64,000 bases of DNA. It comes from Magnetospirillum gryphiswaldense MSR-1 v2. GTDB taxonomy: Bacteria; Pseudomonadota; Alphaproteobacteria; Rhodospirillales; Magnetospirillaceae. Positions 1-64,000 of this stretch are shown piece after piece. The stretch lies in assembly GCF_000513295.1 (NCBI RefSeq), contig NC_023065.1:1550001-1614000 (forward strand). Direction: 5' to 3'. The position numbers and the translations under genes are program-made. Below the pieces are notes generated by a model. It was given only the letters and a program-made list of their open reading frames with translations. It searched no databases and was not told where the DNA came from. Every line of letters starts with the position of its first letter. Position 1 is the first letter of the stretch.

Positions 1-229
1 TTCTTGGGGTTCGGGGACGAAACCGGCGGCGACAAGAATGGAGGAAGAACGTTTGGGGGCCGTTCTTCCTCCTGAAGTTTTCCGCTGCACTGGGGTTCGG
101 GGACGTGACAGGCGGAAAACCCCATGGGCATCGGGGATGAGAGAGGCCCCGTTGGGGGACGGAACCTCTCTCGAACGCTTGTTTCCGGCTTTGGGGTTCG
201 GGGACAGACGGAAACAAACGATGGAAATT
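1..229. repeat. tandem array of hairpins with a conserved loop and different stems
   Basis: No gene is present. Five consecutive inverted repeats are visible, alternating between a long and a short G-rich loop on the plus strand. H1: loop TTGGGGTTCGGGGAC at 4-18, closed by TTC (1-3) and GAA (19-21), with its left arm cut by the window edge. H2: 12-bp stem 40-51/61-72, loop TTTGGGGGC. H3: 9-bp stem 77-85/112-120 plus CAC/GTG closing loop 91-104, TGGGGTTCGGGGAC. H4: 8-bp stem 139-146/165-172 plus CCGT/ACGG around TGGGGG. H5: 9-bp stem 179-187/209-217 plus CT/AG closing loop 191-205. A decayed loop copy lies at 125-138. Stems differ but stay complementary, which suggests selected RNA (or single-strand DNA) structure. 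Read on the minus strand this would be the 3' trailer of the kinase ending at 230, with CCCC loops. Function unknown. Confidence 0.8.
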
Positions 230-1960
230 CTATTCGGCGGCCTTCACCTCCCCGTCCACCACGGTCAGGCGCAACGGCTTGCGTCGGGGCAAGGAAAAGC
301 TGAAGGTGCTGCCTTCGCCCAAAGTACTGTCCACCCAGACCTTGCCGCCCATGTGCTCGACCATGCGGCGCACGATGGCCAGACCGATGCCGGTGCCGCC
401 GCCGTCGATACCTTCGAGACGGTGGAAAATTTCAAACAGCCGGATACGGTCGCGCGGATCGATGCCGGCACCGTTGTCGCGCACCGAAAACACCAGGCAA
501 TCGCCTTCGCTGCGGGCACTGACATGGATCAGCGGCTTGCGACTTTCGCAGCGATAGCGGATGGAATTGTCCAAAAGCTGGGTGAAAATCTCGGCCAGCG
601 CCCGTTCATCGACCAGGGCCGAAGGCAGCGGATCGACCACGATCGTGGCGCCGGTGCTGCGAATCTGGTCGGCGAGCCGATCCATGGCGGTGGACACGGC
701 GGTGGACACCGCCACCTCGCCATCACAATCGGGAATTTGGTCGACGGCGACAAAGGCTTCCAGATCCTTCACCAGCTTGCGCATGCGCTGGGCGCCGTCA
801 ACCACGTGGGCGACATAGCCGCGCCCCTCATCGTCTAGGGCCGAGGCCACGTGACTGGACAGCAACTGGGCATAGGCGACCACCCGGCGCAACGGTTCCT
901 GAAGATCGTGGGCGGCGACCTCGGCGATACGTTCCAGATCGGCGACATAACGGCGCAAACGGACACGGCTGGCCAGCAATTCCGCTTTTTTCACCGCCAG
1001 ATCGGCAGCAATGCCTTCCTGCGCCCGGACCATGCGGTAAAGCGCGATCAGGGCGGCGCCCAAGGCCAAGGTCACAGCCGCGCCGATCAAGAGATGCCAC
1101 GTGACCGAACGGTCATAGACGGCCATGGCCTCGACCTTCGAACGACCGACCAAGACCGAAAGCGGCACATTGGGCAGCGGACGCAGGCTGCTGATGCGGT
1201 CGATACCGTCCAGCGGACCATTGCTTTCCAGCGTCGTCGCTTCCTGCCGGCGCACCGCTTCCAAGATGGCGCCGCCTTGCAGGCTTTTCCCCAGAAAGCC
1301 GCCACCGCCATGAGAGGCGACGCGAACCACACCGTCAGTACCGATGACGGCAATGGCACCGTTTTCACCCACATCAATGGAGCCGTAAATGTCGCCCAGA
1401 TAATTGGGATCAAGGGAAACCACCAACACACCGGCGAAATTGCCATGGCCGTCTTCAAGCCGGCGGGTCAACTGGATCGACCACTTGCCCGAAGCCCGGC
1501 CCAGCACCGGCTTGCTGATGAACAACTCGTCCTTGACAGCGGCTTTGTGGACGCGGAAATGCTCGCGGTCCGACAAATCCATGTGCGTAAATCCCGGCAC
1601 GTTGCTGTCGGCCAGCATACCGTCGGCATCGATGCGGGCGATCTGCACCGAAACCCGCTTCAGGATGACATTGTTGGCCACCGACCGATTGAGGTCGAAA
1701 CGATCGGGCGCCTGCTGAAACTCGGCCCGCAAATAAAGCAGGGTCTGGTCCAGGCCGGCTATGGTACGCTGAATGTGTTCGTCAAAGGCACGGGCCAGAT
1801 TGGCGGTGTCGGCACGGGTATCGGCCAGCACACGGGTGCGTTCCGAACTCAGGCTGGCATAGATGGCCACCCACACCATGACCAGCAGCGCCGCGCCAAA
1901 CCAAGCGACGGCCCGCGCTGCCCGCAATTTCACCGCGCCCACGGGGGTGGCGGCAATCAT
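230..1960 (-). CDS. membrane sensor histidine kinase with periplasmic Cache domain
   Basis: A 576-residue inner-membrane histidine kinase. Membrane segments at about 15-37 and 287-309 enclose a double-Cache-like periplasmic sensor (about 45-280). The cytoplasmic part has a HisKA domain with the phospho-acceptor His351 in VAAHDLQEPLRR, and an ATPase domain with Asn465, DNGAGI (495-500) and GGTGIGLAI (521-529). An in-frame start 23 codons upstream exists, but this ATG is preceded by a G-rich Shine-Dalgarno stretch and puts the first membrane helix near the N-terminus. It is divergent from the TorR-like regulator at 2229, the obvious candidate partner. The ligand is not predictable; Cache sensors commonly bind small organic ligands. 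Its 3' flank is the hairpin array at 1-229. Confidence 0.9.
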   Translation of the reverse strand: MIAATPVGAVKLRAARAVAWFGAALLVMVWVAIYASLSSERTRVLADTRADTANLARAFDEHIQRTIAGLDQTLLYLRAEFQQAPDRFDLNRSVANNVILKRVSVQIARIDADGMLADSNVPGFTHMDLSDREHFRVHKAAVKDELFISKPVLGRASGKWSIQLTRRLEDGHGNFAGVLVVSLDPNYLGDIYGSIDVGENGAIAVIGTDGVVRVASHGGGGFLGKSLQGGAILEAVRRQEATTLESNGPLDGIDRISSLRPLPNVPLSVLVGRSKVEAMAVYDRSVTWHLLIGAAVTLALGAALIALYRMVRAQEGIAADLAVKKAELLASRVRLRRYVADLERIAEVAAHDLQEPLRRVVAYAQLLSSHVASALDDEGRGYVAHVVDGAQRMRKLVKDLEAFVAVDQIPDCDGEVAVSTAVSTAMDRLADQIRSTGATIVVDPLPSALVDERALAEIFTQLLDNSIRYRCESRKPLIHVSARSEGDCLVFSVRDNGAGIDPRDRIRLFEIFHRLEGIDGGGTGIGLAIVRRMVEHMGGKVWVDSTLGEGSTFSFSLPRRKPLRLTVVDGEVKAAE

Positions 1961-2164
1961 AGCCACCCCCCCCGAGGACGCGAGGCCGCCGCCCTGGCCC
2001 CGGCTTTGAAGCCAAGAACCAACGCCCATCCCTGTGCGGCGGCGGCCATCCCGTAAAGGCGGGAAACTGCACTGTGGTCGATACGCGTGGACATCGTCAC
2101 GCTGGACCTCCTCAATTCGTGGGTTTACTTATAACTGCCCCCTTTCAATGGAATATCGGGTGTG

Positions 2165-2200
2165 CTTGAATTCGTGTGAAACACGATGTCAACAACATGT
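2165..2200. promoter_or_regulatory. possible operator in the divergent kinase/regulator promoter region
   Basis: The 268-bp gap between the divergent kinase and regulator genes contains the inverted repeat TCGTGT-gaa-ACACGA, followed closely by the palindrome ACATGT, 25-50 bases upstream of the regulator ATG. Position and symmetry suit a binding site for the regulator or a promoter-associated operator. It does not resemble the E. coli TorR box. This is a pattern-level call only. Confidence 0.3.
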
Positions 2201-2228
2201 AAACATCCGCAGATAACTTAGGAGAGAC

Positions 2229-2942
2229 ATGGTGAACGCCCCAGTCAAAGCGCATGTCCTGATCGTTGAAGACGAACCGGTGACCCGTGCCAAACTGGCG
2301 GCGCATCTGATCTCGGAAGGTTTTCAGGTCAGCGAGGCCGCCGACGCCCGCGACATGCGCACCATCGTCTCGCGCACCATCCCTGATGTGGTCTTGCTGG
2401 ATATCAATCTGCCCGACGAAAGCGGCCTGATCCTGGCCCGTGACCTCAGGGCCAAGTCGTCGGTGGGCATCATCCTGGTCACTGCCCGCCAGGACGAGAC
2501 CGACCGTATCGTCGGCCTGGAACTGGGGGCCGACGATTACATCACCAAACCGTTCAACGCCCGCGAACTGGCGGTGCGGGTGCGCAACCTGATCCGTCGC
2601 GTCGCCCCCAGCATGGCGGCCGAGCGTCAGGCCAGCGGCGTCTATACCTTTTCCGGCTGGAAATTGGATTGCGACGCCCGCCAACTGATTTCGCCCGAGA
2701 GCGAGGCGGTGCGGCTGACCCGGGGCGAGTTCGACGTGCTGGCGGCCCTGGCCCGCAATGCCGGACGCGCCCTGACCCGCGACCAGTTGCTGGACCTGAC
2801 CCAGCATGACGGCGAAGCGGTGATCGACCGCACCATCGACGTGCTGGTCGGTCGTCTGCGCCGCAAGATCGAGGCCGATCCCAAGCATCCGGCGATCATC
2901 GTCACCGTGCACGGCATCGGCTATCGGCTGGCCGGAAGCTGA
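2229..2942 (+). CDS. OmpR/PhoB-family response regulator, TorR-like
   Basis: A 237-residue two-domain DNA-binding response regulator. The receiver domain (about 8-120) has the acidic pair in VEDEP, phospho-acceptor Asp58 (VVLLDINLPDE) and Lys107 (YITKPFN). A winged-helix effector domain follows (about 140-235) with the usual C-terminal HGIGYRL signature. Stretches such as LIVEDEPVTR, LLDINLPDESGL and VGIILVTAR closely resemble E. coli TorR as I recall it, so it belongs in that subgroup, but no TMAO reductase genes are nearby and the target genes are unknown. The start ATG has the Shine-Dalgarno GGAGAG seven bases upstream. Divergent from the Cache histidine kinase, its likely cognate sensor. 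Confidence 0.9.
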   Translation: MVNAPVKAHVLIVEDEPVTRAKLAAHLISEGFQVSEAADARDMRTIVSRTIPDVVLLDINLPDESGLILARDLRAKSSVGIILVTARQDETDRIVGLELGADDYITKPFNARELAVRVRNLIRRVAPSMAAERQASGVYTFSGWKLDCDARQLISPESEAVRLTRGEFDVLAALARNAGRALTRDQLLDLTQHDGEAVIDRTIDVLVGRLRRKIEADPKHPAIIVTVHGIGYRLAGS

Positions 2943-2955
2943 CGACAGCTCGCGC

Positions 2956-2992
2956 TTAGACCGTGATGCCCAAAATGTGCATCACGGTCTAA
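2956..2992. terminator. perfect 14-bp hairpin between convergent genes
   Basis: TTAGACCGTGATGC (2956-2969) is exactly complementary to GCATCACGGTCTAA (2979-2992) with a 9-base loop. It lies just after the response-regulator stop and before the end of the convergent hybrid kinase, so it could terminate both. There is no clear U-run, so it may also be a copy of a dispersed repeat. The remainder of the gap to 3090 is GC-rich, with short inverted repeats and no gene. Confidence 0.55.
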
Positions 2993-3090
2993 ACTTCATC
3001 ATTTTCCCTCGCCGGGCGCCCGCCTCCGCGGGCTTGGCCGCGCCCGCAATGGGCGCAGGAGCGCCATGCCTTAGACATAAGGCACCGCGC

Positions 3091-4977
3091 TCAAACCACC
3101 ACTTCGTTGAGCGCCTTCAGCGACCGGTCCCACAACTCGCCCAAATCCTTGGCCAGGTTCTGGGCCTTGCCGTCGCGGGCGCGGGCGGCGTTTTCGATGG
3201 CGCGGCAGCGCGCCGCCAGGGCGGTCAGATGCAGGCTGGACGAGGCCGAGGCCAGACGGTGCACCGGCGAGGCCAGCCCCTCCAGATCGCCGGCGGCGGC
3301 GCGGACCAGGGCCGCTTCCAAATCCTGAACCGCTGAGCGCCCGAACAAATCCACCAACCCGCGCATACGTTCGTGCCCCAGGTCGCGCATGTCCGCCAGT
3401 AAGTCGGGAAGATTGACCAAGGACGGCCCGCCCGACGATTGTCGCCCGGCGCCAGCGGTGCCGCCGGCCAGGATACCGGCCACCTCCTCGACCCGGAATG
3501 GCTTGGCCAAGCAGCCGTCGATACCCGCGTCACGCCAGGCGCGCACATCCTGTTCCACCGGATTGGCGGTCAACAGCCAGATATGCTGGGCCGGGTCGGC
3601 ATCGGGCAGCCCCCGCAGGCACCGCGCCACCTCCAATCCGTCCATATCGGGCATATGCTTGTCCAGCAGCACCAGATCGAAACGGTGGCGCCGCGCCAGA
3701 TCCAAGGCGGCGGGACCATCGGCAGCGGTCATCACCGTATGACCATGACGTTGCAGCAGGCCCGAGGCGACTTGCAGATTGACCTCGTTGTCATCCACCA
3801 ACAACACCACCTGGGGCATCAGGGTGGGGATTTCCTTGGCATTGGCCGTCGTCGTCGCCAAGACCGCATCGCTGAAGGGGATACGGAACCAGAATTGGGT
3901 GCCGCTGCCGGGCGTGCTGTCAAAACCGATGGCGCCGCCCATCAGCGTCACCAGCCGCTTGCAGATGGCCAGGCCCAAGCCGGCACCGCCATAACGCCGT
4001 GCCACCGACGAATCGGCTTGGCTGAATTCGTTGAACAGGATGTCGCGGGCTTCTTCCGGGATGCCGATGCCGGTGTCGGAGACGGTGAAGCGCACCATCC
4101 CGCTCGTCTCTTCCTTCGCCACCGCGATCATCACCGAGCCGTTGGCGGTGAACTTGATAGCGTTGCCGACCAGATTGAGCAGCACCTGCCTGAGCCGCAG
4201 CGGATCGCCGCTGACCTGACGCTGGACCTCGGGCGGGAAACGGCAGCCCAGGGTCAGTCCCTTGTCGGCGGCACGCGGCGCCATCAGCAGACGGATGTCC
4301 TCGACCATGTTCAACAGGTCGAACGAAGTGGTCTCCAGGGTCAGTCCATCGGCTTCCAGGCGGGAAAAGTCCAAGATGTCGTTAACCAGCCCCAGCAGCA
4401 ATTCCCCCGACGACACCACCGTCTCGGCGAACACCTTCTGGCGCTGGTCCAAGGGCGTGTCCAGCAGCAGCCGGGCCATACCCAGGATGCCGTTCAAGGG
4501 CGTGCGGATTTCGTGCCCGACCGTGGCCAGGAACAGGGATTTGACCTGGGCCGCCTCTTCCGCCTTGTCGCGGGCCTCGCGCAGCGCCTGTTCGGCATTC
4601 TTGCGCTCGACCGCATAACGCACCACCCGCGACAGGATGAAACCGTCGTCGCGGCCCTTGACCAGATAATCCTGGGCACCGTGCTTCAACGCCTCGATGG
4701 CCTGGGCATCATCGTCATTGCCGGTCAGCACCACCACCGCCATGTCGGGGGCGGTGTCGGTCAGCGCCTTCAAGGTCGCCAGACCGGACGAATCGGGCAG
4801 GGACAGGTCGGCGAGGACCACGTTGAAGCCGCCTTGGGCCAGGCGCTCCACCGCCTGGGCCAGCTTCGAGCAGATTTCGACGCTGAACAGGGTGCGCGGC
4901 GCCTTGCGCAGCATCAGGTCCACCAGCCGGGCATCGGCGGGGTCGTCTTCCAGCAACAATACGCGAATGGGATCCAT
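3091..4977 (-). CDS. hybrid histidine kinase: REC-HisKA-HATPase-REC-HPt
   Basis: A 628-residue soluble phosphorelay kinase with no membrane segment. Order: N-terminal receiver (1-122, Asp57 in LADLSLPD), HisKA with His155 in [10 protein letters not shown], ATPase domain with DTGIGI (301-306) and GAGLGLAI (331-338), a second receiver (388-500, Asp439 in [11 protein letters not shown]), and an HPt domain with His573 in PVHRLAS. All phosphotransfer residues are present, so an internal His-Asp-His relay is plausible. The chosen ATG starts 2 bases after the stop of the upstream receiver protein; an in-frame start 12 codons earlier would overlap that gene. The N-terminal receiver suggests that its activity is set by phosphorylation from another kinase, probably the membrane kinase at 5491-7518. 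Confidence 0.93.
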
Positions 4978-4979
4978 GG

Positions 4980-5426
4980 TCACGCCGCCGGCAGTCTGAC
5001 GATATCGAACCAATAGGTTTCCATGATGTGGATATGCTGGGCGAACTCGTCCGCATCCATGGGTTTGCTGATGAAGGAATTGGCGCCCAGGTTATAGCTG
5101 CGGACGATGTCGCGCTCGGCTTCCGAGGTGGACAGCACGATCACCGGAATACCGCGCAACGTGTTGTCGCCCTTCAGTTCCTGCAGGATTTCATGGCCCG
5201 ACCGTCCGGGCAGGTTCAAATCCAGCAAGATCAGATGCGGGCGCGGCGCCTGGGCATGGTTGGGACCGATGCGGCGCAGAAAGGCGAAAGCCTCGGTGGA
5301 ATCCTTGGCGTGGTGCAGGTTGACCGTATGCCGGCCCCGGCGCAGGGCGATACGGACCAAGCCGGCATCGGCCAGATCGTCTTCCACCAGCAAAATATGA
5401 TAACCGCCCTCGACCTGCCGCATCAT
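4980..5426 (-). CDS. single-domain response regulator (Rcp1/CheY-like)
   Basis: A 148-residue stand-alone receiver domain with no output domain. It has the acidic residues in VEDDLAD, phospho-acceptor Asp69 in LILLDLNLPG, the conserved Ser/Thr in VLSTSEAE and the Lys in FISKPMD. The long insert before the Asp strand (residues about 50-62) is typical of the Rcp1 type that pairs with phytochrome-like kinases. It sits in the middle of a three-gene reverse-strand operon, 64 bases after the membrane kinase and 2 bases before the hybrid kinase, and so likely shuttles phosphate between them. Two ATGs are adjacent at the start; the first is used. Confidence 0.92.
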   Translation of the reverse strand: MMRQVEGGYHILLVEDDLADAGLVRIALRRGRHTVNLHHAKDSTEAFAFLRRIGPNHAQAPRPHLILLDLNLPGRSGHEILQELKGDNTLRGIPVIVLSTSEAERDIVRSYNLGANSFISKPMDADEFAQHIHIMETYWFDIVRLPAA

Positions 5427-5490
5427 CCATCACCCATCCGTGTTGCAGGGTCTGGCAATTCCCACCGCCCCGCAAGTCTTATCTTTGCCG

Positions 5491-7518
5491 TCACACCGGC
5501 AGGGACACCGCCGCGCGGCGCATTTTCGGCCACGTGAACTGGAAAATGGCGCCGTCGCAATCCTTGCCTTCCACCCAGATCTGGCCGCCTTGGCGCTCGA
5601 CGATCTTGCGGCAGATGGCCAGACCGATACCGGTGCCTTCGTATTCGTGCCGGCCATGCAGGCGCTGGAAAATACCGAAAGCCCGCTCGCGGTGTTCGGG
5701 CGGAATGCCGATGCCGTTGTCGCTGATGCTGAACTGCCAATGGGGGCCGCAATCACGGCAGGCGACGACGATGCGCGGCACCTGCTCGGCCTTGCGGTAT
5801 TTCAGCGCGTTGCCGATCAGGTTCTGGAACAGGCGGGTCAATTCACCGGAATCGCCCTCGATCACCGGCAACGAGTGGGGAACGGTGATCACCGCCTGGG
5901 TCTCGTCGATTTGCGCCTGCAAATCCAACAACGACAGATCGATCATGCGACCGACATCGACCGGACCGTCGGCCACCCGCCGCCCGACGCGCGAATAGGC
6001 CAGCAGATCGGTGATCAGCGCATCCATGCGCTTGACGCCGTCGCGGATGAAATCCATGAACTCGCGGGTTTCGTCATCCAGCTTGTCCTCGATGGAATCC
6101 TCGATCAGGGTCAGATAGGACCGCACCGTGCGCAGGGGCTGGCGCAAATCGTGCGACGCCACATAGGCGAATTGTTCCAATTCCTCGTTGGACCGCTTGA
6201 GGTCGCGCACCACCCCGTCCAACTGATCCTCCATGCGCTTGCGCTCGGTGATGTCCTGGATGGTGGCATCGACGCGGATGGCATGGCCGTCGTCGTCGCG
6301 GGCGACCTCGGCCCTGAACTGCGCCACCCGCTCGACACCGTCGCCGCGAATGATGCGGAAATCCTCGACCACCCGATTGCCGCCGCCTTGCACGGCGGCA
6401 CTGACCGCCGCCGCCAGACGCGGGCGGTCATCGGGATGGACGCGGTCGAAGAACACCTCGCGGCTGGGCATCACGTCGCCGGGATTGAGCCCCAAAATAG
6501 TGTGGAACTGATCGGACCATACCTGCTGGCTGTGCCCCGGTTCCCAGATGGCACTGCCCACCTGGGCGACGCGTTCGGCATTGGACAGCAAGGCCTGGGA
6601 GCGGCGGTCAAGATCGCGATAGGCCTGATCCAGACGTTCGACCATGCCGGCGAAGGACTTGCCCAGGCGGGCGATCTCGTCGTCGCCATCCACATGGAAA
6701 TGCGCGCCGCTGCCGGCGGCGAAATCAAATGACCCCGCCGCATCGGCCAAGGCCGACAGCCGCCGGGTCAGGCGCCGGCTGGTCACCGTCGCCAGGGCTG
6801 CCGCCAAGGCGGTGGCGGCAACGCCGATCAGTGACAGCCACAAGGCATATTGCCCCAACGACAGGTCCAATTCCCTGCTTTTGCCACCGACCCGAATGAC
6901 CGCCTGACCGCGGCCAAAGCCGTTGGGCAGCAGGACTTCCGCCTCGGCGCTGATGGCGTTGCCCGGTATGGGGGCGCCCCACGCCGCCTGGGCACTGCGC
7001 CCACCGACCCGCAACACCACCTCGCCGCCCGAGACATCGCCCGGCGTGACCAGACGCTGACTGAGACGGTCAAGACGCAATCGCCACACTATGCTTTTGT
7101 CCGCAGCCTTGGTCCCGGCGAGCACGGGAATCATCATCTCGATCATCCCGCCGCCATCGGTGGAAATCCGCCCGGCGCTCACCCCCAGGATCATCGCCGC
7201 CTTGTTCCAGTCCCCCAGTTCGGCCATACCGACCACCCGGATGTCCACCTGCACCCCGGCAATGGCCAGACTGGGCGGCACGCTGGCATCCTGTGCATGT
7301 TCGGCCACGTGGCTGGCGATGGTGTCCAAGATGCCGGAAACATGGGTGGCATGGGCGTGGGCCAGCTCGGCCATCTGGCGCTCGGCCTGGGCCCGCATCA
7401 TGCCGAGCGCCACCAACCAGGCGCCCACGCCCATGCAGACGACGAAGAACAGGGCCAGGGCCGATGTCGCCGCCGCCACCCGGGTGGAAAGTCGCTGACT
7501 GAATCTGTCGAACACCAT
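5491..7518 (-). CDS. membrane histidine kinase with HAMP and PAS domains
   Basis: A 675-residue inner-membrane sensor kinase. Membrane helices lie at about 19-39 and 223-245, with a periplasmic region of about 180 residues that I do not recognise. A HAMP linker (246-300) and PAS domain (about 312-425, ending in the PAC-like DITERKRME) follow. The phytochrome-type HisKA contains His456 in [12 protein letters not shown], and the ATPase domain has Asn570, DNGIGI (600-605) and EGTGIGLAI (627-635). First gene of the operon kinase / single receiver / hybrid kinase. Its kinase core closely resembles those at 10498-12651 and 35406-36884. Redox, light or oxygen sensing through the PAS domain is possible but not shown by the sequence. 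Confidence 0.92.
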
Positions 7519-7572
7519 GGCCGGTTTAATTGTTTGCGTTCCATCCCGACCATAGGACTAGCCACGCCCGCC

Positions 7573-7595
7573 AGCAAGCTTGCTATAGTGTTGAT
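7573..7595 (+). promoter_or_regulatory. probable promoter of the Nudix gene with an overlapping palindrome
   Basis: TATAGT (7584-7589) ends six bases before the ATG at 7596, so transcription from it would start at or next to the A of the start codon, giving a leaderless message. The perfect 12-base palindrome AGCAAGCTTGCT (7573-7584) overlaps the -10 element and could be an operator. No good -35 box is seen, nor any Shine-Dalgarno sequence for the gene, which fits leaderless initiation. Confidence 0.35.
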
Positions 7596-8027
7596 ATGAG
7601 CCGCGATTACCCCACCCACCCACTGCCCGCCGTTTTGGCCGCGCTGGTCCACCAGAACCGCCTGGCCCTGGTCCAGCGCGACAAGGAAGTGCCGCCGCGC
7701 CGCTGGGGCCTGCCCGGCGGTTTGATGGAACTGGGCGAAAGTCCGGCCCAGGCCGCCTTGCGCGAACTGGCCGAGGAGACCGGCATCCACGCCAGCGCCG
7801 GGTCGGTCATCGACGTCTTCGACAAGATCGACCGCGACGGCGACGGGCGGGTGCGCAACCACTTCCTCATCCTGGTGGTGGAATGCCACTGGCTGGCCGG
7901 CGACGGCGCCGCCGCCAGCGATGCCGCCGCCTTCGGCTGGTTCGACCGGGCCGAAATCGGCACTCTGGCGCATGTGCACGACGCCCTGCCCCGTCTGGCC
8001 GACCGTTTATTGGGAAAGCAGCCATGA
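7596..8027 (+). CDS. Nudix hydrolase
   Basis: A 143-residue Nudix-family pyrophosphohydrolase. The Nudix box is complete at about 41-63: GGLMELGES followed by RELAEETGI, with the metal-binding REXXEE core. The family cleaves nucleoside diphosphates linked to another moiety (modified dNTPs, ADP-ribose, NADH and similar); the fold around VQRDKEVPPRRWGLPGG suggests an ADP-ribose or NTP type, but the substrate cannot be fixed. The downstream gene starts inside its stop codon (ATGA overlap), so the two are translationally coupled. The start is the first ATG after a TATAGT box; an upstream in-frame start would include non-conserved residues. Confidence 0.9.
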   Translation: MSRDYPTHPLPAVLAALVHQNRLALVQRDKEVPPRRWGLPGGLMELGESPAQAALRELAEETGIHASAGSVIDVFDKIDRDGDGRVRNHFLILVVECHWLAGDGAAASDAAAFGWFDRAEIGTLAHVHDALPRLADRLLGKQP

Positions 8028-9508
8028 ACCAGGACGACATCATCCGCTTTCTGTCCGACCCGGCCACCCATGGCGGCCAAACGCCCGAAATCATCAGCAC
8101 CCATATTTCGGTGGTGTTCCTGGCTGGCGACCGGGCCTGGAAGCTGAAAAAGGCGGTGCGGCTGTCATTCCTGGATTTCAGCACCCTGCAAGCCCGCCAC
8201 ACCGCCTGCCTGTCGGAACTGGAGGTCAACCGGACCGCCGCCCCCGACCTGTACCTGGGGCTGATGCCGGTGACCACCGACGACACCGGCGGCCTGCATC
8301 TGGGCGGCGCAGGGAAGGTGGTGGACTGGCTGGTGGAAATGCGCCGCTTCGCCCAGGACGACCTGTTGTCGGAATTGCTGCGCCGTGACCGGGTCGATCG
8401 TCGGATGATCCAACAGGTGGCGGAAGCCGCCTTCGCCGCCCATCGGGCCGCCCCTTTGCGTCCCGACAAGGGCGGCGCGGCGGGGCTGGACTGGACCATC
8501 ACCACCAACGCCACCGCCATGACGGCACAAGCCGCCATCCTGCCGCCGGCCAAGGCCGCGCATCTGGCGGAAGCCTCGCGCGCGTGGCTGCACAAGCTGA
8601 CCCCCCTGCTGGAGGAACGCCGGGCACAGGGCAAGGTGCGGCGCTGCCATGGCGACCTGCATTGCGGCAATATCTGCCTGTACCAGGGTAAGACGGTGCC
8701 GTTCGACGCCATCGAATTTTCCGAGGACATCGCCTGCATCGATGTTTTCTACGATCTGGCCTTTCTGCTGATGGATCTGGACCAAAGGGGCGCCCGCCCA
8801 CTGGCCAGCCATGCCATGAACCATTATCTCGACCTGTCAGGCGATTATCAGGGCGTGGTTTTACTGCCGCTGTTGCTGTCGCTGCGCGCCGCCATCCGCG
8901 CCCATGTGGCCGCCGCCATGGGCCGGGGCGACGAGGCCAACCTCTACCTTGACGCCGCCTTGGCCTATCTGGCGCCGCCACCGCCGCGCCTGCTGGCGGT
9001 GGGCGGGCTGTCGGGCAGCGGCAAGTCGCACATGGGCCGTGAACTGGCGCCGTTGCTGGCGGTGCCGGGGGCGGCGGTGGTGCGTTCGGATTCCTTGCGC
9101 AAGCAGATCATGGGCGCTGCCCTGCTGGACCGCCTGCCACCCCAGGCCTATGATTCCGAAACCGGCCAGCGCACCTATGCTGCCTTGTTGGACACCTGCG
9201 AAACCCTGCTGCGCGCCGGTCATGCGGTGGTCGCCGACGCGGTCTTCGCCAAGCCCGAGCAGCGCGCCGGCATCGAGGCGGTGGCACGGCGATTGGGTGT
9301 GCCCTTCGACGGCCTGTGGCTGTGGACCGAGCCGGATTTGGCCGCAAGGCGCATTGAAAGCCGCCAAGCCAATGTCTCTGATGCCACCACGGCAGTGTTG
9401 CAGGCCCAGCTTTCCATCGACCTGGGGCCGATGACCTGGACCCGCATCCATACCGGTGGATCAAAGCAGGATGCGTTGGACGCGGGCCGGGCCGCGTTGT
9501 GCTTGTGA
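8024..9508 (+). CDS. fusion of APH-like kinase domain and P-loop ATPase/kinase domain
   Basis: A 494-residue two-domain protein. The N-terminal part (about 1-310) has an aminoglycoside-phosphotransferase-like fold with the Brenner motif CHGDLHCGN (208-216) and a later acidic stretch DAIEFSEDIACID that supplies the metal ligand. The C-terminal part (about 320-494) is a P-loop kinase with GGLSGSGKS (327-335), like gluconate kinase or shikimate kinase relatives. This is the domain pairing known from COG2187 plus COG0645 proteins; no substrate is established for them to my knowledge. It overlaps the Nudix gene by 4 bases. The start is fixed by that ATGA overlap; upstream in-frame codons encode an arginine-rich artefact. 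Confidence 0.85.
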   Translation: MNQDDIIRFLSDPATHGGQTPEIISTHISVVFLAGDRAWKLKKAVRLSFLDFSTLQARHTACLSELEVNRTAAPDLYLGLMPVTTDDTGGLHLGGAGKVVDWLVEMRRFAQDDLLSELLRRDRVDRRMIQQVAEAAFAAHRAAPLRPDKGGAAGLDWTITTNATAMTAQAAILPPAKAAHLAEASRAWLHKLTPLLEERRAQGKVRRCHGDLHCGNICLYQGKTVPFDAIEFSEDIACIDVFYDLAFLLMDLDQRGARPLASHAMNHYLDLSGDYQGVVLLPLLLSLRAAIRAHVAAAMGRGDEANLYLDAALAYLAPPPPRLLAVGGLSGSGKSHMGRELAPLLAVPGAAVVRSDSLRKQIMGAALLDRLPPQAYDSETGQRTYAALLDTCETLLRAGHAVVADAVFAKPEQRAGIEAVARRLGVPFDGLWLWTEPDLAARRIESRQANVSDATTAVLQAQLSIDLGPMTWTRIHTGGSKQDALDAGRAALCL

Positions 9509-9554
9509 TCACTTAGGCGCATAATCGGAAGGTCCGTTTCAGGGGAGATCCGCC

Positions 9555-10409
9555 ATGTCCACCATCAAGACCATCCTGGCGCCCATTGGCGACGCCGCCG
9601 CCGCCGCCGCGCCGCTTGAAGCGGCTTTCCGTCTGGCCCGCCTGTTCGGCGCCCATGTCGCCGCCTTGCATGTGCGCCCCGACCCCACCACCGCCGTGCC
9701 GCTGATCGGTGAAGGCATGTCAGGCGCCATGGTCGAGGAAATGCTGAACGCCGCCGACAAGCAATCGCGCGAAGCCGCCGCCGCCGTGCGCCTGGCCTTC
9801 GACGAGATCAAGGACCGCCACGGCATCACCTGCCAATCGTCACCGCCGGCTGACGGCGTCACCGCCGATTGGGTCGAAGCCGTGGGACGGGAAGAGGAAA
9901 TCATCGCCCGCAAGGGCCGCGTCCATGATCTGGTGGTCATGGGTCATGCTGTCCAAGGCGACGGCTCGGGCTTGGCGCTCAACGCCGCGCTTTTGGACAG
10001 CGGTCGTCCGTTGCTGCTGGCCCCGGCGACCATGCCCGCCGCCCTGGGCCGCCGGGTGGTGGTGGCCTGGAACGGCAGCGCCGAAGCCGGTCGCGCCGCC
10101 GCCGCCGCCCTGCCCATCCTGGAACGGGCGGAAACCGTCACCGTACTGACCGTCAACGAACACGACGACATGGCCGGTGCCGACGATTTGATCGCCTTTT
10201 TCGGTTGGCACGGCATCAACGCCATCCATCAGGACATCCCTGCCGGCGGCAATGCCGGCATGGCGGTCCTGGAGGCCTGCACCACCGCCGGTGCCGACCT
10301 GCTGGTGATGGGCGCCTATACCCATTCGCGCCTGCGCCAGTTGATCCTGGGCGGCGTCACCCGCCACGTGCTGGCGCACGCGGCCATTCCGGTTCTGCTC
10401 AGCCATTAA
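9555..10409 (+). CDS. universal stress protein (UspA family), tandem domains
   Basis: A 284-residue cytoplasmic protein with two tandem Usp domains (about 1-150 and 160-284). The second domain keeps the nucleotide-binding pattern near the C-terminus: MGAYTHSRLRQLILGG, then a conserved HAAIPVLL end. The first domain is less typical, with alanine-rich stretches. Tandem Usp proteins in alphaproteobacteria are usually induced by starvation or oxygen limitation; no such regulation is visible here. Start ATG with GGGGAG upstream. It stands alone, convergent with the PhnD-type kinase, from which it is separated by a strong hairpin. Confidence 0.9.
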   Translation: MSTIKTILAPIGDAAAAAAPLEAAFRLARLFGAHVAALHVRPDPTTAVPLIGEGMSGAMVEEMLNAADKQSREAAAAVRLAFDEIKDRHGITCQSSPPADGVTADWVEAVGREEEIIARKGRVHDLVVMGHAVQGDGSGLALNAALLDSGRPLLLAPATMPAALGRRVVVAWNGSAEAGRAAAAALPILERAETVTVLTVNEHDDMAGADDLIAFFGWHGINAIHQDIPAGGNAGMAVLEACTTAGADLLVMGAYTHSRLRQLILGGVTRHVLAHAAIPVLLSH

Positions 10410-10414
10410 ACGAC

Positions 10415-10474
10415 CGGGGAAAAGTCCCTCGGCTTTGCCTCGGTGTACTTTTCCCCGAAAGCAAAGGACTTTTC
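10415..10474. terminator. hairpin with two competing right arms between convergent genes
   Basis: CGGGGAAAAGT (10415-10425) pairs perfectly with ACTTTTCCCCG (10447-10457). The overlapping left arm GAAAAGTCC (10419-10427) also pairs perfectly with GGACTTTTC (10466-10474). The two structures cannot form together. The site lies between the stop codons of the UspA gene and the convergent kinase, so a bidirectional terminator is the simplest reading. Confidence 0.55.
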
Positions 10475-10497
10475 GCGGGCAACGGCAAACCCGCTGC

Positions 10498-12651
10498 TCA
10501 ATCCACCGGCAAACTGACCTGGAAAGTGCTGCCCTGGCCCGGCACCGAATCGATCCAGATGCGTCCGCCCATGTTCTCGACGATCTTCTTGCACACGGCC
10601 AAGCCGATGCCGGTGCCTTCGCATTCACTTGACGGCACCAGACGTTGGAAAATCTTGAACACCCTTTCACGATCAGCCTCGGCGATGCCGCGACCATTGT
10701 CGGCCACCCAAATCCGCCAGCACTGGCCGTCACGCTGGCACCCCACCTGAACCCGGGGGGGACGATCGGGAGTACGGTATTTCAAGGCGTTGCCGATCAG
10801 ATTCTGGAACAGACGCACCACGTCGTCCCGATGCCCGGACAAGATCGGCAAGGTCTCGGCGACAATGACTTCCCCGCCTTGCTCGTCGATGACCGGTTGC
10901 AAATGTTGCAACGCCTCCTGCACCGCCTGATGGAAATCCACCGGCGCCTCGGCATCGCTGTGTCGACCCGAACGGGAATAATCCAGCAGATCCTGAATCA
11001 GCCGGTCCATGCGCTTGGCCCCATCCAGGGCAAAACCAAGATATTCGCGCAATTCGGGGCTGGCCTGGGTCTGGATGTCGCGCCGGATCAGCCCCAGATA
11101 ACTGGCGACCATGCGCAAAGGCTGACGCAAATCATGTGACGCCACCGAGGCGAATTGCTCGAGATCGGCGTTGACCCGCATCAACTGACCGGCCTGTTCG
11201 GCCAGACGCTGGTTGACCGCCTGCAATTCCGCCTCGGCCCGCTTGCGGTCGGTGATGTCGGTCCACCCCACATACGCAAGGCGATGGCCGCCGATGGTGA
11301 TAGGGGTCAGCGACACCTCGACCACGAATTCCTGACCGTCGGGCCGCACATGGACCCAATCGAAACGGGCCGAGGAATAATGCGACACATCGTCCAGAAA
11401 CTCGCGCGCCAAATCGCGGCTGGACCGACCATCGGGCTGAAGCGGCGGCGAAATCTCTTCGGGGCTGCGCCCGATCAGTTGATCGGCCCGCGCCCCGGCC
11501 AAATCCAGGGCGGCACGGTTACAGCGCTCGAACCGGCCATCGCGGATGATCAGAACCGGAGTGGGGGCATCCTCGTAAAGCCGGCGAAAAACCTCGTCGC
11601 TTTCCTCGGCTCGCTGATGGGCTTGCCGCAGGCGCCGATTATTGACCACCAATTTCAGCGCCAGCAAAGCGATGACACCGCCGGCCAGGGCCAGCACGAC
11701 CAGAACGTCGCGATAACGGCTGATAATGTCGGAAAAGGTGAAATCAGGCGCATGCTCGAACGGCGACAGGCGCAGGGCGCGGGCCAGATTTTCCACCGGC
11801 AGGTAATCGGCGGGAATGGTGAAGCCGTGAATAGAGGCGGCCTTGGCCGCCGGATGGTCGGGCTCGAGTGCCAGCAACGCGCTGGTGATGCGGCGCACCA
11901 CCCGTTCATTCACATGGGGCAAGGCGGAAAAGGCCCATTCCGGGTATTGCCGGGTCGAGAGCTGAAACGGAAATCCCGGCGGATTCTGGGGGTTGACCAC
12001 CTTCAAACTATCGGGCGACACCCGGCCTTCGCGGATCATGGCTTCCAATATGCCGGTGCGGATGAATCCGGCATCCGCCTTGCCCGCGGCCACCGTCTGG
12101 ACCACGCCGTCATGGCCATCCACATTCAGCAGCGAGGCATCGTCCGGCAGGCGGATGCCCGCTTGCAACAATTCAAAGGCCTGGGTCTGATATCCACCGA
12201 GAAACTTGGTGCCGGGTATGGCGATGGTCTTGCCGCGCAAATCAGCCAGCCTGGCGATATCGTCCCGCCCGGTACCCGTGATGATCACCCCGCCCAGGCT
12301 GCTGACCGCCACCCCCTGCTCCACCGCCACCAGGGTGGCCAGGGCGCCGGTCAGGCGGTTGCGCTGACGCAGAACAATGAAATGACTGGGATTGGTGAAC
12401 AGCAAATCCAGACGTTGGGCGCCCAGTTCCTGTTCCATTTCCTCCTGGTTCAGCACGACCAGACGCAGACGCGCCTCGGGCACCGCCTGGTTCAGATAGT
12501 CCACCAACGGCTGATAAAGCTGCACCATCACCGGCTTGGGCCGGAAGGCGAAAACCGCCAGGGCCAATCCGTCCTGTGCCTTGGCCACATTGCCCGCAAC
12601 CAACAGCACTAACACCGCCAAAGCGGTCAAACGCAGAAACAATGGCGCCAC
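10498..12651 (-). CDS. sensor histidine kinase with PhnD-type periplasmic binding domain and PAS domain
   Basis: A 717-residue membrane kinase. An N-terminal signal or anchor (1-25) precedes a PhnD-like substrate-binding domain (about 28-290; FTNPSHF and GADAGF-like features as in phosphonate/TtrS-type sensors). One membrane helix (316-336), a PAS domain (about 350-470), and a phytochrome-type HisKA with His506 in [12 protein letters not shown] follow, then an ATPase domain with DNGRGI and EGTGIGLAV. The architecture resembles tetrathionate sensor TtrS but with an added PAS domain; the ligand is unknown. It starts with GTG after GGGGA. It lies 73 bases after the NifX-like gene on the same strand and could be cotranscribed with modBC. 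No response regulator is adjacent. Confidence 0.9.
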   Translation of the reverse strand: MAPLFLRLTALAVLVLLVAGNVAKAQDGLALAVFAFRPKPVMVQLYQPLVDYLNQAVPEARLRLVVLNQEEMEQELGAQRLDLLFTNPSHFIVLRQRNRLTGALATLVAVEQGVAVSSLGGVIITGTGRDDIARLADLRGKTIAIPGTKFLGGYQTQAFELLQAGIRLPDDASLLNVDGHDGVVQTVAAGKADAGFIRTGILEAMIREGRVSPDSLKVVNPQNPPGFPFQLSTRQYPEWAFSALPHVNERVVRRITSALLALEPDHPAAKAASIHGFTIPADYLPVENLARALRLSPFEHAPDFTFSDIISRYRDVLVVLALAGGVIALLALKLVVNNRRLRQAHQRAEESDEVFRRLYEDAPTPVLIIRDGRFERCNRAALDLAGARADQLIGRSPEEISPPLQPDGRSSRDLAREFLDDVSHYSSARFDWVHVRPDGQEFVVEVSLTPITIGGHRLAYVGWTDITDRKRAEAELQAVNQRLAEQAGQLMRVNADLEQFASVASHDLRQPLRMVASYLGLIRRDIQTQASPELREYLGFALDGAKRMDRLIQDLLDYSRSGRHSDAEAPVDFHQAVQEALQHLQPVIDEQGGEVIVAETLPILSGHRDDVVRLFQNLIGNALKYRTPDRPPRVQVGCQRDGQCWRIWVADNGRGIAEADRERVFKIFQRLVPSSECEGTGIGLAVCKKIVENMGGRIWIDSVPGQGSTFQVSLPVD

Positions 12652-12724
12652 TGGTCGTCCCCGTCATACATACTTGGGGATAGTACCATTGCCGACACTT
12701 AAGCACATCCCCGGATGTCGCGGA

Positions 12725-13108
12725 TCAGGGACGCCGCAAACGCTCGCGTTGCTGTTCACGCCGCAGCCAACCACGTGGATTGCGCCGCAAACCGTCGCGC
12801 AGGGCATCCAGGGCGTTGACGATGGGCTGGCCGGCATAGGCGCGCATGGGCACCACCTTGGCCCGGGCCAAACCGGCCTCGCCTTCCGGCCCGACATCGA
12901 CGACGAAGACCATGCGGCAGCCCCGCAAGGCCCGCAGACGCGGCGCCAACTTGTCGTGATCGCCGTCCTGGGCCAGCCCCTGGCGGAAGGCCCGGGTGCC
13001 CATATAGCGATAGCCCTCGGCGGTGACATCGAACAGCAGCAGATGCCGGGCCCAGCCGAGATGGGCATCCACGTGGGTCAGATCCTGGGTGGCGATGGCG
13101 ACCTTCAT
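12725..13108 (-). CDS. NifX/NafY-like iron-molybdenum cofactor-binding protein
   Basis: A 127-residue single-domain protein of the dinitrogenase Fe-Mo cofactor family (NifX, NafY, C-terminal NifB). It begins MKVAIATQD and carries HVDAHLGWA (12-20), the region in which His residues contact the cofactor in this family, followed by FDVTAEGYRYMGTR. The C-terminal tail is arginine-rich. NifX-type proteins carry NifB-co or FeMo-co precursors during nitrogenase maturation. Its start codon overlaps the modC stop by 4 bases (ATGA), so it is translationally coupled to molybdate uptake. No other nif gene is in the window, so a role in nitrogen fixation rests on family and context. Confidence 0.8.
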   Translation of the reverse strand: MKVAIATQDLTHVDAHLGWARHLLLFDVTAEGYRYMGTRAFRQGLAQDGDHDKLAPRLRALRGCRMVFVVDVGPEGEAGLARAKVVPMRAYAGQPIVNALDALRDGLRRNPRGWLRREQQRERLRRP

Positions 13109-14205
13109 GCGCTCCCCCGTTGTTCGGCCAGATCACCGCGGGCGACGGTCACCGCCTTGATCATGGCATGCACCGCATCACCCGGCGCCAGGGCCAGATC
13201 GGCCAGGGCATGACTGGAAATCTGCGCCCACAACCGGGTGCCGCCGCAATCGAGCACCACGTCGACCATATTGCCTTCGCAGGCGGAAACGCTGGCGATT
13301 GTCGCCGGCAGGATGTTGCGCACGGACACCCGACCGGGCCGATCCAGCGCGATGGCGATATCGCTGGCATGAATGCGCAGCCGCACCTGGGTGCCGGTCG
13401 GCAGATGATTGCGGGCCATCAGCAGATGGCCGCCGGCAAAGGCCAGCCGGGTGATGCCGGTGGCTTCATCATGATCCTCGACGGTGGCGCGGATCACCGA
13501 TCCGGCTTCCCAGCGCCCGGTCAGCGGGCGCAAATCGGTGCGCGACAGGATGTCCTCGGTCGGCCCCGCCGCCGCCACCTTGCCCTGATCCATCAACACC
13601 AGGGTGTCGGCCAGGGCCAAGACCTCGTCCATGGAATGACTGACATAAAGGATGGGAATGGCGAAGCGCCGCGACAGGGCGGCAATGAACGGCAGCAACT
13701 CGGCCTTGCGGTTGGAATCCAAGGCGGCCAGCGGCTCGTCCATCAGCAGGATGCGGGGATTGGCCAGCAAGGCGCGGCCAATGGCCACCCGCTGCTTTTC
13801 CCCCCCCGACAACAAAGCCGGGCGACGATCAAGCAGATGGCCGATGCCCAGCACCTCGATGACGGCGTCGAAATCGATGCGACGCTCCGCCGCCGGCAGC
13901 CGGTTCATGCCGAAGGTCAGGTTGGCCCGCACCGACAGATGCGGAAACAACCGCCCATCCTGGAACACATAGCCCAACCGACGATGTTCGGGGGCGACGT
14001 CGAGGCCCAAGGCCGCGTCGAACAACACCTTGCCGTCGACGACGATGCGGCCCGTATCGGGCCGGGCCAATCCGGCCACCATGTTGATGACCGAGGTCTT
14101 GCCCGACCCCGACGGCCCGAACAAGGCGGTGATCCCCGCCCCCGCCTTCAACGTCACCTCAACCTGGAAGGCGCCCTGCCGCCGATGAATGCTCAGGTCC
14201 AGCAT
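13105..14205 (-). CDS. modC: molybdate ABC transporter ATP-binding protein ModC
   Basis: A 366-residue ABC ATPase that powers molybdate import. Walker A GPSGSGKT at 30-37, signature LSGGEKQR near 135, Walker B LLMDEPLAALD and the switch His in YVSHSMDE are all present. The C-terminal third (about 290-360) is a TOBE/Mop-like molybdate-binding domain, which distinguishes ModC from other importer ATPases. The start chosen lies 5 bases after the modB stop; a longer frame exists but would run back into modB. It is followed with a 4-base overlap by the NifX-like gene. The periplasmic binding protein gene modA is not adjacent. Confidence 0.93.
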   Translation of the reverse strand: MLDLSIHRRQGAFQVEVTLKAGAGITALFGPSGSGKTSVINMVAGLARPDTGRIVVDGKVLFDAALGLDVAPEHRRLGYVFQDGRLFPHLSVRANLTFGMNRLPAAERRIDFDAVIEVLGIGHLLDRRPALLSGGEKQRVAIGRALLANPRILLMDEPLAALDSNRKAELLPFIAALSRRFAIPILYVSHSMDEVLALADTLVLMDQGKVAAAGPTEDILSRTDLRPLTGRWEAGSVIRATVEDHDEATGITRLAFAGGHLLMARNHLPTGTQVRLRIHASDIAIALDRPGRVSVRNILPATIASVSACEGNMVDVVLDCGGTRLWAQISSHALADLALAPGDAVHAMIKAVTVARGDLAEQRGSA

Positions 14206-14210
14206 GGCCT

Positions 14211-14903
14211 TCAGCCTTTCAGCCGGGCTTGCACCCGGCGCGACAGGATTTCCGCCGCCAGCAGCGCGGTAAAGGCCACCACCACCGAGATGACGCACAG
14301 CCGCATGGCCGCTTCGTCGCCGCCAGGCACCTGGGTCAGGGCATAAAGGGCGATGGGCAGGGTGCGGGTTTCACCGGGGATGTTGGAGACGAAGGTGATG
14401 GTGGCGCCGAATTCCGACAGCGAACGGGCAAAGGCCAGGATCACCCCGGTCAGGATGCCGGGCATGACCAGCGGCAAGGTGACGGTGAAGAACGTCGCCA
14501 CCGGGCCGCAGCCCAAGGTGCGCGCCGCCTGCTCCAGCCCACGGTCGACGCCTTCCAGCGACAGCCGGATGGCGCGGACCATCAACGGAAAGGCGATCAC
14601 CGCCGAGGCGATGGCCGCCCCCTTCCAGGTGAAGGCGATGGTGATGCCGAACCAGTCGTACAGCGCGCCGCCGACCACGCCGCGCCGCCCCAGCACCACC
14701 AGCAGGAAATAACCGACCACCACCGGCGGCAACACCAACGGCAGATGGATCAGCCCGTCCACCACCGACTTGCCGGGAAAATCCCGCCGCGCCAGCAGCC
14801 AGGCGCAGGCCACGCCCAAGGGCAACGACCCCGCCACCGCCCAGCCCGACACCAGCAGGGACAGATACAGCGCCTCGATTTCAAGCGGTGTCAGGGTGAA
14901 CAT
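14211..14903 (-). CDS. modB: molybdate ABC transporter permease ModB
   Basis: A 230-residue inner-membrane permease with about five hydrophobic segments. The cytoplasmic EAA loop that contacts the ATPase is seen as AARTLGCGPVATFFTVTLP, and the C-terminal region FARSLSEFGATITFVSN is characteristic of ModB/CysT-type permeases. It forms the translocation pore with ModC. It is first in the reverse-strand group modB-modC-nifX-like. The start ATG has GGAGAGG upstream, and a candidate Mo-box lies 28-52 bases further up. modA, usually immediately upstream, is absent here. Confidence 0.93.
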   Translation of the reverse strand: MFTLTPLEIEALYLSLLVSGWAVAGSLPLGVACAWLLARRDFPGKSVVDGLIHLPLVLPPVVVGYFLLVVLGRRGVVGGALYDWFGITIAFTWKGAAIASAVIAFPLMVRAIRLSLEGVDRGLEQAARTLGCGPVATFFTVTLPLVMPGILTGVILAFARSLSEFGATITFVSNIPGETRTLPIALYALTQVPGGDEAAMRLCVISVVVAFTALLAAEILSRRVQARLKG

Positions 14904-14930
14904 GGGGTCGGCCTCTCCCGCACTGCAAAC

Positions 14931-14955
14931 CGTTATATAGGTCAGCTATACACCC
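14931..14955 (-). promoter_or_regulatory. candidate ModE-type Mo-box upstream of modB
   Basis: CGTTATATA (14931-14939) exactly matches one half of the ModE/Mo-box consensus (TATATAACG on the other strand). It is followed after seven bases by a weaker half, TATACACCC (14947-14955). The position just upstream of modB fits molybdenum-dependent repression, as known for modABC operons in other proteobacteria. The second half matches about six of nine positions, so the call is tentative. The same AT-rich stretch may also contain the promoter. Confidence 0.4.
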
Positions 14956-15027
14956 ATACTTTGCCGAAGACAACCACCCCCGCCATCCCTTACCTTGGGC
15001 CGATCCATTGCAGCAACGGGGACGATC

Positions 15028-15495
15028 ATGGCTTCCAACATCGACGCGCGTCTGGCCGAACTGGGCATCACCTTGCCGGTGCCGGCGGTGGCGGTGGCCA
15101 ATTATGTCCCCTTCGTCATCACCGGCAATCTGGTGTTCGTCTCGGGACAATTGCCCATGGAAGGCGGCAAGCCGGTGGTGTTTGGCCATTTGGGGGCGGA
15201 AGTGTCGGTGGAAGACGGCGTGCGCGCCGCCCGCCTGTGCGGCCTGAATTTGTTGGCCCAGGCCAAGGCGGCGTGCGGCGGCGATCTCGACCGCATTCGC
15301 CGGGTGGTGCGGCTGACCGCCTTTGTCGCCAGCACCCCCGATTTCACCGATCAGCCCAAGGTGGTCAATGGCGCCTCCGACCTGATGGTCGAAGTGTTGG
15401 GCGATGCCGGCCGCCATGCCCGCGTCGCCGTCGGCGCCCCCAGCCTGCCGCTTAACGTGGCGGTGGAGATCGAAGCGGTGTTCGAGATCGGGTAA
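15028..15495 (+). CDS. RidA (YjgF/UK114) family protein
   Basis: A 155-residue member of the RidA superfamily of small trimeric enamine/imine deaminases and their relatives. The family pattern is visible: FVSGQLPMEGGKPV near 40-55, the central DLDRIRRVVRLTAFV segment, and the C-terminal arginine segment ARVAVGAPSLPLNVAVEIEAV with the Arg that binds the substrate carboxylate in RidA. It belongs to the longer subgroup (about 150 residues) whose substrates are less well known than those of classic RidA. Start ATG with GGGGA upstream; an ATG 11 codons earlier is less likely. Its last 44 bases overlap the end of the opposite-strand EamA gene. Confidence 0.85.
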   Translation: MASNIDARLAELGITLPVPAVAVANYVPFVITGNLVFVSGQLPMEGGKPVVFGHLGAEVSVEDGVRAARLCGLNLLAQAKAACGGDLDRIRRVVRLTAFVASTPDFTDQPKVVNGASDLMVEVLGDAGRHARVAVGAPSLPLNVAVEIEAVFEIG

Positions 15496-16360
15496 CCAGC
15501 CAAATCCCCGCCGCCACCGGGACGATACCGGCGAAATCCGCCCACATCACCTGTTCGTCCATGATCAGCCAGCCGAACAACACGCCCAAGGGCGGGATCA
15601 GGAAGTGCCAGGCGCTGGCGGCGGTGGCGGTGCTGACCCGCAGCAGGTGGAACCAGATGGCATAGGCGATGACCGAGGCCAGCACCACCTGATAGGCGAG
15701 CGAGAACCAGAATTCCGCCACCGGCTCGATCGCCGCCAAGCCGCCTTCCAGCCCCCAGGCGGGAAAGGCCAGGAACAGGGCGGCGGCGGCCAGTTGCACC
15801 GCCAATCCGCCAAAGCCACCGCCAGCCAGACCAATGCGCTTGAACAAGATGGCGCCGCCCGACAACGCCACCAAGGCCGCCAGCGGCCACAGCATATCCA
15901 ACCACGCATCGGTACCTGCGACGATGCGGTGGCGCAGGATGAAGGCGACGCCCACCACCCCCAGGGCCAGACCGGCCAATTTGCGTCCGTTCAACCGCTC
16001 GTCCAGCACCAGCGCGGCAAGCAGCGCCGTCAGCACCGGATTGGCGCTGACGATGATGGCGGTCAGCCCGGCGGGCACGTGACGCATGCCCAAATAGGAC
16101 AGGCCCAGATAAAGGGCATGGTTGGCGATACCGATCAGCGCCAGCATCAGCACGGCGCGCCCGCGCGGCAATCTTTCGCGTAACGCCAAAGCCAAAGCCA
16201 AGGCTACCAGGGCGGCCAGGGCAAAGCGGATGGACAGCAAGGTCAAGGGCGGAGAATGGGCCAGCCCCAGCCGGGCCACCGCGAACACCGACGACCAGAT
16301 CAGACAAAACAGGGCGATCAACCACGGCAGCAGATTGGTGGGTGATAATCGGGCGACCAT
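15452..16360 (-). CDS. EamA-family (DMT) inner-membrane transporter
   Basis: A 302-residue protein with about ten membrane helices arranged as two EamA repeats (about 10-140 and 150-290). The first helix LIALFCLIWSSVFAVARLG, the VPAGLTAIIVSANPVLTALL segment and the second-repeat LIPPLGVLFGWLIMDEQ are typical of drug/metabolite transporters. The substrate is unknown; relatives export amino acids or other metabolites. It is divergent from a LysR regulator, a common regulator-transporter arrangement. Its 3' end overlaps the RidA gene by 44 bases in convergent orientation. Confidence 0.88.
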   Translation of the reverse strand: MVARLSPTNLLPWLIALFCLIWSSVFAVARLGLAHSPPLTLLSIRFALAALVALALALALRERLPRGRAVLMLALIGIANHALYLGLSYLGMRHVPAGLTAIIVSANPVLTALLAALVLDERLNGRKLAGLALGVVGVAFILRHRIVAGTDAWLDMLWPLAALVALSGGAILFKRIGLAGGGFGGLAVQLAAAALFLAFPAWGLEGGLAAIEPVAEFWFSLAYQVVLASVIAYAIWFHLLRVSTATAASAWHFLIPPLGVLFGWLIMDEQVMWADFAGIVPVAAGIWLVTRSRTPLRSPPPR

Positions 16361-16423
16361 GGCCGGTTCCTTTCCCTCAACGACCGGATCAGCCTAACCG
16401 GCAGCGGTGACATTTGGAAATTA

Positions 16424-16444
16424 GATGATAGAATATTTACCATC
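16424..16444. promoter_or_regulatory. imperfect dyad in the EamA/LysR divergent promoter
   Basis: GATGATA and TACCATC (6 of 7 complementary) flank a 7-base AT-rich centre (GAATATT) just before the LysR gene start. Symmetry, AT-content and position in a 90-bp divergent intergenic region fit a LysR-type operator that would control both genes. The classic T-N11-A core was not verified. Confidence 0.35.
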
Positions 16445-16450
16445 CATTTT

Positions 16451-17344
16451 ATGAATGATACCGCCATGCTCCCCCATAGCCTTGATCTGGACTTGCTGCG
16501 CACCTTTGTCGGCATCGTCGACAGCGGCGGCTTCACCCGCGCCGGCCAGCGCCTGCACCGCACCCAATCGACCATCAGCCAACAGATCAAGCGGCTGGAA
16601 GATCATATCGGCCAGCCCCTGCTCTTACGTCAGGGCCGTCAGGTGCAGGTGACCGAAGCGGGAGAAACCCTGCTGGGCTATGCCCGCCGCCTGCTGGCCC
16701 TGGACGACGAGGCGCGCGCCACCTTGGTGCGGCGCGAAGTGGGCGAAATCATCCGCTTGGGAGTCTCAGAGGATTTCGCCAGCCGCCACCTGCCCAGGGT
16801 GCTGACGGCCTTTTCCCGCGCCAATCCCCAGGTGCGACTGGACATCCGTGCCGACCTGTCGGTGAAGCTGCGCGCCGATTTCGATTTGGGCGAATTGGAC
16901 GTTGCTCTGTTCAAGGGCGAGCAGCCCATGGCAGGCGCCGTCGGCGTGTGGCCGGAGCCGGTATTTTGGACCGCTTCCGCCCATGAATCCCTGCCGCCGC
17001 TGCATCCCCTGCCCCTGGCCTTGTTCCCCCAGGGCTGTCTGTTCCGCCGTCAGGTGGTGGATCGTCTGGATCAAAGCCGCCGGCCCTGGCGTCTGGCCTA
17101 TGCCAGCCCCAGCCTGGCCGGAATCCAAGCGGCGGTGGCCAGCGGCATGGCCCTGGCCCCCCTGGGGCAGACCGGCTTGCACCCCGATCTGCGGGTGTTG
17201 GAGGCGGCGGAAATGGGATTGCCGGACTTATCGCCGGTGTGGTTCTCGCTGGTGGTCCGCCCCGGCGGGGCCAGCCGTCACCACTTGGCCGCCGATATCG
17301 CCCGAGTGGTCGGTGCGCTGGATTTACCGGTGGCGGCGCAATAG
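16451..17344 (+). CDS. LysR-family transcriptional regulator
   Basis: A 297-residue LTTR. The N-terminal winged helix-turn-helix (about 8-70) shows LDLLRTFVGIVDSGGFTRAG and TQSTISQQIKRLEDHIGQPL; the effector-binding domain follows (about 90-290). The C-terminal region is short in its second lobe but not truncated. It is transcribed divergently from the EamA transporter, which it probably regulates; the effector is not predictable. The first ATG is used; a second in-frame ATG five codons later would shorten only a non-conserved leader. Confidence 0.9.
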   Translation: MNDTAMLPHSLDLDLLRTFVGIVDSGGFTRAGQRLHRTQSTISQQIKRLEDHIGQPLLLRQGRQVQVTEAGETLLGYARRLLALDDEARATLVRREVGEIIRLGVSEDFASRHLPRVLTAFSRANPQVRLDIRADLSVKLRADFDLGELDVALFKGEQPMAGAVGVWPEPVFWTASAHESLPPLHPLPLALFPQGCLFRRQVVDRLDQSRRPWRLAYASPSLAGIQAAVASGMALAPLGQTGLHPDLRVLEAAEMGLPDLSPVWFSLVVRPGGASRHHLAADIARVVGALDLPVAAQ

Positions 17345-17383
17345 AGCTGCGTGCCTTTAATCGGAAGCACATTCATGGCAACA

Positions 17384-17473
17384 ATCGTCACCCCCGCGCA
17401 GGCGGGGGTCCAGGAGTCACGCGCTTATGCCGACACGGTTCGCTGGATTCCCGCCTACGCGGGAATGACGATT
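17384..17473. repeat. palindromic intergenic repeat (GGAATGACG type)
   Basis: Two hairpin-forming halves, CGTCACCCCCGCGCAGG at the left and CTGGATTCCCGCCTACGCGG near the right, ending in GAATGACG, are inverted with respect to each other around a 32-base centre. This matches the very widespread bacterial repeat family of CGTCATTCCCGCG...GGGAATGACG form. The left half has diverged (CACCCCC instead of CATTCCC). It lies between convergent genes and may also act as a transcription terminator. Confidence 0.75.
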
Positions 17474-17517
17474 GATAGAATGGATGCGTCTGGTTTAAGG
17501 CTTGACACTCTAGCCGG

Positions 17518-18705
17518 TCAGCCGGCGGCGGCGCTTTCCGCCAGCACCTTGTTGTCGATGCCGATGACCTTGTTCTTGCCGGTCTGCTTGGCCATGTACA
17601 TACGCTGGTCGGCCTTTTCCACCAGTTCCGACCATTGCCCGGCCTGATCGGCCAGACGCTCGGCCACACCGATGGAGGCGGTCACCGGATTGCCGTCGGG
17701 GCGCAGGCCCAAACCGGCTTCGCGCAGACGGGCCAGGGCGATGCGCGCCCCTTCCTCGTCGGTATTGGGCATCAGCGCCAGGAATTCCTCGCCGCCCCAG
17801 CGCACCAGCACGTCACCGCGACGCAACACCTTGCGCAGCGCGGTCGAGGCATTGCGCAGGGTATTGTCGCCCTCTTCGTGGCCGTAATGGTCGTTGATGG
17901 ATTTGAAATTGTCCAAATCGACGAAGGCCAGGGCCAGCGGCCCCTCGGTGCGCAGCGAGGTCAGGAATTGCTGGGCGACGATTTCCTCGCCTACCCGGCG
18001 GTTATAGGCCCGGGTCAGACCATCGTGCGACGATTGGTCGACCAACTGGCTCATGAAATGCAGTTGGCTCATGCCGGCCAGCGACGACACCACCGCCAGC
18101 AACAGCAGCAGCCATTGCGCCCCCAGATGCGAGGCGAACGGCAGCAATTGATAGCCCAGGATGCCGGTCAGCAGATAGGCCAGCAGCAAGGGCGCCGACA
18201 GCAGCGCCCCTTCCAGGGCGGTGATGGGAAACACCGACAGGCCGGCGACCATGACGAAGGGCAGGAAGGCATAGCCGGCGGCGATCACCTGCTGGGCCGG
18301 ATCGGTGATGGCGAACTGGGCCAGCAGCGGATGACTGATCAGGAAGAACACGGTGGGGATGGACAGCAGCCACACCAGCCCCCAACGGGCGACGACAATG
18401 GAATCGGCGCCGCGATAGGACAGGCCCAGCAAGACGAAGGCGATGGAAGCCAACACCCGAAGCGCCGCCAGATACATGCCCAGCGCCGTCTCGAAGATGA
18501 ACAGATCCACCGGAATCCAAAGCGGCGTCAGGATGGCGAAGGTAAAGGCCACCAAGCGGACACGCGACAGGATCAGCAGAGCGCGCCGTCGCAGGACGAA
18601 AGCCGACTGCCGATTTGGAATGAGAATATCTACGATCTCGGCCAAGGACATGCCGGTGAAAACCACCGACAGGATTTTGGCGATTGTCTGCTTAACTAAG
18701 GTCAC
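17518..18705 (-). CDS. membrane-bound diguanylate cyclase (GGDEF)
   Basis: A 395-residue protein with about six hydrophobic segments (40-215) followed by a complete GGDEF domain (about 225-385) that makes cyclic di-GMP. The active-site motif is GGEEF (in VRWGGEEFLAL), and the inhibitory I-site RRGD lies exactly five residues before it, so product feedback inhibition is likely. SHDGLTRAYNRR begins the domain. The start is GTG with AAGGA upstream. The membrane part is not a named sensor that I recognise. It is monocistronic, convergent with the LysR gene. Confidence 0.92.
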   Translation of the reverse strand: MTLVKQTIAKILSVVFTGMSLAEIVDILIPNRQSAFVLRRRALLILSRVRLVAFTFAILTPLWIPVDLFIFETALGMYLAALRVLASIAFVLLGLSYRGADSIVVARWGLVWLLSIPTVFFLISHPLLAQFAITDPAQQVIAAGYAFLPFVMVAGLSVFPITALEGALLSAPLLLAYLLTGILGYQLLPFASHLGAQWLLLLLAVVSSLAGMSQLHFMSQLVDQSSHDGLTRAYNRRVGEEIVAQQFLTSLRTEGPLALAFVDLDNFKSINDHYGHEEGDNTLRNASTALRKVLRRGDVLVRWGGEEFLALMPNTDEEGARIALARLREAGLGLRPDGNPVTASIGVAERLADQAGQWSELVEKADQRMYMAKQTGKNKVIGIDNKVLAESAAAG

Positions 18706-18922
18706 CTTACGGTTTCCTTTACCCCACCACGTACGAAAGCTGACCGTACTGCCTGTTTAAGGCGGGTGCAAGAGGTTTAAACATAACAAAAACGCTCATG
18801 TTATGCACAATTTGAATGCACAGCCTGTCTCGCGCGATATCTGTAAATAGTGTAAAAATATACCGACAATGATCGGCCGACCCGCGACTGCCGGGTACAA
18901 GACCGAATGACCGGAGGAAGTC

Positions 18923-20251
18923 GTGAGCCCCAAACATTCCCGCCGTTGCGGTGCACCCCGCCATTTGCTCGACCCCATCGAAACCGCCAGCCGCGACGAA
19001 ATTGCCGCCCTGCAACTGCAGCGGCTGCGCTGGTCGCTGCGCCATGCCTATGACAATGTCGGGCATTTCCGCGCCAAATGCGATCATGCCGGCATCCATC
19101 CCGACCATTTGCAGAGCTTGGCCGACCTTGCCAAGTTTCCCTTCACCACCAAGGACGATCTGCGCCAGACCTACCCGTTCGGCATGTTCGCCGTGCCCAT
19201 GGACCGGGTGGTGCGTATCCACGCCAGCTCAGGCACCACCGGCAAACCTACCGTGGTCGGCTATACCGGGAACGACATCTCCATGTGGGCCGACGTCATG
19301 GCCCGGTCCATCCGGGCCGCCGGCGGCCTGCCCGGCGACCGCTGCCACATCTCTTACGGCTATGGCCTGTTCACCGGCGGCTTGGGCGCCCATTACGGCG
19401 CCGAGCGCCTGGGCTGCACCGTCATCCCCATGTCCGGCGGCCAGACGGAAAAGCAGGTGCAGTTGATCCACGATTTCCGCCCCCAGATCATCATGGTCAC
19501 CCCCAGCTACATGCTGGCCGTCGCCGACGAGATGGAACGCCAGGGCATGGGCCCGACCGATTGCTCGCTGGAAATCGGCATTTTCGGGGCCGAGCCGTGG
19601 ACCGATTCCATGCGGGCCGAGATCGAGAACCGGGTGGGCATCGACGCGGTGGATATCTATGGCCTGTCGGAAGTGATCGGCCCCGGCGTCGCCAATGAAT
19701 GCATCGAGACCAAGGACGGCCTGCATCTGTGGGAAGACCATTTTTATCCCGAGATCATCGACCCCGAGACCGGCCGCGTGCTGCCCGACGGCGAAATGGG
19801 CGAGTTGGTGTTCACCAGCCTGACCAAGGAGGCGCTGCCCATCATCCGTTACCGCACCCGCGACCTGACCCGGTTACTGCCGGGTACGGCACGGTCGTTC
19901 CGACGCATGGGCAAGATCACCGGGCGCTCCGACGACATGATGATCATCAGGGGCGTCAACGTCTTCCCCACCCAGATCGAGGAATTGATCTTGAAGGATT
20001 TCCGCCTGGCCCCCCATTACCAGTTGGAAATCACCCGCGACGGCCACCTGGACAGCCTGACCGTCAATGTGGAAATGCGCCCCGACCAGCCGTTCGACGA
20101 TACCGCCTGCGCCGCCGCCGGCCACGATCTCAACCATCACATCAAGGCGCTGATCGGTATTTCCACCCGGGTCAACGTGGTCACGCCGGGCAGTATCGAG
20201 CGCTCCATGGGCAAGGCCAAGCGGGTCATCGACAAACGCCCCAAGGGATAA
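18923..20251 (+). CDS. paaK: phenylacetate-CoA ligase
   Basis: A 442-residue adenylate-forming ligase that converts an aryl acid such as phenylacetate to its CoA thioester with ATP. The P-loop-like motif SSGTTGKPT is at 102-110, and YGYGLFTGG, IYGLSEVIGPG and the hinge region GRSDDMMIIRGVNVFP are diagnostic of the PaaK subfamily. GTG start with a strong GGAGGAAG ribosome site. No other paa genes are adjacent, but indolepyruvate oxidoreductase at 38043 generates indoleacetyl- and phenylacetyl-CoA-type products, so both may belong to aromatic amino-acid breakdown. The preceding 217-base gap contains an inverted repeat CATAAC/GTTATG at about 18781-18804 and is AT-rich, likely the promoter. Confidence 0.93.
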   Translation: MSPKHSRRCGAPRHLLDPIETASRDEIAALQLQRLRWSLRHAYDNVGHFRAKCDHAGIHPDHLQSLADLAKFPFTTKDDLRQTYPFGMFAVPMDRVVRIHASSGTTGKPTVVGYTGNDISMWADVMARSIRAAGGLPGDRCHISYGYGLFTGGLGAHYGAERLGCTVIPMSGGQTEKQVQLIHDFRPQIIMVTPSYMLAVADEMERQGMGPTDCSLEIGIFGAEPWTDSMRAEIENRVGIDAVDIYGLSEVIGPGVANECIETKDGLHLWEDHFYPEIIDPETGRVLPDGEMGELVFTSLTKEALPIIRYRTRDLTRLLPGTARSFRRMGKITGRSDDMMIIRGVNVFPTQIEELILKDFRLAPHYQLEITRDGHLDSLTVNVEMRPDQPFDDTACAAAGHDLNHHIKALIGISTRVNVVTPGSIERSMGKAKRVIDKRPKG

Positions 20252-20264
20252 CCGCAGACGGGCG

Positions 20265-20915
20265 TCAGGCGGGATGCGACTCCCGCTTCGCGCGCTTGCC
20301 CGCCGGTGCTTTCGGCTTGGGCAGGCTGCTCAGCCATTTGGTCAGCTTCTGACGCGCCTTGGTCACCCGCCCCACATCGGCCAGGCGACGGTCGAGAAAG
20401 GCCCAGGTGTCGGCGCAATCCTCGGACGCATCGTCCAGCCAATACAATAAGGTGGCGGTGTAGATTGCGGTCAGGGTGGCCCGGCGGGTGTACCAGGAAA
20501 AATCACTGGACGTATCCCCCGCCGCCCGCCACATGGTGTCGATGGTCCGCGCCGTCACCTTGGCGGCGACCAAGGCATGGGCGGGCATGGCCAGCAGCGA
20601 CAGCGCCCGGCGCAGCGCCTCGCGGTGCGGGGCCCAGCGGGTCAGGCGGGCGCGGATCAACGTCTTGATGCGGTCGGGAATCTTCATCACCGGCAAACCC
20701 TGATCCAGGCAATCGGCCAACATCAGCCGGTCGCCCAGATCGGCGAAATGGGCCACCGCCTCGACCGGACCGCCCATGAAGGCGCGTTCGCCCAGGGAAA
20801 CCTCCAGGTCGAGATCCAGCGCGGCCAAGGCCAGGGTCTTGGCGGTCCAGCCGTCGAAAACCGCATGCGGCAGGGCGGCGATGACCAGCCGGTCACGAAT
20901 GTCTTGAAAGTCCAT
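20265..20915 (-). CDS. COQ9-family ubiquinone biosynthesis protein
   Basis: A 216-residue protein of the COQ9 family, a TetR-fold lipid-binding accessory factor for ubiquinone biosynthesis known from mitochondria and alphaproteobacteria. Recognisable parts are AALPHAVFDGWT near the start, the central RIKTLIRARLTRW helix, and the C-terminal FSWYTRRATLTAIYTATLLYW, which in COQ9 lies near the lipid pocket. A basic lysine-rich tail follows. Its place upstream of and divergent from rpsU is the usual alphaproteobacterial arrangement as I recall it. Convergent with paaK, with 13 bases between the stops. Confidence 0.85.
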   Translation of the reverse strand: MDFQDIRDRLVIAALPHAVFDGWTAKTLALAALDLDLEVSLGERAFMGGPVEAVAHFADLGDRLMLADCLDQGLPVMKIPDRIKTLIRARLTRWAPHREALRRALSLLAMPAHALVAAKVTARTIDTMWRAAGDTSSDFSWYTRRATLTAIYTATLLYWLDDASEDCADTWAFLDRRLADVGRVTKARQKLTKWLSSLPKPKAPAGKRAKRESHPA

Positions 20916-21098
20916 GGCTTTAGCCCCTATATGCAGTCCCCAATACCTAGCTCAGTTAGGCGCCTCGGTCGAGAACATCAAGATGATGTGTAAATCTCTT
21001 TCCAAAGGCAATACACTGTGCTATCAGATCGCCCTCCCGGACGGCATGGGGTGCCGTACGTCGGGTTTCTATTCAGCGTAGAGGAGCTGTGAAGAAAC

Positions 21099-21302
21099 GT
21101 GCAAGTTCTCGTCCGTGACAACAACGTCGACCAGGCCCTGAAGGCCCTCAAGAAGAAGATGCAGCGCGAAGGCGTCTTCCGTGAAATGAAGCTGCGCCGC
21201 AACTACGAGAAGCCCTCGGAAAAGCGCGCTCGCGAGAAGGCCGAGGCCGTGCGCCGCGCCCGTAAGCTGGAGCGCAAGCGCCTGGAACGCGAAGGCTTCT
21301 AA
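21099..21302 (+). CDS. rpsU: 30S ribosomal protein S21
   Basis: A 67-residue, highly basic protein matching S21: [20 protein letters not shown] at the start, then [19 protein letters not shown] and an arginine-rich helix. S21 helps 30S subunits engage mRNA starts. The start is GTG, with GAGGAG 12 bases upstream. A GTG ten bases earlier leads to an immediate stop and is rejected. A GC-rich 7-bp hairpin (21309-21315/21323-21329) directly follows the stop and may end the transcript, though it lacks a U-run. Confidence 0.97.
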
Positions 21303-21658
21303 TGGTTTGCCGCCGCGATTGACGGCGGCCCTTGGCGAGCCTCCTCTACCCCTGCGCTGCCATGAAAATGGCGGCGCGGGACACAAGAGCTGACCAAAGT
21401 CAATTGCACCAGGGCGCCGCGATGGCAATGTCGCGGCGCTCTTGGCGTTTGACCGCAGGCGTGCCCGGAAATCTCCCCCTGTCCCCCGTCTCCCGGCATG
21501 CCGACGGACACCACGCCAAGAGCACTTTATCCCCCAATAAAAATAAGCCTATTATTTAGGCATTCGTATATAGAGGGGGGTTATGCATTTTTTTTATGCA
21601 CATCAAAATAATCCCGTGCTATGGATGCTGCAACGCACACAATGCGCACGAGGATAAA
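21303..21658. other. 356-base intergenic region without a convincing gene
   Basis: After the rpsU hairpin the region contains one short open frame (21332-21559) without ribosome site or family features. The right third is AT-rich (AATAAAAATAAGCC, ATATAGAGG, an 8-T run) and contains the small hairpin GCCTA-TTATT-TAGGC. It is probably the promoter and leader of the chemoreceptor-like gene. Confidence 0.5.
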
Positions 21659-22687
21659 ATGGCATCTGTCGAACATCTGCTGGAAATAACCGGGACCGTC
21701 GCCGCCGTCACCGATCAAAAGATCGACCGCATCCACGGCATCACCCGCAGATCACGGATGTTGGCATTGAATGCCTCGATCGAGGCCCAGCGCGTCGGCC
21801 AGATGGGTCGCGGTTTCGCCGTGGTCGCCGACGAGGTGAAGGCCATTTCCTCGGAAATCGCCGAACTGACCGATTCCCTGCGGGGTGAATTGCGCGGCAA
21901 GCTGGACAGCCTGTCGGGCTTTGGCCGCGCCCTGGCCGAGGAAGTGCGTCAGGTCAGGGGCGAGCGCCTGGCCGACTTGGCCCATAACGCCGTGGAAATC
22001 GCCGACCGCAATCTGTACGAACGCTCGTGCGATGTGCGCTGGTGGGCCACCGATTCGGCCATGGTCGATTGCCTGATGGACCCGGCCAAGGCCGGCCACG
22101 CCAGCAAGCGCCTGGGCGTCATCCTCGATTCCTACACCGTCTATCTGGATTTGTGGGTCGCCGATGCCTCGGGCCGGGTGATCGCCAATGGCCGGCGCAG
22201 CCGTTATCCCAATGCCATCGGCACCGACGTGTCGCGTCAGCCCTGGTTCCGCGACGCCATGGCCACCCAAAGCGGCAATGATTTCGCCGTCGCCGACATC
22301 AGCCGCGAGGGAGCCTTGGGCGGCGCCCTGGTCGCCACTTATGCCACCGCCATCCGCGAAGGCGGCGAGGCCGACGGCGCCCCCATCGGCGCCCTGGGCA
22401 TCTTTTTCGACTGGGAAGCCCAGGCCCAGACCATCGTCGATGGCGTGCGCCTGTCGCCGCAGGAACGGCAGAAAAGCCGCTGCCTGCTGATCGACCGCGA
22501 CCATCGCATCATCGCCGATTCGGCCCGACGCGGTCTGCTGGTGGAAAAGTTTCCGCTGCGCACCAAGCTGGGCGACCGCGGCTGCTATCAGGACATGGAC
22601 GGCACCGTGGTCGCCTATGCCCTGACCCCGGGCTATGAAACCTATGCCGGCCTGGGCTGGTACGGAATCATCATCCAGGAAGAATAG
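21659..22687 (+). CDS. soluble chemoreceptor-like protein: short MCP tip followed by a Cache domain
   Basis: A 342-residue protein with no membrane helix. Residues about 15-80 match the signalling tip of methyl-accepting chemotaxis proteins (RMLALNASIEAQRVGQMG, then RGFAVVADEVKAIS), the part that binds CheA and CheW. Most of the long coiled coil is missing. The C-terminal part (about 115-340) is a Cache/PDC-type sensor fold with the typical GTDVSRQPWFRDAMA segment. Order is therefore reversed from normal receptors, which carry the sensor first. An ATG with GAGGA upstream fixes the start; an in-frame ATG 21 codons earlier has no ribosome site. It ends before a strong bidirectional terminator. 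Confidence 0.8.
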   Translation: MASVEHLLEITGTVAAVTDQKIDRIHGITRRSRMLALNASIEAQRVGQMGRGFAVVADEVKAISSEIAELTDSLRGELRGKLDSLSGFGRALAEEVRQVRGERLADLAHNAVEIADRNLYERSCDVRWWATDSAMVDCLMDPAKAGHASKRLGVILDSYTVYLDLWVADASGRVIANGRRSRYPNAIGTDVSRQPWFRDAMATQSGNDFAVADISREGALGGALVATYATAIREGGEADGAPIGALGIFFDWEAQAQTIVDGVRLSPQERQKSRCLLIDRDHRIIADSARRGLLVEKFPLRTKLGDRGCYQDMDGTVVAYALTPGYETYAGLGWYGIIIQEE

Positions 22688-22705
22688 GCGACAGCAAACC
22701 ACCAA

Positions 22706-22748
22706 CAAAAAAGGCGCCGGAGAGTTCCCTCTCCGGCGCCGTCTTTTT
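22706..22748. terminator. bidirectional intrinsic terminator
   Basis: GGCGCCGGAGAG (22713-22724) and CTCTCCGGCGCC (22729-22740) form a perfect 12-bp stem with loop TTCC. A run of A precedes it and GTCTTTTT follows, so it works in both directions. It separates the chemoreceptor-like gene from the end of the convergent pnt operon. Confidence 0.9.
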
Positions 22749-22760
22749 GTGCAGCCCCCA

Positions 22761-24161
22761 TCAGCCCAGGGCGCTGCAGATTTCTTCCGTCACCTTTTTG
22801 GCATCGCCGAAAAGCATCATGGTGTTGGGGCGGAAGAACAGTTCGTTGTCGACGCCGGCATAGCCCGAGGCCATGGAGCGCTTGATGAACAGAACCGTCT
22901 TGGCCTTTTCCACGTCCAGGATGGGCATGCCGTAGATGGGCGATGCCGTGTCGGTCTTGGCCGCCGGGTTGGTGACGTCGTTGGCGCCGATGACGAAGGC
23001 CACGTCGGCGGTGCCGAATTCGTGGTTGATCTCTTCCAACTCGAAGACTTCGTCATAGGGCACGTTGGCTTCGGCCAGCAGCACGTTCATGTGACCGGGC
23101 ATGCGACCGGCCACCGGATGGATGGCGTACCGCACGTCCACACCCTCGGCCTTCAGCATGTCGCCCATTTCCCGCAGCGCGTGCTGGGCCTGGGCCACCG
23201 CCATGCCGTAACCGGGCACGATGATGACCTTGGACGAGTTCTTCATGATGAAGGCGGCGTCGTCGGCCGAGCCGGCCTTGACCGCCTTGTCGCCGCCGGC
23301 GCCACCGGCACCCGCCGGACCCGCCACCTCGCCGCCGAAGCCGCCCAGGATGACGTTGAAGATGGACCGGTTCATGCCCTTGCACATGATGTAGGACAGG
23401 ATGGCACCCGACGAACCGACCAAGGCGCCGACGATGATCAACAGCGGGTTACCCAGGGTGAAGCCGATACCAGCCGCCGCCCAGCCCGAATAGGAATTGA
23501 GCATGGAGACGACGACGGGCATGTCGGCGCCGCCGATGGGCAGGATCAGCAGGAAGCCCAAGGCCAGGGCGATCAGGGTGATCAGCACGAACAACGGCAC
23601 CGAGCCACCCGACACCGAGAACAGGCCGATCAGCACCACCATGGCGATGCCGAGCGCGGCGTTCAGCTTGTGTTGCAGCGGGAAGACCAGCGGCTTGCCG
23701 CTGACCAGGCCTTGCAGCTTGCCGAAAGCCACCAGCGAACCGGTGAAGGTGATGGCGCCGATGGCCACGCCCAGGCTCATTTCAATGAGCGAGGCGGTCT
23801 TGATGCCGCCGCCCGAACCGACGATGCCGAAGGCTTCCGGCGCCGACAAGGCGGCCCCGGCCACGAACACGGCGGCCAGACCGACCAGCGAGTGGAACGC
23901 CGCCACCAATTGCGGCAGCGCCGTCATCTCGATCTTCTTGGCGACGATGGTGCCGATGGCGCCACCGATCAGCAGCCCCAGCGGGATCAGGATGTAAGAC
24001 GTGTCCGGCGTCAGGATGGTGGTGACGATGGCGATGGCCATGCCGACCATGCCCCACATGTTGCCGCCGCGCGACGTTTCCGGGCTGGACAGGCCACGGA
24101 GCGCCATGATCATGCAGATGGCAGCGACGAGATACGCGAATTGCGTCAGGCTTGCAGACAC
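22761..24161 (-). CDS. pntB: NAD(P) transhydrogenase subunit beta
   Basis: A 466-residue subunit of the proton-translocating transhydrogenase, which uses the proton gradient to make NADPH from NADH. The N-terminal half has about nine membrane helices; the C-terminal NADP-binding domain III shows VIIVPGYGMAVAQAQHA, RYAIHPVAGRMPGHMNVLL and FVIGANDVTNPAA. The linker between them carries a GA-rich insert near residues 275-295. The start is GTG, with AAGGGGG upstream and 10 bases after the pntAB stop; a longer open frame would run back into pntAB. Third gene of the operon pntAA-pntAB-pntB. Confidence 0.95.
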   Translation of the reverse strand: MSASLTQFAYLVAAICMIMALRGLSSPETSRGGNMWGMVGMAIAIVTTILTPDTSYILIPLGLLIGGAIGTIVAKKIEMTALPQLVAAFHSLVGLAAVFVAGAALSAPEAFGIVGSGGGIKTASLIEMSLGVAIGAITFTGSLVAFGKLQGLVSGKPLVFPLQHKLNAALGIAMVVLIGLFSVSGGSVPLFVLITLIALALGFLLILPIGGADMPVVVSMLNSYSGWAAAGIGFTLGNPLLIIVGALVGSSGAILSYIMCKGMNRSIFNVILGGFGGEVAGPAGAGGAGGDKAVKAGSADDAAFIMKNSSKVIIVPGYGMAVAQAQHALREMGDMLKAEGVDVRYAIHPVAGRMPGHMNVLLAEANVPYDEVFELEEINHEFGTADVAFVIGANDVTNPAAKTDTASPIYGMPILDVEKAKTVLFIKRSMASGYAGVDNELFFRPNTMMLFGDAKKVTEEICSALG

Positions 24162-24171
24162 GGTCGCCCCC

Positions 24172-24576
24172 TTACTTCTGCTTCTTTTTGAACATGGACA
24201 GCATGCGCTGGGTGACGATGAAGCCACCGAAGATATTCACCGAGGCCAGGATCACCGCGAAGAACCCCAGCACCTTGGCGGCCATGCCGTCGGTGGAGGT
24301 GGCGATCAGGGCACCGACGATGATGACCGACGACACCGCGTTGGTCACCGCCATCAAGGGCGAATGCAGGGCCGGCGTCACCCGCCAGACCACGTAATAG
24401 CCGACAAAGCAGGCCAGCACGAAAATGGTCAGCAGGCTGACGAAGCCGACGCCGCCATCCACGGGCGAAACCGACAATTGGGTGGCCTGCTGGGCCAGCA
24501 GAGCCGCTTTCGCGGCCATCTCCTGGGCGTCGGTGGCAAGTTTTGCCGCGCCGTCGACAATATCCTTGGGATCCAT
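24172..24576 (-). CDS. pntAB: NAD(P) transhydrogenase subunit alpha, membrane part
   Basis: A 134-residue membrane subunit corresponding to the C-terminal helices of E. coli PntA. In alphaproteobacteria the alpha chain is split into two genes, as here. Three to four helices are visible: FVSLLTIFVLACFVGYYVVW, a middle helix around SSVIIVGALIA, and VLGFFAVILASVNIFGGF. The C-terminus is lysine-rich (FKKKQK). The start has GGAGGG upstream and lies 13 bases after the pntAA stop; 17 extra upstream codons in frame overlap pntAA and are rejected. Confidence 0.94.
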   Translation of the reverse strand: MDPKDIVDGAAKLATDAQEMAAKAALLAQQATQLSVSPVDGGVGFVSLLTIFVLACFVGYYVVWRVTPALHSPLMAVTNAVSSVIIVGALIATSTDGMAAKVLGFFAVILASVNIFGGFIVTQRMLSMFKKKQK

Positions 24577-24589
24577 TTCCCGTCCCTCC

Positions 24590-25717
24590 TTAACCGGCCA
24601 AGGCCGGGTGCACGACCTGACCGTCACGGGTGACGCAAGACCCCTTCAGGATCTCGTCGTCCCAGTTGAAGGCCAAAGTCTTGTTTTCCTTGTCCACCAA
24701 GGGCGTGATGAAGTTCAGCAGGTTCTTGGCGAACAGGGCCGAGGCATCCACCGCCAGCCGCGCCGGCACGTTGCCGTGGCCGACCAGGGTGACACCGTGC
24801 TTTTCCACCACCTGATCGAACTCGGACAGCGGGCAATTGCCGCCCATCTCCACCGCCAGATCGACGATGACCGAGCCCGGGCGCATGCCCTTGACCATAT
24901 CCTCGGTGATCAGCACCGGGGCCGGCTTGCCGGGGATCAGGGCGGTACAGATGGCGATGTCGGTCTTGGCCAGCACCTCGGCGATCTTGGCCGCCTGCTT
25001 GGCCTTGTAATCCTCGCTCATTTCCTTGGCATAGCCGCCGGCGGTCTCGGCGTCCTTGGTCGCCTCGGGGTCGACCTCGACGAACTTGCCGCCCAGGGAT
25101 TGCACCTGTTCCTTCACCGCCGGGCGGACGTCGAAGGCATAGACCACGCCGCCCAGACGCTTGGCGGTGGCGATGGCTTGCAGGCCGGCGACACCGGCGC
25201 CCAGGATCAGGAAACGGGCCGGAGCCACGGTACCGGCGGCGGTCATCATCATGGGGACGGCGCGCTTGAACACATGCACGCCATCCAGCACCGCCTTGTA
25301 ACCGGCCAGATTGGCCTGCGACGACAAGATGTCCATGCTTTGGGCGCGGGTGATGCGCGGCACCAGCTCCATGGCGAAGGCGGTGACCTTGCGGGCCGCC
25401 AGCTTCTCCACCATGTCCTTGTTGGTCAGGGCCGACAGACCGGCGATCAGCACCGCGCCTTCGCGCATCATGCCGATTTCATCATCGGTGGGGCGCGCGA
25501 TCTTCAGCACCACATCGGCGTCGAAAGCGGCCTGGGCATCGGCGGCGATGGTGGCGCCGGCCTCGGCATAAACCGCGTCGGCGATGGAGGCGCCGCTACC
25601 GGCACCGGCTTCGACCTGCACCTCGAAGCCCATCTGGACGTACTTCTTCACCGTATCGGGCGAGGCGGCCACCCGGGTTTCCCCCGCGCGACGCTCCTTC
25701 GGTATGGCGATCTTCAT
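24590..25717 (-). CDS. pntAA: NAD(P) transhydrogenase subunit alpha, NAD-binding part
   Basis: A 375-residue soluble domain I that binds NAD(H). It opens MKIAIPKERRAGETRVAASP like other PntA and alanine dehydrogenase family members. The Rossmann motif ILGAGVAGLQAIATAKRLGG lies near 170-190, and the mobile-loop region around YAKEMSEDYKAKQ follows. The C-terminus continues to HPALAG without the membrane helices, which are encoded by the next gene. First gene of the three-gene operon; AGGGGAAAG lies just upstream of the ATG. Confidence 0.95.
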   Translation of the reverse strand: MKIAIPKERRAGETRVAASPDTVKKYVQMGFEVQVEAGAGSGASIADAVYAEAGATIAADAQAAFDADVVLKIARPTDDEIGMMREGAVLIAGLSALTNKDMVEKLAARKVTAFAMELVPRITRAQSMDILSSQANLAGYKAVLDGVHVFKRAVPMMMTAAGTVAPARFLILGAGVAGLQAIATAKRLGGVVYAFDVRPAVKEQVQSLGGKFVEVDPEATKDAETAGGYAKEMSEDYKAKQAAKIAEVLAKTDIAICTALIPGKPAPVLITEDMVKGMRPGSVIVDLAVEMGGNCPLSEFDQVVEKHGVTLVGHGNVPARLAVDASALFAKNLLNFITPLVDKENKTLAFNWDDEILKGSCVTRDGQVVHPALAG

Positions 25718-26107
25718 GTTCTTTCCCCTGCTTAAAGAGACGGGCCGCTCTATATTAGAAAGGCAGAATGCACGGCTTACGCCACGCTGCCAAGGGTGTT
25801 CAGGAAATTTTATATATCATGACGTCCTTGGCCCTGTCTTTTTATTGCGCTGCATCAGGTTCATCTGAACTAAAGATTCCCCTGTTGCGCTTTTGTGCGG
25901 CGCACCATGGTGATTGCCTACACGACATTGCGGGCTTAGGCGAGCCCCTGTTGGCCACTTATGACCTCTGAGTAGTTGACACGGGCGGATCAACCCCGCC
26001 CATGCGGGTGGGGTGTGAAGGCCATTCCCCTGCGATACAGTGGCCACAGGATGAAAATGGTACTCCAATGGGGGATAAAGCGGCATGACAATCATCAGGC
26101 AGCAGCC
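25718..26107. other. 390-base divergent intergenic region between pntAA and the cyclase
   Basis: It holds the promoters of both operons. A short open frame (25768-25971) has no supporting features. A 9-bp hairpin ACCCCGCCC/GGGTGGGGT with one G-T pair lies at 25993-26014, and a small GTTCA-TC-TGAAC dyad near 25858. No RNA gene was recognised. Confidence 0.4.
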
Positions 26108-28219
26108 ATGACCGGCAAGGCAAAGGCCAAGATGCGGGCGGCTGCCCTTGGCGCCGTCGCCCTGGTGCTGGCCGTCTTCGCCCTGCTGCTGGTGCCGCAG
26201 GCGCGTACCCGGCTGGACCATCTGGCCTTCGACACCCTGCAAAACCTGTGGCCGCGCCCCTATGTGCAGGTACCGGTGCGCATCGTCGATATCGACGAGG
26301 AATCCCTGGCCAAGCTGGGACAATGGCCGTGGCCGCGCCACTCTCTGGCGGCTTTGGTGGAAAGCTTGCGCGCCGCCGGAGCGGCTGCCATCGCGCTCGA
26401 CATCATCCTGGCCGAGCCCGACCGCACGGCGCCGGCCCGCGTCTCGGCCGATTGGCCGCTGTCGCCGGCCATGCGCCAGACCATCCAGACCCTGCCCGAT
26501 CCCGACGCGGTACTGGCCGCCGCCATCGCGGGCGGCAGTGTGGTCACCGGCTTCGCCGCCAGCCATCAGCCGGCGGGGGCGCAAAGCACAGCCAAGGCCC
26601 GTTTCATCTTTTCCGGCCCCAATCCGCTGGCCGCCCTGCCCGATCTGGGCCAGGGCGTGCGCTCGTTGCCCGCCTTGGAACAGGCCGCCGCCGGCACCGG
26701 CGCAATCGCCTTCACCGCCGATGGCGACGGCATCATCCGCCGGGTGCCGCTGATCGTCCGCCTGGGCGACCAATTGCACCCGTCCCTGGCCCTGGAAGCC
26801 CTGCGCGTCGCCACCGGCAAGCGCAACATCCTGGTCAAAGCGGCGGCGGAAACCGGGGCACTGACCCAATTGGCCCTGGGCCCCTTGCAAATCCCGGTGG
26901 ATGCGCAAGGATCGGTGCACCTGCACTACACCAAACCACAAGCCGAACGCTTCGTCCCCGCCTGGAAGGTATTGGACGGCAGCGCCGATCCCCGTGCCCT
27001 TGACGGCCACGTGGTCTTCGTCGGCGCCTCGGCCAAGGGCCTGCTGGATTTGCGCCTGACCCCGCATGGCGACATCGTCCCTGGCGTGGTCATGCACGCC
27101 GAGGCGGCGGAAGCGGCGCAACTGGGCGCCCTGCCCCAGCGGCCTGATTGGATGGAGGGGGCGGAAACCCTGCTGGCGGTGATCGCCGGCCTGATCCTGA
27201 TCGCCGCCGCCGCCTGGATGGCGCCCCTGGCAGGGGCCTTGACCACCCTGGCCGTCGCCACGCTGTTGCTGGGGCTGACCGCCCTGTTGTTCCTGGACAT
27301 GCGGCTGCTGGCCGACCCGCTGCCGGCCCTGGCCGCCGCCATCATCGCCCATGGCATCACCGCCCTGGTCCGCCATCGCCAGGATCAGGCGGAACGCGCC
27401 TTCATCAGGGGGGCCTTCGCCCGCTATATCTCACCCAATCTGGTGCGCCATCTGCTGGACAACCCGCAATCGCTGGCGGTGGGCGGCGAACGCCGCGAAT
27501 GTTCCTTCGTCATGACCGATCTGGCCGGCTTCACCACCTTGGTGGAAAAATCCGACCCGGCCACCTTGCTGCACGTGCTGAACGGTTATATCGACGGCAT
27601 GGTCAGGATCGCCTTCACTCATCAGGGCACGCTGGACCGCATCGTCGGCGACGCGGTGGCGGTGATGTTCTCGGCCCCGGTGATGCAGCCCGACCACGCC
27701 GCCCGCGCCGTGGCCTGCGCCCTGGAGATGGATGCCTTCAGCCGCGCCTATGTCATCCGCATGCGCGAACAGGGCCACGCCTTGGGTATCACCCGCATCG
27801 GCGTCAATACCGGCATGGTGACCATCGGCAATGTGGGCGGCGGCAGCATTTCCGATTACCGCGCCCTGGGCGACGCGGTCAACGCGGCGGCGCGGCTGGA
27901 AACCGTCAACCGCCACCTGGGCACCCATATCTGCGTCGCCGGCAGTACGGTCGAGCGATGCCCGGATTTCCATGGCCGTCCGGTGGGCGAACTGGTGCTG
28001 AAAGGCAAAAGCGAAGCCACCCTGGCCTATGAGCCGCTGCCCGCCGGCAGCGATGCCCAAGCCTATCTGGCCGCCTATGCGCTGATGGCGGCGGGGGATA
28101 CGGCGGCGGCAGCGGACGCCTTTGCCCCCTTGGCCGACAGCGACCCGTTGGCGGCGTTCCACCTGAACCGGTTGCACGCGGGGGAAAGCGGTGTGCGGGT
28201 GGTGTTGGCGGAGAAATAG
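26108..28219 (+). CDS. CHASE2-domain class III adenylate/guanylate cyclase
   Basis: A 703-residue membrane cyclase. A first membrane helix (about 12-30) leads to a large extracytoplasmic CHASE2 sensor (about 35-335; VRIVDIDEESLAKLGQWPWP is typical). Three helices follow (about 355-430), then the class III catalytic domain (about 475-650) with metal-binding FVMTDLAGFTTL and GDAVAVMF and the nucleotide-binding DYRALGDAVNAAARLE. It should make cAMP (or cGMP). The gene is convergent with OmpA/FecR genes and close to a cyclic-nucleotide-binding protein. Start uncertain: this ATG has AGGCAG upstream and gives a short cytoplasmic N-terminus; an ATG 19 codons earlier is possible. Confidence 0.88.
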   Translation: MTGKAKAKMRAAALGAVALVLAVFALLLVPQARTRLDHLAFDTLQNLWPRPYVQVPVRIVDIDEESLAKLGQWPWPRHSLAALVESLRAAGAAAIALDIILAEPDRTAPARVSADWPLSPAMRQTIQTLPDPDAVLAAAIAGGSVVTGFAASHQPAGAQSTAKARFIFSGPNPLAALPDLGQGVRSLPALEQAAAGTGAIAFTADGDGIIRRVPLIVRLGDQLHPSLALEALRVATGKRNILVKAAAETGALTQLALGPLQIPVDAQGSVHLHYTKPQAERFVPAWKVLDGSADPRALDGHVVFVGASAKGLLDLRLTPHGDIVPGVVMHAEAAEAAQLGALPQRPDWMEGAETLLAVIAGLILIAAAAWMAPLAGALTTLAVATLLLGLTALLFLDMRLLADPLPALAAAIIAHGITALVRHRQDQAERAFIRGAFARYISPNLVRHLLDNPQSLAVGGERRECSFVMTDLAGFTTLVEKSDPATLLHVLNGYIDGMVRIAFTHQGTLDRIVGDAVAVMFSAPVMQPDHAARAVACALEMDAFSRAYVIRMREQGHALGITRIGVNTGMVTIGNVGGGSISDYRALGDAVNAAARLETVNRHLGTHICVAGSTVERCPDFHGRPVGELVLKGKSEATLAYEPLPAGSDAQAYLAAYALMAAGDTAAAADAFAPLADSDPLAAFHLNRLHAGESGVRVVLAEK

Positions 28220-28246
28220 GCCCGGCAGCCGTCAGTGCAGGCGGAT

Positions 28247-28361
28247 AGATCCAGCCGCAACACGGATGGACGGATGAACACGGATAAAAACAAAATCCGT
28301 GTCTATCCGTGTAGCCGCGAAGCGGCATCCGCGTCCATCCGTGTTGCTGCTGGTTCTTTCC
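28247..28361. repeat. ACACGGAT-rich palindromic intergenic repeat, copy 1
   Basis: The outer arms CCAGCCGCAACACGGATGGA and TCCATCCGTGTTGCTGCTGG are inverted copies. Inside, AACACGGAT and ATCCGTGT units surround ATAAAAACAAA, and a GC-rich mini-hairpin (GCCGCGAAGCGGC) interrupts the right arm. It lies between the convergent cyclase and OmpA genes. The same element recurs at 30722, 45227 and 50748. Confidence 0.8.
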
Positions 28362-28386
28362 ACTCACGGCGCCACAACGGGGAGAC

Positions 28387-28989
28387 CTACCGTACCGTCA
28401 CTTCCACCCGGCGGTTCTTGGCCTCGCCCTTGCCCTTGGCTTCCGGCACCAGCGGGTTGCTTTGGCCATGGCTGGTCACCTCGATCATCCTGGGTTCGAT
28501 GCCCAAGGCGGTGACCATGGATTGCACTTCCTTGGCCCGGCGCAGGCCCAGTTCATAATTGTACTTGGCGTCGCCCATGCCGTCGGTATGGCCGATGATC
28601 GACAGATCGGGGGCCGGGCGCGCCTTGACCTCGTCCAGCACCGACGGCAGCAACGCCTTCGATTCGGGGGTCAGGTCGGTGGACTGGAACTGGAAATACA
28701 GCAAAAAGGATTTGGGCGTGCGCGGCTGCGCCTTGATGGCTTGGCCGAAGCGGTCCTGAATATCCTTTTCCGGCACGGCGAAGACGTCCGCCGGCTTGGC
28801 ATCGGCACGATCGGCGCCGGTACCGCTGCCGGGGGTGGCCACCACCTGGGTGCCGGCCTGATTGGTCCAGGTGACGGCGCTGCCGGGATGATCGGGCTGG
28901 TCCAACAGAACCACATAAGCCGCCGGACGGGCGCAGCCGGCCAGCAGGGTGAGCACCGCCAGGGCGGCGAGGATGCGGGGCATGCTCAT
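28387..28989 (-). CDS. OmpA-family peptidoglycan-associated lipoprotein
   Basis: A 200-residue outer-membrane lipoprotein. The lipobox LLAGC gives lipidated Cys19 after a short hydrophobic signal. The C-terminal OmpA domain (about 90-200) has FQFQSTDLTPES at its start, IIGHTDGMGDAKYNYELG and RAKEVQSMVTALG, the latter containing the Asp/Arg environment that binds diaminopimelate in peptidoglycan. The middle section is proline/alanine-rich and not recognised. Its start overlaps the FecR gene stop by 4 bases, so the two are coupled. Close to a CHASE2 cyclase, a combination also seen elsewhere, which suggests an envelope-sensing set. Confidence 0.9.
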   Translation of the reverse strand: MSMPRILAALAVLTLLAGCARPAAYVVLLDQPDHPGSAVTWTNQAGTQVVATPGSGTGADRADAKPADVFAVPEKDIQDRFGQAIKAQPRTPKSFLLYFQFQSTDLTPESKALLPSVLDEVKARPAPDLSIIGHTDGMGDAKYNYELGLRRAKEVQSMVTALGIEPRMIEVTSHGQSNPLVPEAKGKGEAKNRRVEVTVR

Positions 28990-29420
28990 TCTTCCACACT
29001 GGCGACGAAACGGGTGCCGCGCACGCCGATAGTGCCCGACTTGGTCACCACCGACACTTTCTCGGGCGCCAGCTTGGCGATGGTCCCCGACGTCATCATC
29101 ATGGTGCCGCGCGCCACCGAGGTGACCAGCTTCATGTTGCCCGCCGCCGGCTCGAAGTCGAATTCGTCCAGACCCATGCTGGTGCGCGGCCCCACCGACA
29201 GCGTGGTGTTGTCGCGCAACGTCAGGCCGACGCTGCCGTCATTGCCGGTGACGATGGCATCGCTTTGCTCCAGCGCCAGCCCCGGCGCCGCCGCCATGTT
29301 CTGGCCGCCGCGCTGCACATGGGCCTCGCCCGTCACCGTCTTGATCGTCCCCACCGAACCGGCCCAGGCCGGAGCCGCCAGCAGCAGCGCGGCAAAAGCA
29401 CATCCCATCTTCCAAACCAT
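28986..29420 (-). CDS. periplasmic FecR-domain protein
   Basis: A 144-residue secreted protein. A signal peptide (about 1-20, ending APAWA) is followed by a FecR domain (about 30-140) with EQSDAIVTGNDGSVGLTLRD and the C-terminal SGTIGVRGTRFVASV. These domains are beta-rich and occur in periplasmic sensors; this one is not the iron-dicitrate anti-sigma factor, as it lacks a cytoplasmic part and no sigma factor is nearby. First gene of a two-gene operon with the OmpA lipoprotein. The ATG at the signal peptide is preferred over one 14 codons upstream. Confidence 0.87.
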   Translation of the reverse strand: MVWKMGCAFAALLLAAPAWAGSVGTIKTVTGEAHVQRGGQNMAAAPGLALEQSDAIVTGNDGSVGLTLRDNTTLSVGPRTSMGLDEFDFEPAAGNMKLVTSVARGTMMMTSGTIAKLAPEKVSVVTKSGTIGVRGTRFVASVEE

Positions 29421-29507
29421 GGGCCTATTCCTTTCCGGTTGGTTCAACCATCTCGCCATCATTGGTCATCGACAGTATCATGGCCGCCTTAATCTGGGGA
29501 ACGATCC

Positions 29508-30683
29508 ATGAGCGAATCCAGCGTCATGCTGCCGGGAACCTTGTTCGACCGCTATCGGGTGCAATCCAGCGAAGTGGAATGCGGCATCATCCACGCCCGC
29601 TGCCAGGACACCAAGTCGGACCGGCAGGTGGTGATCTATGGCATCCCCAAGGATATCCTGAACCATGCCGGCACCGGCTATGGCCCCGATCTGCTGAAAG
29701 CGGATGTCAGCCAGGCCCGCACCACCACCCATCCCAGCGTGTTGCAGGCGGAAGACCTGTTGCAGGACGACCACCGCCTCTACGTGGTGTCGGAACCGCC
29801 CGACGGCCTGCCCCTCAGCCGCCTGCCCAAGCGGGTGGAGAACATCAGCTCGGCCTTTGCCGCCTCGGCCATGGTCCGGCTGTTGTCGCTGTTCGAACTG
29901 AGCCAGCGCATCGGCCAGACCGGCCTGTGTCTGTCGCCGTCAGAGGCCTATCTGTCGCCCAAGGGCGTCCTCAAGGTGGAAAACTTCGCCACCGCCCGCC
30001 TGCTGCACGTGGCCCGCTCGATCCAGTCCAGCAACGGCGCCGGCAAGCTGCTGGGATCGTTCGGCGCCTTCCGCGAGCCGGCCTTGTGCCGCGCCGACGA
30101 CGCCGAGCGGGCGGCGGTGATGATCGAAGCCCTGGCCGAACTGCCCGCCGACGAATCCCTGCGGCCCATGGCACTGCGCATCGCCGGCACCTTGCGCAAC
30201 TCGTCGAGCATGGGCAACGCCATCGCCGACGCGGTGGAACAGATGCGCGGCGCCCAGGCGGTGATCGCCGGCAAGCCCCAGGTCACCACCTCCGGCCCGG
30301 CCACCCATAACCGCCGCACCTTGCGTCCGGGCGAATACCTGTTCCACCAGGGCGATGCCAGCAACGGCGAATGCTATGTGCTGGATGACGGGCTGGTGCA
30401 GATTTCCAAGACCACCCCGGACGGGCGCGAGCTGTATCTGGACCTGTCCAAGCCCGGCGACATCATCGGCGAGATGGCGGTGCTGGACGACCGCCCGCGC
30501 ATGGCCTCGGCCCAGATCCTCGAGCCGTCGGAAGTGGTGGTGATCAAAGGGGCGGAATTCATGGCCCGGCTGGAAAAAAGCGACATCATCGCCGTCAAGC
30601 TGTTGGAAGTGATGGCGGCACGCATCCGCTATCAATCGGGCGAGATCGCCCGCCTCAAGACCATGCTGGGCTCAAAGGCTTAG
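29508..30683 (+). CDS. pseudokinase-like domain fused to a cyclic-nucleotide-binding domain
   Basis: A 391-residue soluble protein. The C-terminal domain (about 270-385) is a clear cNMP-binding fold: LRPGEYLFHQGDASNGECYV, then the phosphate-binding cassette PGDIIGEMAVLDDRPRMASA (316-335) with its Glu and Arg. The N-terminal part (about 12-250) follows the layout of a Ser/Thr protein kinase: a VVIY strand (41-44) where VAIK is expected, a hinge-like LYVVSEPPDG (91-100), a catalytic-loop counterpart TGLCLSPSEAYL (138-149), then GVLKVENFATARLL (153-166) in place of the DFG strand and FGAFREPAL (185-193) like the APE segment. The catalytic Lys, HRD Asp and DFG Asp are all absent, so a non-catalytic role is expected. 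Divergent from FecR and near the CHASE2 cyclase, a likely source of its ligand. Confidence 0.75.
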   Translation: MSESSVMLPGTLFDRYRVQSSEVECGIIHARCQDTKSDRQVVIYGIPKDILNHAGTGYGPDLLKADVSQARTTTHPSVLQAEDLLQDDHRLYVVSEPPDGLPLSRLPKRVENISSAFAASAMVRLLSLFELSQRIGQTGLCLSPSEAYLSPKGVLKVENFATARLLHVARSIQSSNGAGKLLGSFGAFREPALCRADDAERAAVMIEALAELPADESLRPMALRIAGTLRNSSSMGNAIADAVEQMRGAQAVIAGKPQVTTSGPATHNRRTLRPGEYLFHQGDASNGECYVLDDGLVQISKTTPDGRELYLDLSKPGDIIGEMAVLDDRPRMASAQILEPSEVVVIKGAEFMARLEKSDIIAVKLLEVMAARIRYQSGEIARLKTMLGSKA

Positions 30684-30685
30684 GG

Positions 30686-30720
30686 TCTGTCCGCCCCTGG
30701 CGCCAATCCAGACGGACAGA
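30686..30720. terminator. inverted repeat after the cNMP-binding protein gene
   Basis: TCTGTCCG (30686-30693) and CGGACAGA (30713-30720) form an 8-bp stem with a 19-base loop shortly after the stop codon. No U-run follows; the next bases begin repeat copy 2. A terminator role is plausible only from position. Confidence 0.35.
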
Positions 30721-30721
30721 A

Positions 30722-30830
30722 CCAGCAGCAACACGGATGAACGCGGATACCCGCTAGCGCGGGCAACACGGATAGACACGGATTTTGTTTTTATCCGTGT
30801 CTATCCGTGCCCATCCGCGTTGCGGCTGGT
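30722..30830. repeat. ACACGGAT-rich palindromic intergenic repeat, copy 2
   Basis: It runs from CCAGCAGCAACACGGATGAA to GTTGCGGCTGG and contains ATAGACACGGATTTTGTTTT with ATCCGTGTCTATCCGTG as internal arms. A GC-rich mini-hairpin (CCCGCTAGCGCGGG) sits in the left arm, whereas copy 1 has its mini-hairpin in the right arm; the T-rich centre is also reversed, so this copy is in the opposite orientation. Confidence 0.8.
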
Positions 30831-30885
30831 TGTTTCCGCCGCGAGGAACGGGCGCCGAGCAAAACCCGGCGCCGCGCCCCCCTTC

Positions 30886-32670
30886 TTACATCGCTTCCAA
30901 CTCGTCGATGAAGCCGACCACCACGTCGAGACCCTGACGCCAGAACGCCGGATCGCCGGCATCGAGACCGAACGGGGCCAACAGGTCCTGGTGCCGCTTG
31001 GTGCCGCCGGCGCGCAGCATGTCCAGGTACTTCTCGGCGAATTGCGGCGCGCCGTTGCGATAGACCGAATACAGCGAATTGACCAGGCAATCGCCGAAGG
31101 CATAGGCGTAGACGTAGAACGGCGTATGGACGAAGTGCGGAATATAGGTCCAGAACGACTTGTAGCCGTCGTCGAAGCGCAGGGCCGGGCCCAGGCTTTC
31201 CACCTGCACCTGCATCCACAATTCGCCGATACGGTCGGGCGACAATTCGCCGCGCCGGCGCTCATCGTGAACCAGACACTCGAACTGGTAGAACGCCACC
31301 TGACGCACCACCGTATTCAACATGTCCTCGACCTTGCCGGCCAGCATGGCCTTGCGCCGCGCCGGCTCGGTTTCCTTGGCCAGCATGGATTGGAAGGTCA
31401 GCATCTCGCCGAACACCGAGGCGGTTTCCGCCAAGGTCAGCGGCGTGTCGGCCATCAATCCGCCCTGGCCCGCCGCCAGCACCTGATGGACGCCGTGGCC
31501 CAACTCGTGCGCCAGGGTCATGATGTCACGCACCTTGCCCTGGTAATTGACCAGCAGATAGGGGTGGGCGGTGGTGACGGTGGGATGGGCGAAGGCGCCG
31601 GGCGACTTGCCCGCACGGACCGGGGCATCGATCCAGTTGCCGTCGAAGAAGCGCTTACCCAGAGCCGCCATGTCGGGGCTGAAGGCGCCATAGGCGTCGA
31701 GCACGCTGTCGCGCGCCTGTTCCCAGCTATAGGTACGGTCGGCGACATCGGGCAACGGCGCGTTGCGGTCCCAGTAATCCAGCTGATCGACGCCGAACCA
31801 CTTGGCCTTCAGGGCATAATAGCGGTGCGACAACTGGCCGTAACAGCCCTTGACGGCGGCGGCCAGGGCATCGACCACTTCGTCCTCCACCTGATTGGAC
31901 AGGTTGCGGTACGATTGCGGGCGGGCGTATTTGCGCCACTTGTCCTCGATCTCCTTGTCCTTGACCAAGGTGTTGGTGATCAGGGCGAACAGGCCGGTAT
32001 TCTCGGTCAGCACCTTGCCCAGGGTCTCGGCGGCGGCCTTGCGCTTGGCCGGGTCGCGGTCGCTCATCAGGTGCAGCGCCTCGGCCGAAGTCAGCATCTG
32101 ACCGTCGAGCGGAAAACGCAGCCGCGCCATGGTTTCGTCGAACAGACGGTTCCAGGCCGACCGACCGGCCACCGACTTGTCGTGCAAGAGGCGCTCGACC
32201 TCGTCCGACAATTGATGCGGGCGGAACACGCGGACGTCGCGCAGCCACGGGCCGTAATGGGCGGTCTTGGCCGCTTTCAGCTTGTCTTCCAGCACCGCGT
32301 CGTCAAGGCGGTTGATTTCCAGGGTGAAGAACAAGGTGTGCGCCGAAATGTCGGTGATGCGCTCGTGGATGCCCTGATGAAAACGCCCGCGCTCGGGGTC
32401 GGTCTGGTCGCCGGCATAGTAGAGCTGGGCATAAGACATGGCCCGATACATGATTTCGCCCAGGCGCTCGTATTCGGCGATGGCGTCGCCGAAATCGTCG
32501 CCGGAAATCGCCGCCAGCTTGCCGTCGTAACGCTGGCTGAACGCCTTGGCCATCGCCTCCGCCTTGTCCAGATCGGCGGCCAACTCGGCGGAATCCGGGG
32601 CCGGATACAGGTCGGACAGATCCCATTCGGGCAAATTGCCCAGATCGGCGGCGGTATTCTTGGTGCTCAT
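30886..32670 (-). CDS. pepF: oligoendopeptidase F (M3 metallopeptidase)
   Basis: A 594-residue cytoplasmic zinc peptidase that cleaves short peptides. The zinc site HELGH is at 388-392 in LAHELGHGVHQVL, with the third ligand Glu415 in LTLAETASVFGEML. The N-terminal helical region (WDLSDLYPAP start) and length match the PepF/M3B subfamily. No signal peptide is present, so it acts inside the cell in peptide turnover. Monocistronic; divergent from the acyl-CoA ligase at 32768. Its 3' end is close to repeat copy 2. Confidence 0.94.
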   Translation of the reverse strand: MSTKNTAADLGNLPEWDLSDLYPAPDSAELAADLDKAEAMAKAFSQRYDGKLAAISGDDFGDAIAEYERLGEIMYRAMSYAQLYYAGDQTDPERGRFHQGIHERITDISAHTLFFTLEINRLDDAVLEDKLKAAKTAHYGPWLRDVRVFRPHQLSDEVERLLHDKSVAGRSAWNRLFDETMARLRFPLDGQMLTSAEALHLMSDRDPAKRKAAAETLGKVLTENTGLFALITNTLVKDKEIEDKWRKYARPQSYRNLSNQVEDEVVDALAAAVKGCYGQLSHRYYALKAKWFGVDQLDYWDRNAPLPDVADRTYSWEQARDSVLDAYGAFSPDMAALGKRFFDGNWIDAPVRAGKSPGAFAHPTVTTAHPYLLVNYQGKVRDIMTLAHELGHGVHQVLAAGQGGLMADTPLTLAETASVFGEMLTFQSMLAKETEPARRKAMLAGKVEDMLNTVVRQVAFYQFECLVHDERRRGELSPDRIGELWMQVQVESLGPALRFDDGYKSFWTYIPHFVHTPFYVYAYAFGDCLVNSLYSVYRNGAPQFAEKYLDMLRAGGTKRHQDLLAPFGLDAGDPAFWRQGLDVVVGFIDELEAM

Positions 32671-32767
32671 CCAGTGACTCCTGTCCCGGTTGGGATTATC
32701 AGTAAAGGCAACGTGCCCCTATAAGATGGCGCGAAACGGCGCGGATCAAGTGCCAATGGGAGGAATC

Positions 32768-34507
32768 ATGCCTGTGGATTTCGCATCCTGCCCCAGCATC
32801 CCGGCCATGGTCCTGGATCAGGCCGAAGACTTGGGAGACCGCCCCTTGCTGGGGGCCAAGCGTGACGGCGCCTGGCATTATCTGTCGTGGCGGCAGACCA
32901 TCGACGCCGCCCTGTCCCTGGCCGGCGGTCTGGTCCGCCTGGGGCTGGAACCCGGCGACCGCGTCATGCTGGTGTCGGAAAACCGGCCCGAATGGGCCAT
33001 CGCCGATCTGGCCGTCATGATCGCCGGCGGCATCACCGTGCCGGCCTATGTCACCAACACCACCGACGATCACCGTCACATCCTGGAAAACGTCCAGGCC
33101 CGGCTGGTCATCGTCTCGACCCTGGCCCTGGCCGAGCGGGTGATGCCGGCGGCGGCCAGGGCCAGCCAGCCGCCCACCCTGATCTGCCTGGAGCCGCCGC
33201 GTCTGGCCCAAGCCCCCGGCTTCGCCGTGCTGGATTGGCAACAGGTGCTGGCGATGGGCGCGGACACCCACCAAGCCATGCGCGACCGGGCCGCCCGACT
33301 GCGCCGCGATGACACCGCCTGCATCATCCACACCTCGGGTACCGGCGGTGCACCGCGCGGGGTGATGCTGTCCCATGGCGCCCTGCTGGCCGATTGCCTG
33401 GGCGCCCATGCGCTGTTGCGCGACCTGGGGCTGGGCGATCAGGTGTTCCTGTCCTTCCTGCCCTTATCCCATTCCTACGAGCACACGGTGGGGCTGATCT
33501 TTCCGCTCAGCATCGGCGCCACCATCGCCTATGCCGAAAGCCTGGACCAACTGGCCGCCAACATGGCCGAGGTGCGTCCCACCATCATGACCGCGGTGCC
33601 GCGCCTGTATGAAAGCATGCGCGCCCGTATCCTCGGCGCCCTGCGCCGTCAGGGCGGGGCCAAGGAAAAGCTGTTTCTCGCCACCCTGCGCCTGGGCACC
33701 AAGCGGCTGACCGGGCAAAGACTGACATGGGGCGAAAGACTGGCCGATCTGGCCCTGGACCATCTGGTCCGCGCCAAGGTGCGTCAACGCTTCGGTGGAC
33801 GGCTGAAGGCGCTGGTCTCGGGCGGCGCCCCCCTGGCCTTCGAGGTCGGCGCGTTCTTCGCCGCGCTGGGCGTGCGCATCCTGCAAGGCTATGGCCAGAC
33901 CGAGGCGGGGCCGGCCATTTCCTGCTCGCCGCCGTCCCTGGTCAAGCTGGACACGGTGGGACCACCGCTCGAAGGCATCAGCGTGCGCATCGCCGAGGAC
34001 GGCGAAATCCTGGTCAAGGGCGAGGTGCTGATGCAGGGCTATTGGCGCGACGCCGAGGCGACCGCGCGGGCCATCGGCGCCGATGGCTGGCTGCACACCG
34101 GCGATATCGGCGAAATGGACGAAGACGGCTATATCCGCATCACCGATCGCAAAAAGGACATCATCGTCAACTCGGGCGGTGACAATATCTCGCCCCAACG
34201 CATCGAGGGCTTGCTGACCCTGCAACCGGAAATCGCCCAGGCCATGGTCCATGGCGACAAGCGCCCGCATCTGGTGGCGCTGCTCGTCGCCGCCGAGGAA
34301 TGCGATGCCGCCCAGGTGGCCAAGGCGGTCGAGCGCGTCAATAATGGGTTGTCAACCATCGAGAAAATCCGTCGCCATGTGGTGATCGACCAATCCTTCA
34401 CCACTGACAACCTGATGTTGACACCGACCATGAAGATTCGGCGGCACGTCATCCGTCAGCATTTCGCCGAGCAGATCGAAAGACTGTATGGCGACCGGAC
34501 AGACTGA
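32768..34507 (+). CDS. long-chain acyl-CoA synthetase (AMP-forming)
   Basis: A 579-residue member of the adenylate-forming enzymes, of the FAA1-like long-chain type. ATP motif HTSGTGGAPRG (188-198) has GTGG where most have GTTG. Also present are YGQTEAGPAIS, the hinge WLHTGDIGEMDEDGYIRITD and RKKDIIVNSGGDNISP with the Lys region. It activates fatty acids to acyl-CoA; chain length is not predictable. The ATG has GGAGGA seven bases upstream; earlier in-frame starts lack ribosome sites. It stands alone. It may feed the acyl-CoA oxidation genes at 45323-53210. Confidence 0.9.
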   Translation: MPVDFASCPSIPAMVLDQAEDLGDRPLLGAKRDGAWHYLSWRQTIDAALSLAGGLVRLGLEPGDRVMLVSENRPEWAIADLAVMIAGGITVPAYVTNTTDDHRHILENVQARLVIVSTLALAERVMPAAARASQPPTLICLEPPRLAQAPGFAVLDWQQVLAMGADTHQAMRDRAARLRRDDTACIIHTSGTGGAPRGVMLSHGALLADCLGAHALLRDLGLGDQVFLSFLPLSHSYEHTVGLIFPLSIGATIAYAESLDQLAANMAEVRPTIMTAVPRLYESMRARILGALRRQGGAKEKLFLATLRLGTKRLTGQRLTWGERLADLALDHLVRAKVRQRFGGRLKALVSGGAPLAFEVGAFFAALGVRILQGYGQTEAGPAISCSPPSLVKLDTVGPPLEGISVRIAEDGEILVKGEVLMQGYWRDAEATARAIGADGWLHTGDIGEMDEDGYIRITDRKKDIIVNSGGDNISPQRIEGLLTLQPEIAQAMVHGDKRPHLVALLVAAEECDAAQVAKAVERVNNGLSTIEKIRRHVVIDQSFTTDNLMLTPTMKIRRHVIRQHFAEQIERLYGDRTD

Positions 34508-34683
34508 CCGCCTGCTTTAACAAAGCAGCCCATTGACTTGATTCAAAACACACAAATAAACGTAAACAGGGTTGACAGGGACCGACTTGCTACCTTTTGA
34601 ACACCCTCAATACTTGTGATGGCAAAACCTTGCCATGCGCGCTATGCTTTGCTCGGTCCGTTATGTGGGGGGCGGGGCAAGGT

Positions 34684-35409
34684 ATGGCCCGGACGGCGCT
34701 GATAATGCTGATGCTGCTTCTGTCTTTCGTCCCGGCGAGAGCGGGAGAGCTGCGCTTTATCACCATCGACGTGGCGCCCTGGGCTTCGCTTGATCCGACG
34801 ACGCAAAAGCCGGTGGGGGTGTTTCCGGCGGTGGTGGCCGAGTTCCAGCGCCGCACCGGCCACAGCATCGCCATCACCTTGCATCCCTTCGCCCGCATCG
34901 ATCGCGAACTGGAAACCGGGGCGCAGGACTGCACCATCATCGTCTGGAACGACACCCGCGCCGGCATCGTCAAAAAAGGCGAGTTGTTGGCCCATCACCC
35001 GGTGGGCATCATCGCCGCCAAGGGGGTCAGGCTCGACGGCTTCGACGACCTGCACCGGCTGAACGGTATTTCCGTGCTGCGCGGCTTGGCCATGGGCGGC
35101 GGTTTCGACGAGAATGCGCGGCTGCGCAAGGAATTCGACACCGACTACCAGACCGGCCTGCGCAAGCTTGCCCATGGCCGGGTCGAAGCGGTGGCCGGGG
35201 CCATGCCCACCATCCGCTATCTGGCGGCACAGATGGGCCTGGACCATCACCTCGGGCAGCAATTGCTGCTGAGCCAGATGGATCTGGTGCTGCAATGCTC
35301 GCTGAAATCCCCGCACCTGAACGCCATGGAGCAGTTCAACCGGGCCATCCGCGACATGCGCGACGACGGCACGCTGGACGCCATCTTCCGTAGCAATTTT
35401 TTCTCATGA
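34684..35409 (+). CDS. periplasmic solute-binding protein (family 3 type)
   Basis: A 241-residue secreted protein with signal peptide 1-20 (MARTALIMLM to PARA). The mature part resembles extracellular solute-binding family 3 proteins: FITIDVAPWASLD at the start, VAEFQRRTGHSI and a second-lobe DFDTDYQTGLRKLAHGRVEA-like segment. No ABC permease or ATPase is adjacent. Its stop overlaps the start of the following histidine kinase (ATGA), so it most likely presents a ligand to that kinase rather than feeding a transporter. The preferred ATG follows GGGGCAAGG; upstream in-frame starts would spoil the signal peptide. The 176-base gap before it has TTGACA at 34572 but no well-spaced -10. Confidence 0.8.
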   Translation: MARTALIMLMLLLSFVPARAGELRFITIDVAPWASLDPTTQKPVGVFPAVVAEFQRRTGHSIAITLHPFARIDRELETGAQDCTIIVWNDTRAGIVKKGELLAHHPVGIIAAKGVRLDGFDDLHRLNGISVLRGLAMGGGFDENARLRKEFDTDYQTGLRKLAHGRVEAVAGAMPTIRYLAAQMGLDHHLGQQLLLSQMDLVLQCSLKSPHLNAMEQFNRAIRDMRDDGTLDAIFRSNFFS

Positions 35410-36884
35410 ACAAGCATCGTCCGTCCTTGCGCGGTATCGGCCTGCGGGTTCTGGTGCTGATCGTGCTGTTCAGTTCCATGGTCACCCTTGTGTCAACCGG
35501 GTTGCAACTGTACTTGGATTACCGCCACGACATGGGCACGATCGACAACCGGCTGCGTGACATCGGCAACAGCACCCCGGACAGTCTGGCGGTGGCACTG
35601 TGGAACGTGGATGCCGCCGGCCTACGCCTGCACTTGGACGGCTTGCTGCGCCTGCCCGACATACAATTCGCCGAAGTGCGGGAAACCACCAGCGGCGTCG
35701 CCAAACCGCTTCGGGTCCAGGCCGGAATCCTGGGCGACGGCCCCAGCCGGGGGCGCGACTACCCGTTGCTGCGCGAGAATCGTGGGCAAACCCGCCAGAT
35801 CGGCGTGCTGCGGGTCGAGGCCAGTCTGGACGGCGTCCACGACCGTCTGCGCGAGAAAGTCATGATCATCCTGGCCAGCCAGGGGATCAAGACCTTCATC
35901 GTCTCGCTGTTCACCCTTTACATCGTCCACCGCCTGATCACCCGCCATCTGGTGACCATCGCCCAGTATTTCAGCCGCTACGATGCCCACGGCTCGGCCC
36001 CACCGCTGAAACTGCACCGCCGCCAGCCGGCCACTCCGGATGAACTGGACCAGCTGACCGCCTCTTTCGCCACCATGGCCACCAATCTGGAAGCGGCCTA
36101 CCGGGAATTATCGGGCGTCAACGCCGAACTGGAACGCGACATCGCCGAACGGCAAGCGCGTGAACGGGTGCTGCAACAGACGCTGGATAATCTGGCCGCC
36201 GCCAACCGCGAGCTGGAACGCTTCGCCTTCGTCGCCTCGCACGATTTGCAGGAACCGCTGCGCAGCATCGTCTCGTTCGCGCAATTGCTGTCGCGCCAAT
36301 ATGCCGGCCAACTGGACCAGCGCGCCGATGAATATATCGGCTTCATCGTCAGCGGCGGCCAACGCATGCACGCCCTGATCAATGATTTGCTGACCTATAC
36401 CCGCGTCGACGGTCAGATGGCCGAGTTCACCACATTTTCCAGCGCCGAGTCCTGCGCCCAGGCCATGGAAAACCTGGACGAGGCGATCAAATCCAGTGAC
36501 GCCCATATCCAGGTCGCCGCCCTGCCCGTCATCGTGGGCGACCCGATCCAGATGATGCAGTTGTTTCAGAACCTGTTGGCCAATGCCATCAAGTTCCAGC
36601 CGCCCGGCCAGCAACCGGTGATCACGGTCGGTGCATGCCAAGAGGGCGCGATGTGGCGTTTCACCATCACCGATAACGGCATCGGCATGGATCTGTCCGG
36701 CCCCGACCCGTTCGAAATCTTCCGCCGCCAGCATCCGGCGCATAAATACCCGGGCACCGGCATCGGCCTGGCCATCTGCAAACGCATCGTCGAGCGCCAC
36801 GGCGGCACCATCTGGATCGAGTCACCGGCCGAAGCCGGCACCCGCTTCCATTTCACCCTGCCCGGTGCCGCTCACACCCCGTGA
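35406..36884 (+). CDS. membrane sensor histidine kinase coupled to a solute-binding protein
   Basis: A 492-residue kinase. Membrane helices at about 12-34 and 152-176 bound a periplasmic domain of about 117 residues that I cannot name. A HAMP-like segment and coiled coil (220-268) lead to a phytochrome-type HisKA with His279 in FVASHDLQEPLRS, then an ATPase domain with ITDNGIGMD and [14 protein letters not shown]. Translationally coupled to the solute-binding protein upstream (4-base overlap). No response regulator adjoins. The last 13 bases overlap the end of the opposite-strand epimerase gene. Confidence 0.9.
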   Translation: MNKHRPSLRGIGLRVLVLIVLFSSMVTLVSTGLQLYLDYRHDMGTIDNRLRDIGNSTPDSLAVALWNVDAAGLRLHLDGLLRLPDIQFAEVRETTSGVAKPLRVQAGILGDGPSRGRDYPLLRENRGQTRQIGVLRVEASLDGVHDRLREKVMIILASQGIKTFIVSLFTLYIVHRLITRHLVTIAQYFSRYDAHGSAPPLKLHRRQPATPDELDQLTASFATMATNLEAAYRELSGVNAELERDIAERQARERVLQQTLDNLAAANRELERFAFVASHDLQEPLRSIVSFAQLLSRQYAGQLDQRADEYIGFIVSGGQRMHALINDLLTYTRVDGQMAEFTTFSSAESCAQAMENLDEAIKSSDAHIQVAALPVIVGDPIQMMQLFQNLLANAIKFQPPGQQPVITVGACQEGAMWRFTITDNGIGMDLSGPDPFEIFRRQHPAHKYPGTGIGLAICKRIVERHGGTIWIESPAEAGTRFHFTLPGAAHTP

Positions 36885-37852
36885 TAGGTCTTGAACCAGT
36901 CGATGAACTTGGGCACGCCCACGGTGATCGGCGTGGTCGGTGCGAAACCCACATCTTTTTGGATGGCGGAAATATCCGCATAGGTTTCCTTGACGTCGCC
37001 CGGCTGCATGGGACGGAAATCGTATTCCGCCTTGCGACCCAGGCACTGCTCGATCAAACCGATGAAGTCCATCAGCTTTTCCGAGTTGTTGTTGCCGATG
37101 TTGTAAAGCCGGCACGGCGGTGCCACGCCGTCGTCGGCGGGCGGATTATCGAGCACGCCGACAACGCCCGAGACGATATCGTCGATATAGGTGAAGTCGC
37201 GGCGCATGTCGCCGTTGTTGAACACGGTGATCGGCTTGCCGGCCAGGATGGCGGTGGCGAACAGATAGGCGGCCATGTCCGGGCGCCCCCACGGGCCGTA
37301 GACGGTGAAGAACCTGAGGCCGGTGGTGGGGATACGGTAAAGATGGGAATAGGAATGGCTCATCAATTCGCCGGCGCGCTTGGTGGCGGCATAAAGCGAG
37401 ATGGGCTGGTCCACCCGGTCGTCCACCGAGAACGGCAGCTTGGTGTTGGCGCCATAGACCGATGACGAGCTGGCATAGACGAAATGCCGGCAATTCTTGT
37501 TGGCGCGGGCCAGTTCCAACATGACCAGATGGCCTTCGACGTTGGAATGGCTGTATTCGTGCGGCGCCGTCAGCGAATGGCGCACCCCGGCCTGGGCGGC
37601 CAGATTGATATAGGCGGTGATGTCGGGATGGGCCTGGGCCACCGCCGCCATGCCAGCACGGTCGGCGATGTCGGCCTGGACGAAGCTGAAACCGGGATGC
37701 TGGCGCAGATGATCCAGCCGTTTGGCCTTGAGCGCCGGGTCGTAATAGGCGTTCAGACTATCGACGCCAACTACCTGCTCGCCTCGCGCCAACAGGCGCA
37801 GCGAGGTGTTATATCCAATGAAGCCGGCGGCTCCGGTGACAAGCACACTCAT
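36872..37852 (-). CDS. NAD-dependent nucleotide-sugar epimerase (UDP-glucuronate 4-epimerase type)
   Basis: A 326-residue extended short-chain dehydrogenase. NAD motif GAAGFIG at 7-13, catalytic YAATK near 155 and the Ser in YASSSSVYG are present. FFTVYGPWGRPDMA and MRRDFTYIDDIV are characteristic of UDP-glucuronate 4-epimerases, which make UDP-galacturonate for lipopolysaccharide or capsule. It is somewhat short for the family (usually about 335-340) but intact. Monocistronic here; no other surface-polysaccharide gene is adjacent, although the glycosyltransferase-like protein at 41557 lies nearby. Confidence 0.9.
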   Translation of the reverse strand: MSVLVTGAAGFIGYNTSLRLLARGEQVVGVDSLNAYYDPALKAKRLDHLRQHPGFSFVQADIADRAGMAAVAQAHPDITAYINLAAQAGVRHSLTAPHEYSHSNVEGHLVMLELARANKNCRHFVYASSSSVYGANTKLPFSVDDRVDQPISLYAATKRAGELMSHSYSHLYRIPTTGLRFFTVYGPWGRPDMAAYLFATAILAGKPITVFNNGDMRRDFTYIDDIVSGVVGVLDNPPADDGVAPPCRLYNIGNNNSEKLMDFIGLIEQCLGRKAEYDFRPMQPGDVKETYADISAIQKDVGFAPTTPITVGVPKFIDWFKTYHGV

Positions 37853-38042
37853 CAGACCAATCCCAACTTTTCAGGCTGCCCCCATATAGCCTGCCTGCGG
37901 GCGGAAATCACCCCCCCATTTGGTCGAGCCCATGGCAATTTTATTGCGCCCGTCCTGCCCGACCCTGGGTTTTGTTGCGTTTTTCACCTCCCCCCTTTGC
38001 GATGCTCCCACCCCTTCCCACCTGCCGGAAAGGAGGTGCGCC

Positions 38043-41000
38043 ATGTCCATTTCCAGCAAGATCACCTTGGAAGACAAATACACCGCCAGAAGCGGCCGCG
38101 TGTTCCTGTCCGGGGTTCAGGCCCTGGTCCGCCTGCCCATGATCCAACGCGACCGCGACCGTGCTCAGGGGCTGGATACCGCCGGCTTCATCTCCGGCTA
38201 TCGCGGCTCGCCGCTGTCAGGCTTGGACAAGGAATTGTGGCGGGCGCAAAAGCATCTGGCCCTGCACGACATCCACTTCCAGCCCGGCCTCAACGAGGAT
38301 CTGGCGGCCACCGCCATCTGGGGCAGTCAGCAGGTGGGGCTGTCGGGTGAGGCCAAGACCGATGGCGTCTTTTCCTATTGGTACGGCAAGGGGCCGGGGC
38401 TGGACCGCGCCGCCGATGCCTTCAAGCACGCCAATTCCGCCGGCACCGCCCGCCATGGCGGCGTCCTGGTGCTGGCCGGCGACGACCACGGCGCGCGGTC
38501 GTCGACCATGGCGCACCAGTCGGAACAATTGTTCATGGCCATGAACATGCCGGTGCTCAACCCAGCCAATGTTCAGGACTTGCTGGATTTCGGCCTGACC
38601 GGTTGGGCGCTGTCGCGGTTTTCCGGCCTGTGGGTCGGGGTCAAGGCGGTGACCGAAACGGTGGAAAGCTCGGCCACCATCGACGTCAATCCGTGGCGCG
38701 TACACAATGTGACGCCGTTGGATTTTCCCATGCCCGAAGGCGGGCTGTCCATTCGCTGGCCCGACCGCTTCCTGGCCCAGGAAGAACGCCTGCTGCGCCA
38801 CAAGCTGCCCGCCGCCCTCGCCTTCGCCCGCGCCAACCATCTGGACCGCACCATTATCGGCGCCCGCCACCGCCGCTTCGGCATCGTCACCACCGGCAAG
38901 GCGACACTGGACGTGCTGCAAGCCCTGGACGATCTGGGCATCGATGCCGACTATGCCGGCGCCATGGGGCTGGCCATCTACAAGGTAGCCATGACCTGGC
39001 CGCTGGAGCCGGAAGGCATCCGCGCCTTTTGCCAGGGCTTGGACGAAATCCTGGTGATCGAGGAAAAGCGCCCGGTGATCGAGGACCAGTTACGCGCCCA
39101 ATTGTTCAATTGGGATGGCGCGCTGCGGCCACGGGTGGTGGGCAAGACCGACGAGGCCGGGGCGCCGCTGCTGCCCAGCCATGGCGAACTGAACCCGGCC
39201 CTGGTCGCCCGCGTCATCGCTGGTCGCATCGGTCGGTTCTATACCAGCCTGCGGGTGCGCGAGCGGCTGGACTGGCTGGATGCCAAGCAGGCGGCCCTGG
39301 CCGATGTGCCCCAGGGCTTTGCCCGCGTGCCCTATTTTTGCGCCGGCTGCCCGCACAATTCCTCGACCCTGGTGCCGGAAGGCAGCCACGCCATGGGCGG
39401 TATCGGCTGCCACATCATGGCCACCTGGATGCCGGAACGCCACACAGAGACCTATACTCAGATGGGCGGCGAAGGCACCAACTGGATCGGCCAAGCCCCC
39501 TTCACCCGTCGGCGCCACGTGTTCCAGAATTTGGGCGACGGCACCTATTACCATTCCGGCCTGCTGGCCATCCGCGCCTGCGTCGCCGCCCACGTCAACA
39601 TCACCTACAAGATATTGTTCAACGACGCCGTCGCCATGACCGGCGGTCAACCCATGGACGGCCCGCTGGACGTGCCGGCCATCGCTGCCCAGGTGCGGGC
39701 GGAGGGGGTGGAGCGCATCGCCATCACCTCGGACCGCACCGTCACCTATGCCGACCGGCTGCCGCCGGGCACCACCCTCCACCACCGCGACCACCTCGAC
39801 GCGGTGCAACGGGAATTGCGCGACTGGCCCGGCGTGTCGGTGCTGATCCACGACCAGACCTGCGCCGCCGAAAAGCGCCGCCGGCGCAAGCGCGGCCTGA
39901 TGGAAGACCCGCCGGAACGCCTGTTCATCAACCAAAGGGTCTGCGAAGGCTGCGGCGATTGCGGCGACAAATCCAATTGCGTCGCCGTGGTACCGGTGGA
40001 AACCGAATGGGGCCGCAAGCGCGCCATCGACCAATCGGCCTGCAACAAGGATTTCAGTTGCGCCAAGGGCTTCTGCCCGGCCTTCGTCACCGTTACCGGG
40101 GTACAGACCAAGAAACCGGCGGAAGTGGAAGCCGACGTCTTCCCCCCCTTGCCGGAACCGGTCCTGCCATCGGCGGAACAGCCCTATGCCATTATCGTCA
40201 CCGGCATCGGCGGCACCGGTGTGGTTACCGTTGCCCAGGTTCTCGGCATGGCCGCCCATCTGGACGGCAAGGGCGTCACCAGCCTGGACCAGACCGGATT
40301 GGCGCAAAAGAACGGCGCCGTGGTCAGCCATCTGCGCCTGTGCGACGATCCGGCCAAGCTGTTCGCCACCCGCATCGCCGATGGCGGCGCCCATCTGCTG
40401 CTGGCCTGCGACATGGTCACCGCCGCCGGCTTCGACACCCTGAGCAAGCTGAAGGCGGGGGTAACACAAGCGGTGGTCAACAGCCACCAATCCATGCCCG
40501 CCACCTTCACCCACGCCCCCGATCTGGACTTTCCCGATACCGCCATGCGCCACGCCATCACCGCCGGCGCCCAGGCCGATTTCATCGACGCCACCCGGCT
40601 GGCCAAGGCGCTGATGGGGGATGCCATCGCCGCCAATCTGTTCGTGGTCGGCTTCGCCTGGCAGCGCGGCCTGCTGCCGTTGTCGCTGGAAGCCATCCTG
40701 ACCGCCATCGACCTGAACGGCGCCGCCCCCGATTTCAACAAGCGCGCCTTTTTGTGGGGCCGCCGCGCCGCCCATGACCGGGCAGCGGTGCAGGCCCTGG
40801 TGACGCCGCCGCCCCTGCCCGCCAGGACCATCGACGACATCATCGCCATCCGCGTCGCCGAGTTGCGCCGCTGGGGCGGGAGAAAATGGGCCGAACGCTA
40901 TCAGGCCCGGATCGATCAGGTGCGACGGGCCGAGGCGGCCATTTCCGGCTCTACCGCCCTGACCGAGGCGGTGGCCCGCGCCCTGGCCAAACTGATGACC

Positions 41001-41447
41001 TACAAGGACGAATACGAGGTGGCCCGGCTTTACAGCGATCCGGCCTTCGTCCAATCCCTGGCCGGGGAGTTCGAGCGTTGGGACAAGGTCGAGCCACATC
41101 TGGCGCCGCCCTGGTTCGGCGCCGCCAAGCACCGTTTCGGCCCGTGGATGCTGATTCTGATGAAAGGGCTGGCACGGCTGAAAGGATTGCGCTTCACCTG
41201 GGCCGATCCCTTCGGCCACAGCGCCGAACGGCGGATGGAACGGGATTTGATCAAGGAATACGATTGCGTCATCGATCGGCTGCTGGCCCGGCTCGATGCG
41301 TCCAACCACGATGCCGCGGTGGGCATTGCCCTGTTGGCACTGCACATCCGGGGCTTCGGTCCGATCAAGGCGGCATCGGTGCAAAAAGCCCGCGCCGCCA
41401 TCACCACCGCCCTGGAAGAATACGAAAAAACCAATGCCGGTGGATGA
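38043..41447 (+). CDS. indolepyruvate ferredoxin oxidoreductase, single-chain
   Basis: A 1134-residue fused 2-oxoacid:ferredoxin oxidoreductase that oxidatively decarboxylates aryl pyruvates (indolepyruvate, phenylpyruvate) to acyl-CoA, reducing ferredoxin. Order: alpha-type pyrimidine-binding domain, thiamine-diphosphate domain (around GGIGCHIMATWMPE and MGGEGTNWIGQAPF), cysteine-rich segment CEGCGDCGDKSNC for an Fe-S cluster, gamma-type catalytic domain (ITGIGGTGVVTVAQVLGMAA-like, about 710-890), and a C-terminal extension typical of the proteobacterial form. The start ATG follows a strong AAGGAGGTG; earlier in-frame starts are rejected. Upstream (37930-37955) the dyad GGCAAT-TTT-ATTGC may be an operator. 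Confidence 0.93.
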   Translation: MSISSKITLEDKYTARSGRVFLSGVQALVRLPMIQRDRDRAQGLDTAGFISGYRGSPLSGLDKELWRAQKHLALHDIHFQPGLNEDLAATAIWGSQQVGLSGEAKTDGVFSYWYGKGPGLDRAADAFKHANSAGTARHGGVLVLAGDDHGARSSTMAHQSEQLFMAMNMPVLNPANVQDLLDFGLTGWALSRFSGLWVGVKAVTETVESSATIDVNPWRVHNVTPLDFPMPEGGLSIRWPDRFLAQEERLLRHKLPAALAFARANHLDRTIIGARHRRFGIVTTGKATLDVLQALDDLGIDADYAGAMGLAIYKVAMTWPLEPEGIRAFCQGLDEILVIEEKRPVIEDQLRAQLFNWDGALRPRVVGKTDEAGAPLLPSHGELNPALVARVIAGRIGRFYTSLRVRERLDWLDAKQAALADVPQGFARVPYFCAGCPHNSSTLVPEGSHAMGGIGCHIMATWMPERHTETYTQMGGEGTNWIGQAPFTRRRHVFQNLGDGTYYHSGLLAIRACVAAHVNITYKILFNDAVAMTGGQPMDGPLDVPAIAAQVRAEGVERIAITSDRTVTYADRLPPGTTLHHRDHLDAVQRELRDWPGVSVLIHDQTCAAEKRRRRKRGLMEDPPERLFINQRVCEGCGDCGDKSNCVAVVPVETEWGRKRAIDQSACNKDFSCAKGFCPAFVTVTGVQTKKPAEVEADVFPPLPEPVLPSAEQPYAIIVTGIGGTGVVTVAQVLGMAAHLDGKGVTSLDQTGLAQKNGAVVSHLRLCDDPAKLFATRIADGGAHLLLACDMVTAAGFDTLSKLKAGVTQAVVNSHQSMPATFTHAPDLDFPDTAMRHAITAGAQADFIDATRLAKALMGDAIAANLFVVGFAWQRGLLPLSLEAILTAIDLNGAAPDFNKRAFLWGRRAAHDRAAVQALVTPPPLPARTIDDIIAIRVAELRRWGGRKWAERYQARIDQVRRAEAAISGSTALTEAVARALAKLMTYKDEYEVARLYSDPAFVQSLAGEFERWDKVEPHLAPPWFGAAKHRFGPWMLILMKGLARLKGLRFTWADPFGHSAERRMERDLIKEYDCVIDRLLARLDASNHDAAVGIALLALHIRGFGPIKAASVQKARAAITTALEEYEKTNAGG

Positions 41448-41556
41448 CGTTTGTCGGCTATGGGCCTATCCTGGTTTTGTTTACACTTGACCCTTAGGCA
41501 CAGCCGCGCTTGACTGCCTGGGGGTGTGAGTAACGCACGATCGGGGGAAGAGCGTC

Positions 41557-44500
41557 ATGGACCACATGGGCGAGCCGGCTATGGACAGTGCCGCCATGGA
41601 AGCCGAATTGTATGCCGCCCGTGCTGCCCGCGATGCCGTCGATTACGCCAATGCGCTGGCCGCCTATGACGCGGCGCTGACCATCGACCCGGCTCATGCC
41701 GGCGCCCTGGCCGGTAAAGGTGCCATGCTGCGCGCCCTTGGCCGCACGCGTGAGGCGCTGCCGGTGCTGATGAAGGTGCTGGACCACGACAGCCATCATC
41801 TGGAAGCCCGTCTTGAACTGGCCCTCACCCTGCAAGGGCTGGGCCGCCCGGACGAAGCGCGGGTGATCTTCACCGCCTTGGTGCGTGAACCGGCGCCGCC
41901 GGCCCAGGCCTGGCATGGTCTGGCCCTGCTGCTGTTGAGCGAAGGGCACGAAGCGGCGGCGGAATCGGCCCTGCGCCGGGCCATCGCCCAGGCGCCCGAC
42001 CTGATCGACGCCCGCCAGCAATTGGCCGATCTTTTGGCCCGGCGCATGGATCTGGCCGCCGCGATCGATCTGTATCACAGCATCCTGGCCATGGATGCCG
42101 ACAACGCCCTGGCCCTATCGGGGCTGGGACAGACCCTGATCGGCCTGGGCCGCATGGACGAAGCCCAGGATCAGTTGGAACGATCCCTGGCGATCATGCC
42201 GTCCAACCCCCATGCCCATCTGGGCCGGGCGCGGCTGAACCTGCTGGACGGCCATCTGCAAGGGGCGTGGGACGACCTGGAATGGCGCTGGCAGGCCGTG
42301 GGCCGCACCCGCCCGCAACCGCCCGGCCAAAGCTGGAACGGCGACGACGAACTGGTCGGCCAAACCATCTTGCTGTGGGCGGAACAGGGCATCGCCGAGA
42401 TCATCCATCTGCTGCGCTATGTGCCGGAAATCGCGCACCGCGCCGGCAAGGTCGTGCTGGGCCTGCCGCAGCCCTTGACCGGACTGGTCAAGGGGCTCGA
42501 GGGTGTGTTCGCCGTCATCGCCTCGGGCGAGAAACTGCCCAGCGGCCTGCGCATCGATTACAACGCCTCGCTCAATGATTTGCCCCGCCTGTTCGGCACC
42601 TCGCTGTCGGGCATTCCCCGTGCCCCCTATCTGGCGCCGCCGCCCGGCCACCGGGTGCCGGTTTCCGCCCCGCCGGCGGCGTTGCTGAAGGTGGGTTTGG
42701 CCTGGGCCGGCCCCCGCGCCGCCTGGAGCATCCCCTTCACCCAGGTGATGGACCTGCTGGGCTTATCGGGCGCCGCCTTCTTCGGCCTGCAATTGGGCAA
42801 TCGGGCCCAGGATGCCGCCCGTATGGCCCATCCCGCCCTGATCACTGATCTGTCGCCCAGCATTTCCGATTATGCCGATCTGGCCGGACGCATCGCCGAG
42901 ATGGATCTGGTCATCACCGTCGACGGCGCTGTCGCCCATCTGGCCGGCGCCCTGGGCAAGCCGGTCTGGGTCATGCTGCCGACCGCCCCCGACTGGCGCT
43001 GGATGCGAGGCCGCGACGACAGTCCATGGTACGGCTCGGCCCGATTGTTCCGCCAGGCCCGCCCCGGCGACTGGATCGGCACCATCACCCAGGTGATGAA
43101 CGCCCTTGACGAAAGACTGGCGCAGGAACGCGCCCAGCGTCAGGACAACACCCAAACCCAGACCGGCCCGCGCGCCGCCCAGCGGGCCATGCTGTCCACC
43201 CATCTGATGGATGGCGACCTGTATGTGGACGTGGGCTGCGGTTCCGCCGCCCCCCATGTGCTGGATATCGCCAGCCAGGACATGGACTCGCTGCGTGTCC
43301 TGGCCATCGACGCGCGCTCCGGCGAAGCGGCCATCTTGGACGACACCATCGGCATTTCCGGCCTGTCCGACATCGTCACCGTCCGACAGGCGGTGGTCGG
43401 CGCCGCCCGTCTGCCGGTAGCGGTGGCGGCGAAAAAGCGCGATGGACGCGCCGTCTATGCCCTCCCCGCCTGGGTGGAGGCGGCAGAGCACTCTCTGCCC
43501 CTGGCCGAAATCCTGGACGAGTTCCTGGACGACGGGGCCGATGACAAGACGTGCCGTCTGGTCCTGCGTCTGGGCGCCAAGGGTGACGAGGCCGCCATCA
43601 TCGACGGCCTGGGCGATTATACCCCGGCGGCCATCGTCTTCAGCCATGCTCAGGGCAGCGAAGCGGCGGAACGGCTGAACCAGCGCGGTTATCGCCTGTT
43701 CCAATTCCCCGGTGACGTCGCCGCTGGCAACGTTATCCCCTTCACCGGCCATGATGGGACCGTCGTCCTGGCCCTGGCGCCGGGACAGGCGCCGGCCCCG
43801 CTTTACGGCGATGCCGGCGACCCCACCTCGCCGGCCAGCATGGGCAAGGTGGCGGTGATGGCCACCCATCTGGCCAATCGCGGCAATGCCGAACTGGCCA
43901 AGGGTTTGCTCAATCAGGCCGGCGCCTCCTTTGCCCGCGCCCTGGCCATGGACCCCAGCAATGTGGACGCCAACGCCAATCTGGGCGGCTTGCTGCGCCG
44001 CATCGGTCGCGCCACCGCCGCCGCCGCCTGTTGGCGCCGTGCCCTGGCCGCCGGGGCGCCGCCCTTGGTCCGGGCCAATCTGGCCAACGTCCTGCGCGAA
44101 AGCGGCCATCTGGCCTCGTCCGAAGCCGCCTTCCTTCAGGCCTTGACCGATCTACCCGACAATGCCGAAGTGCTTTATGCCTTCGGCCTGCTGGAACGCG
44201 AGCGCGGTCGCCCCCGGGAAGCCCTGGGCTTGTTCGAACGGGCCGAGCATTTGCGCCCCGGCACGGTACCCGGCCACGAAATGGCGGCGACCTTGCTGAA
44301 ATCGGGCAATCTGGCTCGCGGCATGGCCGAGATGATCAACCGCCCGGCAATATCCCTGCCCGAGGTCAAAGCCCCGGAATGGGACGGCAGCCGCCTGGAT
44401 GCCCGTACCATCCTGGTGCGCGACGAAAACGATAGCGTCGACACCATCATGCTGTCGCGCTACATCCCCTTGGTCGCCCTGCAAGGCGGTCTGGTCAGCG

Positions 44501-45186
44501 TTGAATGCGTCCCCGAACTGGCCCCCTTGCTGACCGGACTGGCCGGGGTCGAACAGGTCATTCCGCGCGGCCAAAGCCTGCCCAAGGTGGATTGCACCGT
44601 GCGCCTGCTGGACGTGCCGCGCCTGTTGGGCACCACGTCGCGGACCACGCCGCCGCGCAACGTGCCCTATCTGCATCTGCCCGACGGGGTGCTGCCGTTC
44701 CGTTTCCCCGACGATCAGCGCCTGCATGTGGGATTGTCATGGGTAGGCCAGCGCGAACGTGATCGCGGTATCCCGTTGCCGGTGCTGATGCGGCTGGCGG
44801 CCTTGCCGCAAATCGATCTGGTCAGCCTGCAACGGGGCGATCAGGCCACGGATTTGATCAGCACCGGCAACCGCCTGTTCGTCGAGGAAATGGGCAGCCA
44901 TTGCCGCGATGTGGTGGACTTGGCCGCACTGGTCGCCGGGCTCGACCTCATCGTCACCACCGACACGGTGGAAGCCCATTTGGCCGGCGCCCTGGGCAAG
45001 CCGGTCTGGGTTCTGCTGCCCCTGGGCAACGACTGGCGCTGGGTTGATGACCGTGACGACAGCGTGTGGTACCCGACCATGCGGGTGTTCCGCCAATCCA
45101 CCGACGGCACCTGGACCCGGGCCATGACCCGCATCGCCGAAGCCATGTCGGCCATGGCCGCCGGCAAGCGTGGGCGGCGGGGATAA
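41557..45186 (+). CDS. large TPR / glycosyltransferase-like protein with internal duplication and a FkbM-like insert
   Basis: A 1209-residue cytoplasmic protein made of two similar halves. Each half has TPR repeats (about 20-225 and 765-915) followed by a GT9/GT41-like C-terminal domain ending in nearly the same segment: HLAGALGKPVWVMLP...DWRWMRGRDDSPWYG (461-493) and HLAGALGKPVWVLLP...DWRWVDDRDDSVWYP (1141-1173). Between them (about 545-740) is a region with YVDVGCGSAAPHVLDIAS that resembles an FkbM-type methyltransferase start, but the rest is divergent. Family relatives glycosylate proteins such as flagellins; the acceptor is unknown. Monocistronic, followed by repeat copy 3. Confidence 0.8.
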   Translation: MDHMGEPAMDSAAMEAELYAARAARDAVDYANALAAYDAALTIDPAHAGALAGKGAMLRALGRTREALPVLMKVLDHDSHHLEARLELALTLQGLGRPDEARVIFTALVREPAPPAQAWHGLALLLLSEGHEAAAESALRRAIAQAPDLIDARQQLADLLARRMDLAAAIDLYHSILAMDADNALALSGLGQTLIGLGRMDEAQDQLERSLAIMPSNPHAHLGRARLNLLDGHLQGAWDDLEWRWQAVGRTRPQPPGQSWNGDDELVGQTILLWAEQGIAEIIHLLRYVPEIAHRAGKVVLGLPQPLTGLVKGLEGVFAVIASGEKLPSGLRIDYNASLNDLPRLFGTSLSGIPRAPYLAPPPGHRVPVSAPPAALLKVGLAWAGPRAAWSIPFTQVMDLLGLSGAAFFGLQLGNRAQDAARMAHPALITDLSPSISDYADLAGRIAEMDLVITVDGAVAHLAGALGKPVWVMLPTAPDWRWMRGRDDSPWYGSARLFRQARPGDWIGTITQVMNALDERLAQERAQRQDNTQTQTGPRAAQRAMLSTHLMDGDLYVDVGCGSAAPHVLDIASQDMDSLRVLAIDARSGEAAILDDTIGISGLSDIVTVRQAVVGAARLPVAVAAKKRDGRAVYALPAWVEAAEHSLPLAEILDEFLDDGADDKTCRLVLRLGAKGDEAAIIDGLGDYTPAAIVFSHAQGSEAAERLNQRGYRLFQFPGDVAAGNVIPFTGHDGTVVLALAPGQAPAPLYGDAGDPTSPASMGKVAVMATHLANRGNAELAKGLLNQAGASFARALAMDPSNVDANANLGGLLRRIGRATAAAACWRRALAAGAPPLVRANLANVLRESGHLASSEAAFLQALTDLPDNAEVLYAFGLLERERGRPREALGLFERAEHLRPGTVPGHEMAATLLKSGNLARGMAEMINRPAISLPEVKAPEWDGSRLDARTILVRDENDSVDTIMLSRYIPLVALQGGLVSVECVPELAPLLTGLAGVEQVIPRGQSLPKVDCTVRLLDVPRLLGTTSRTTPPRNVPYLHLPDGVLPFRFPDDQRLHVGLSWVGQRERDRGIPLPVLMRLAALPQIDLVSLQRGDQATDLISTGNRLFVEEMGSHCRDVVDLAALVAGLDLIVTTDTVEAHLAGALGKPVWVLLPLGNDWRWVDDRDDSVWYPTMRVFRQSTDGTWTRAMTRIAEAMSAMAAGKRGRRG

Positions 45187-45226
45187 AACGTGCCGTCATC
45201 GGTAGCGGTGTCTTTGGTGGATAGAA

Positions 45227-45302
45227 CCAGCCGCAACACGGATGGACACGGATGAACACGGATAAAAACAAAAAATCCGTGTTCGTCCGTATCACGGCTG
45301 GA
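45227..45302. repeat. ACACGGAT-rich palindromic intergenic repeat, copy 3
   Basis: CCAGCCGCAACACGGATGGA at the left is opposed by GTCCGTATCACGGCTGG at the right, with AACACGGATAAAAACAAAAA and ATCCGTGTTCGTCCG between. It lacks the GC-rich mini-hairpin of copies 1 and 2. It lies between the convergent TPR and ETF-QO genes. Confidence 0.8.
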
Positions 45303-45322
45303 TTTCTCCGCCCGCAACACCC

Positions 45323-46927
45323 TCACATATTCGGATAATTGGGGCCGCCGCCGCCTTCCGGCACGGTCCAAGTGATGTTCTGGGTCGGGTCCTTGATGTC
45401 GCAGGTCTTGCAGTGGACGCAGTTCTGGGCATTGATGCGCAAGGCTGGACCATCGACGATTTCATAGACGCCGGCGGGGCAATAACGCTGCTCGGGGGCG
45501 TCGTACAGGGCCAGATTGACGTCGATGGCGACGCGTTCGTCCTTAAGCTTCAGATGCGCCGGCTGGTTTTCCTCGTGATTGGTGTTGGAAATGAACACCG
45601 AGGACAGCTTGTCGAAGCTGATCACCCCATCAGGCTTGGGATAAGCGATCTTGGCGAAATCCTTGGCCTTGCCCAAGCCTTCGTGATCCGCATGAATCTT
45701 GAAGGTCCACGGCATCTTGCCGCGGAACAGATAGGTCTCCAGGGCCGAATAGGCGATGCCCAGCCACAGCCCCTTGTGGAAGCTGGGGCGGATGTTGCGC
45801 ACCTGATGAAGCTCGCTCCACAGCCAGGTCTTCTTCAGCTCGCGCGGATAGGCATGGGCCTGATTGCCGGAATTCTCGCTCAACAGGGCGGCGACCGCTT
45901 CGGCGGCGACCATGGCCGATTTCATCGCCGTGTGGCTGCCCTTGATCTTGGGCACGTTGAGGAAGCCAGCCGTATCGCCGATCAGCAGACCGCCGGGGAA
46001 GGTCAGTTCGGGGATCGACTGCAAGCCGCCCTCGGAAATGGCCCGCGCCCCATAGGCGATGCGGCGCCCGCCTTCAAAGGTGGAGCGGATGGCCGGATGG
46101 GTCTTGAAGCGCTGGAACTCGTCGAACGGCGACAGGTGCGGGTTCTTGTAATCCAGGCCGATGACGAAGCCGACCACCACCTGATTGTCTTCCAGGTGAT
46201 AGAGGAACGAGCCGCCATAGGTCTGGCTGTCCAACGGCCAGCCGACGGTGTGGACGATTCGGCCCAGGCTGTGCTTGGCCGGATCGATTTCCCACAATTC
46301 CTTGATGCCGATGCCGTAAGTCTGCGGGTCGCAGTCCTTGCGCAGGTCGAAACGCTCGAACAGCGTCTTGGTCAGCGAACCGCGGCAGCCCTCGGCAAAG
46401 ATGGTCTGGCGCGCGTGCAGTTCCATGCCCGGGGTGTAATTGGCGGTGGGCTCGCCATCCTTGCCGATACCCATGTCGCCGGTGGCCACACCCTTGACCG
46501 AACCGTCGTCGTGATACAGCACCTCGGACGCAGCGAAGCCGGGATAGATCTCGACCCCAAGTTCCTCGGCCTGACCGGCCAGCCAGCGGCAGACATTGCC
46601 CAAGCTGATGATGTAATTGCCGTGATTGTTCATCTGCGGCGGTGTCGGCAGCCGGATCGCCTTGCTCTCGGTCAGAAACAGGAAGGCATCGTCCTGGGCC
46701 GGGCAATTGAGCGGCGCGTCGCGGTCGCGCCAGTCGGGCAGCAACTCGTCCAAGGCGCGGGTCTCGAACACCGCCCCCGACAGGATATGGGCGCCCACTT
46801 CCGAGCCCTTTTCCAGCACGCACACCGAAAGCTCCGGGTTCAGCTGCTTCAGGCGGATCGACGCCGACAGACCCGAAGGCCCGCCGCCAACGATCACCAC
46901 GTCGAATTCCATCGCTTCGCGTTCCAT
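45323..46927 (-). CDS. electron-transfer flavoprotein:ubiquinone oxidoreductase
   Basis: A 534-residue membrane-associated flavo-iron-sulfur protein that passes electrons from ETF to ubiquinone. FAD motif [17 protein letters not shown] is near the N-terminus, and the C-terminal 4Fe-4S ligands are in CPAGVYEI and [12 protein letters not shown], ending [10 protein letters not shown]. The start used (MEREAMEFD) has GGGGA eight bases upstream; an ATG five codons earlier is possible. Last gene of the reverse-strand acyl oxidation set, but separated from it by a hairpin with a U-run at 46952, so it may be partly uncoupled. Confidence 0.94.
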
Positions 46928-46944
46928 CGCGTTCATCCCCATCA

Positions 46945-46977
46945 GAAAAGGGGGCCGGGCAATCGCTTGCCCGGCCC
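46945..46977 (-). terminator. intrinsic terminator or attenuator before the ETF-QO gene
   Basis: GGGCCGGGCAA (46952-46962) and TTGCCCGGCCC (46967-46977) form a perfect 11-bp stem with loop TCGC. On the minus strand the stem is followed by CCTTTTC, a weak U-run, and the ETF-QO start comes about 20 bases later. A second 8-bp GC hairpin lies at 47046-47068 next to the acyl-CoA dehydrogenase stop. Confidence 0.6.
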
Positions 46978-47075
46978 GTCAAGTTGCGGCTCGGCAGAGG
47001 GAGACAACCAGCCCCTGGGGCGTGTGCATGACCAAGGGACCAGTACCGCCGGGAGCCGACCGGCGGTAAAACGGG

Positions 47076-48830
47076 TTACAGCAGCGCTTCGTCCAGGGCC
47101 ATGATCGCCTTGGACCCGGCCTGGATCGACTGGCCCAGGCCATCGACCTTGGACAGCACGTGATCGGCATAAAAATCGGCGGTGATCAGCTTGGCGGCCA
47201 GGAAACCGTCGGTGGCGCCTTGAGCGGCCAGTGCCGCCTTGGCCATCATCTGAGCACCGACCACGATACCCATCAGTTCCAGGAACGGCACGGCGGCGCC
47301 GGCGGGCAGACGCGGGTCTTCCTTGGCGGCGCCGACCAGCCAGTCGGTGCAGGCGATGGCGGTATTGATGGCCGCCTTCAGCTTGGCGCCGATGGCCAGA
47401 CCGGCAGCGGCATCGGCGGTGGCGGCGACGTCGGCCAGCAGCACGCGGATGCCCTGACCGCCGTCGCGCAGGGTCTTGCGCAGCACCAGATCGTTGGCCT
47501 GGATGGCGGTGGTGCCTTCGTAGATGGTGGTGATGCGGGCATCGCGGAAATGCTGGGCGGCACCGGTTTCCTCCACATAGCCCATGCCGCCGTGGACCTG
47601 CACCCCCAACGAGGCGATGACGTTGCCCAATTCGGTCGACCAGCCCTTGACCAGGGGGGTGTACAGATCGGCCAGCAACTGGGCGCGGGCGCGTTCCGCC
47701 GCATCGTCATGGTTATGGGCGATATCGACATGGGCCGCGGCGGAATAGATCAGGCCGCGCATGGCCTCGATCTGGCACTTCATGGTCATCAGCATGCGGC
47801 GGACGTCGGGGTGATTGACGATGCCGGTGGGGCCGCTGCCGGTCCAGCCGGTGGGCTTGCCCTGCACCCGTTCCCGCGCATAGTAAAGCGCCTGCTGATA
47901 GGCGCGCTCGGCGATGGCCAGACCTTGCAGGCCGACGGCCTGACGGGCATGGTTCATCATGGTGAACATGTATTCCAGGCCGCGATTGGCCTCGCCCACC
48001 AAGGTGCCGATGGCGCCGTCTTTTTCACCGAAGGCCATGACGGCGGTGGGGCTGCCATGGATGCCCAATTTGTGTTCGAGCGAGGCGCAGACGGCATCGT
48101 TGCGCGCGCCCAGCGACCCATCGGCATTGACCAGGAACTTAGGGACGATGAACAGCGAGATGCCCTTGACCCCGGCAGGGGCGTCGGGCAGACGGGCCAG
48201 CACCAGATGGATGATGTTTTCCACCATCTCGTGGTCGCCATAGGTGATGAAAATCTTCGAGCCCGAGATCCGGTAATGATCACCCTCGGGCACCGCCTTG
48301 GTGCGGATGGCGGCCAGATCGGAGCCGGCGCCCGGCTCGGTCAGGTTCATGGTGCCGGTCCATTCACCGGTCACCATCTTGGGCAGATACAGCGCCTTCT
48401 GTTCGGCGGTGCCATAGGATTCGACGGCGTTGACCGCGCCCTGGGTCAGCATCGGGCACAGGGTAAAGGCCATGTTGGCCGCCTGCCACATTTCATGCAC
48501 GGCGGTGTTCAAGACATTGGGCAGGCCCATGCCGCCATGCTCGGGCGAGAACGGCAGGCCGTTCCAGCCGCCGTCCACCAGCACGTTCCAGGCTTCCTGC
48601 CAGCCCGGCGACACCTGGACCTTGCCGTCCACCATACGGGCGCCATCGGTGTCGCCGATGCGGTTCAACGGCGCCAGGGTATCGGCGGCGATCTTGGCCG
48701 CTTCCTCCAGGATGGATTCGACCAGATCGGGACTGGCTTCGGCGAAGACCGGCAGTGCCGTCACCTTGCCCAGACCGGCAACGTTTTCCAGAACGAACTT
48801 GATATCGGCCAGCGGCGCGGCATAGGTCAT
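47076..48830 (-). CDS. acyl-CoA dehydrogenase (long form, DmdC-like)
   Basis: A 584-residue FAD enzyme of the long acyl-CoA dehydrogenase subgroup, with the core fold (about 1-450) and an extra C-terminal domain. Family motifs MNLTEPGAGSDLAAIRTKA and GYVEETGAAQHFRDARITT-like are seen; the latter contains the usual catalytic Glu region IYEGTTAIQANDL. The subgroup includes methylmercaptopropionyl-CoA dehydrogenase DmdC and many fatty acyl-CoA dehydrogenases, so the substrate is open. Electrons would go to the ETF encoded upstream. It is in the operon after the hydroxybutyryl-CoA dehydrogenase gene (30-base gap). Confidence 0.92.
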   Translation of the reverse strand: MTYAAPLADIKFVLENVAGLGKVTALPVFAEASPDLVESILEEAAKIAADTLAPLNRIGDTDGARMVDGKVQVSPGWQEAWNVLVDGGWNGLPFSPEHGGMGLPNVLNTAVHEMWQAANMAFTLCPMLTQGAVNAVESYGTAEQKALYLPKMVTGEWTGTMNLTEPGAGSDLAAIRTKAVPEGDHYRISGSKIFITYGDHEMVENIIHLVLARLPDAPAGVKGISLFIVPKFLVNADGSLGARNDAVCASLEHKLGIHGSPTAVMAFGEKDGAIGTLVGEANRGLEYMFTMMNHARQAVGLQGLAIAERAYQQALYYARERVQGKPTGWTGSGPTGIVNHPDVRRMLMTMKCQIEAMRGLIYSAAAHVDIAHNHDDAAERARAQLLADLYTPLVKGWSTELGNVIASLGVQVHGGMGYVEETGAAQHFRDARITTIYEGTTAIQANDLVLRKTLRDGGQGIRVLLADVAATADAAAGLAIGAKLKAAINTAIACTDWLVGAAKEDPRLPAGAAVPFLELMGIVVGAQMMAKAALAAQGATDGFLAAKLITADFYADHVLSKVDGLGQSIQAGSKAIMALDEALL

Positions 48831-48860
48831 GTGTAACGTCTCCGTAAAAGCAGAAGTGCC

Positions 48861-49772
48861 CTAGCGGGTCGGCACCGGGGTTTCGCCGGTGTAATCATAG
48901 AAACCGCGACCGGTCTTGCGCCCCAACCAACCGGCTTCCACATATTTCACCAACAACGGGCACGGGCGGTACTTGCTGTCGGCCAGGCCTTCATGCAGCA
49001 CATGCATCACCGCCAGGCAGGTGTCGAGGCCGATGAAATCGGCCAGTTCCAACGGCCCCATGGGATGGTTGGCACCCAGCTTCAGCGCAGTATCGATGCT
49101 TTCGACGCTGCCGACGCCTTCATACAGGGTGTAGACCGCCTCGTTGATCATGGGCAGCAGGATGCGGTTGACGATGAAGGCGGGGAAGTCTTCGGCGGAC
49201 ACCGAAATCTTGCCCAGCCGCGCCACCAATTCCTTGATGATGGCGAAGGTGTCCTCGGCGGTGGCGATGCCGCGGATCAGCTCGACCAGTTGCATCACCG
49301 GCACCGGGTTCATGAAGTGCATGCCGACGAAACGGGTCGGACGGTCGGTGGACGCCGCCAGCCGGGTGATGGACAGCGACGAGGTGTTGGACGCGATGAT
49401 GGCGTCGGCCTTCAGCACCGGGCACAGCTGGGCGAAGATGGCGCGCTTGATCGTCTCGTTTTCGCTGGCTGCCTCGATCACCAGATCGCACCCCGACAAC
49501 AGGGCGTAATCGGTGCCGGTGTTGATGCGGGCCAGGGTGTCGGCCTTGTCGGTGGCGTTGATCTTGCCCTTGGCTTCCAACCGGCCCAGGTTCTTGGTGA
49601 TAGCCCCCACCCCCTGGTTCAGGCGTTCGTCGGAAACATCCAGCAACGCGACCTGATAGCCGCGTTGGGCGAACACCTGGGCGATGCCGTTGCCCATTTG
49701 GCCGGCGCCGATCACGCCGATCTGGCGGATATGGGCGGAAATGGGGGCATCAAGGGTGGGGAGCGTGGTCAT
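48861..49772 (-). CDS. hbd: 3-hydroxybutyryl-CoA dehydrogenase
   Basis: A 303-residue NAD(P)-dependent 3-hydroxyacyl-CoA dehydrogenase. The Rossmann motif IGVIGAGQMGNGIAQVFA is near residues 18-35, IIASNTSSLSITRLA and the catalytic His region GMHFMNPVPVMQLVELI follow, and the C-terminal dimerisation domain has NHPMGPLELADFIGLD. Stand-alone (not fused to enoyl-CoA hydratase), so of the Hbd/PaaH type used for acetoacetyl-CoA interconversion or beta-oxidation. It starts 3 bases after the etfA stop. Confidence 0.93.
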   Translation of the reverse strand: MTTLPTLDAPISAHIRQIGVIGAGQMGNGIAQVFAQRGYQVALLDVSDERLNQGVGAITKNLGRLEAKGKINATDKADTLARINTGTDYALLSGCDLVIEAASENETIKRAIFAQLCPVLKADAIIASNTSSLSITRLAASTDRPTRFVGMHFMNPVPVMQLVELIRGIATAEDTFAIIKELVARLGKISVSAEDFPAFIVNRILLPMINEAVYTLYEGVGSVESIDTALKLGANHPMGPLELADFIGLDTCLAVMHVLHEGLADSKYRPCPLLVKYVEAGWLGRKTGRGFYDYTGETPVPTR

Positions 49773-49775
49773 GAG

Positions 49776-50702
49776 CTATAGTTTCTCCGCGAGTTCAGGC
49801 ACCGCTTTGAACAGGTCGGCGACCAATCCATAATCGGCGACCTGGAAGATGGGGGCCTCTTCGTCCTTGTTGATGGCGACGATGACCTTGGAATCCTTCA
49901 TGCCGGCCAGATGCTGGATGGCACCCGAGATGCCGACGGCGATGTAAAGGTCCGGCGCCACGATCTTGCCGGTCTGACCGACCTGCAAATCGTTGGGGAC
50001 GAAACCGGCGTCGACGGCGGCGCGGCTGGCGCCGACGGCGGCGCCCAGCTTATCGGCGACCGCTTCCAGCAGCGGGAAATTTTCGCCCGATTGCATGCCG
50101 CGACCACCACTGATGATCACCCGCGCGCTGGTCAGCTCCGGGCGTTCCGACTTGGACAATTCCTGGCTGACGAAGCTGGATAGGCCGGGATCGGTCGCCG
50201 GGCTGACCGCCTCGATGGCCGCCGTGCCGCTGGTGCCGGCGGCTTCGAAGCCGGTGGCGCGCACGGTGATGACCTTGACCGCATCCTTGCTTTGCACGGT
50301 GGCCAGGGCGTTGCCGGCATAGATGGGACGAACGAAGGTGTCGGCACCAACCACCGCAGTGATTTCCGAAATCTGGGCCACATCCAACAGGGCGGCGACG
50401 CGCGGGCAGACATTCTTGCCCGAGGTGGTGGCCGGGGCCAGGATATGGCTGTAGCTTCCAGCGATACCGACGATCAGCGCCGCCAGCGGCTCGGCCAGAT
50501 GATGGCCGTACTGGGCCGCATCGGCGCTCAGCACCTTGGCCACGCCGCTGATCTTGGCGGCTTCGGCGGCAACAGCGGCGATATTGTCGCCCGCCACCAG
50601 CACATGGATGTCGCCACCGATCTTTTGGGCGGCGGTGACGGTGTTCAAGGTGGCGGCCTTCAGCGCACCGCCTTCATGTTCGGCGAGAACCAGAATGGTC
50701 AT
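49776..50702 (-). CDS. etfA: electron transfer flavoprotein subunit alpha
   Basis: A 308-residue subunit that binds FAD together with EtfB and carries electrons from acyl-CoA dehydrogenases to ETF-QO. The C-terminal FAD signature is evident: [20 protein letters not shown] followed by [33 protein letters not shown] marks the start of the FAD domain. AGGAAGGAAACAGG lies just upstream of the ATG. It is separated from etfB by 135 bases that include a dispersed repeat. Confidence 0.96.
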
Positions 50703-50747
50703 CGTCCTGTTTCCTTCCTGTCTTCATCTGATGAGAAATAAAATTCA

Positions 50748-50829
50748 AGTGACACGGATGGACGCGGATAAACACGGATGAAAAAGAAAAACCTATCTGT
50801 GTTCATCCGTGTCCATCCGTGTCACTCAC
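50748..50829. repeat. ACACGGAT-rich palindromic repeat, copy 4, inside the etf operon
   Basis: AAGTGACACGGATGGACGCG is opposed by TGTCCATCCGTGTCACTCACTT, with AAACACGGATGAAAAAG and CTATCTGTGTTCATCCG as inner arms. Its outer flank is AAGTGAC instead of CCAGC-GCA, so it forms a second subtype. It lies between etfB and etfA, two genes that are normally nearly adjacent, so it probably inserted into the operon. Confidence 0.8.
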
Positions 50830-50837
50830 TTCTTTCC

Positions 50838-51584
50838 TCAGATGACTTTGGCTTCGTTCTTCAGCTTGTCGACCAAGGTGGCGACGTCGGGCACCTTGAT
50901 GCCGGCGGCACGCTTGGGCGGCTCTTCCACCTTCAAGGTCACCAGTCGCGGCGCCACGTCGACGCCCAGATCGCCCGGATTGGTGACGTCGATGGGCTTC
51001 TTCTTCGCCTTCATGATGTTGGGAAGCGACGCATAGCGCGGCTCGTTCAGGCGCAGATCGCTGGTCACCACCGCCGGCAGGGCCAGCGACACGGTTTCCA
51101 GGCCGCCATCCACTTCGCGCGTCACCGTCAGTTTGTCGCCGATCTCGATCTTGCTGGCGAAGGTGCCTTGCGACCAGCCCAGCAGCGCCGCCAGCATCTG
51201 GCCGGTCTGGTTGCTGTCGTCGTCGATGGCCTGCTTGCCCAGGATCACCAGACCCGGAGCCTCCTTGTCGACCACCGCCTTCAACAGCTTGGCCACCGCC
51301 AGGGGCTGAATCTCGTCGTCGGTCTGCACCAGGATGCCGCGATCGGCCCCCATGGCCAGGGCGGTGCGCAGGGTTTCCTGCGCTGTCGCCGGGCCGATGC
51401 TGACCACCACGATCTCGGTCGCCTTGCCGGCTTCCTTCAGGCGAACCGCCTCTTCAACCGCGATTTCGTCGAACGGATTCATGCTGAACTTCACGTTCGC
51501 CGTCTCGACGCCCGAATTGTCAGCCTTGACCCGAATTTTCACGTTGTAATCAATGACGCGCTTGGCGGCCACCAGGACTTTCAT
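50838..51584 (-). CDS. etfB: electron transfer flavoprotein subunit beta
   Basis: A 248-residue AMP-binding subunit of ETF. The opening [20 protein letters not shown] and [16 protein letters not shown] are characteristic, as is the later [18 protein letters not shown] segment; the C-terminal recognition-loop region [19 protein letters not shown], which docks onto dehydrogenases, is intact. It begins 3 bases after the acyl-CoA synthetase stop, so it is cotranscribed with that gene. etfA follows after the repeat. Confidence 0.96.
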
Positions 51585-51587
51585 GAC

Positions 51588-53210
51588 TTACAGCTCCTTC
51601 GCCTGCTGACGCAGCATGAACTTTTGAATCTTGCCGGTGCTGGTCTTGGGCAGCGGGCCGAAAACAATGGTGCGCGGGGTCTTGAACCCGGCCATGTGCG
51701 CCTTGCAAAAGGCGATGATGTCGTCCTCGGTGCAGGTGGCGCCATCCTTCAGGCTGACGAAGGCGCACGGCGTCTCGCCCCACTTTTCGTCGGGCCGGGC
51801 GACCACGGCGGCTTCCATCACCTCGGGATGCTTGTAAAGCACGTCTTCCACCTCGATGGACGAGATGTTCTCGCCGCCCGAGATGATGATGTCCTTGGAG
51901 CGGTCCTTGATCTCCACATAACCGTCGGCGTGCCACACGGCCAGATCGCCGGTGTGGAACCAGCCGCCCTCGAAGCTTTCCACCGTCGCCTTGGGGTTCT
52001 TCAGATAGCCCTTCATGACGTTGTTACCGCGCATGAAGATTTCACCCATGGTCATGCCGTCCTTGGGGCAGGGTTCCAAGGTCATGGGGTCGGCGACCAT
52101 CACCGCTTCCAGCATGGGGCCGCGCACGCCCTGGCGGGCCTTGATCTTGGCCTTGTCGTCGATGGACAGATCGTTCCACTTGTCGTGCCAGACGCATTGG
52201 ATGACCGGACCATAAACCTCGGTCAGGCCATAGACGTGGGTGACTTCCCAGCCCATGCGCTCCATGCCGGCGATGACGGCGGCCGGCGGGGCGGCGCCGG
52301 CGGTCATCACCTTGACCGGCTGGCTGATGCCCTCCTTCAAGGCGGCGGGGGCGTTGTTGATCATGTTCAGCACGATGGGGGCGCCGCAGAAATAGCCGAC
52401 ATTCTCGCTGCGGATCAGGTCGAGAATCGGCTCGACCCGGACATGGCGCAGGCAGACGCTGGTGCCGGCGGCGGCGGCCATGGTCCAGGGGAAGCACCAG
52501 CCGTTGCAATGGAACATGGGCAAGGTCCACAGATAGACCGGGCCGTCGGGCAGGTTCCAGCCCAGGGCGTTGGACACCGCGTTCAGATAAGCGCCGCGAT
52601 GGTGATAGACCACGCCCTTGGGGTTGCCGGTGGTGCCCGAGGTGTAGTTAAGGGCGATGGCGTTCCATTCGTCGCCGGGCATGGTCCACGGGTGCAACTC
52701 GTCGGCCAGCAAATCCTCATAGGTGCCTTCGCCGATCAGCTCGCCGCCCACATAGGTGGGATCGTCGATGTCGAACACCGGAATCTTGACCTTGAGGCCT
52801 TCCAGCGCCTTTTTCGTCACCTTGGAGAACTCGCGATCGACGATCAGCATCTTGGCTTCGCCGTGTTCGAGGATGAAGGTGATGGCCTCGGCGTCCAGAC
52901 GGGTGTTGATGGCGTTGAGCACCGCCCCGGCCAGCGGAATGGCGAAATGGCCCTCGAACAGTTCCGGCGTGTTGGCGGCCAGCATGGCCACGGTGTCGCC
53001 CTTGCCGATGCCGCGCGCGGCCAGACCGGCGGCCAGACGGCGCACGCGGACCAAGGTTTCGCCCCAGGTGCGACGCACCGGGCCATGAATCACGGCGACA
53101 CGATCCGGCCAGACGGAGGCGGTGCGCTCAAGGAAGGTCAGGGGCGTCAGCGCGACGAAATTCGCGGCGTTCTTGTCCAAATCCCGATCATACGCGTTGG
53201 TGACGGCCAT
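51588..53210 (-). CDS. medium/short-chain acyl-CoA synthetase (AMP-forming, DmdB-like family)
   Basis: A 540-residue adenylate-forming ligase. ATP motif YTSGTTGNPKG at 189-199, acyl pocket region FHCNGWCFPWTMAAAAG, YGLTEVYGP, the hinge GWFHTGDLAVWHADGYVEIK and DRSKDIIISGGENISS are intact, with the catalytic Lys in KTSTGKIQKF. This family includes many fatty-acyl-CoA synthetases and the methylmercaptopropionate ligase DmdB. First gene of the operon with etfB, etfA, hbd and the dehydrogenase. The 253-base region upstream (53211-53463) contains a TTGACA on the minus strand at 53399-53404 without a good -10. Confidence 0.92.
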   Translation of the reverse strand: MAVTNAYDRDLDKNAANFVALTPLTFLERTASVWPDRVAVIHGPVRRTWGETLVRVRRLAAGLAARGIGKGDTVAMLAANTPELFEGHFAIPLAGAVLNAINTRLDAEAITFILEHGEAKMLIVDREFSKVTKKALEGLKVKIPVFDIDDPTYVGGELIGEGTYEDLLADELHPWTMPGDEWNAIALNYTSGTTGNPKGVVYHHRGAYLNAVSNALGWNLPDGPVYLWTLPMFHCNGWCFPWTMAAAAGTSVCLRHVRVEPILDLIRSENVGYFCGAPIVLNMINNAPAALKEGISQPVKVMTAGAAPPAAVIAGMERMGWEVTHVYGLTEVYGPVIQCVWHDKWNDLSIDDKAKIKARQGVRGPMLEAVMVADPMTLEPCPKDGMTMGEIFMRGNNVMKGYLKNPKATVESFEGGWFHTGDLAVWHADGYVEIKDRSKDIIISGGENISSIEVEDVLYKHPEVMEAAVVARPDEKWGETPCAFVSLKDGATCTEDDIIAFCKAHMAGFKTPRTIVFGPLPKTSTGKIQKFMLRQQAKEL

Positions 53211-53463
53211 GGTCTGTTTCTCCCTAGGGCTTTATCGCGAGCCGGCTGCTGGTTCCAGCGTTGGATGGGGTCTAACAGCCCAGCTTTTCCCAAGTTTCTC
53301 AGGATTATGACGAATTGTATCCGCGCAAAAAACCTGAGCAGGAAGACCGCTCATCTCAACGCTGGCAGCGATGGACGGCAAGACTAGCACAGAGATTTTG
53401 TCAAACACCGGCAAAACGGTGACGGAAGCGCCTGGGAACCACCCCGGGCAGCGGGCGGATCGG

Positions 53464-54195
53464 CTATGCGTCGCCCGACAGCCACAGCACTTCGGCGGTG
53501 AACAGATAGCCGGCGCCGTAGACGGTCTTGATCAGGCGCGGCGACTTGGCGTCACGCTCGATCTTCTTGCGGATGCGCGAAACCCGCACATCGATGGAAC
53601 GGTCATAGGGAAAGTCGTCGCGCTCGCAATCGGCGCCTTGCAATTGCTCGCGCGACAGCACCCGCTTGGGCGATTTCAACAGCGCCAGCAACAGGCCGGC
53701 CTCGGCGGCGGTCAGGCTTTCCTGATGGCCGTCATCGGCGACCAGGGTCAGATTGCCGGGATCGAACACCCATTCGCCGAAGCGCGCCCGCTGGGTGTCG
53801 GCGGCCATGGCCGCTCCGGCCAGTTGCTCGCGCCGGCGGATCACCGAATTGATGCGGGCGACCAGTTCGCGCGGCTCGAACGGCTTGACGATATAATCGT
53901 CGGCGCCCAGTTCCAGGCCCAGGACGCGGTCGGAAACACCGCCGCGCCCGGTCAGGATGATGACGCCGAAACGCACGTCGCCCCAAAGCTCGCGCACCAG
54001 GGTCAGGCCATCCATGTCGGGCAGGCCGAGATCGACCAGACACAACTCGGGGGCTTGACGGCGGATGGCGGCACGGGCGTCGCGGCCCGAGCCGAAGGCC
54101 TGGACCTCATAGCCATAGCCTTCCAGCACGGTACGCACCAGATTGCGGATATCGGCATCATCCTCGATCAGATACAGAAGCTTCCTGGCGCCCAA
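53464..54195 (-). CDS. OmpR/PhoB-family response regulator
   Basis: A 243-residue response regulator. Receiver (about 5-120): acidic IEDDADI, Asp55 in LVDLGLPDMDG, Lys in YIVKPFE. The winged-helix domain (about 140-235) has TAAEAGLLLALLKSPKRVLS and RSIDVRVSRIRKKIE, ending YGAGYLFTAEV. It starts 10 bases after the stop of the hybrid kinase on the same strand, so the two form an operon, and the kinase is its likely phosphodonor. Target genes unknown. Confidence 0.93.
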   Translation of the reverse strand: MGARKLLYLIEDDADIRNLVRTVLEGYGYEVQAFGSGRDARAAIRRQAPELCLVDLGLPDMDGLTLVRELWGDVRFGVIILTGRGGVSDRVLGLELGADDYIVKPFEPRELVARINSVIRRREQLAGAAMAADTQRARFGEWVFDPGNLTLVADDGHQESLTAAEAGLLLALLKSPKRVLSREQLQGADCERDDFPYDRSIDVRVSRIRKKIERDAKSPRLIKTVYGAGYLFTAEVLWLSGDA

Positions 54196-54205
54196 CCCGC
54201 GTCCC

Positions 54206-57052
54206 TCAGTTTCTTATGGCGGATCCCGACCGGCCGATGGCCTCGATCAGATCCTGTTTTTCCCATGGTTTGGCCAAGACTACCAGATCGGATCGGTCCT
54301 CGCTGCCATCAAAGGAGAAGCCGCTGATCAGAACCACCGAAATTTCCGGCCTGGTTTCCTTCACCCGCCGCGCCAGATCAACCCCTGATAGTCCAGGCAT
54401 GACGATATCGGATATCACCAGATGCAGGTCTTCGATCTGCTCGACCAGGGCCGCGGCCTCGTCGCCGCTTTCCGCCTCGACCACGGAAAAGCCCAGTTCG
54501 ACCAATTGCCGGCGGATGATCTGGCGCACGTCCTCGTTGTCCTCGGCCACCAGAGCCAGACGACCGGGCCAGCGCTGATCGGAAGTGGCCGAAATCAGGG
54601 CTTCCGGCTGCGCCACCGGCTCGGCCCTGGGCAGCAAGATGGTGACCCGTGCCCCTTCGCCCGCGTCGGAATCGATACGGATATAGCCGTGCGACTGCTT
54701 GACGAAACCATAGACCATGGACAGGCCCAGACCCGAGCCCTGTTCCTTGGTGGTGTAGAAGGGCTCGAAGGCGCGGGCCAGACTTTCGGGACCAAAGCCT
54801 TGGCCGTGATCGGCGACGATGATTTCCAGATAATCGTCGGCGGGGGCCATTTCGTCGAACATGGCCGGTTCGGTCAGGGTCCGGATGCGAGCGTTGATGT
54901 CCAGGCGACCGCCGCCGGGCATGGCGTCGCGGGCGTTGAGCACCAGATTGACCAGGGCGTTTTCCAACTGGTTCTGGTCGGCGATGGCCCAGCACGGCAC
55001 GTCTTCGGGCGGCAGGATCATGTCGATGGAACTGGGGAGCGAGCGCCTGAGCAGCACCGCCATTTCACGAATCAGCGCCCCCACGTCCACCGGCTGCGGC
55101 TTCAACGGCTGTCGGCGCGAGAAGGCCAGCAGGCGGCTGGTGATGTCGGCGCCGCGCCGCCCGGCCCGCTGCGCCGGTTCCAGAAACTCGTCCAGCCCCT
55201 CGACGCCGCCATAACGTTCGCGCGCGGCGGCCAGATTGCCGATGATGATGGACAGCAGATTGTTGAAATCATGGGCCAGCCCGCCCGACAACTGCCCCAC
55301 CGCGTTCAGGCGTTGGGCTTCCATCAGCCTTCGTTCGGTGTCTTTTTCGTCGGTGACGTCGAGCGACAGCACGAACATGCCCAGCACCGCCCCTTCCGGC
55401 CCCAGTTCCGGGATCAGGCTGTTCTTGGTGATCAGGCTGCGGCCATCCTGACCCGAGGGAAAGGCGTATTCGAACGACGCGGCTTCACCGGCGAAGGTAC
55501 GGGCCAGATAAGGCGCGATGCTGTCATGGGCGTGGCGACCCACCACCTCGGCCAGATAGCGCCCGACCACCTGATCCTTGTCGCGCCGCACCAGATCGGC
55601 CCAACGGCGATTGGCGAAGCGGATGCGCTGGTCGCGGTCCAGATAGGCGATGGCCGCCGGAATGGCGTCGAGGATCAGGCGCTGACGCGCCTCGGTGTCG
55701 GCCAGGGCCATTTGCGCCCGGTCCTGCAATTCCACCGCCTGCAACAGGCGGCGATTGCTGTCCTCAAGCTCCATGGTGCGGTGGCGGACCCGGCTGTCCA
55801 AGGTGGCGATGTTGTCGCGCACCCGCTGGATCATGCCGTCGAAACCGGCGGCCAGGATGCCGATTTCGTCATCGCGGACGATACCGGTGCGGGCGCTGAG
55901 ATCGCCGGCGCTGACCTGCGCCGCCGTCTCGGCCAACCGGCGCAAGGGTTCCACCAGACGCCGCGCCGCCAGCCAGGCCAGGGCGATGCCGATGACCAGG
56001 ATGGCCAAAGCCACCATCATGATGCGGTTGGACAGTTCCACCGCCGATTTGCGCAAGTCTTCCACATAGACCGACGAGGCGATGTACCAATCGAAGCCGG
56101 GGAAGTGCCGCACCCACGAAATCTTCTGATAGACGTAATTGTCGGGGTCTTCCGGCTTGTCCCACAGATAATAGACCGGCTGGCCGCTATCGGCGGCGGC
56201 CTTCAGCTCGTCGGCGATGGAATGGCCCGACAGCGGGTTGTTTTTACGGGAAAACTCCGTCCCCTCGATATTGGAATTGGGATGGATGATCATGTTGTTG
56301 CGGGCGTCGAAGATATAGACGTAGCCGGTGGCGTTGATGCGGATGGCGCGCAGCACCTGGCGCAGATCCTCCACCGCTTCGTTCATGCGCTTGGCCACCT
56401 CGGCATCGATATCGGCCAGATAGGCCCCCGTCCCCACCACCAGCCGGTGACGGGGCAAATCCTTGAAATAGGAAATCTTCTGATCGGTCAGGGCCGGGCT
56501 GTTGCCCTTGGGCCGCGCCCACGGATAGGTGTGGAAGCCCTCGCCCCAGGCGCGCGCGGTGGAAATGATCACCGGAATGATGGTGTTGCCCGACTGGTCG
56601 CGGAAATCGGCGGCGTTGCGGCCCTGAAAATAGGGGTCGGGATGGGACAGCAGGTTGGAATAGTAGTCGGTGACCCAGATGTAGTCGTCGTTGCCGTACT
56701 TCATCGCCCGCAGGCCTTCGAACACCTGGCGCCGTGCCTCGGCATCGGATATCTCACCGCGATCGCGCTGGGCGAACACCCAGTCTATGTAGGCGGCGGC
56801 CAATTGCACCACGTTGCGCAATTGCTGCTTGTACGATTTTTCCGTCTCGGCCCGCTGCTCTTCCAGGCCGCCCTTGATCTTCGCCGCCATCTTGAAGACG
56901 TTTTCCAAGATGGCGCCGCTGGCGTTCAGCTCGATCTCATAGGCCTTCTGCTCGACCAACGGCACCACCAGCAGATAGACGGCAGCCGAAAACAGGCCGA
57001 CGACGATCAGCATGGTGGAAAACAGGCGGTGAAATAGACGAGACCGGATCAT
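54206..57052 (-). CDS. hybrid histidine kinase with tandem Cache sensor, HAMP, PAS and receiver
   Basis: A 948-residue inner-membrane sensor. Helices at about 10-32 and 343-364 bound a periplasmic region that appears to contain two Cache_2-type domains (about 33-225 and 226-335; each has a DYIWVTD- or YVYIFDA-like strand and HP-rich turn). HAMP (365-420), PAS (about 450-570), HisKA with His594 in GLAHDFNNLLS, ATPase domain with Asn706, and a C-terminal receiver with Asp882 in VISDIVMPGLSG follow. The HDFNNLL type of kinase differs from the phytochrome-type cores elsewhere in the window. The C-terminal receiver may compete with the downstream response regulator for phosphate. Confidence 0.92.
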   Translation of the reverse strand: MIRSRLFHRLFSTMLIVVGLFSAAVYLLVVPLVEQKAYEIELNASGAILENVFKMAAKIKGGLEEQRAETEKSYKQQLRNVVQLAAAYIDWVFAQRDRGEISDAEARRQVFEGLRAMKYGNDDYIWVTDYYSNLLSHPDPYFQGRNAADFRDQSGNTIIPVIISTARAWGEGFHTYPWARPKGNSPALTDQKISYFKDLPRHRLVVGTGAYLADIDAEVAKRMNEAVEDLRQVLRAIRINATGYVYIFDARNNMIIHPNSNIEGTEFSRKNNPLSGHSIADELKAAADSGQPVYYLWDKPEDPDNYVYQKISWVRHFPGFDWYIASSVYVEDLRKSAVELSNRIMMVALAILVIGIALAWLAARRLVEPLRRLAETAAQVSAGDLSARTGIVRDDEIGILAAGFDGMIQRVRDNIATLDSRVRHRTMELEDSNRRLLQAVELQDRAQMALADTEARQRLILDAIPAAIAYLDRDQRIRFANRRWADLVRRDKDQVVGRYLAEVVGRHAHDSIAPYLARTFAGEAASFEYAFPSGQDGRSLITKNSLIPELGPEGAVLGMFVLSLDVTDEKDTERRLMEAQRLNAVGQLSGGLAHDFNNLLSIIIGNLAAARERYGGVEGLDEFLEPAQRAGRRGADITSRLLAFSRRQPLKPQPVDVGALIREMAVLLRRSLPSSIDMILPPEDVPCWAIADQNQLENALVNLVLNARDAMPGGGRLDINARIRTLTEPAMFDEMAPADDYLEIIVADHGQGFGPESLARAFEPFYTTKEQGSGLGLSMVYGFVKQSHGYIRIDSDAGEGARVTILLPRAEPVAQPEALISATSDQRWPGRLALVAEDNEDVRQIIRRQLVELGFSVVEAESGDEAAALVEQIEDLHLVISDIVMPGLSGVDLARRVKETRPEISVVLISGFSFDGSEDRSDLVVLAKPWEKQDLIEAIGRSGSAIRN

Positions 57053-57164
57053 ACCGCCTTATTATCCACAGCCTTCGTTTTTTCACAAGCATTGCCCGCA
57101 ACAGCGCAAATGTAACCAAATGTGAAAAATGATATTTATTCGTTTCAATAAAAACAAGATCACA

Positions 57165-57380
57165 TCAATCAGCAGCAAGTCTTTTCTTCAAATCATTCAA
57201 CACAAATAAACGAATGGCTGATGACAAATTGCCATCACGGTCGGTATCGATAACGCTGACAAGCTGATTGATGGACACCCCATCGCGTTCGGATATTTTC
57301 TTCAATTCATCCCAGAATGCCGGCTCCATCGTTATGGAACTGGCATGACCGGCAATGATGATCGAGTGTTTTTTCAGCAT
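57165..57380 (-). CDS. small ribbon-helix-helix protein
   Basis: A 71-residue protein of the RHH_4-like family found in alphaproteobacteria. The pattern is IIIAGHASSITMEPAFWDEL, then ISERDGVSINQLVSVID and NLSSAIRLFVLNDLK. Ribbon-helix-helix proteins bind DNA as dimers, but members of this subgroup have no well-established targets. No toxin gene is adjacent, so it is not obviously an antitoxin. It lies in an AT-rich stretch between the hybrid kinase and the FlaF-like gene. No strong ribosome site was seen upstream of the ATG. Confidence 0.78.
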   Translation of the reverse strand: MLKKHSIIIAGHASSITMEPAFWDELKKISERDGVSINQLVSVIDTDRDGNLSSAIRLFVLNDLKKRLAAD

Positions 57381-57583
57381 GGCGTGACACTTTTAAGAAC
57401 AGGGACAGATATATCAGGATGATTTCATAATTCTGTAAATGGAAACATCAAGGATCGTCGGTATAGCATACTTGCCGCAGGGTTGGACAAAGCCCACCCC
57501 AAACCTCCGGTGGATTGAGGATGCGCACAACCCATCCTACACTCGTCGCCGCTGGGAAAGAACAGGACTTAGGGAGGACAGAA
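57381..57583. other. divergent intergenic region
   Basis: This 203-base gap between the ribbon-helix-helix gene and the FlaF-like gene is AT-rich in its left half. It contains no further gene or clear structure, and probably holds both promoters. Confidence 0.4.
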
Positions 57584-58015
57584 ATGGAATCCGCGCCCAT
57601 TCCCGTACGCCTGACCTTGAACGAAAGCACCGCCGCTGCCCTGGCCGAGGCCGCCGACGACCTGTGCAGCGCCTGCGACACCGACCATTTCGTCGCCGCG
57701 CTCGACATCAACCACCGTCTGTGGCTGACCCTGTCGCGCATCGCCAGCGCCAAAGCCTGGCTGGACCCCAACCGCCATCTGGCTGATTTCGTCGTTTCCG
57801 CCTCGCGCACCGCCGGGCGCGGTCTGTCGGATGACAAGCTGGAAGCCCTGGTGGAAATCAACCGCGAGGTGTCCAAGCGGCTGACCAGCGGGCGGGCGCT
57901 GCCACCCATCCGCCAACGGGCCAAGCTGGCTTGGCAGGAGCGTGGCCGCCCCTATGGGGTGCCGCTGGAGCGCTGGCTGATCGCCGAAATGGAACGCCAA
58001 GCCAAGGCCCACTGA
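57584..58015 (+). CDS. hypothetical protein, weakly FlaF-like
   Basis: A 143-residue soluble helical protein. The middle, DHFVAALDINHRLWLTLSRI followed by LADFVVSASRTAGRGL and LEALVEINREVSKRL, follows the pattern of FlaF flagellin-synthesis regulators (helix with NxxLW, then a final IN-REIA-GL helix). FlaF is shorter (about 110-120 residues) and normally next to flagellin and flbT genes, which are absent here, so the link is tentative. The N- and C-terminal extensions are not recognised. The ATG has GGAGGACAG upstream. The stop is directly abutted by the end of the DUF983 gene on the other strand. Confidence 0.6.
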   Translation: MESAPIPVRLTLNESTAAALAEAADDLCSACDTDHFVAALDINHRLWLTLSRIASAKAWLDPNRHLADFVVSASRTAGRGLSDDKLEALVEINREVSKRLTSGRALPPIRQRAKLAWQERGRPYGVPLERWLIAEMERQAKAH

Positions 58016-58396
58016 TCACAAACCGTCATCATGGCGTTCGTCGCCTTGCAGGCGCAAACGCCACATCAGCGCCACCGTCGCCCCCTTGAAGGCCGGCAGC
58101 AGCAAGGCGGTCAGGACACTGGCGGCCAACAGCGCCACCACCATGAACCAGCCCATGGGCGGCGCCCAGGCCTGCTCGATCCACAGGCACAGCGGCACCA
58201 CCAGATGGGCGACGGCGAAGAGGGTGAAATAGGCCGGGCCGTCATCGGCACGGATATGGCCCAGGGGCTCACCACAGCATTCACAGGTTTCCACCACCCG
58301 CAAATAGGCGTGCAATACCCTGCCGTGGCCGCAACTGGGGCAAAGACCGCAGAAGCCGCGCGCCAGAACACGGGCGATGGAGACGGGCATAGGCAT
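58016..58396 (-). CDS. DUF983 family membrane protein
   Basis: A 126-residue protein of the DUF983 family. A cysteine-rich N-terminal part (CGLCPSC and CECCGEPL, like a zinc ribbon) is followed by two hydrophobic helices (about 55-72 and 78-105, VALLAASVLTALLLPAF). No function is established for the family that I can state. The start is uncertain: ATG at this position or two codons later; a longer open frame would overlap the grxD terminator at 58448 and is rejected. Confidence 0.8.
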   Translation of the reverse strand: MPMPVSIARVLARGFCGLCPSCGHGRVLHAYLRVVETCECCGEPLGHIRADDGPAYFTLFAVAHLVVPLCLWIEQAWAPPMGWFMVVALLAASVLTALLLPAFKGATVALMWRLRLQGDERHDDGL

Positions 58397-58447
58397 GAAG
58401 TCTAGATGGCGCCGCCCGGCAGCGATTGCCAGTCCCGGACGGACATG

Positions 58448-58479
58448 AAAAAAGCCCGAAACCACAGCTTCGGGCTTTT
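58448..58479. terminator. intrinsic terminator after grxD
   Basis: AAAAGCCCGAA (58450-58460) and TTCGGGCTTTT (58469-58479) form a perfect 11-bp stem with an 8-base loop. On the minus strand the hairpin ends in a six-U run, directly after the grxD stop. Confidence 0.88.
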
Positions 58480-58498
58480 CCGGCGATCAGATCCGGGA

Positions 58499-58831
58499 TC
58501 AGGCGTTGGAAGGAACGCCCTTATCCTTCAGCAAAGCGGCCAGCTCGCCGTTGCCGGCCATTTCGCGCACGATGTCGCAACCGCCGACGAACTCGCCCTT
58601 GACGTAAAGCTGCGGCAAGGTCGGCCAGTTGGTGTACTGCTTGATGCCTTCGCGCAAGGACGGATCGACCAGGATGTCGATGCCCTTGAACTTGACGCCC
58701 AGCGCGGTCAACACCTGGACGACGGCGGCGGAGAAGCCGCATTGCGGGAACATGGGCGTCCCCTTCATGTACACGACCACGTCGTTTTCACTGAGGTCCT
58801 GCTGAATGCGTTCGAAAACCGGATTGCTCAT
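58499..58831 (-). CDS. grxD: monothiol glutaredoxin Grx4/GrxD type
   Basis: A 110-residue monothiol glutaredoxin. The active site CGFS is at 31-34 in MFPQCGFSA; WPTLPQLYVKGEFVGGCDIV supplies the glutathione-binding loop. This type binds a 2Fe-2S cluster with glutathione, often as a heterodimer with BolA, and takes part in iron-sulfur delivery. It lies downstream of a bolA gene on the same strand (111-base gap), which supports that partnership. A strong terminator follows. Confidence 0.95.
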   Translation of the reverse strand: MSNPVFERIQQDLSENDVVVYMKGTPMFPQCGFSAAVVQVLTALGVKFKGIDILVDPSLREGIKQYTNWPTLPQLYVKGEFVGGCDIVREMAGNGELAALLKDKGVPSNA

Positions 58832-58942
58832 GGATGCGACCTATCTGCGAGAAGTAAGGCGGAATTGGAATTGTTTCAATGTAGGGTGCCAAAGCCGCCG
58901 GTGCAACATGCTTGCCGCACGCCATGTCGGCTTTGACGCCGA

Positions 58943-59200
58943 TCAACCCTTGGCCCAGTCCGGTGCCGTCTCGGGGGTCGCTGTCTGCAGGGCCAAGGCG
59001 TGCAATTCGCCGCCCATCTTGCCTTGCAGCGCGCCATAGACCATCTGGTGCTGGGCGACGCGGGACTTGCCCTTGAAGGCTTCCGACACCACCATGGCGG
59101 AATAATGATCGCCGTCGCCGCGCAGATCCTCGATGATGACCTTGGCGTCGGGAAAGGCCTCTTTGATCATCTGTTCGATCACACTGGCTTCCATGGGCAT
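58943..59200 (-). CDS. BolA-family protein
   Basis: An 85-residue BolA-like protein. The pattern [20 protein letters not shown], then [21 protein letters not shown] and the C-terminal ELHALALQT includes the conserved His that contributes to a 2Fe-2S cluster shared with monothiol glutaredoxin. The start is the ATG nine bases after AGGAG; a TTG two codons earlier and an ATG two codons later are alternatives. Adjacent to grxD; purL lies further upstream with two unrelated genes between. Confidence 0.92.
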
Positions 59201-59266
59201 GAACAAAATCTCCTGCTGGGGCTTTAGGCGAAAGCGCGGGCATCTTGCGCCAAACAGACGGGAAAA

Positions 59267-60127
59267 TCAAAGCCGGCGGCTGGGCCAGGAATACAGGCAC
59301 AGCCCGCACCAGATGGCGGCGAAGGCGACCATGTGGGCCTGGGTGAAGGCTTCGCCGAACAAAAACACCGCCACCAGCATCTGCACCGTCGGATTGATGT
59401 ACATCATCAAACCCAAGGTCGACAGCCGCAACCGCCGCGCCCCATAGGCGAACAGGGCCAGCGGAATGGCGGTCAAGGGGCCGGCAACGGCGATCAGGGC
59501 AATCACCTGGGGCGCAGCGTCATGCACCACCACGCCGCCGCCGCTCCACAGCAGATAGCCCAAGGCCAGCGGCACCAGCACCACGGCTTCCACGAACAAT
59601 CCGGCCATGGCGCCGACGACGATGGTTTTGCGCAGCAAACCATAAGCGCCGAAGCTGACGGCCAGCACCAGAGCCACCCACGGCAGACCGGTTCCGACCG
59701 CCACCAGCCAGCCGACGCCCAGGGCGGCCAATGCCACCGCCGCCCCCTGCCGCCGGCTCAGGCGTTCGCCCAGCACGACACGGGCCAGCACCACCGAAAT
59801 CAGCGGAAAGATGAAATAGCCCAAACTGGCTTCCAACGCCCGACCATTGGCGGTGGCCCAGATGAACACGCCCCAATTCACGGCGATGGCCACCGACGAT
59901 CCCAACAACCCGCGCAGCACCTTGGTATCGGTCAGGGCGACGCGGATTTCCGCCAGACGCCCCCAGGCCGATTGAAACAACAGGGCGAAAAGCGCACCGC
60001 CGATAATGCGATGGGCCAGCACCTCGGCGGCGGGAACGGCACCCAAGGCATGGAAATAGATGCCGAACACCCCCCAACACAAAAAGGCGGTCAGGGCAGC
60101 GAAGGCACCGGCACGGGCAGGCTCCAT
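59267..60127 (-). CDS. rarD: RarD-type EamA transporter
   Basis: A 286-residue inner-membrane protein with about ten helices, of the RarD branch of the EamA/DMT superfamily. Typical are FLCWGVFGIYFHALGAVPAAE, VNWGVFIWATANGRALEASLGYF-type sequence and the C-terminal GLMMYINPTVQMLVAVFLF. The substrate is not established. The ATG follows CTGGAG; an upstream start would add non-conserved residues. It is divergent from the GGDEF gene and lies between purL and bolA. Confidence 0.88.
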   Translation of the reverse strand: MEPARAGAFAALTAFLCWGVFGIYFHALGAVPAAEVLAHRIIGGALFALLFQSAWGRLAEIRVALTDTKVLRGLLGSSVAIAVNWGVFIWATANGRALEASLGYFIFPLISVVLARVVLGERLSRRQGAAVALAALGVGWLVAVGTGLPWVALVLAVSFGAYGLLRKTIVVGAMAGLFVEAVVLVPLALGYLLWSGGGVVVHDAAPQVIALIAVAGPLTAIPLALFAYGARRLRLSTLGLMMYINPTVQMLVAVFLFGEAFTQAHMVAFAAIWCGLCLYSWPSRRL

Positions 60128-60306
60128 ATCAACTCCAGGGTGATAAAGCCGATATAAGTATAACAAAATAAAACATACCGATTACAAAAGCTCTACATTT
60201 TACAACAAAATTCATGACAACAACCAAATCACAACTCATATGATATTTGGGAAGCGCTGAAATTAATCACAGCATTAATACATATGTATAGTTATTGGGG
60301 TCGGGC
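60128..60306. promoter_or_regulatory. AT-rich divergent promoter region of rarD and the GGDEF gene
   Basis: This 179-base region is unusually A/T-rich compared with its surroundings (runs such as AACAAAATAAAACATA, TTTTACAACAAAATTC). The right end has TTAATCACAGCATTAATACA and TATAGT shortly before the GGDEF start, a reasonable -10. No -35 or operator was fixed. Confidence 0.4.
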
Positions 60307-61311
60307 ATGCCAACACCAGAACAACTAATGGAAATCATATCGATCCAGACCGAAATCGCTAAGCTTGGATTGGATTTACCCAATGTCATGCAACTGGTGA
60401 CGGATCGCACCTTATCACTGATCGGGGCGGATGGGGCCGCCATCGAACTGGCCGAGGGCGACGAAATGGTCTATCGCGCCACCGCTGGCAGTGCCCAGTC
60501 GCAAATCGGCCTGCGTATCAAACGCGACAACAGCCTGTCGGGGCTGGCGGTCAGAGAGGGGGAAACCCTGCTGTCGGCGGATTGCGAAACCGACCATCGC
60601 GTCGACATCAATGCCTGCCGCAAGGTCGGTCTGCGCTCGATGATCGTGATGCCGCTTCATCATAACGGCGCGACGGTGGGGGTGCTGAAGGCAATGTCGG
60701 CCCACCCCGCCGCATTCAGAGACCAGGATGTCAAGCTGTTGAACCTGCTGTCGGAGGTGGTCGGCGCCGCCATGTTCTTCGCCACCAAATACAATGCCGA
60801 CGATTTGTTTTATCAGGCCACTCATGACAGCCTGACCGGGCTGGCCAACCGGGCGCTGTTCATGGATCGCCTGCGCACGCTGACATCACAACATGCGCGC
60901 GAACAAAAGGCCGCCGGTATCCTGATGATCGACCTGAACGGCCTTAAACAGGTCAACGACAGCTTCGGCCATCGGGCCGGCGACGCCATGATCAAGGAAG
61001 CGGCCAATCGCCTGAAGCAGGTGGCCCGCCAGTCGGACACGGTCGCCCGCTTGGGTGGCGACGAGTTCGGCGCGATCTTGTCGCCGGTGGAAATGGAAAA
61101 CGGTATCCAGGCCGTCATCGACCGCATCACAGCCGAAACCGCCTCGCCGTTCCAGTTCGAGAATCGCACCTTCCAACTGAGCGCCAGTATCGGCGCCGCC
61201 CACTTTCCCGATGAAAGCGTCGAGATCGAGCATCTGATCGAGTTGGCCGACCAGCGCATGTACGAGGTCAAACGCCGTCACCACGACCGCACCCGCCCCG
61301 AAATCCACTGA
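60307..61311 (+). CDS. GAF-domain diguanylate cyclase
   Basis: A 334-residue soluble protein. An N-terminal GAF domain (about 20-165; GADGAAIELAEGDEMVYRA, SGLAVREGE) precedes a full GGDEF domain (about 175-330) with THDSLTGLANRALFMDRL and active-site GGDEF. The I-site RQSD lies five residues before it, so it is expected to make cyclic di-GMP with feedback control. The GAF ligand is unknown. ATG start after TTGGGG; a TTG four codons earlier is possible. A bidirectional terminator separates it from purL. Confidence 0.92.
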   Translation: MPTPEQLMEIISIQTEIAKLGLDLPNVMQLVTDRTLSLIGADGAAIELAEGDEMVYRATAGSAQSQIGLRIKRDNSLSGLAVREGETLLSADCETDHRVDINACRKVGLRSMIVMPLHHNGATVGVLKAMSAHPAAFRDQDVKLLNLLSEVVGAAMFFATKYNADDLFYQATHDSLTGLANRALFMDRLRTLTSQHAREQKAAGILMIDLNGLKQVNDSFGHRAGDAMIKEAANRLKQVARQSDTVARLGGDEFGAILSPVEMENGIQAVIDRITAETASPFQFENRTFQLSASIGAAHFPDESVEIEHLIELADQRMYEVKRRHHDRTRPEIH

Positions 61312-61322
61312 GGCGGCAAAAG

Positions 61323-61364
61323 AAAAGGCCGGCCTTCACCGCCAAGGGTGAAGACCGGCCTTTG
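61323..61364. terminator. bidirectional intrinsic terminator
   Basis: AAAGGCCGG-c-CTTCACC pairs with GGTGAAG-a-CCGGCCTTT (16 bp with one internal mismatch) around a short loop. It lies between the stops of the GGDEF gene and the convergent purL. Confidence 0.88.
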
Positions 61365-61376
61365 TCATGATCATAA

Positions 61377-63571
<2,195 letters not shown>

Positions 63572-63575
<4 letters not shown>

Positions 63576-64000
63576 GACAACGCCTCCACCAGCGAATCGA
63601 ACATCAGCTTGCCGTCGGACCCGCCCAGCAGATCCTCGGCCAAGCGTTCCGGGTGCGGCATCAGGCCCAGCACGTTCTTCTTGGTATTATAAACACCGGC
63701 GACGTTGCCCAAGCTGCCATTGGGATTGAACTCGGGCGCGACAGTACCGTCGGCACCGCAATAGCGGAAGGCCACCTGACCGTTGTCTTCCATTTCCCGA
63801 TAGGTCTTGGGATCGACGAAGTAATTACCCTCGGCATGGGCGATGGGGAAGCGCACCACGTCGCCGCTGCGGTAATAGCGGCAGAAATCGGTGCGGTCGT
63901 TCTCCACCCGCAGATGCACGTCGCGGCAGATGAACTTGAGCGCGGCATTGCGCATCAGCACGCCGGGCAGCAGCCCCGCTTCGGTGATGATCTGGAAGCC
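63572..64000 (-). CDS. purQ: phosphoribosylformylglycinamidine synthase subunit PurQ (partial)
   Basis: The C-terminal 142 residues of PurQ, the glutamine amidotransferase subunit; the N-terminal part with the nucleophilic Cys lies beyond the right edge. The reading frame is open to base 64000 ([18 protein letters not shown] precedes the first internal Met). The catalytic triad end MPHPER is present near the C-terminus, and [12 protein letters not shown] is typical. It supplies ammonia to PurL, with which it overlaps by 4 bases; purS is expected further upstream. Confidence 0.95.

Follow-up and report, generated by a model that had tools for sequence, protein, structure and literature searches.

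On the minus strand at the left end of the analysed window (64,000 nucleotides of the Magnetospirillum gryphiswaldense MSR-1 v2 genome, G000:C1:1550001-1614000, where the term window denotes that whole stretch of DNA) we find a complete array of three copies of an approximately 82-nt module. Each module consists of a long-loop hairpin ([G/A]UCCCCGAACCCC) and a short-loop hairpin (CCCC(C)AA), giving six hairpins in which the two types alternate. The array belongs to a family of related arrays that accompany the same response regulator gene, with loops that are conserved and stems that change in a compensatory manner. Taken together the evidence supports a small-RNA array and counts against coding, CsrA-sponge and plus-strand readings. 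The reading that we favour, with moderate confidence, is that the array is a co-transcribed and probably processed set of small RNAs that pair, through their C-rich loops, with G-rich sites of translation initiation.

The genome (G000) is one contig of 4,365,796 bases, in the whole of which the loop sequence TGGGGTTCGGGGAC has no exact match beyond those at window positions 5-18, 91-104 and 192-205. The array starts 9 nt past the stop codon of a histidine kinase gene and its left end lies 50 nt to the left of window base 1. The features of the locus, in window positions unless genome coordinates are given, are as follows.

176..220, minus strand: module 1 long-loop hairpin, loop GUCCCCGAACCCCAA as read on the minus strand.
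139..172, minus strand: module 1 short-loop hairpin, loop CCCCCA, stem of 14 bp.
76..121, minus strand: module 2 long-loop hairpin, loop GUCCCCGAACCCCA.
40..72, minus strand: module 2 short-loop hairpin, loop GCCCCCAAA, stem of 12 bp, 100% complementary.
1..35 plus 15 bases to the left of base 1 (G000:C1:1549986-1550035), minus strand: module 3 long-loop hairpin.
G000:C1:1549951-1549984, wholly outside the window, minus strand: module 3 short-loop, terminator-like hairpin, stem end UUU, then AUUUUU.
230..2029, minus strand: sensor histidine kinase gene (HisKA, HATPase_c, dCache-like sensor), start codon uncertain.
2173..2205, no strand assigned: three 11-base direct repeats in the gap between the kinase and regulator genes, reading TGTTTACATGT-TGTTGACATCG-TGTTTCACACG on the minus strand, recognised by eye.
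2229..2942, plus strand: response regulator gene (OmpR-type, TorR-like), transcribed away from the kinase gene and the constant partner of the array.

The initial annotation had described successive hairpins of alternating long-loop and short-loop types at the left end of the window. The hairpins are confirmed by exact loop copies, by their stems and by folding against shuffled sequences, and the alternation of loop types is likewise supported. A leftward extension complementary to the right arm of the first hairpin had also been predicted. The sequence to the left of base 1 reads ...GCTGCCTGCCGCCGGT; the 9 bases next to base 1 match the prediction, the outer bases pair with a bulge, and together with TTC at 1-3 a perfect 12-bp stem is formed (GCCGCCGGTTTC/GAAACCGGCGGC). 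Two further proposals did not hold. The array does not run on much further leftward, since the terminator-like hairpin ends it and the nearest IS66 frame lies about 165 bases beyond, and the stretch at 125-138, thought to be a decayed loop copy, is a linker, a similar stretch being seen (by eye, among the printed arrays) in L018 only. The IS66 element to the left of the array (L004 1373-3786) comprises three open frames as judged by Pfam, and no match to IS66 proteins was reported at ten relative loci.

The same pattern of constant loops on changing stems is seen throughout the 70 modules that we collected from 29 genomes, which have 64 distinct left arms. The motif [GA]TCCCCGAACCCC is present in 61/70 long loops and CCCC(C)AA+ in 68/70 short loops, the other two having CCCC(C)A; these counts are favoured by the use of loop patterns in collecting the modules. 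A covariance model, R1, built from 41 modules of 14 genomes, gives the same number of modules per genome except for G006, where it adds one weak site, a fourth match for that genome, lying elsewhere. Both loop types share CCCC(C/G)AA, and the GAA that separates the C runs of the long loop is nearly invariant, its AA being invariant in 41 modules.

Exchanging stem arms between modules shows how closely the arms of each hairpin are matched. Native long-stem arms have a mean of -23.9 kcal/mol (41 modules, 14 genomes), compared to -11.1 for arms swapped in from other module positions and -13.1 for arms from the same position in other genomes. The native arms beat every other-position swapped arm in 32/41 modules, and in the other 9, one to four of 27-28 swapped arms did as well. 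This test is independent of the model-fitted alignment. In that alignment (69 modules, 67 distinct), which leans towards the model's structure, both partners vary in 16/16 modelled pairs, pairing holds in 83.0% of cells, and covariation scores 0.600 vs 0.261 for shuffled and 0.206-0.331 for slid alignments. RNAalifold on our first alignment reported five pairs only, all in the short stem, because the aligner sets the stems out of register. The proposal that the stems are under selection for structure is supported, and homologous arrays with compensatory stem changes were recovered by arm swaps and covariation alike. Since the open loops are constant and the stems that carry them are free to vary, we read the loops as the active part and the stems as their support.

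Folding agrees with this arrangement. On the minus strand the whole array (L004 3940-4225) reaches -149.1 kcal/mol (z -12.06), with 0/200 shuffles as stable, and its MFE structure is identical to the centroid and leaves the C-rich loops open. A terminator-like last short hairpin is seen in several genomes, a clear U tract after the last hairpin being present in part of the genomes only.

We searched for the array among relatives using both the loop sequence and R1. The 13-base loop core GTCCCCGAACCCC occurs in 22/61 near genomes, including all 12 other members of the genus; its matches in G014, G019, G034, G040, G042, G045 and G056 each stand alone and lack matching arms, and were set aside as chance. 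With R1, modules are found in 29/55 genomes of the family, in one to three copies each. All 13 genomes of the genus carry them, three modules each apart from two in G007, and the other carriers are G013 with three modules, G021 with one and 14/17 genomes of genus g7 with two each. In larger samples, where stricter filters and the few candidates scored per genome mean that distant relatives may be missed, 33/297 genomes of the order match R1, the four outside the family weakly (25.7-29.2 bits), and 16/385 genomes of the class match at the looser E <= 0.01, namely G000 and 15 weak matches (21.5-29.4 bits). Inspection of the four weak order-level matches outside the family and of the extra G006 site revealed no convincing module. 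So far, then, the array family appears confined to the Magnetospirillum group, as far as R1 and its filters see. We note that in G046, from another family of the order, a lone short hairpin is present (L069 902-1090; a CCCCCAAA loop in a GGAAGGCAGGGACG stem), possibly a distant or an unrelated copy of the short-loop hairpin. Separately, strong matches to the Rfam COG3860 RNA (cut-off 42.5) lie near two arrays, at L017 2436-2489 (75.7 bits) and L025 705-758 (73.9).

The occurrence of the array follows that of the response regulator gene. The regulator has Response_reg and Trans_reg_C domains (Pfam), its nearest NCBI model is TorR (257 bits, under the cut-off of 275), and a comparison of the protein with named genomes gave distant relatives only, the best at 46% identity. 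A close ortholog, at 83-100% identity and partial in G353, is present in 32/55 genomes of the family; the array is present in 29 of these 32 and in 0/23 without the ortholog. Array and regulator gene are on the same contig, within about 2.1 kb, in 28/29 cases, and on separate contigs in G009. By blastp the kinase lies between regulator and array in 8/10 loci. In G007 (two modules) and G021 (one module) the array and the regulator gene are immediate divergent neighbours and no kinase separates them, indicating that the module keeps its place beside the regulator where the kinase is absent. Regulator and kinase are present and the array is absent in G349, G350 and G355. In G353 the response-regulator gene (L073 4619-5301) is in two reading frames, and a two-module array is found there by R1. 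Judged by sequence, the 11-base repeats upstream of the regulator gene are a candidate regulator-binding site, and GTTTACA, on either strand, occurs in 19 of the 27 regulator upstream regions read (30 were given). We infer that the regulator may bind these repeats and drive the array.

In the mechanism that we propose, minus-strand transcription of a two-component operon would run through the kinase gene and end with the array, and the transcript would provide up to three copies of the approximately 82-nt module, either by cleavage or as an intact RNA. Each module would display UCCCCGAACCCCA in the long-loop hairpin and CCCC(C)AA in the short-loop hairpin, with the stems serving as scaffolds that hold the loops open. 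These loops could then pair with G-rich stretches at the initiation sites of several mRNAs and block them, in the manner of 6C/B11 and cuckoo/CcsR, and output would follow the signal of the adjoining two-component system. Base pairing seems to us the likeliest mode because known RNAs of the same plan are thought or have been shown to act in this way. The data also support the initial view that the minus strand carries a histidine kinase trailer whose C-rich loops could meet G-rich ribosome sites.

The target search, which covered exact long complements, does not single out such mRNAs. The exact loop complement GGGGTTCGGGG occurs at 82 sites in the 13 genomes of the genus, 29 in arrays and 53 elsewhere, vs 53 for the reversed control. 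No conserved long target is found among the 53 non-array sites (blastn E <= 1e-10), among which recurrence is limited to four cross-genome pairs and one dispersed repeat. Each of the 53 falls in a stop-to-stop frame of 80 codons or more, but such frames carry little weight in GC-rich DNA. The dispersed repeat is intergenic-looking, approximately 116-124 bases long, and found in 7/13 genomes of the genus, with 16 matches in G001; the copies in L254, L257, L259 and L261 (around base 700) were picked for holding GGGGTTCGGGG. With 0 matches in G000, it was rejected as a general target. Moreover, the near-invariant GAA between the C runs exceeds the needs of plain Shine-Dalgarno pairing and counts against the pairing view. 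The kept GAA and the lack of both an excess of long complements and a conserved long target leave room for a different use of the loops, the titration of a protein or a small RNA.

Here the CCCC(N)A(A) loops, two per long and one per short hairpin, would dock an RNA-binding protein or soak up a G-rich small RNA, an account that we regard as possible, if on the unlikely side. It would fit one short motif repeated in open loops in one to three modules per genome, as well as the invariant AA, and a precedent is provided by the Caulobacter sponge RNA CrfA, which acts on four small RNAs with an anti-Shine-Dalgarno motif (PMC12559287). It fits less well with G021, where a single module suffices, and the one candidate protein searched for, CsrA, gave no match. 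More broadly, the arrays might represent a modular RNA family that is new and belongs to the Magnetospirillum group, serving as the RNA output of the TorR-like system and titrating a protein or a G-rich small RNA with the number of modules setting the dose; as a whole we consider this unlikely. The occurrence of none, one, two or three modules beside the same regulator provides a natural dose series.

Alternatively, the hairpins may simply end and protect the kinase transcript and have no action in trans. The short distance from the kinase stop codon to the array and the terminator-like hairpin at its end in G000 are as expected for such a trailer. However, hairpins that only stabilised a transcript would need to keep their stems rather than their loops, whereas here the loops are conserved and the stems drift. 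G007 and G021 retain the module with no kinase beside it, and three modules would serve one transcript end. In addition, a model of the short hairpin alone gave 35 matches in 37 genomes, all within arrays, where 44 modules are known; within that 35/44 sensitivity, the hairpin is thus no common terminator of these genomes. We therefore judge a purely stabilising trailer to be improbable.

A function of the plus strand, as RNA or DNA, with GGGG loops acting as a CsrA/RsmA sponge or forming a G-quadruplex, is more doubtful still. GGGGTTCGGGG runs are present on that strand, and over the whole array it too folds beyond shuffles (z -3.94, 0/200 shuffles as stable). The minus strand is nevertheless the more stable over the whole array and in 63/70 modules, and for window 1-260 alone z is -6.82 for the minus strand and -1.75 for the plus strand, with 11/200 plus-strand shuffles as stable. 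Furthermore, a search for the CsrA family (PF02599, E <= 0.001) gave 0 matches in G000 and matched 3/14 control genomes, including E. coli. The plus-strand sponge suggested by the initial annotation thus finds no support, and we consider any plus-strand role very improbable. We can practically dismiss the idea that the loops encode a repeated peptide: a 72-codon minus-strand open frame does cross the array, but module spacing (83-110 nt; remainders 0, 1 and 2 in 11, 13 and 17 of 41) falls on all three frames, which argues against coding, and the changes fall in stems and compensate.

Very likely the locus has already been reported, under the name of a family whose threshold the array misses. 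Table 1 of a 2022 transcriptome study lists a 'BjrC80 sRNA' of 181 nt on the minus strand with 43.4 bits and no transcription start, described as of so far unknown function and located upstream of hypothetical proteins (PMC9549626). The sole BjrC80 match in G000 is at C1:1549947-1550127. Since size and strand are equal and the score is within 0.1 bit, the entry in PMC9549626 very likely represents the array site in another assembly. The neighbours given there are hypothetical proteins and the next frames in G000 are IS66, and the coordinate offset to PMC9549626 differs between the BjrC80 site and the TPP site, showing that the assemblies differ. The absent start in the table would be expected both of a processed trailer and of a silent locus. 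Beyond PMC9549626, our literature search, whose scope excluded supplementary files, yielded no paper that we recognised as concerning the array, its conservation or its regulator tie. A sub-threshold database match can now be described as a defined RNA family that covaries and has a genetic partner that stays constant, in a model group, the magnetotactic bacteria.

At gathering scores, an Rfam scan of the window returned no family. Among the models below threshold, BjrC80 (RF02354, a Bradyrhizobiaceae small RNA) is like the array in its order of long, short G/C and long hairpins followed by a terminator with a CCCC loop, and model positions 1-162 align over modules 2 and 3. However, it scores 43.5 bits in G000 against a gathering score of 80 and stays below the cut-off in every match seen; 6/14 other array loci match at E <= 1 (28.4-41.5 bits), and 0/289 genomes of the class exceed the cut-off. 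The loop parts also differ, with 7, 3 and 2 model positions vs 13, 11 and 12 bases in the array (lengths were compared, not letters).

6C RNA (RF01066; B11 of mycobacteria) is defined by two hairpins with runs of six C in their loops, and its hosts belong to another phylum. It is like the module in having two hairpins, each with a C-rich loop, and RF01066 aligns end to end with module 1. That alignment is nonetheless at chance level (25.2 bits vs a gathering score of 47, E 1.2), and no match to RF01066 was found at E <= 1 in 14 other array loci. The C runs of the array are mostly of four or five C, with six in G010 module 2, and, unlike in 6C, GAA separates two C4 runs in the long loop. In B11 one C-rich loop, whichever of the two it is, is enough for repression of a target that carries a tract of six G (PMC10470900).

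The cuckoo, SmelA075 and CcsR RNAs share the plan of the array, with several hairpin modules, a conserved loop and variable stems. These 'cuckoo' RNAs comprise SmelA075/SmelA099 of rhizobia and RS0680a/CcsR1-4 of Rhodobacter sphaeroides, RS0680 being equated with CcsR; as a class they are marked by stress induction, processing and the blocking of ribosome-binding sites. The alphaproteobacterial SmelA075 and SmelA099 have several hairpins, a shared C-rich anti-Shine-Dalgarno loop, drifting stems and a varying number of modules (PMC3927594). The initial impression that no named family has this layout therefore stands for the loop motif and not for the plan, which these RNAs share. Their loop motif, CCUCCUCCC / CCTCCTCCC as defined in PMC3927594, occurs in 0/70 modules here; unlike SmelA075 and CcsR, the array has two alternating loop types, UCCCCGAACCCC and CCCC(C)AA. 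CcsR1-4 are processed from the ccaF1 3' UTR (PMC8625941), whereas the array follows a kinase gene, or no gene in two genomes, rather than ccaF1. The array thus places a second loop motif on the plan of constant loop, free stem and variable module number, and it becomes possible to ask what such loops bind.
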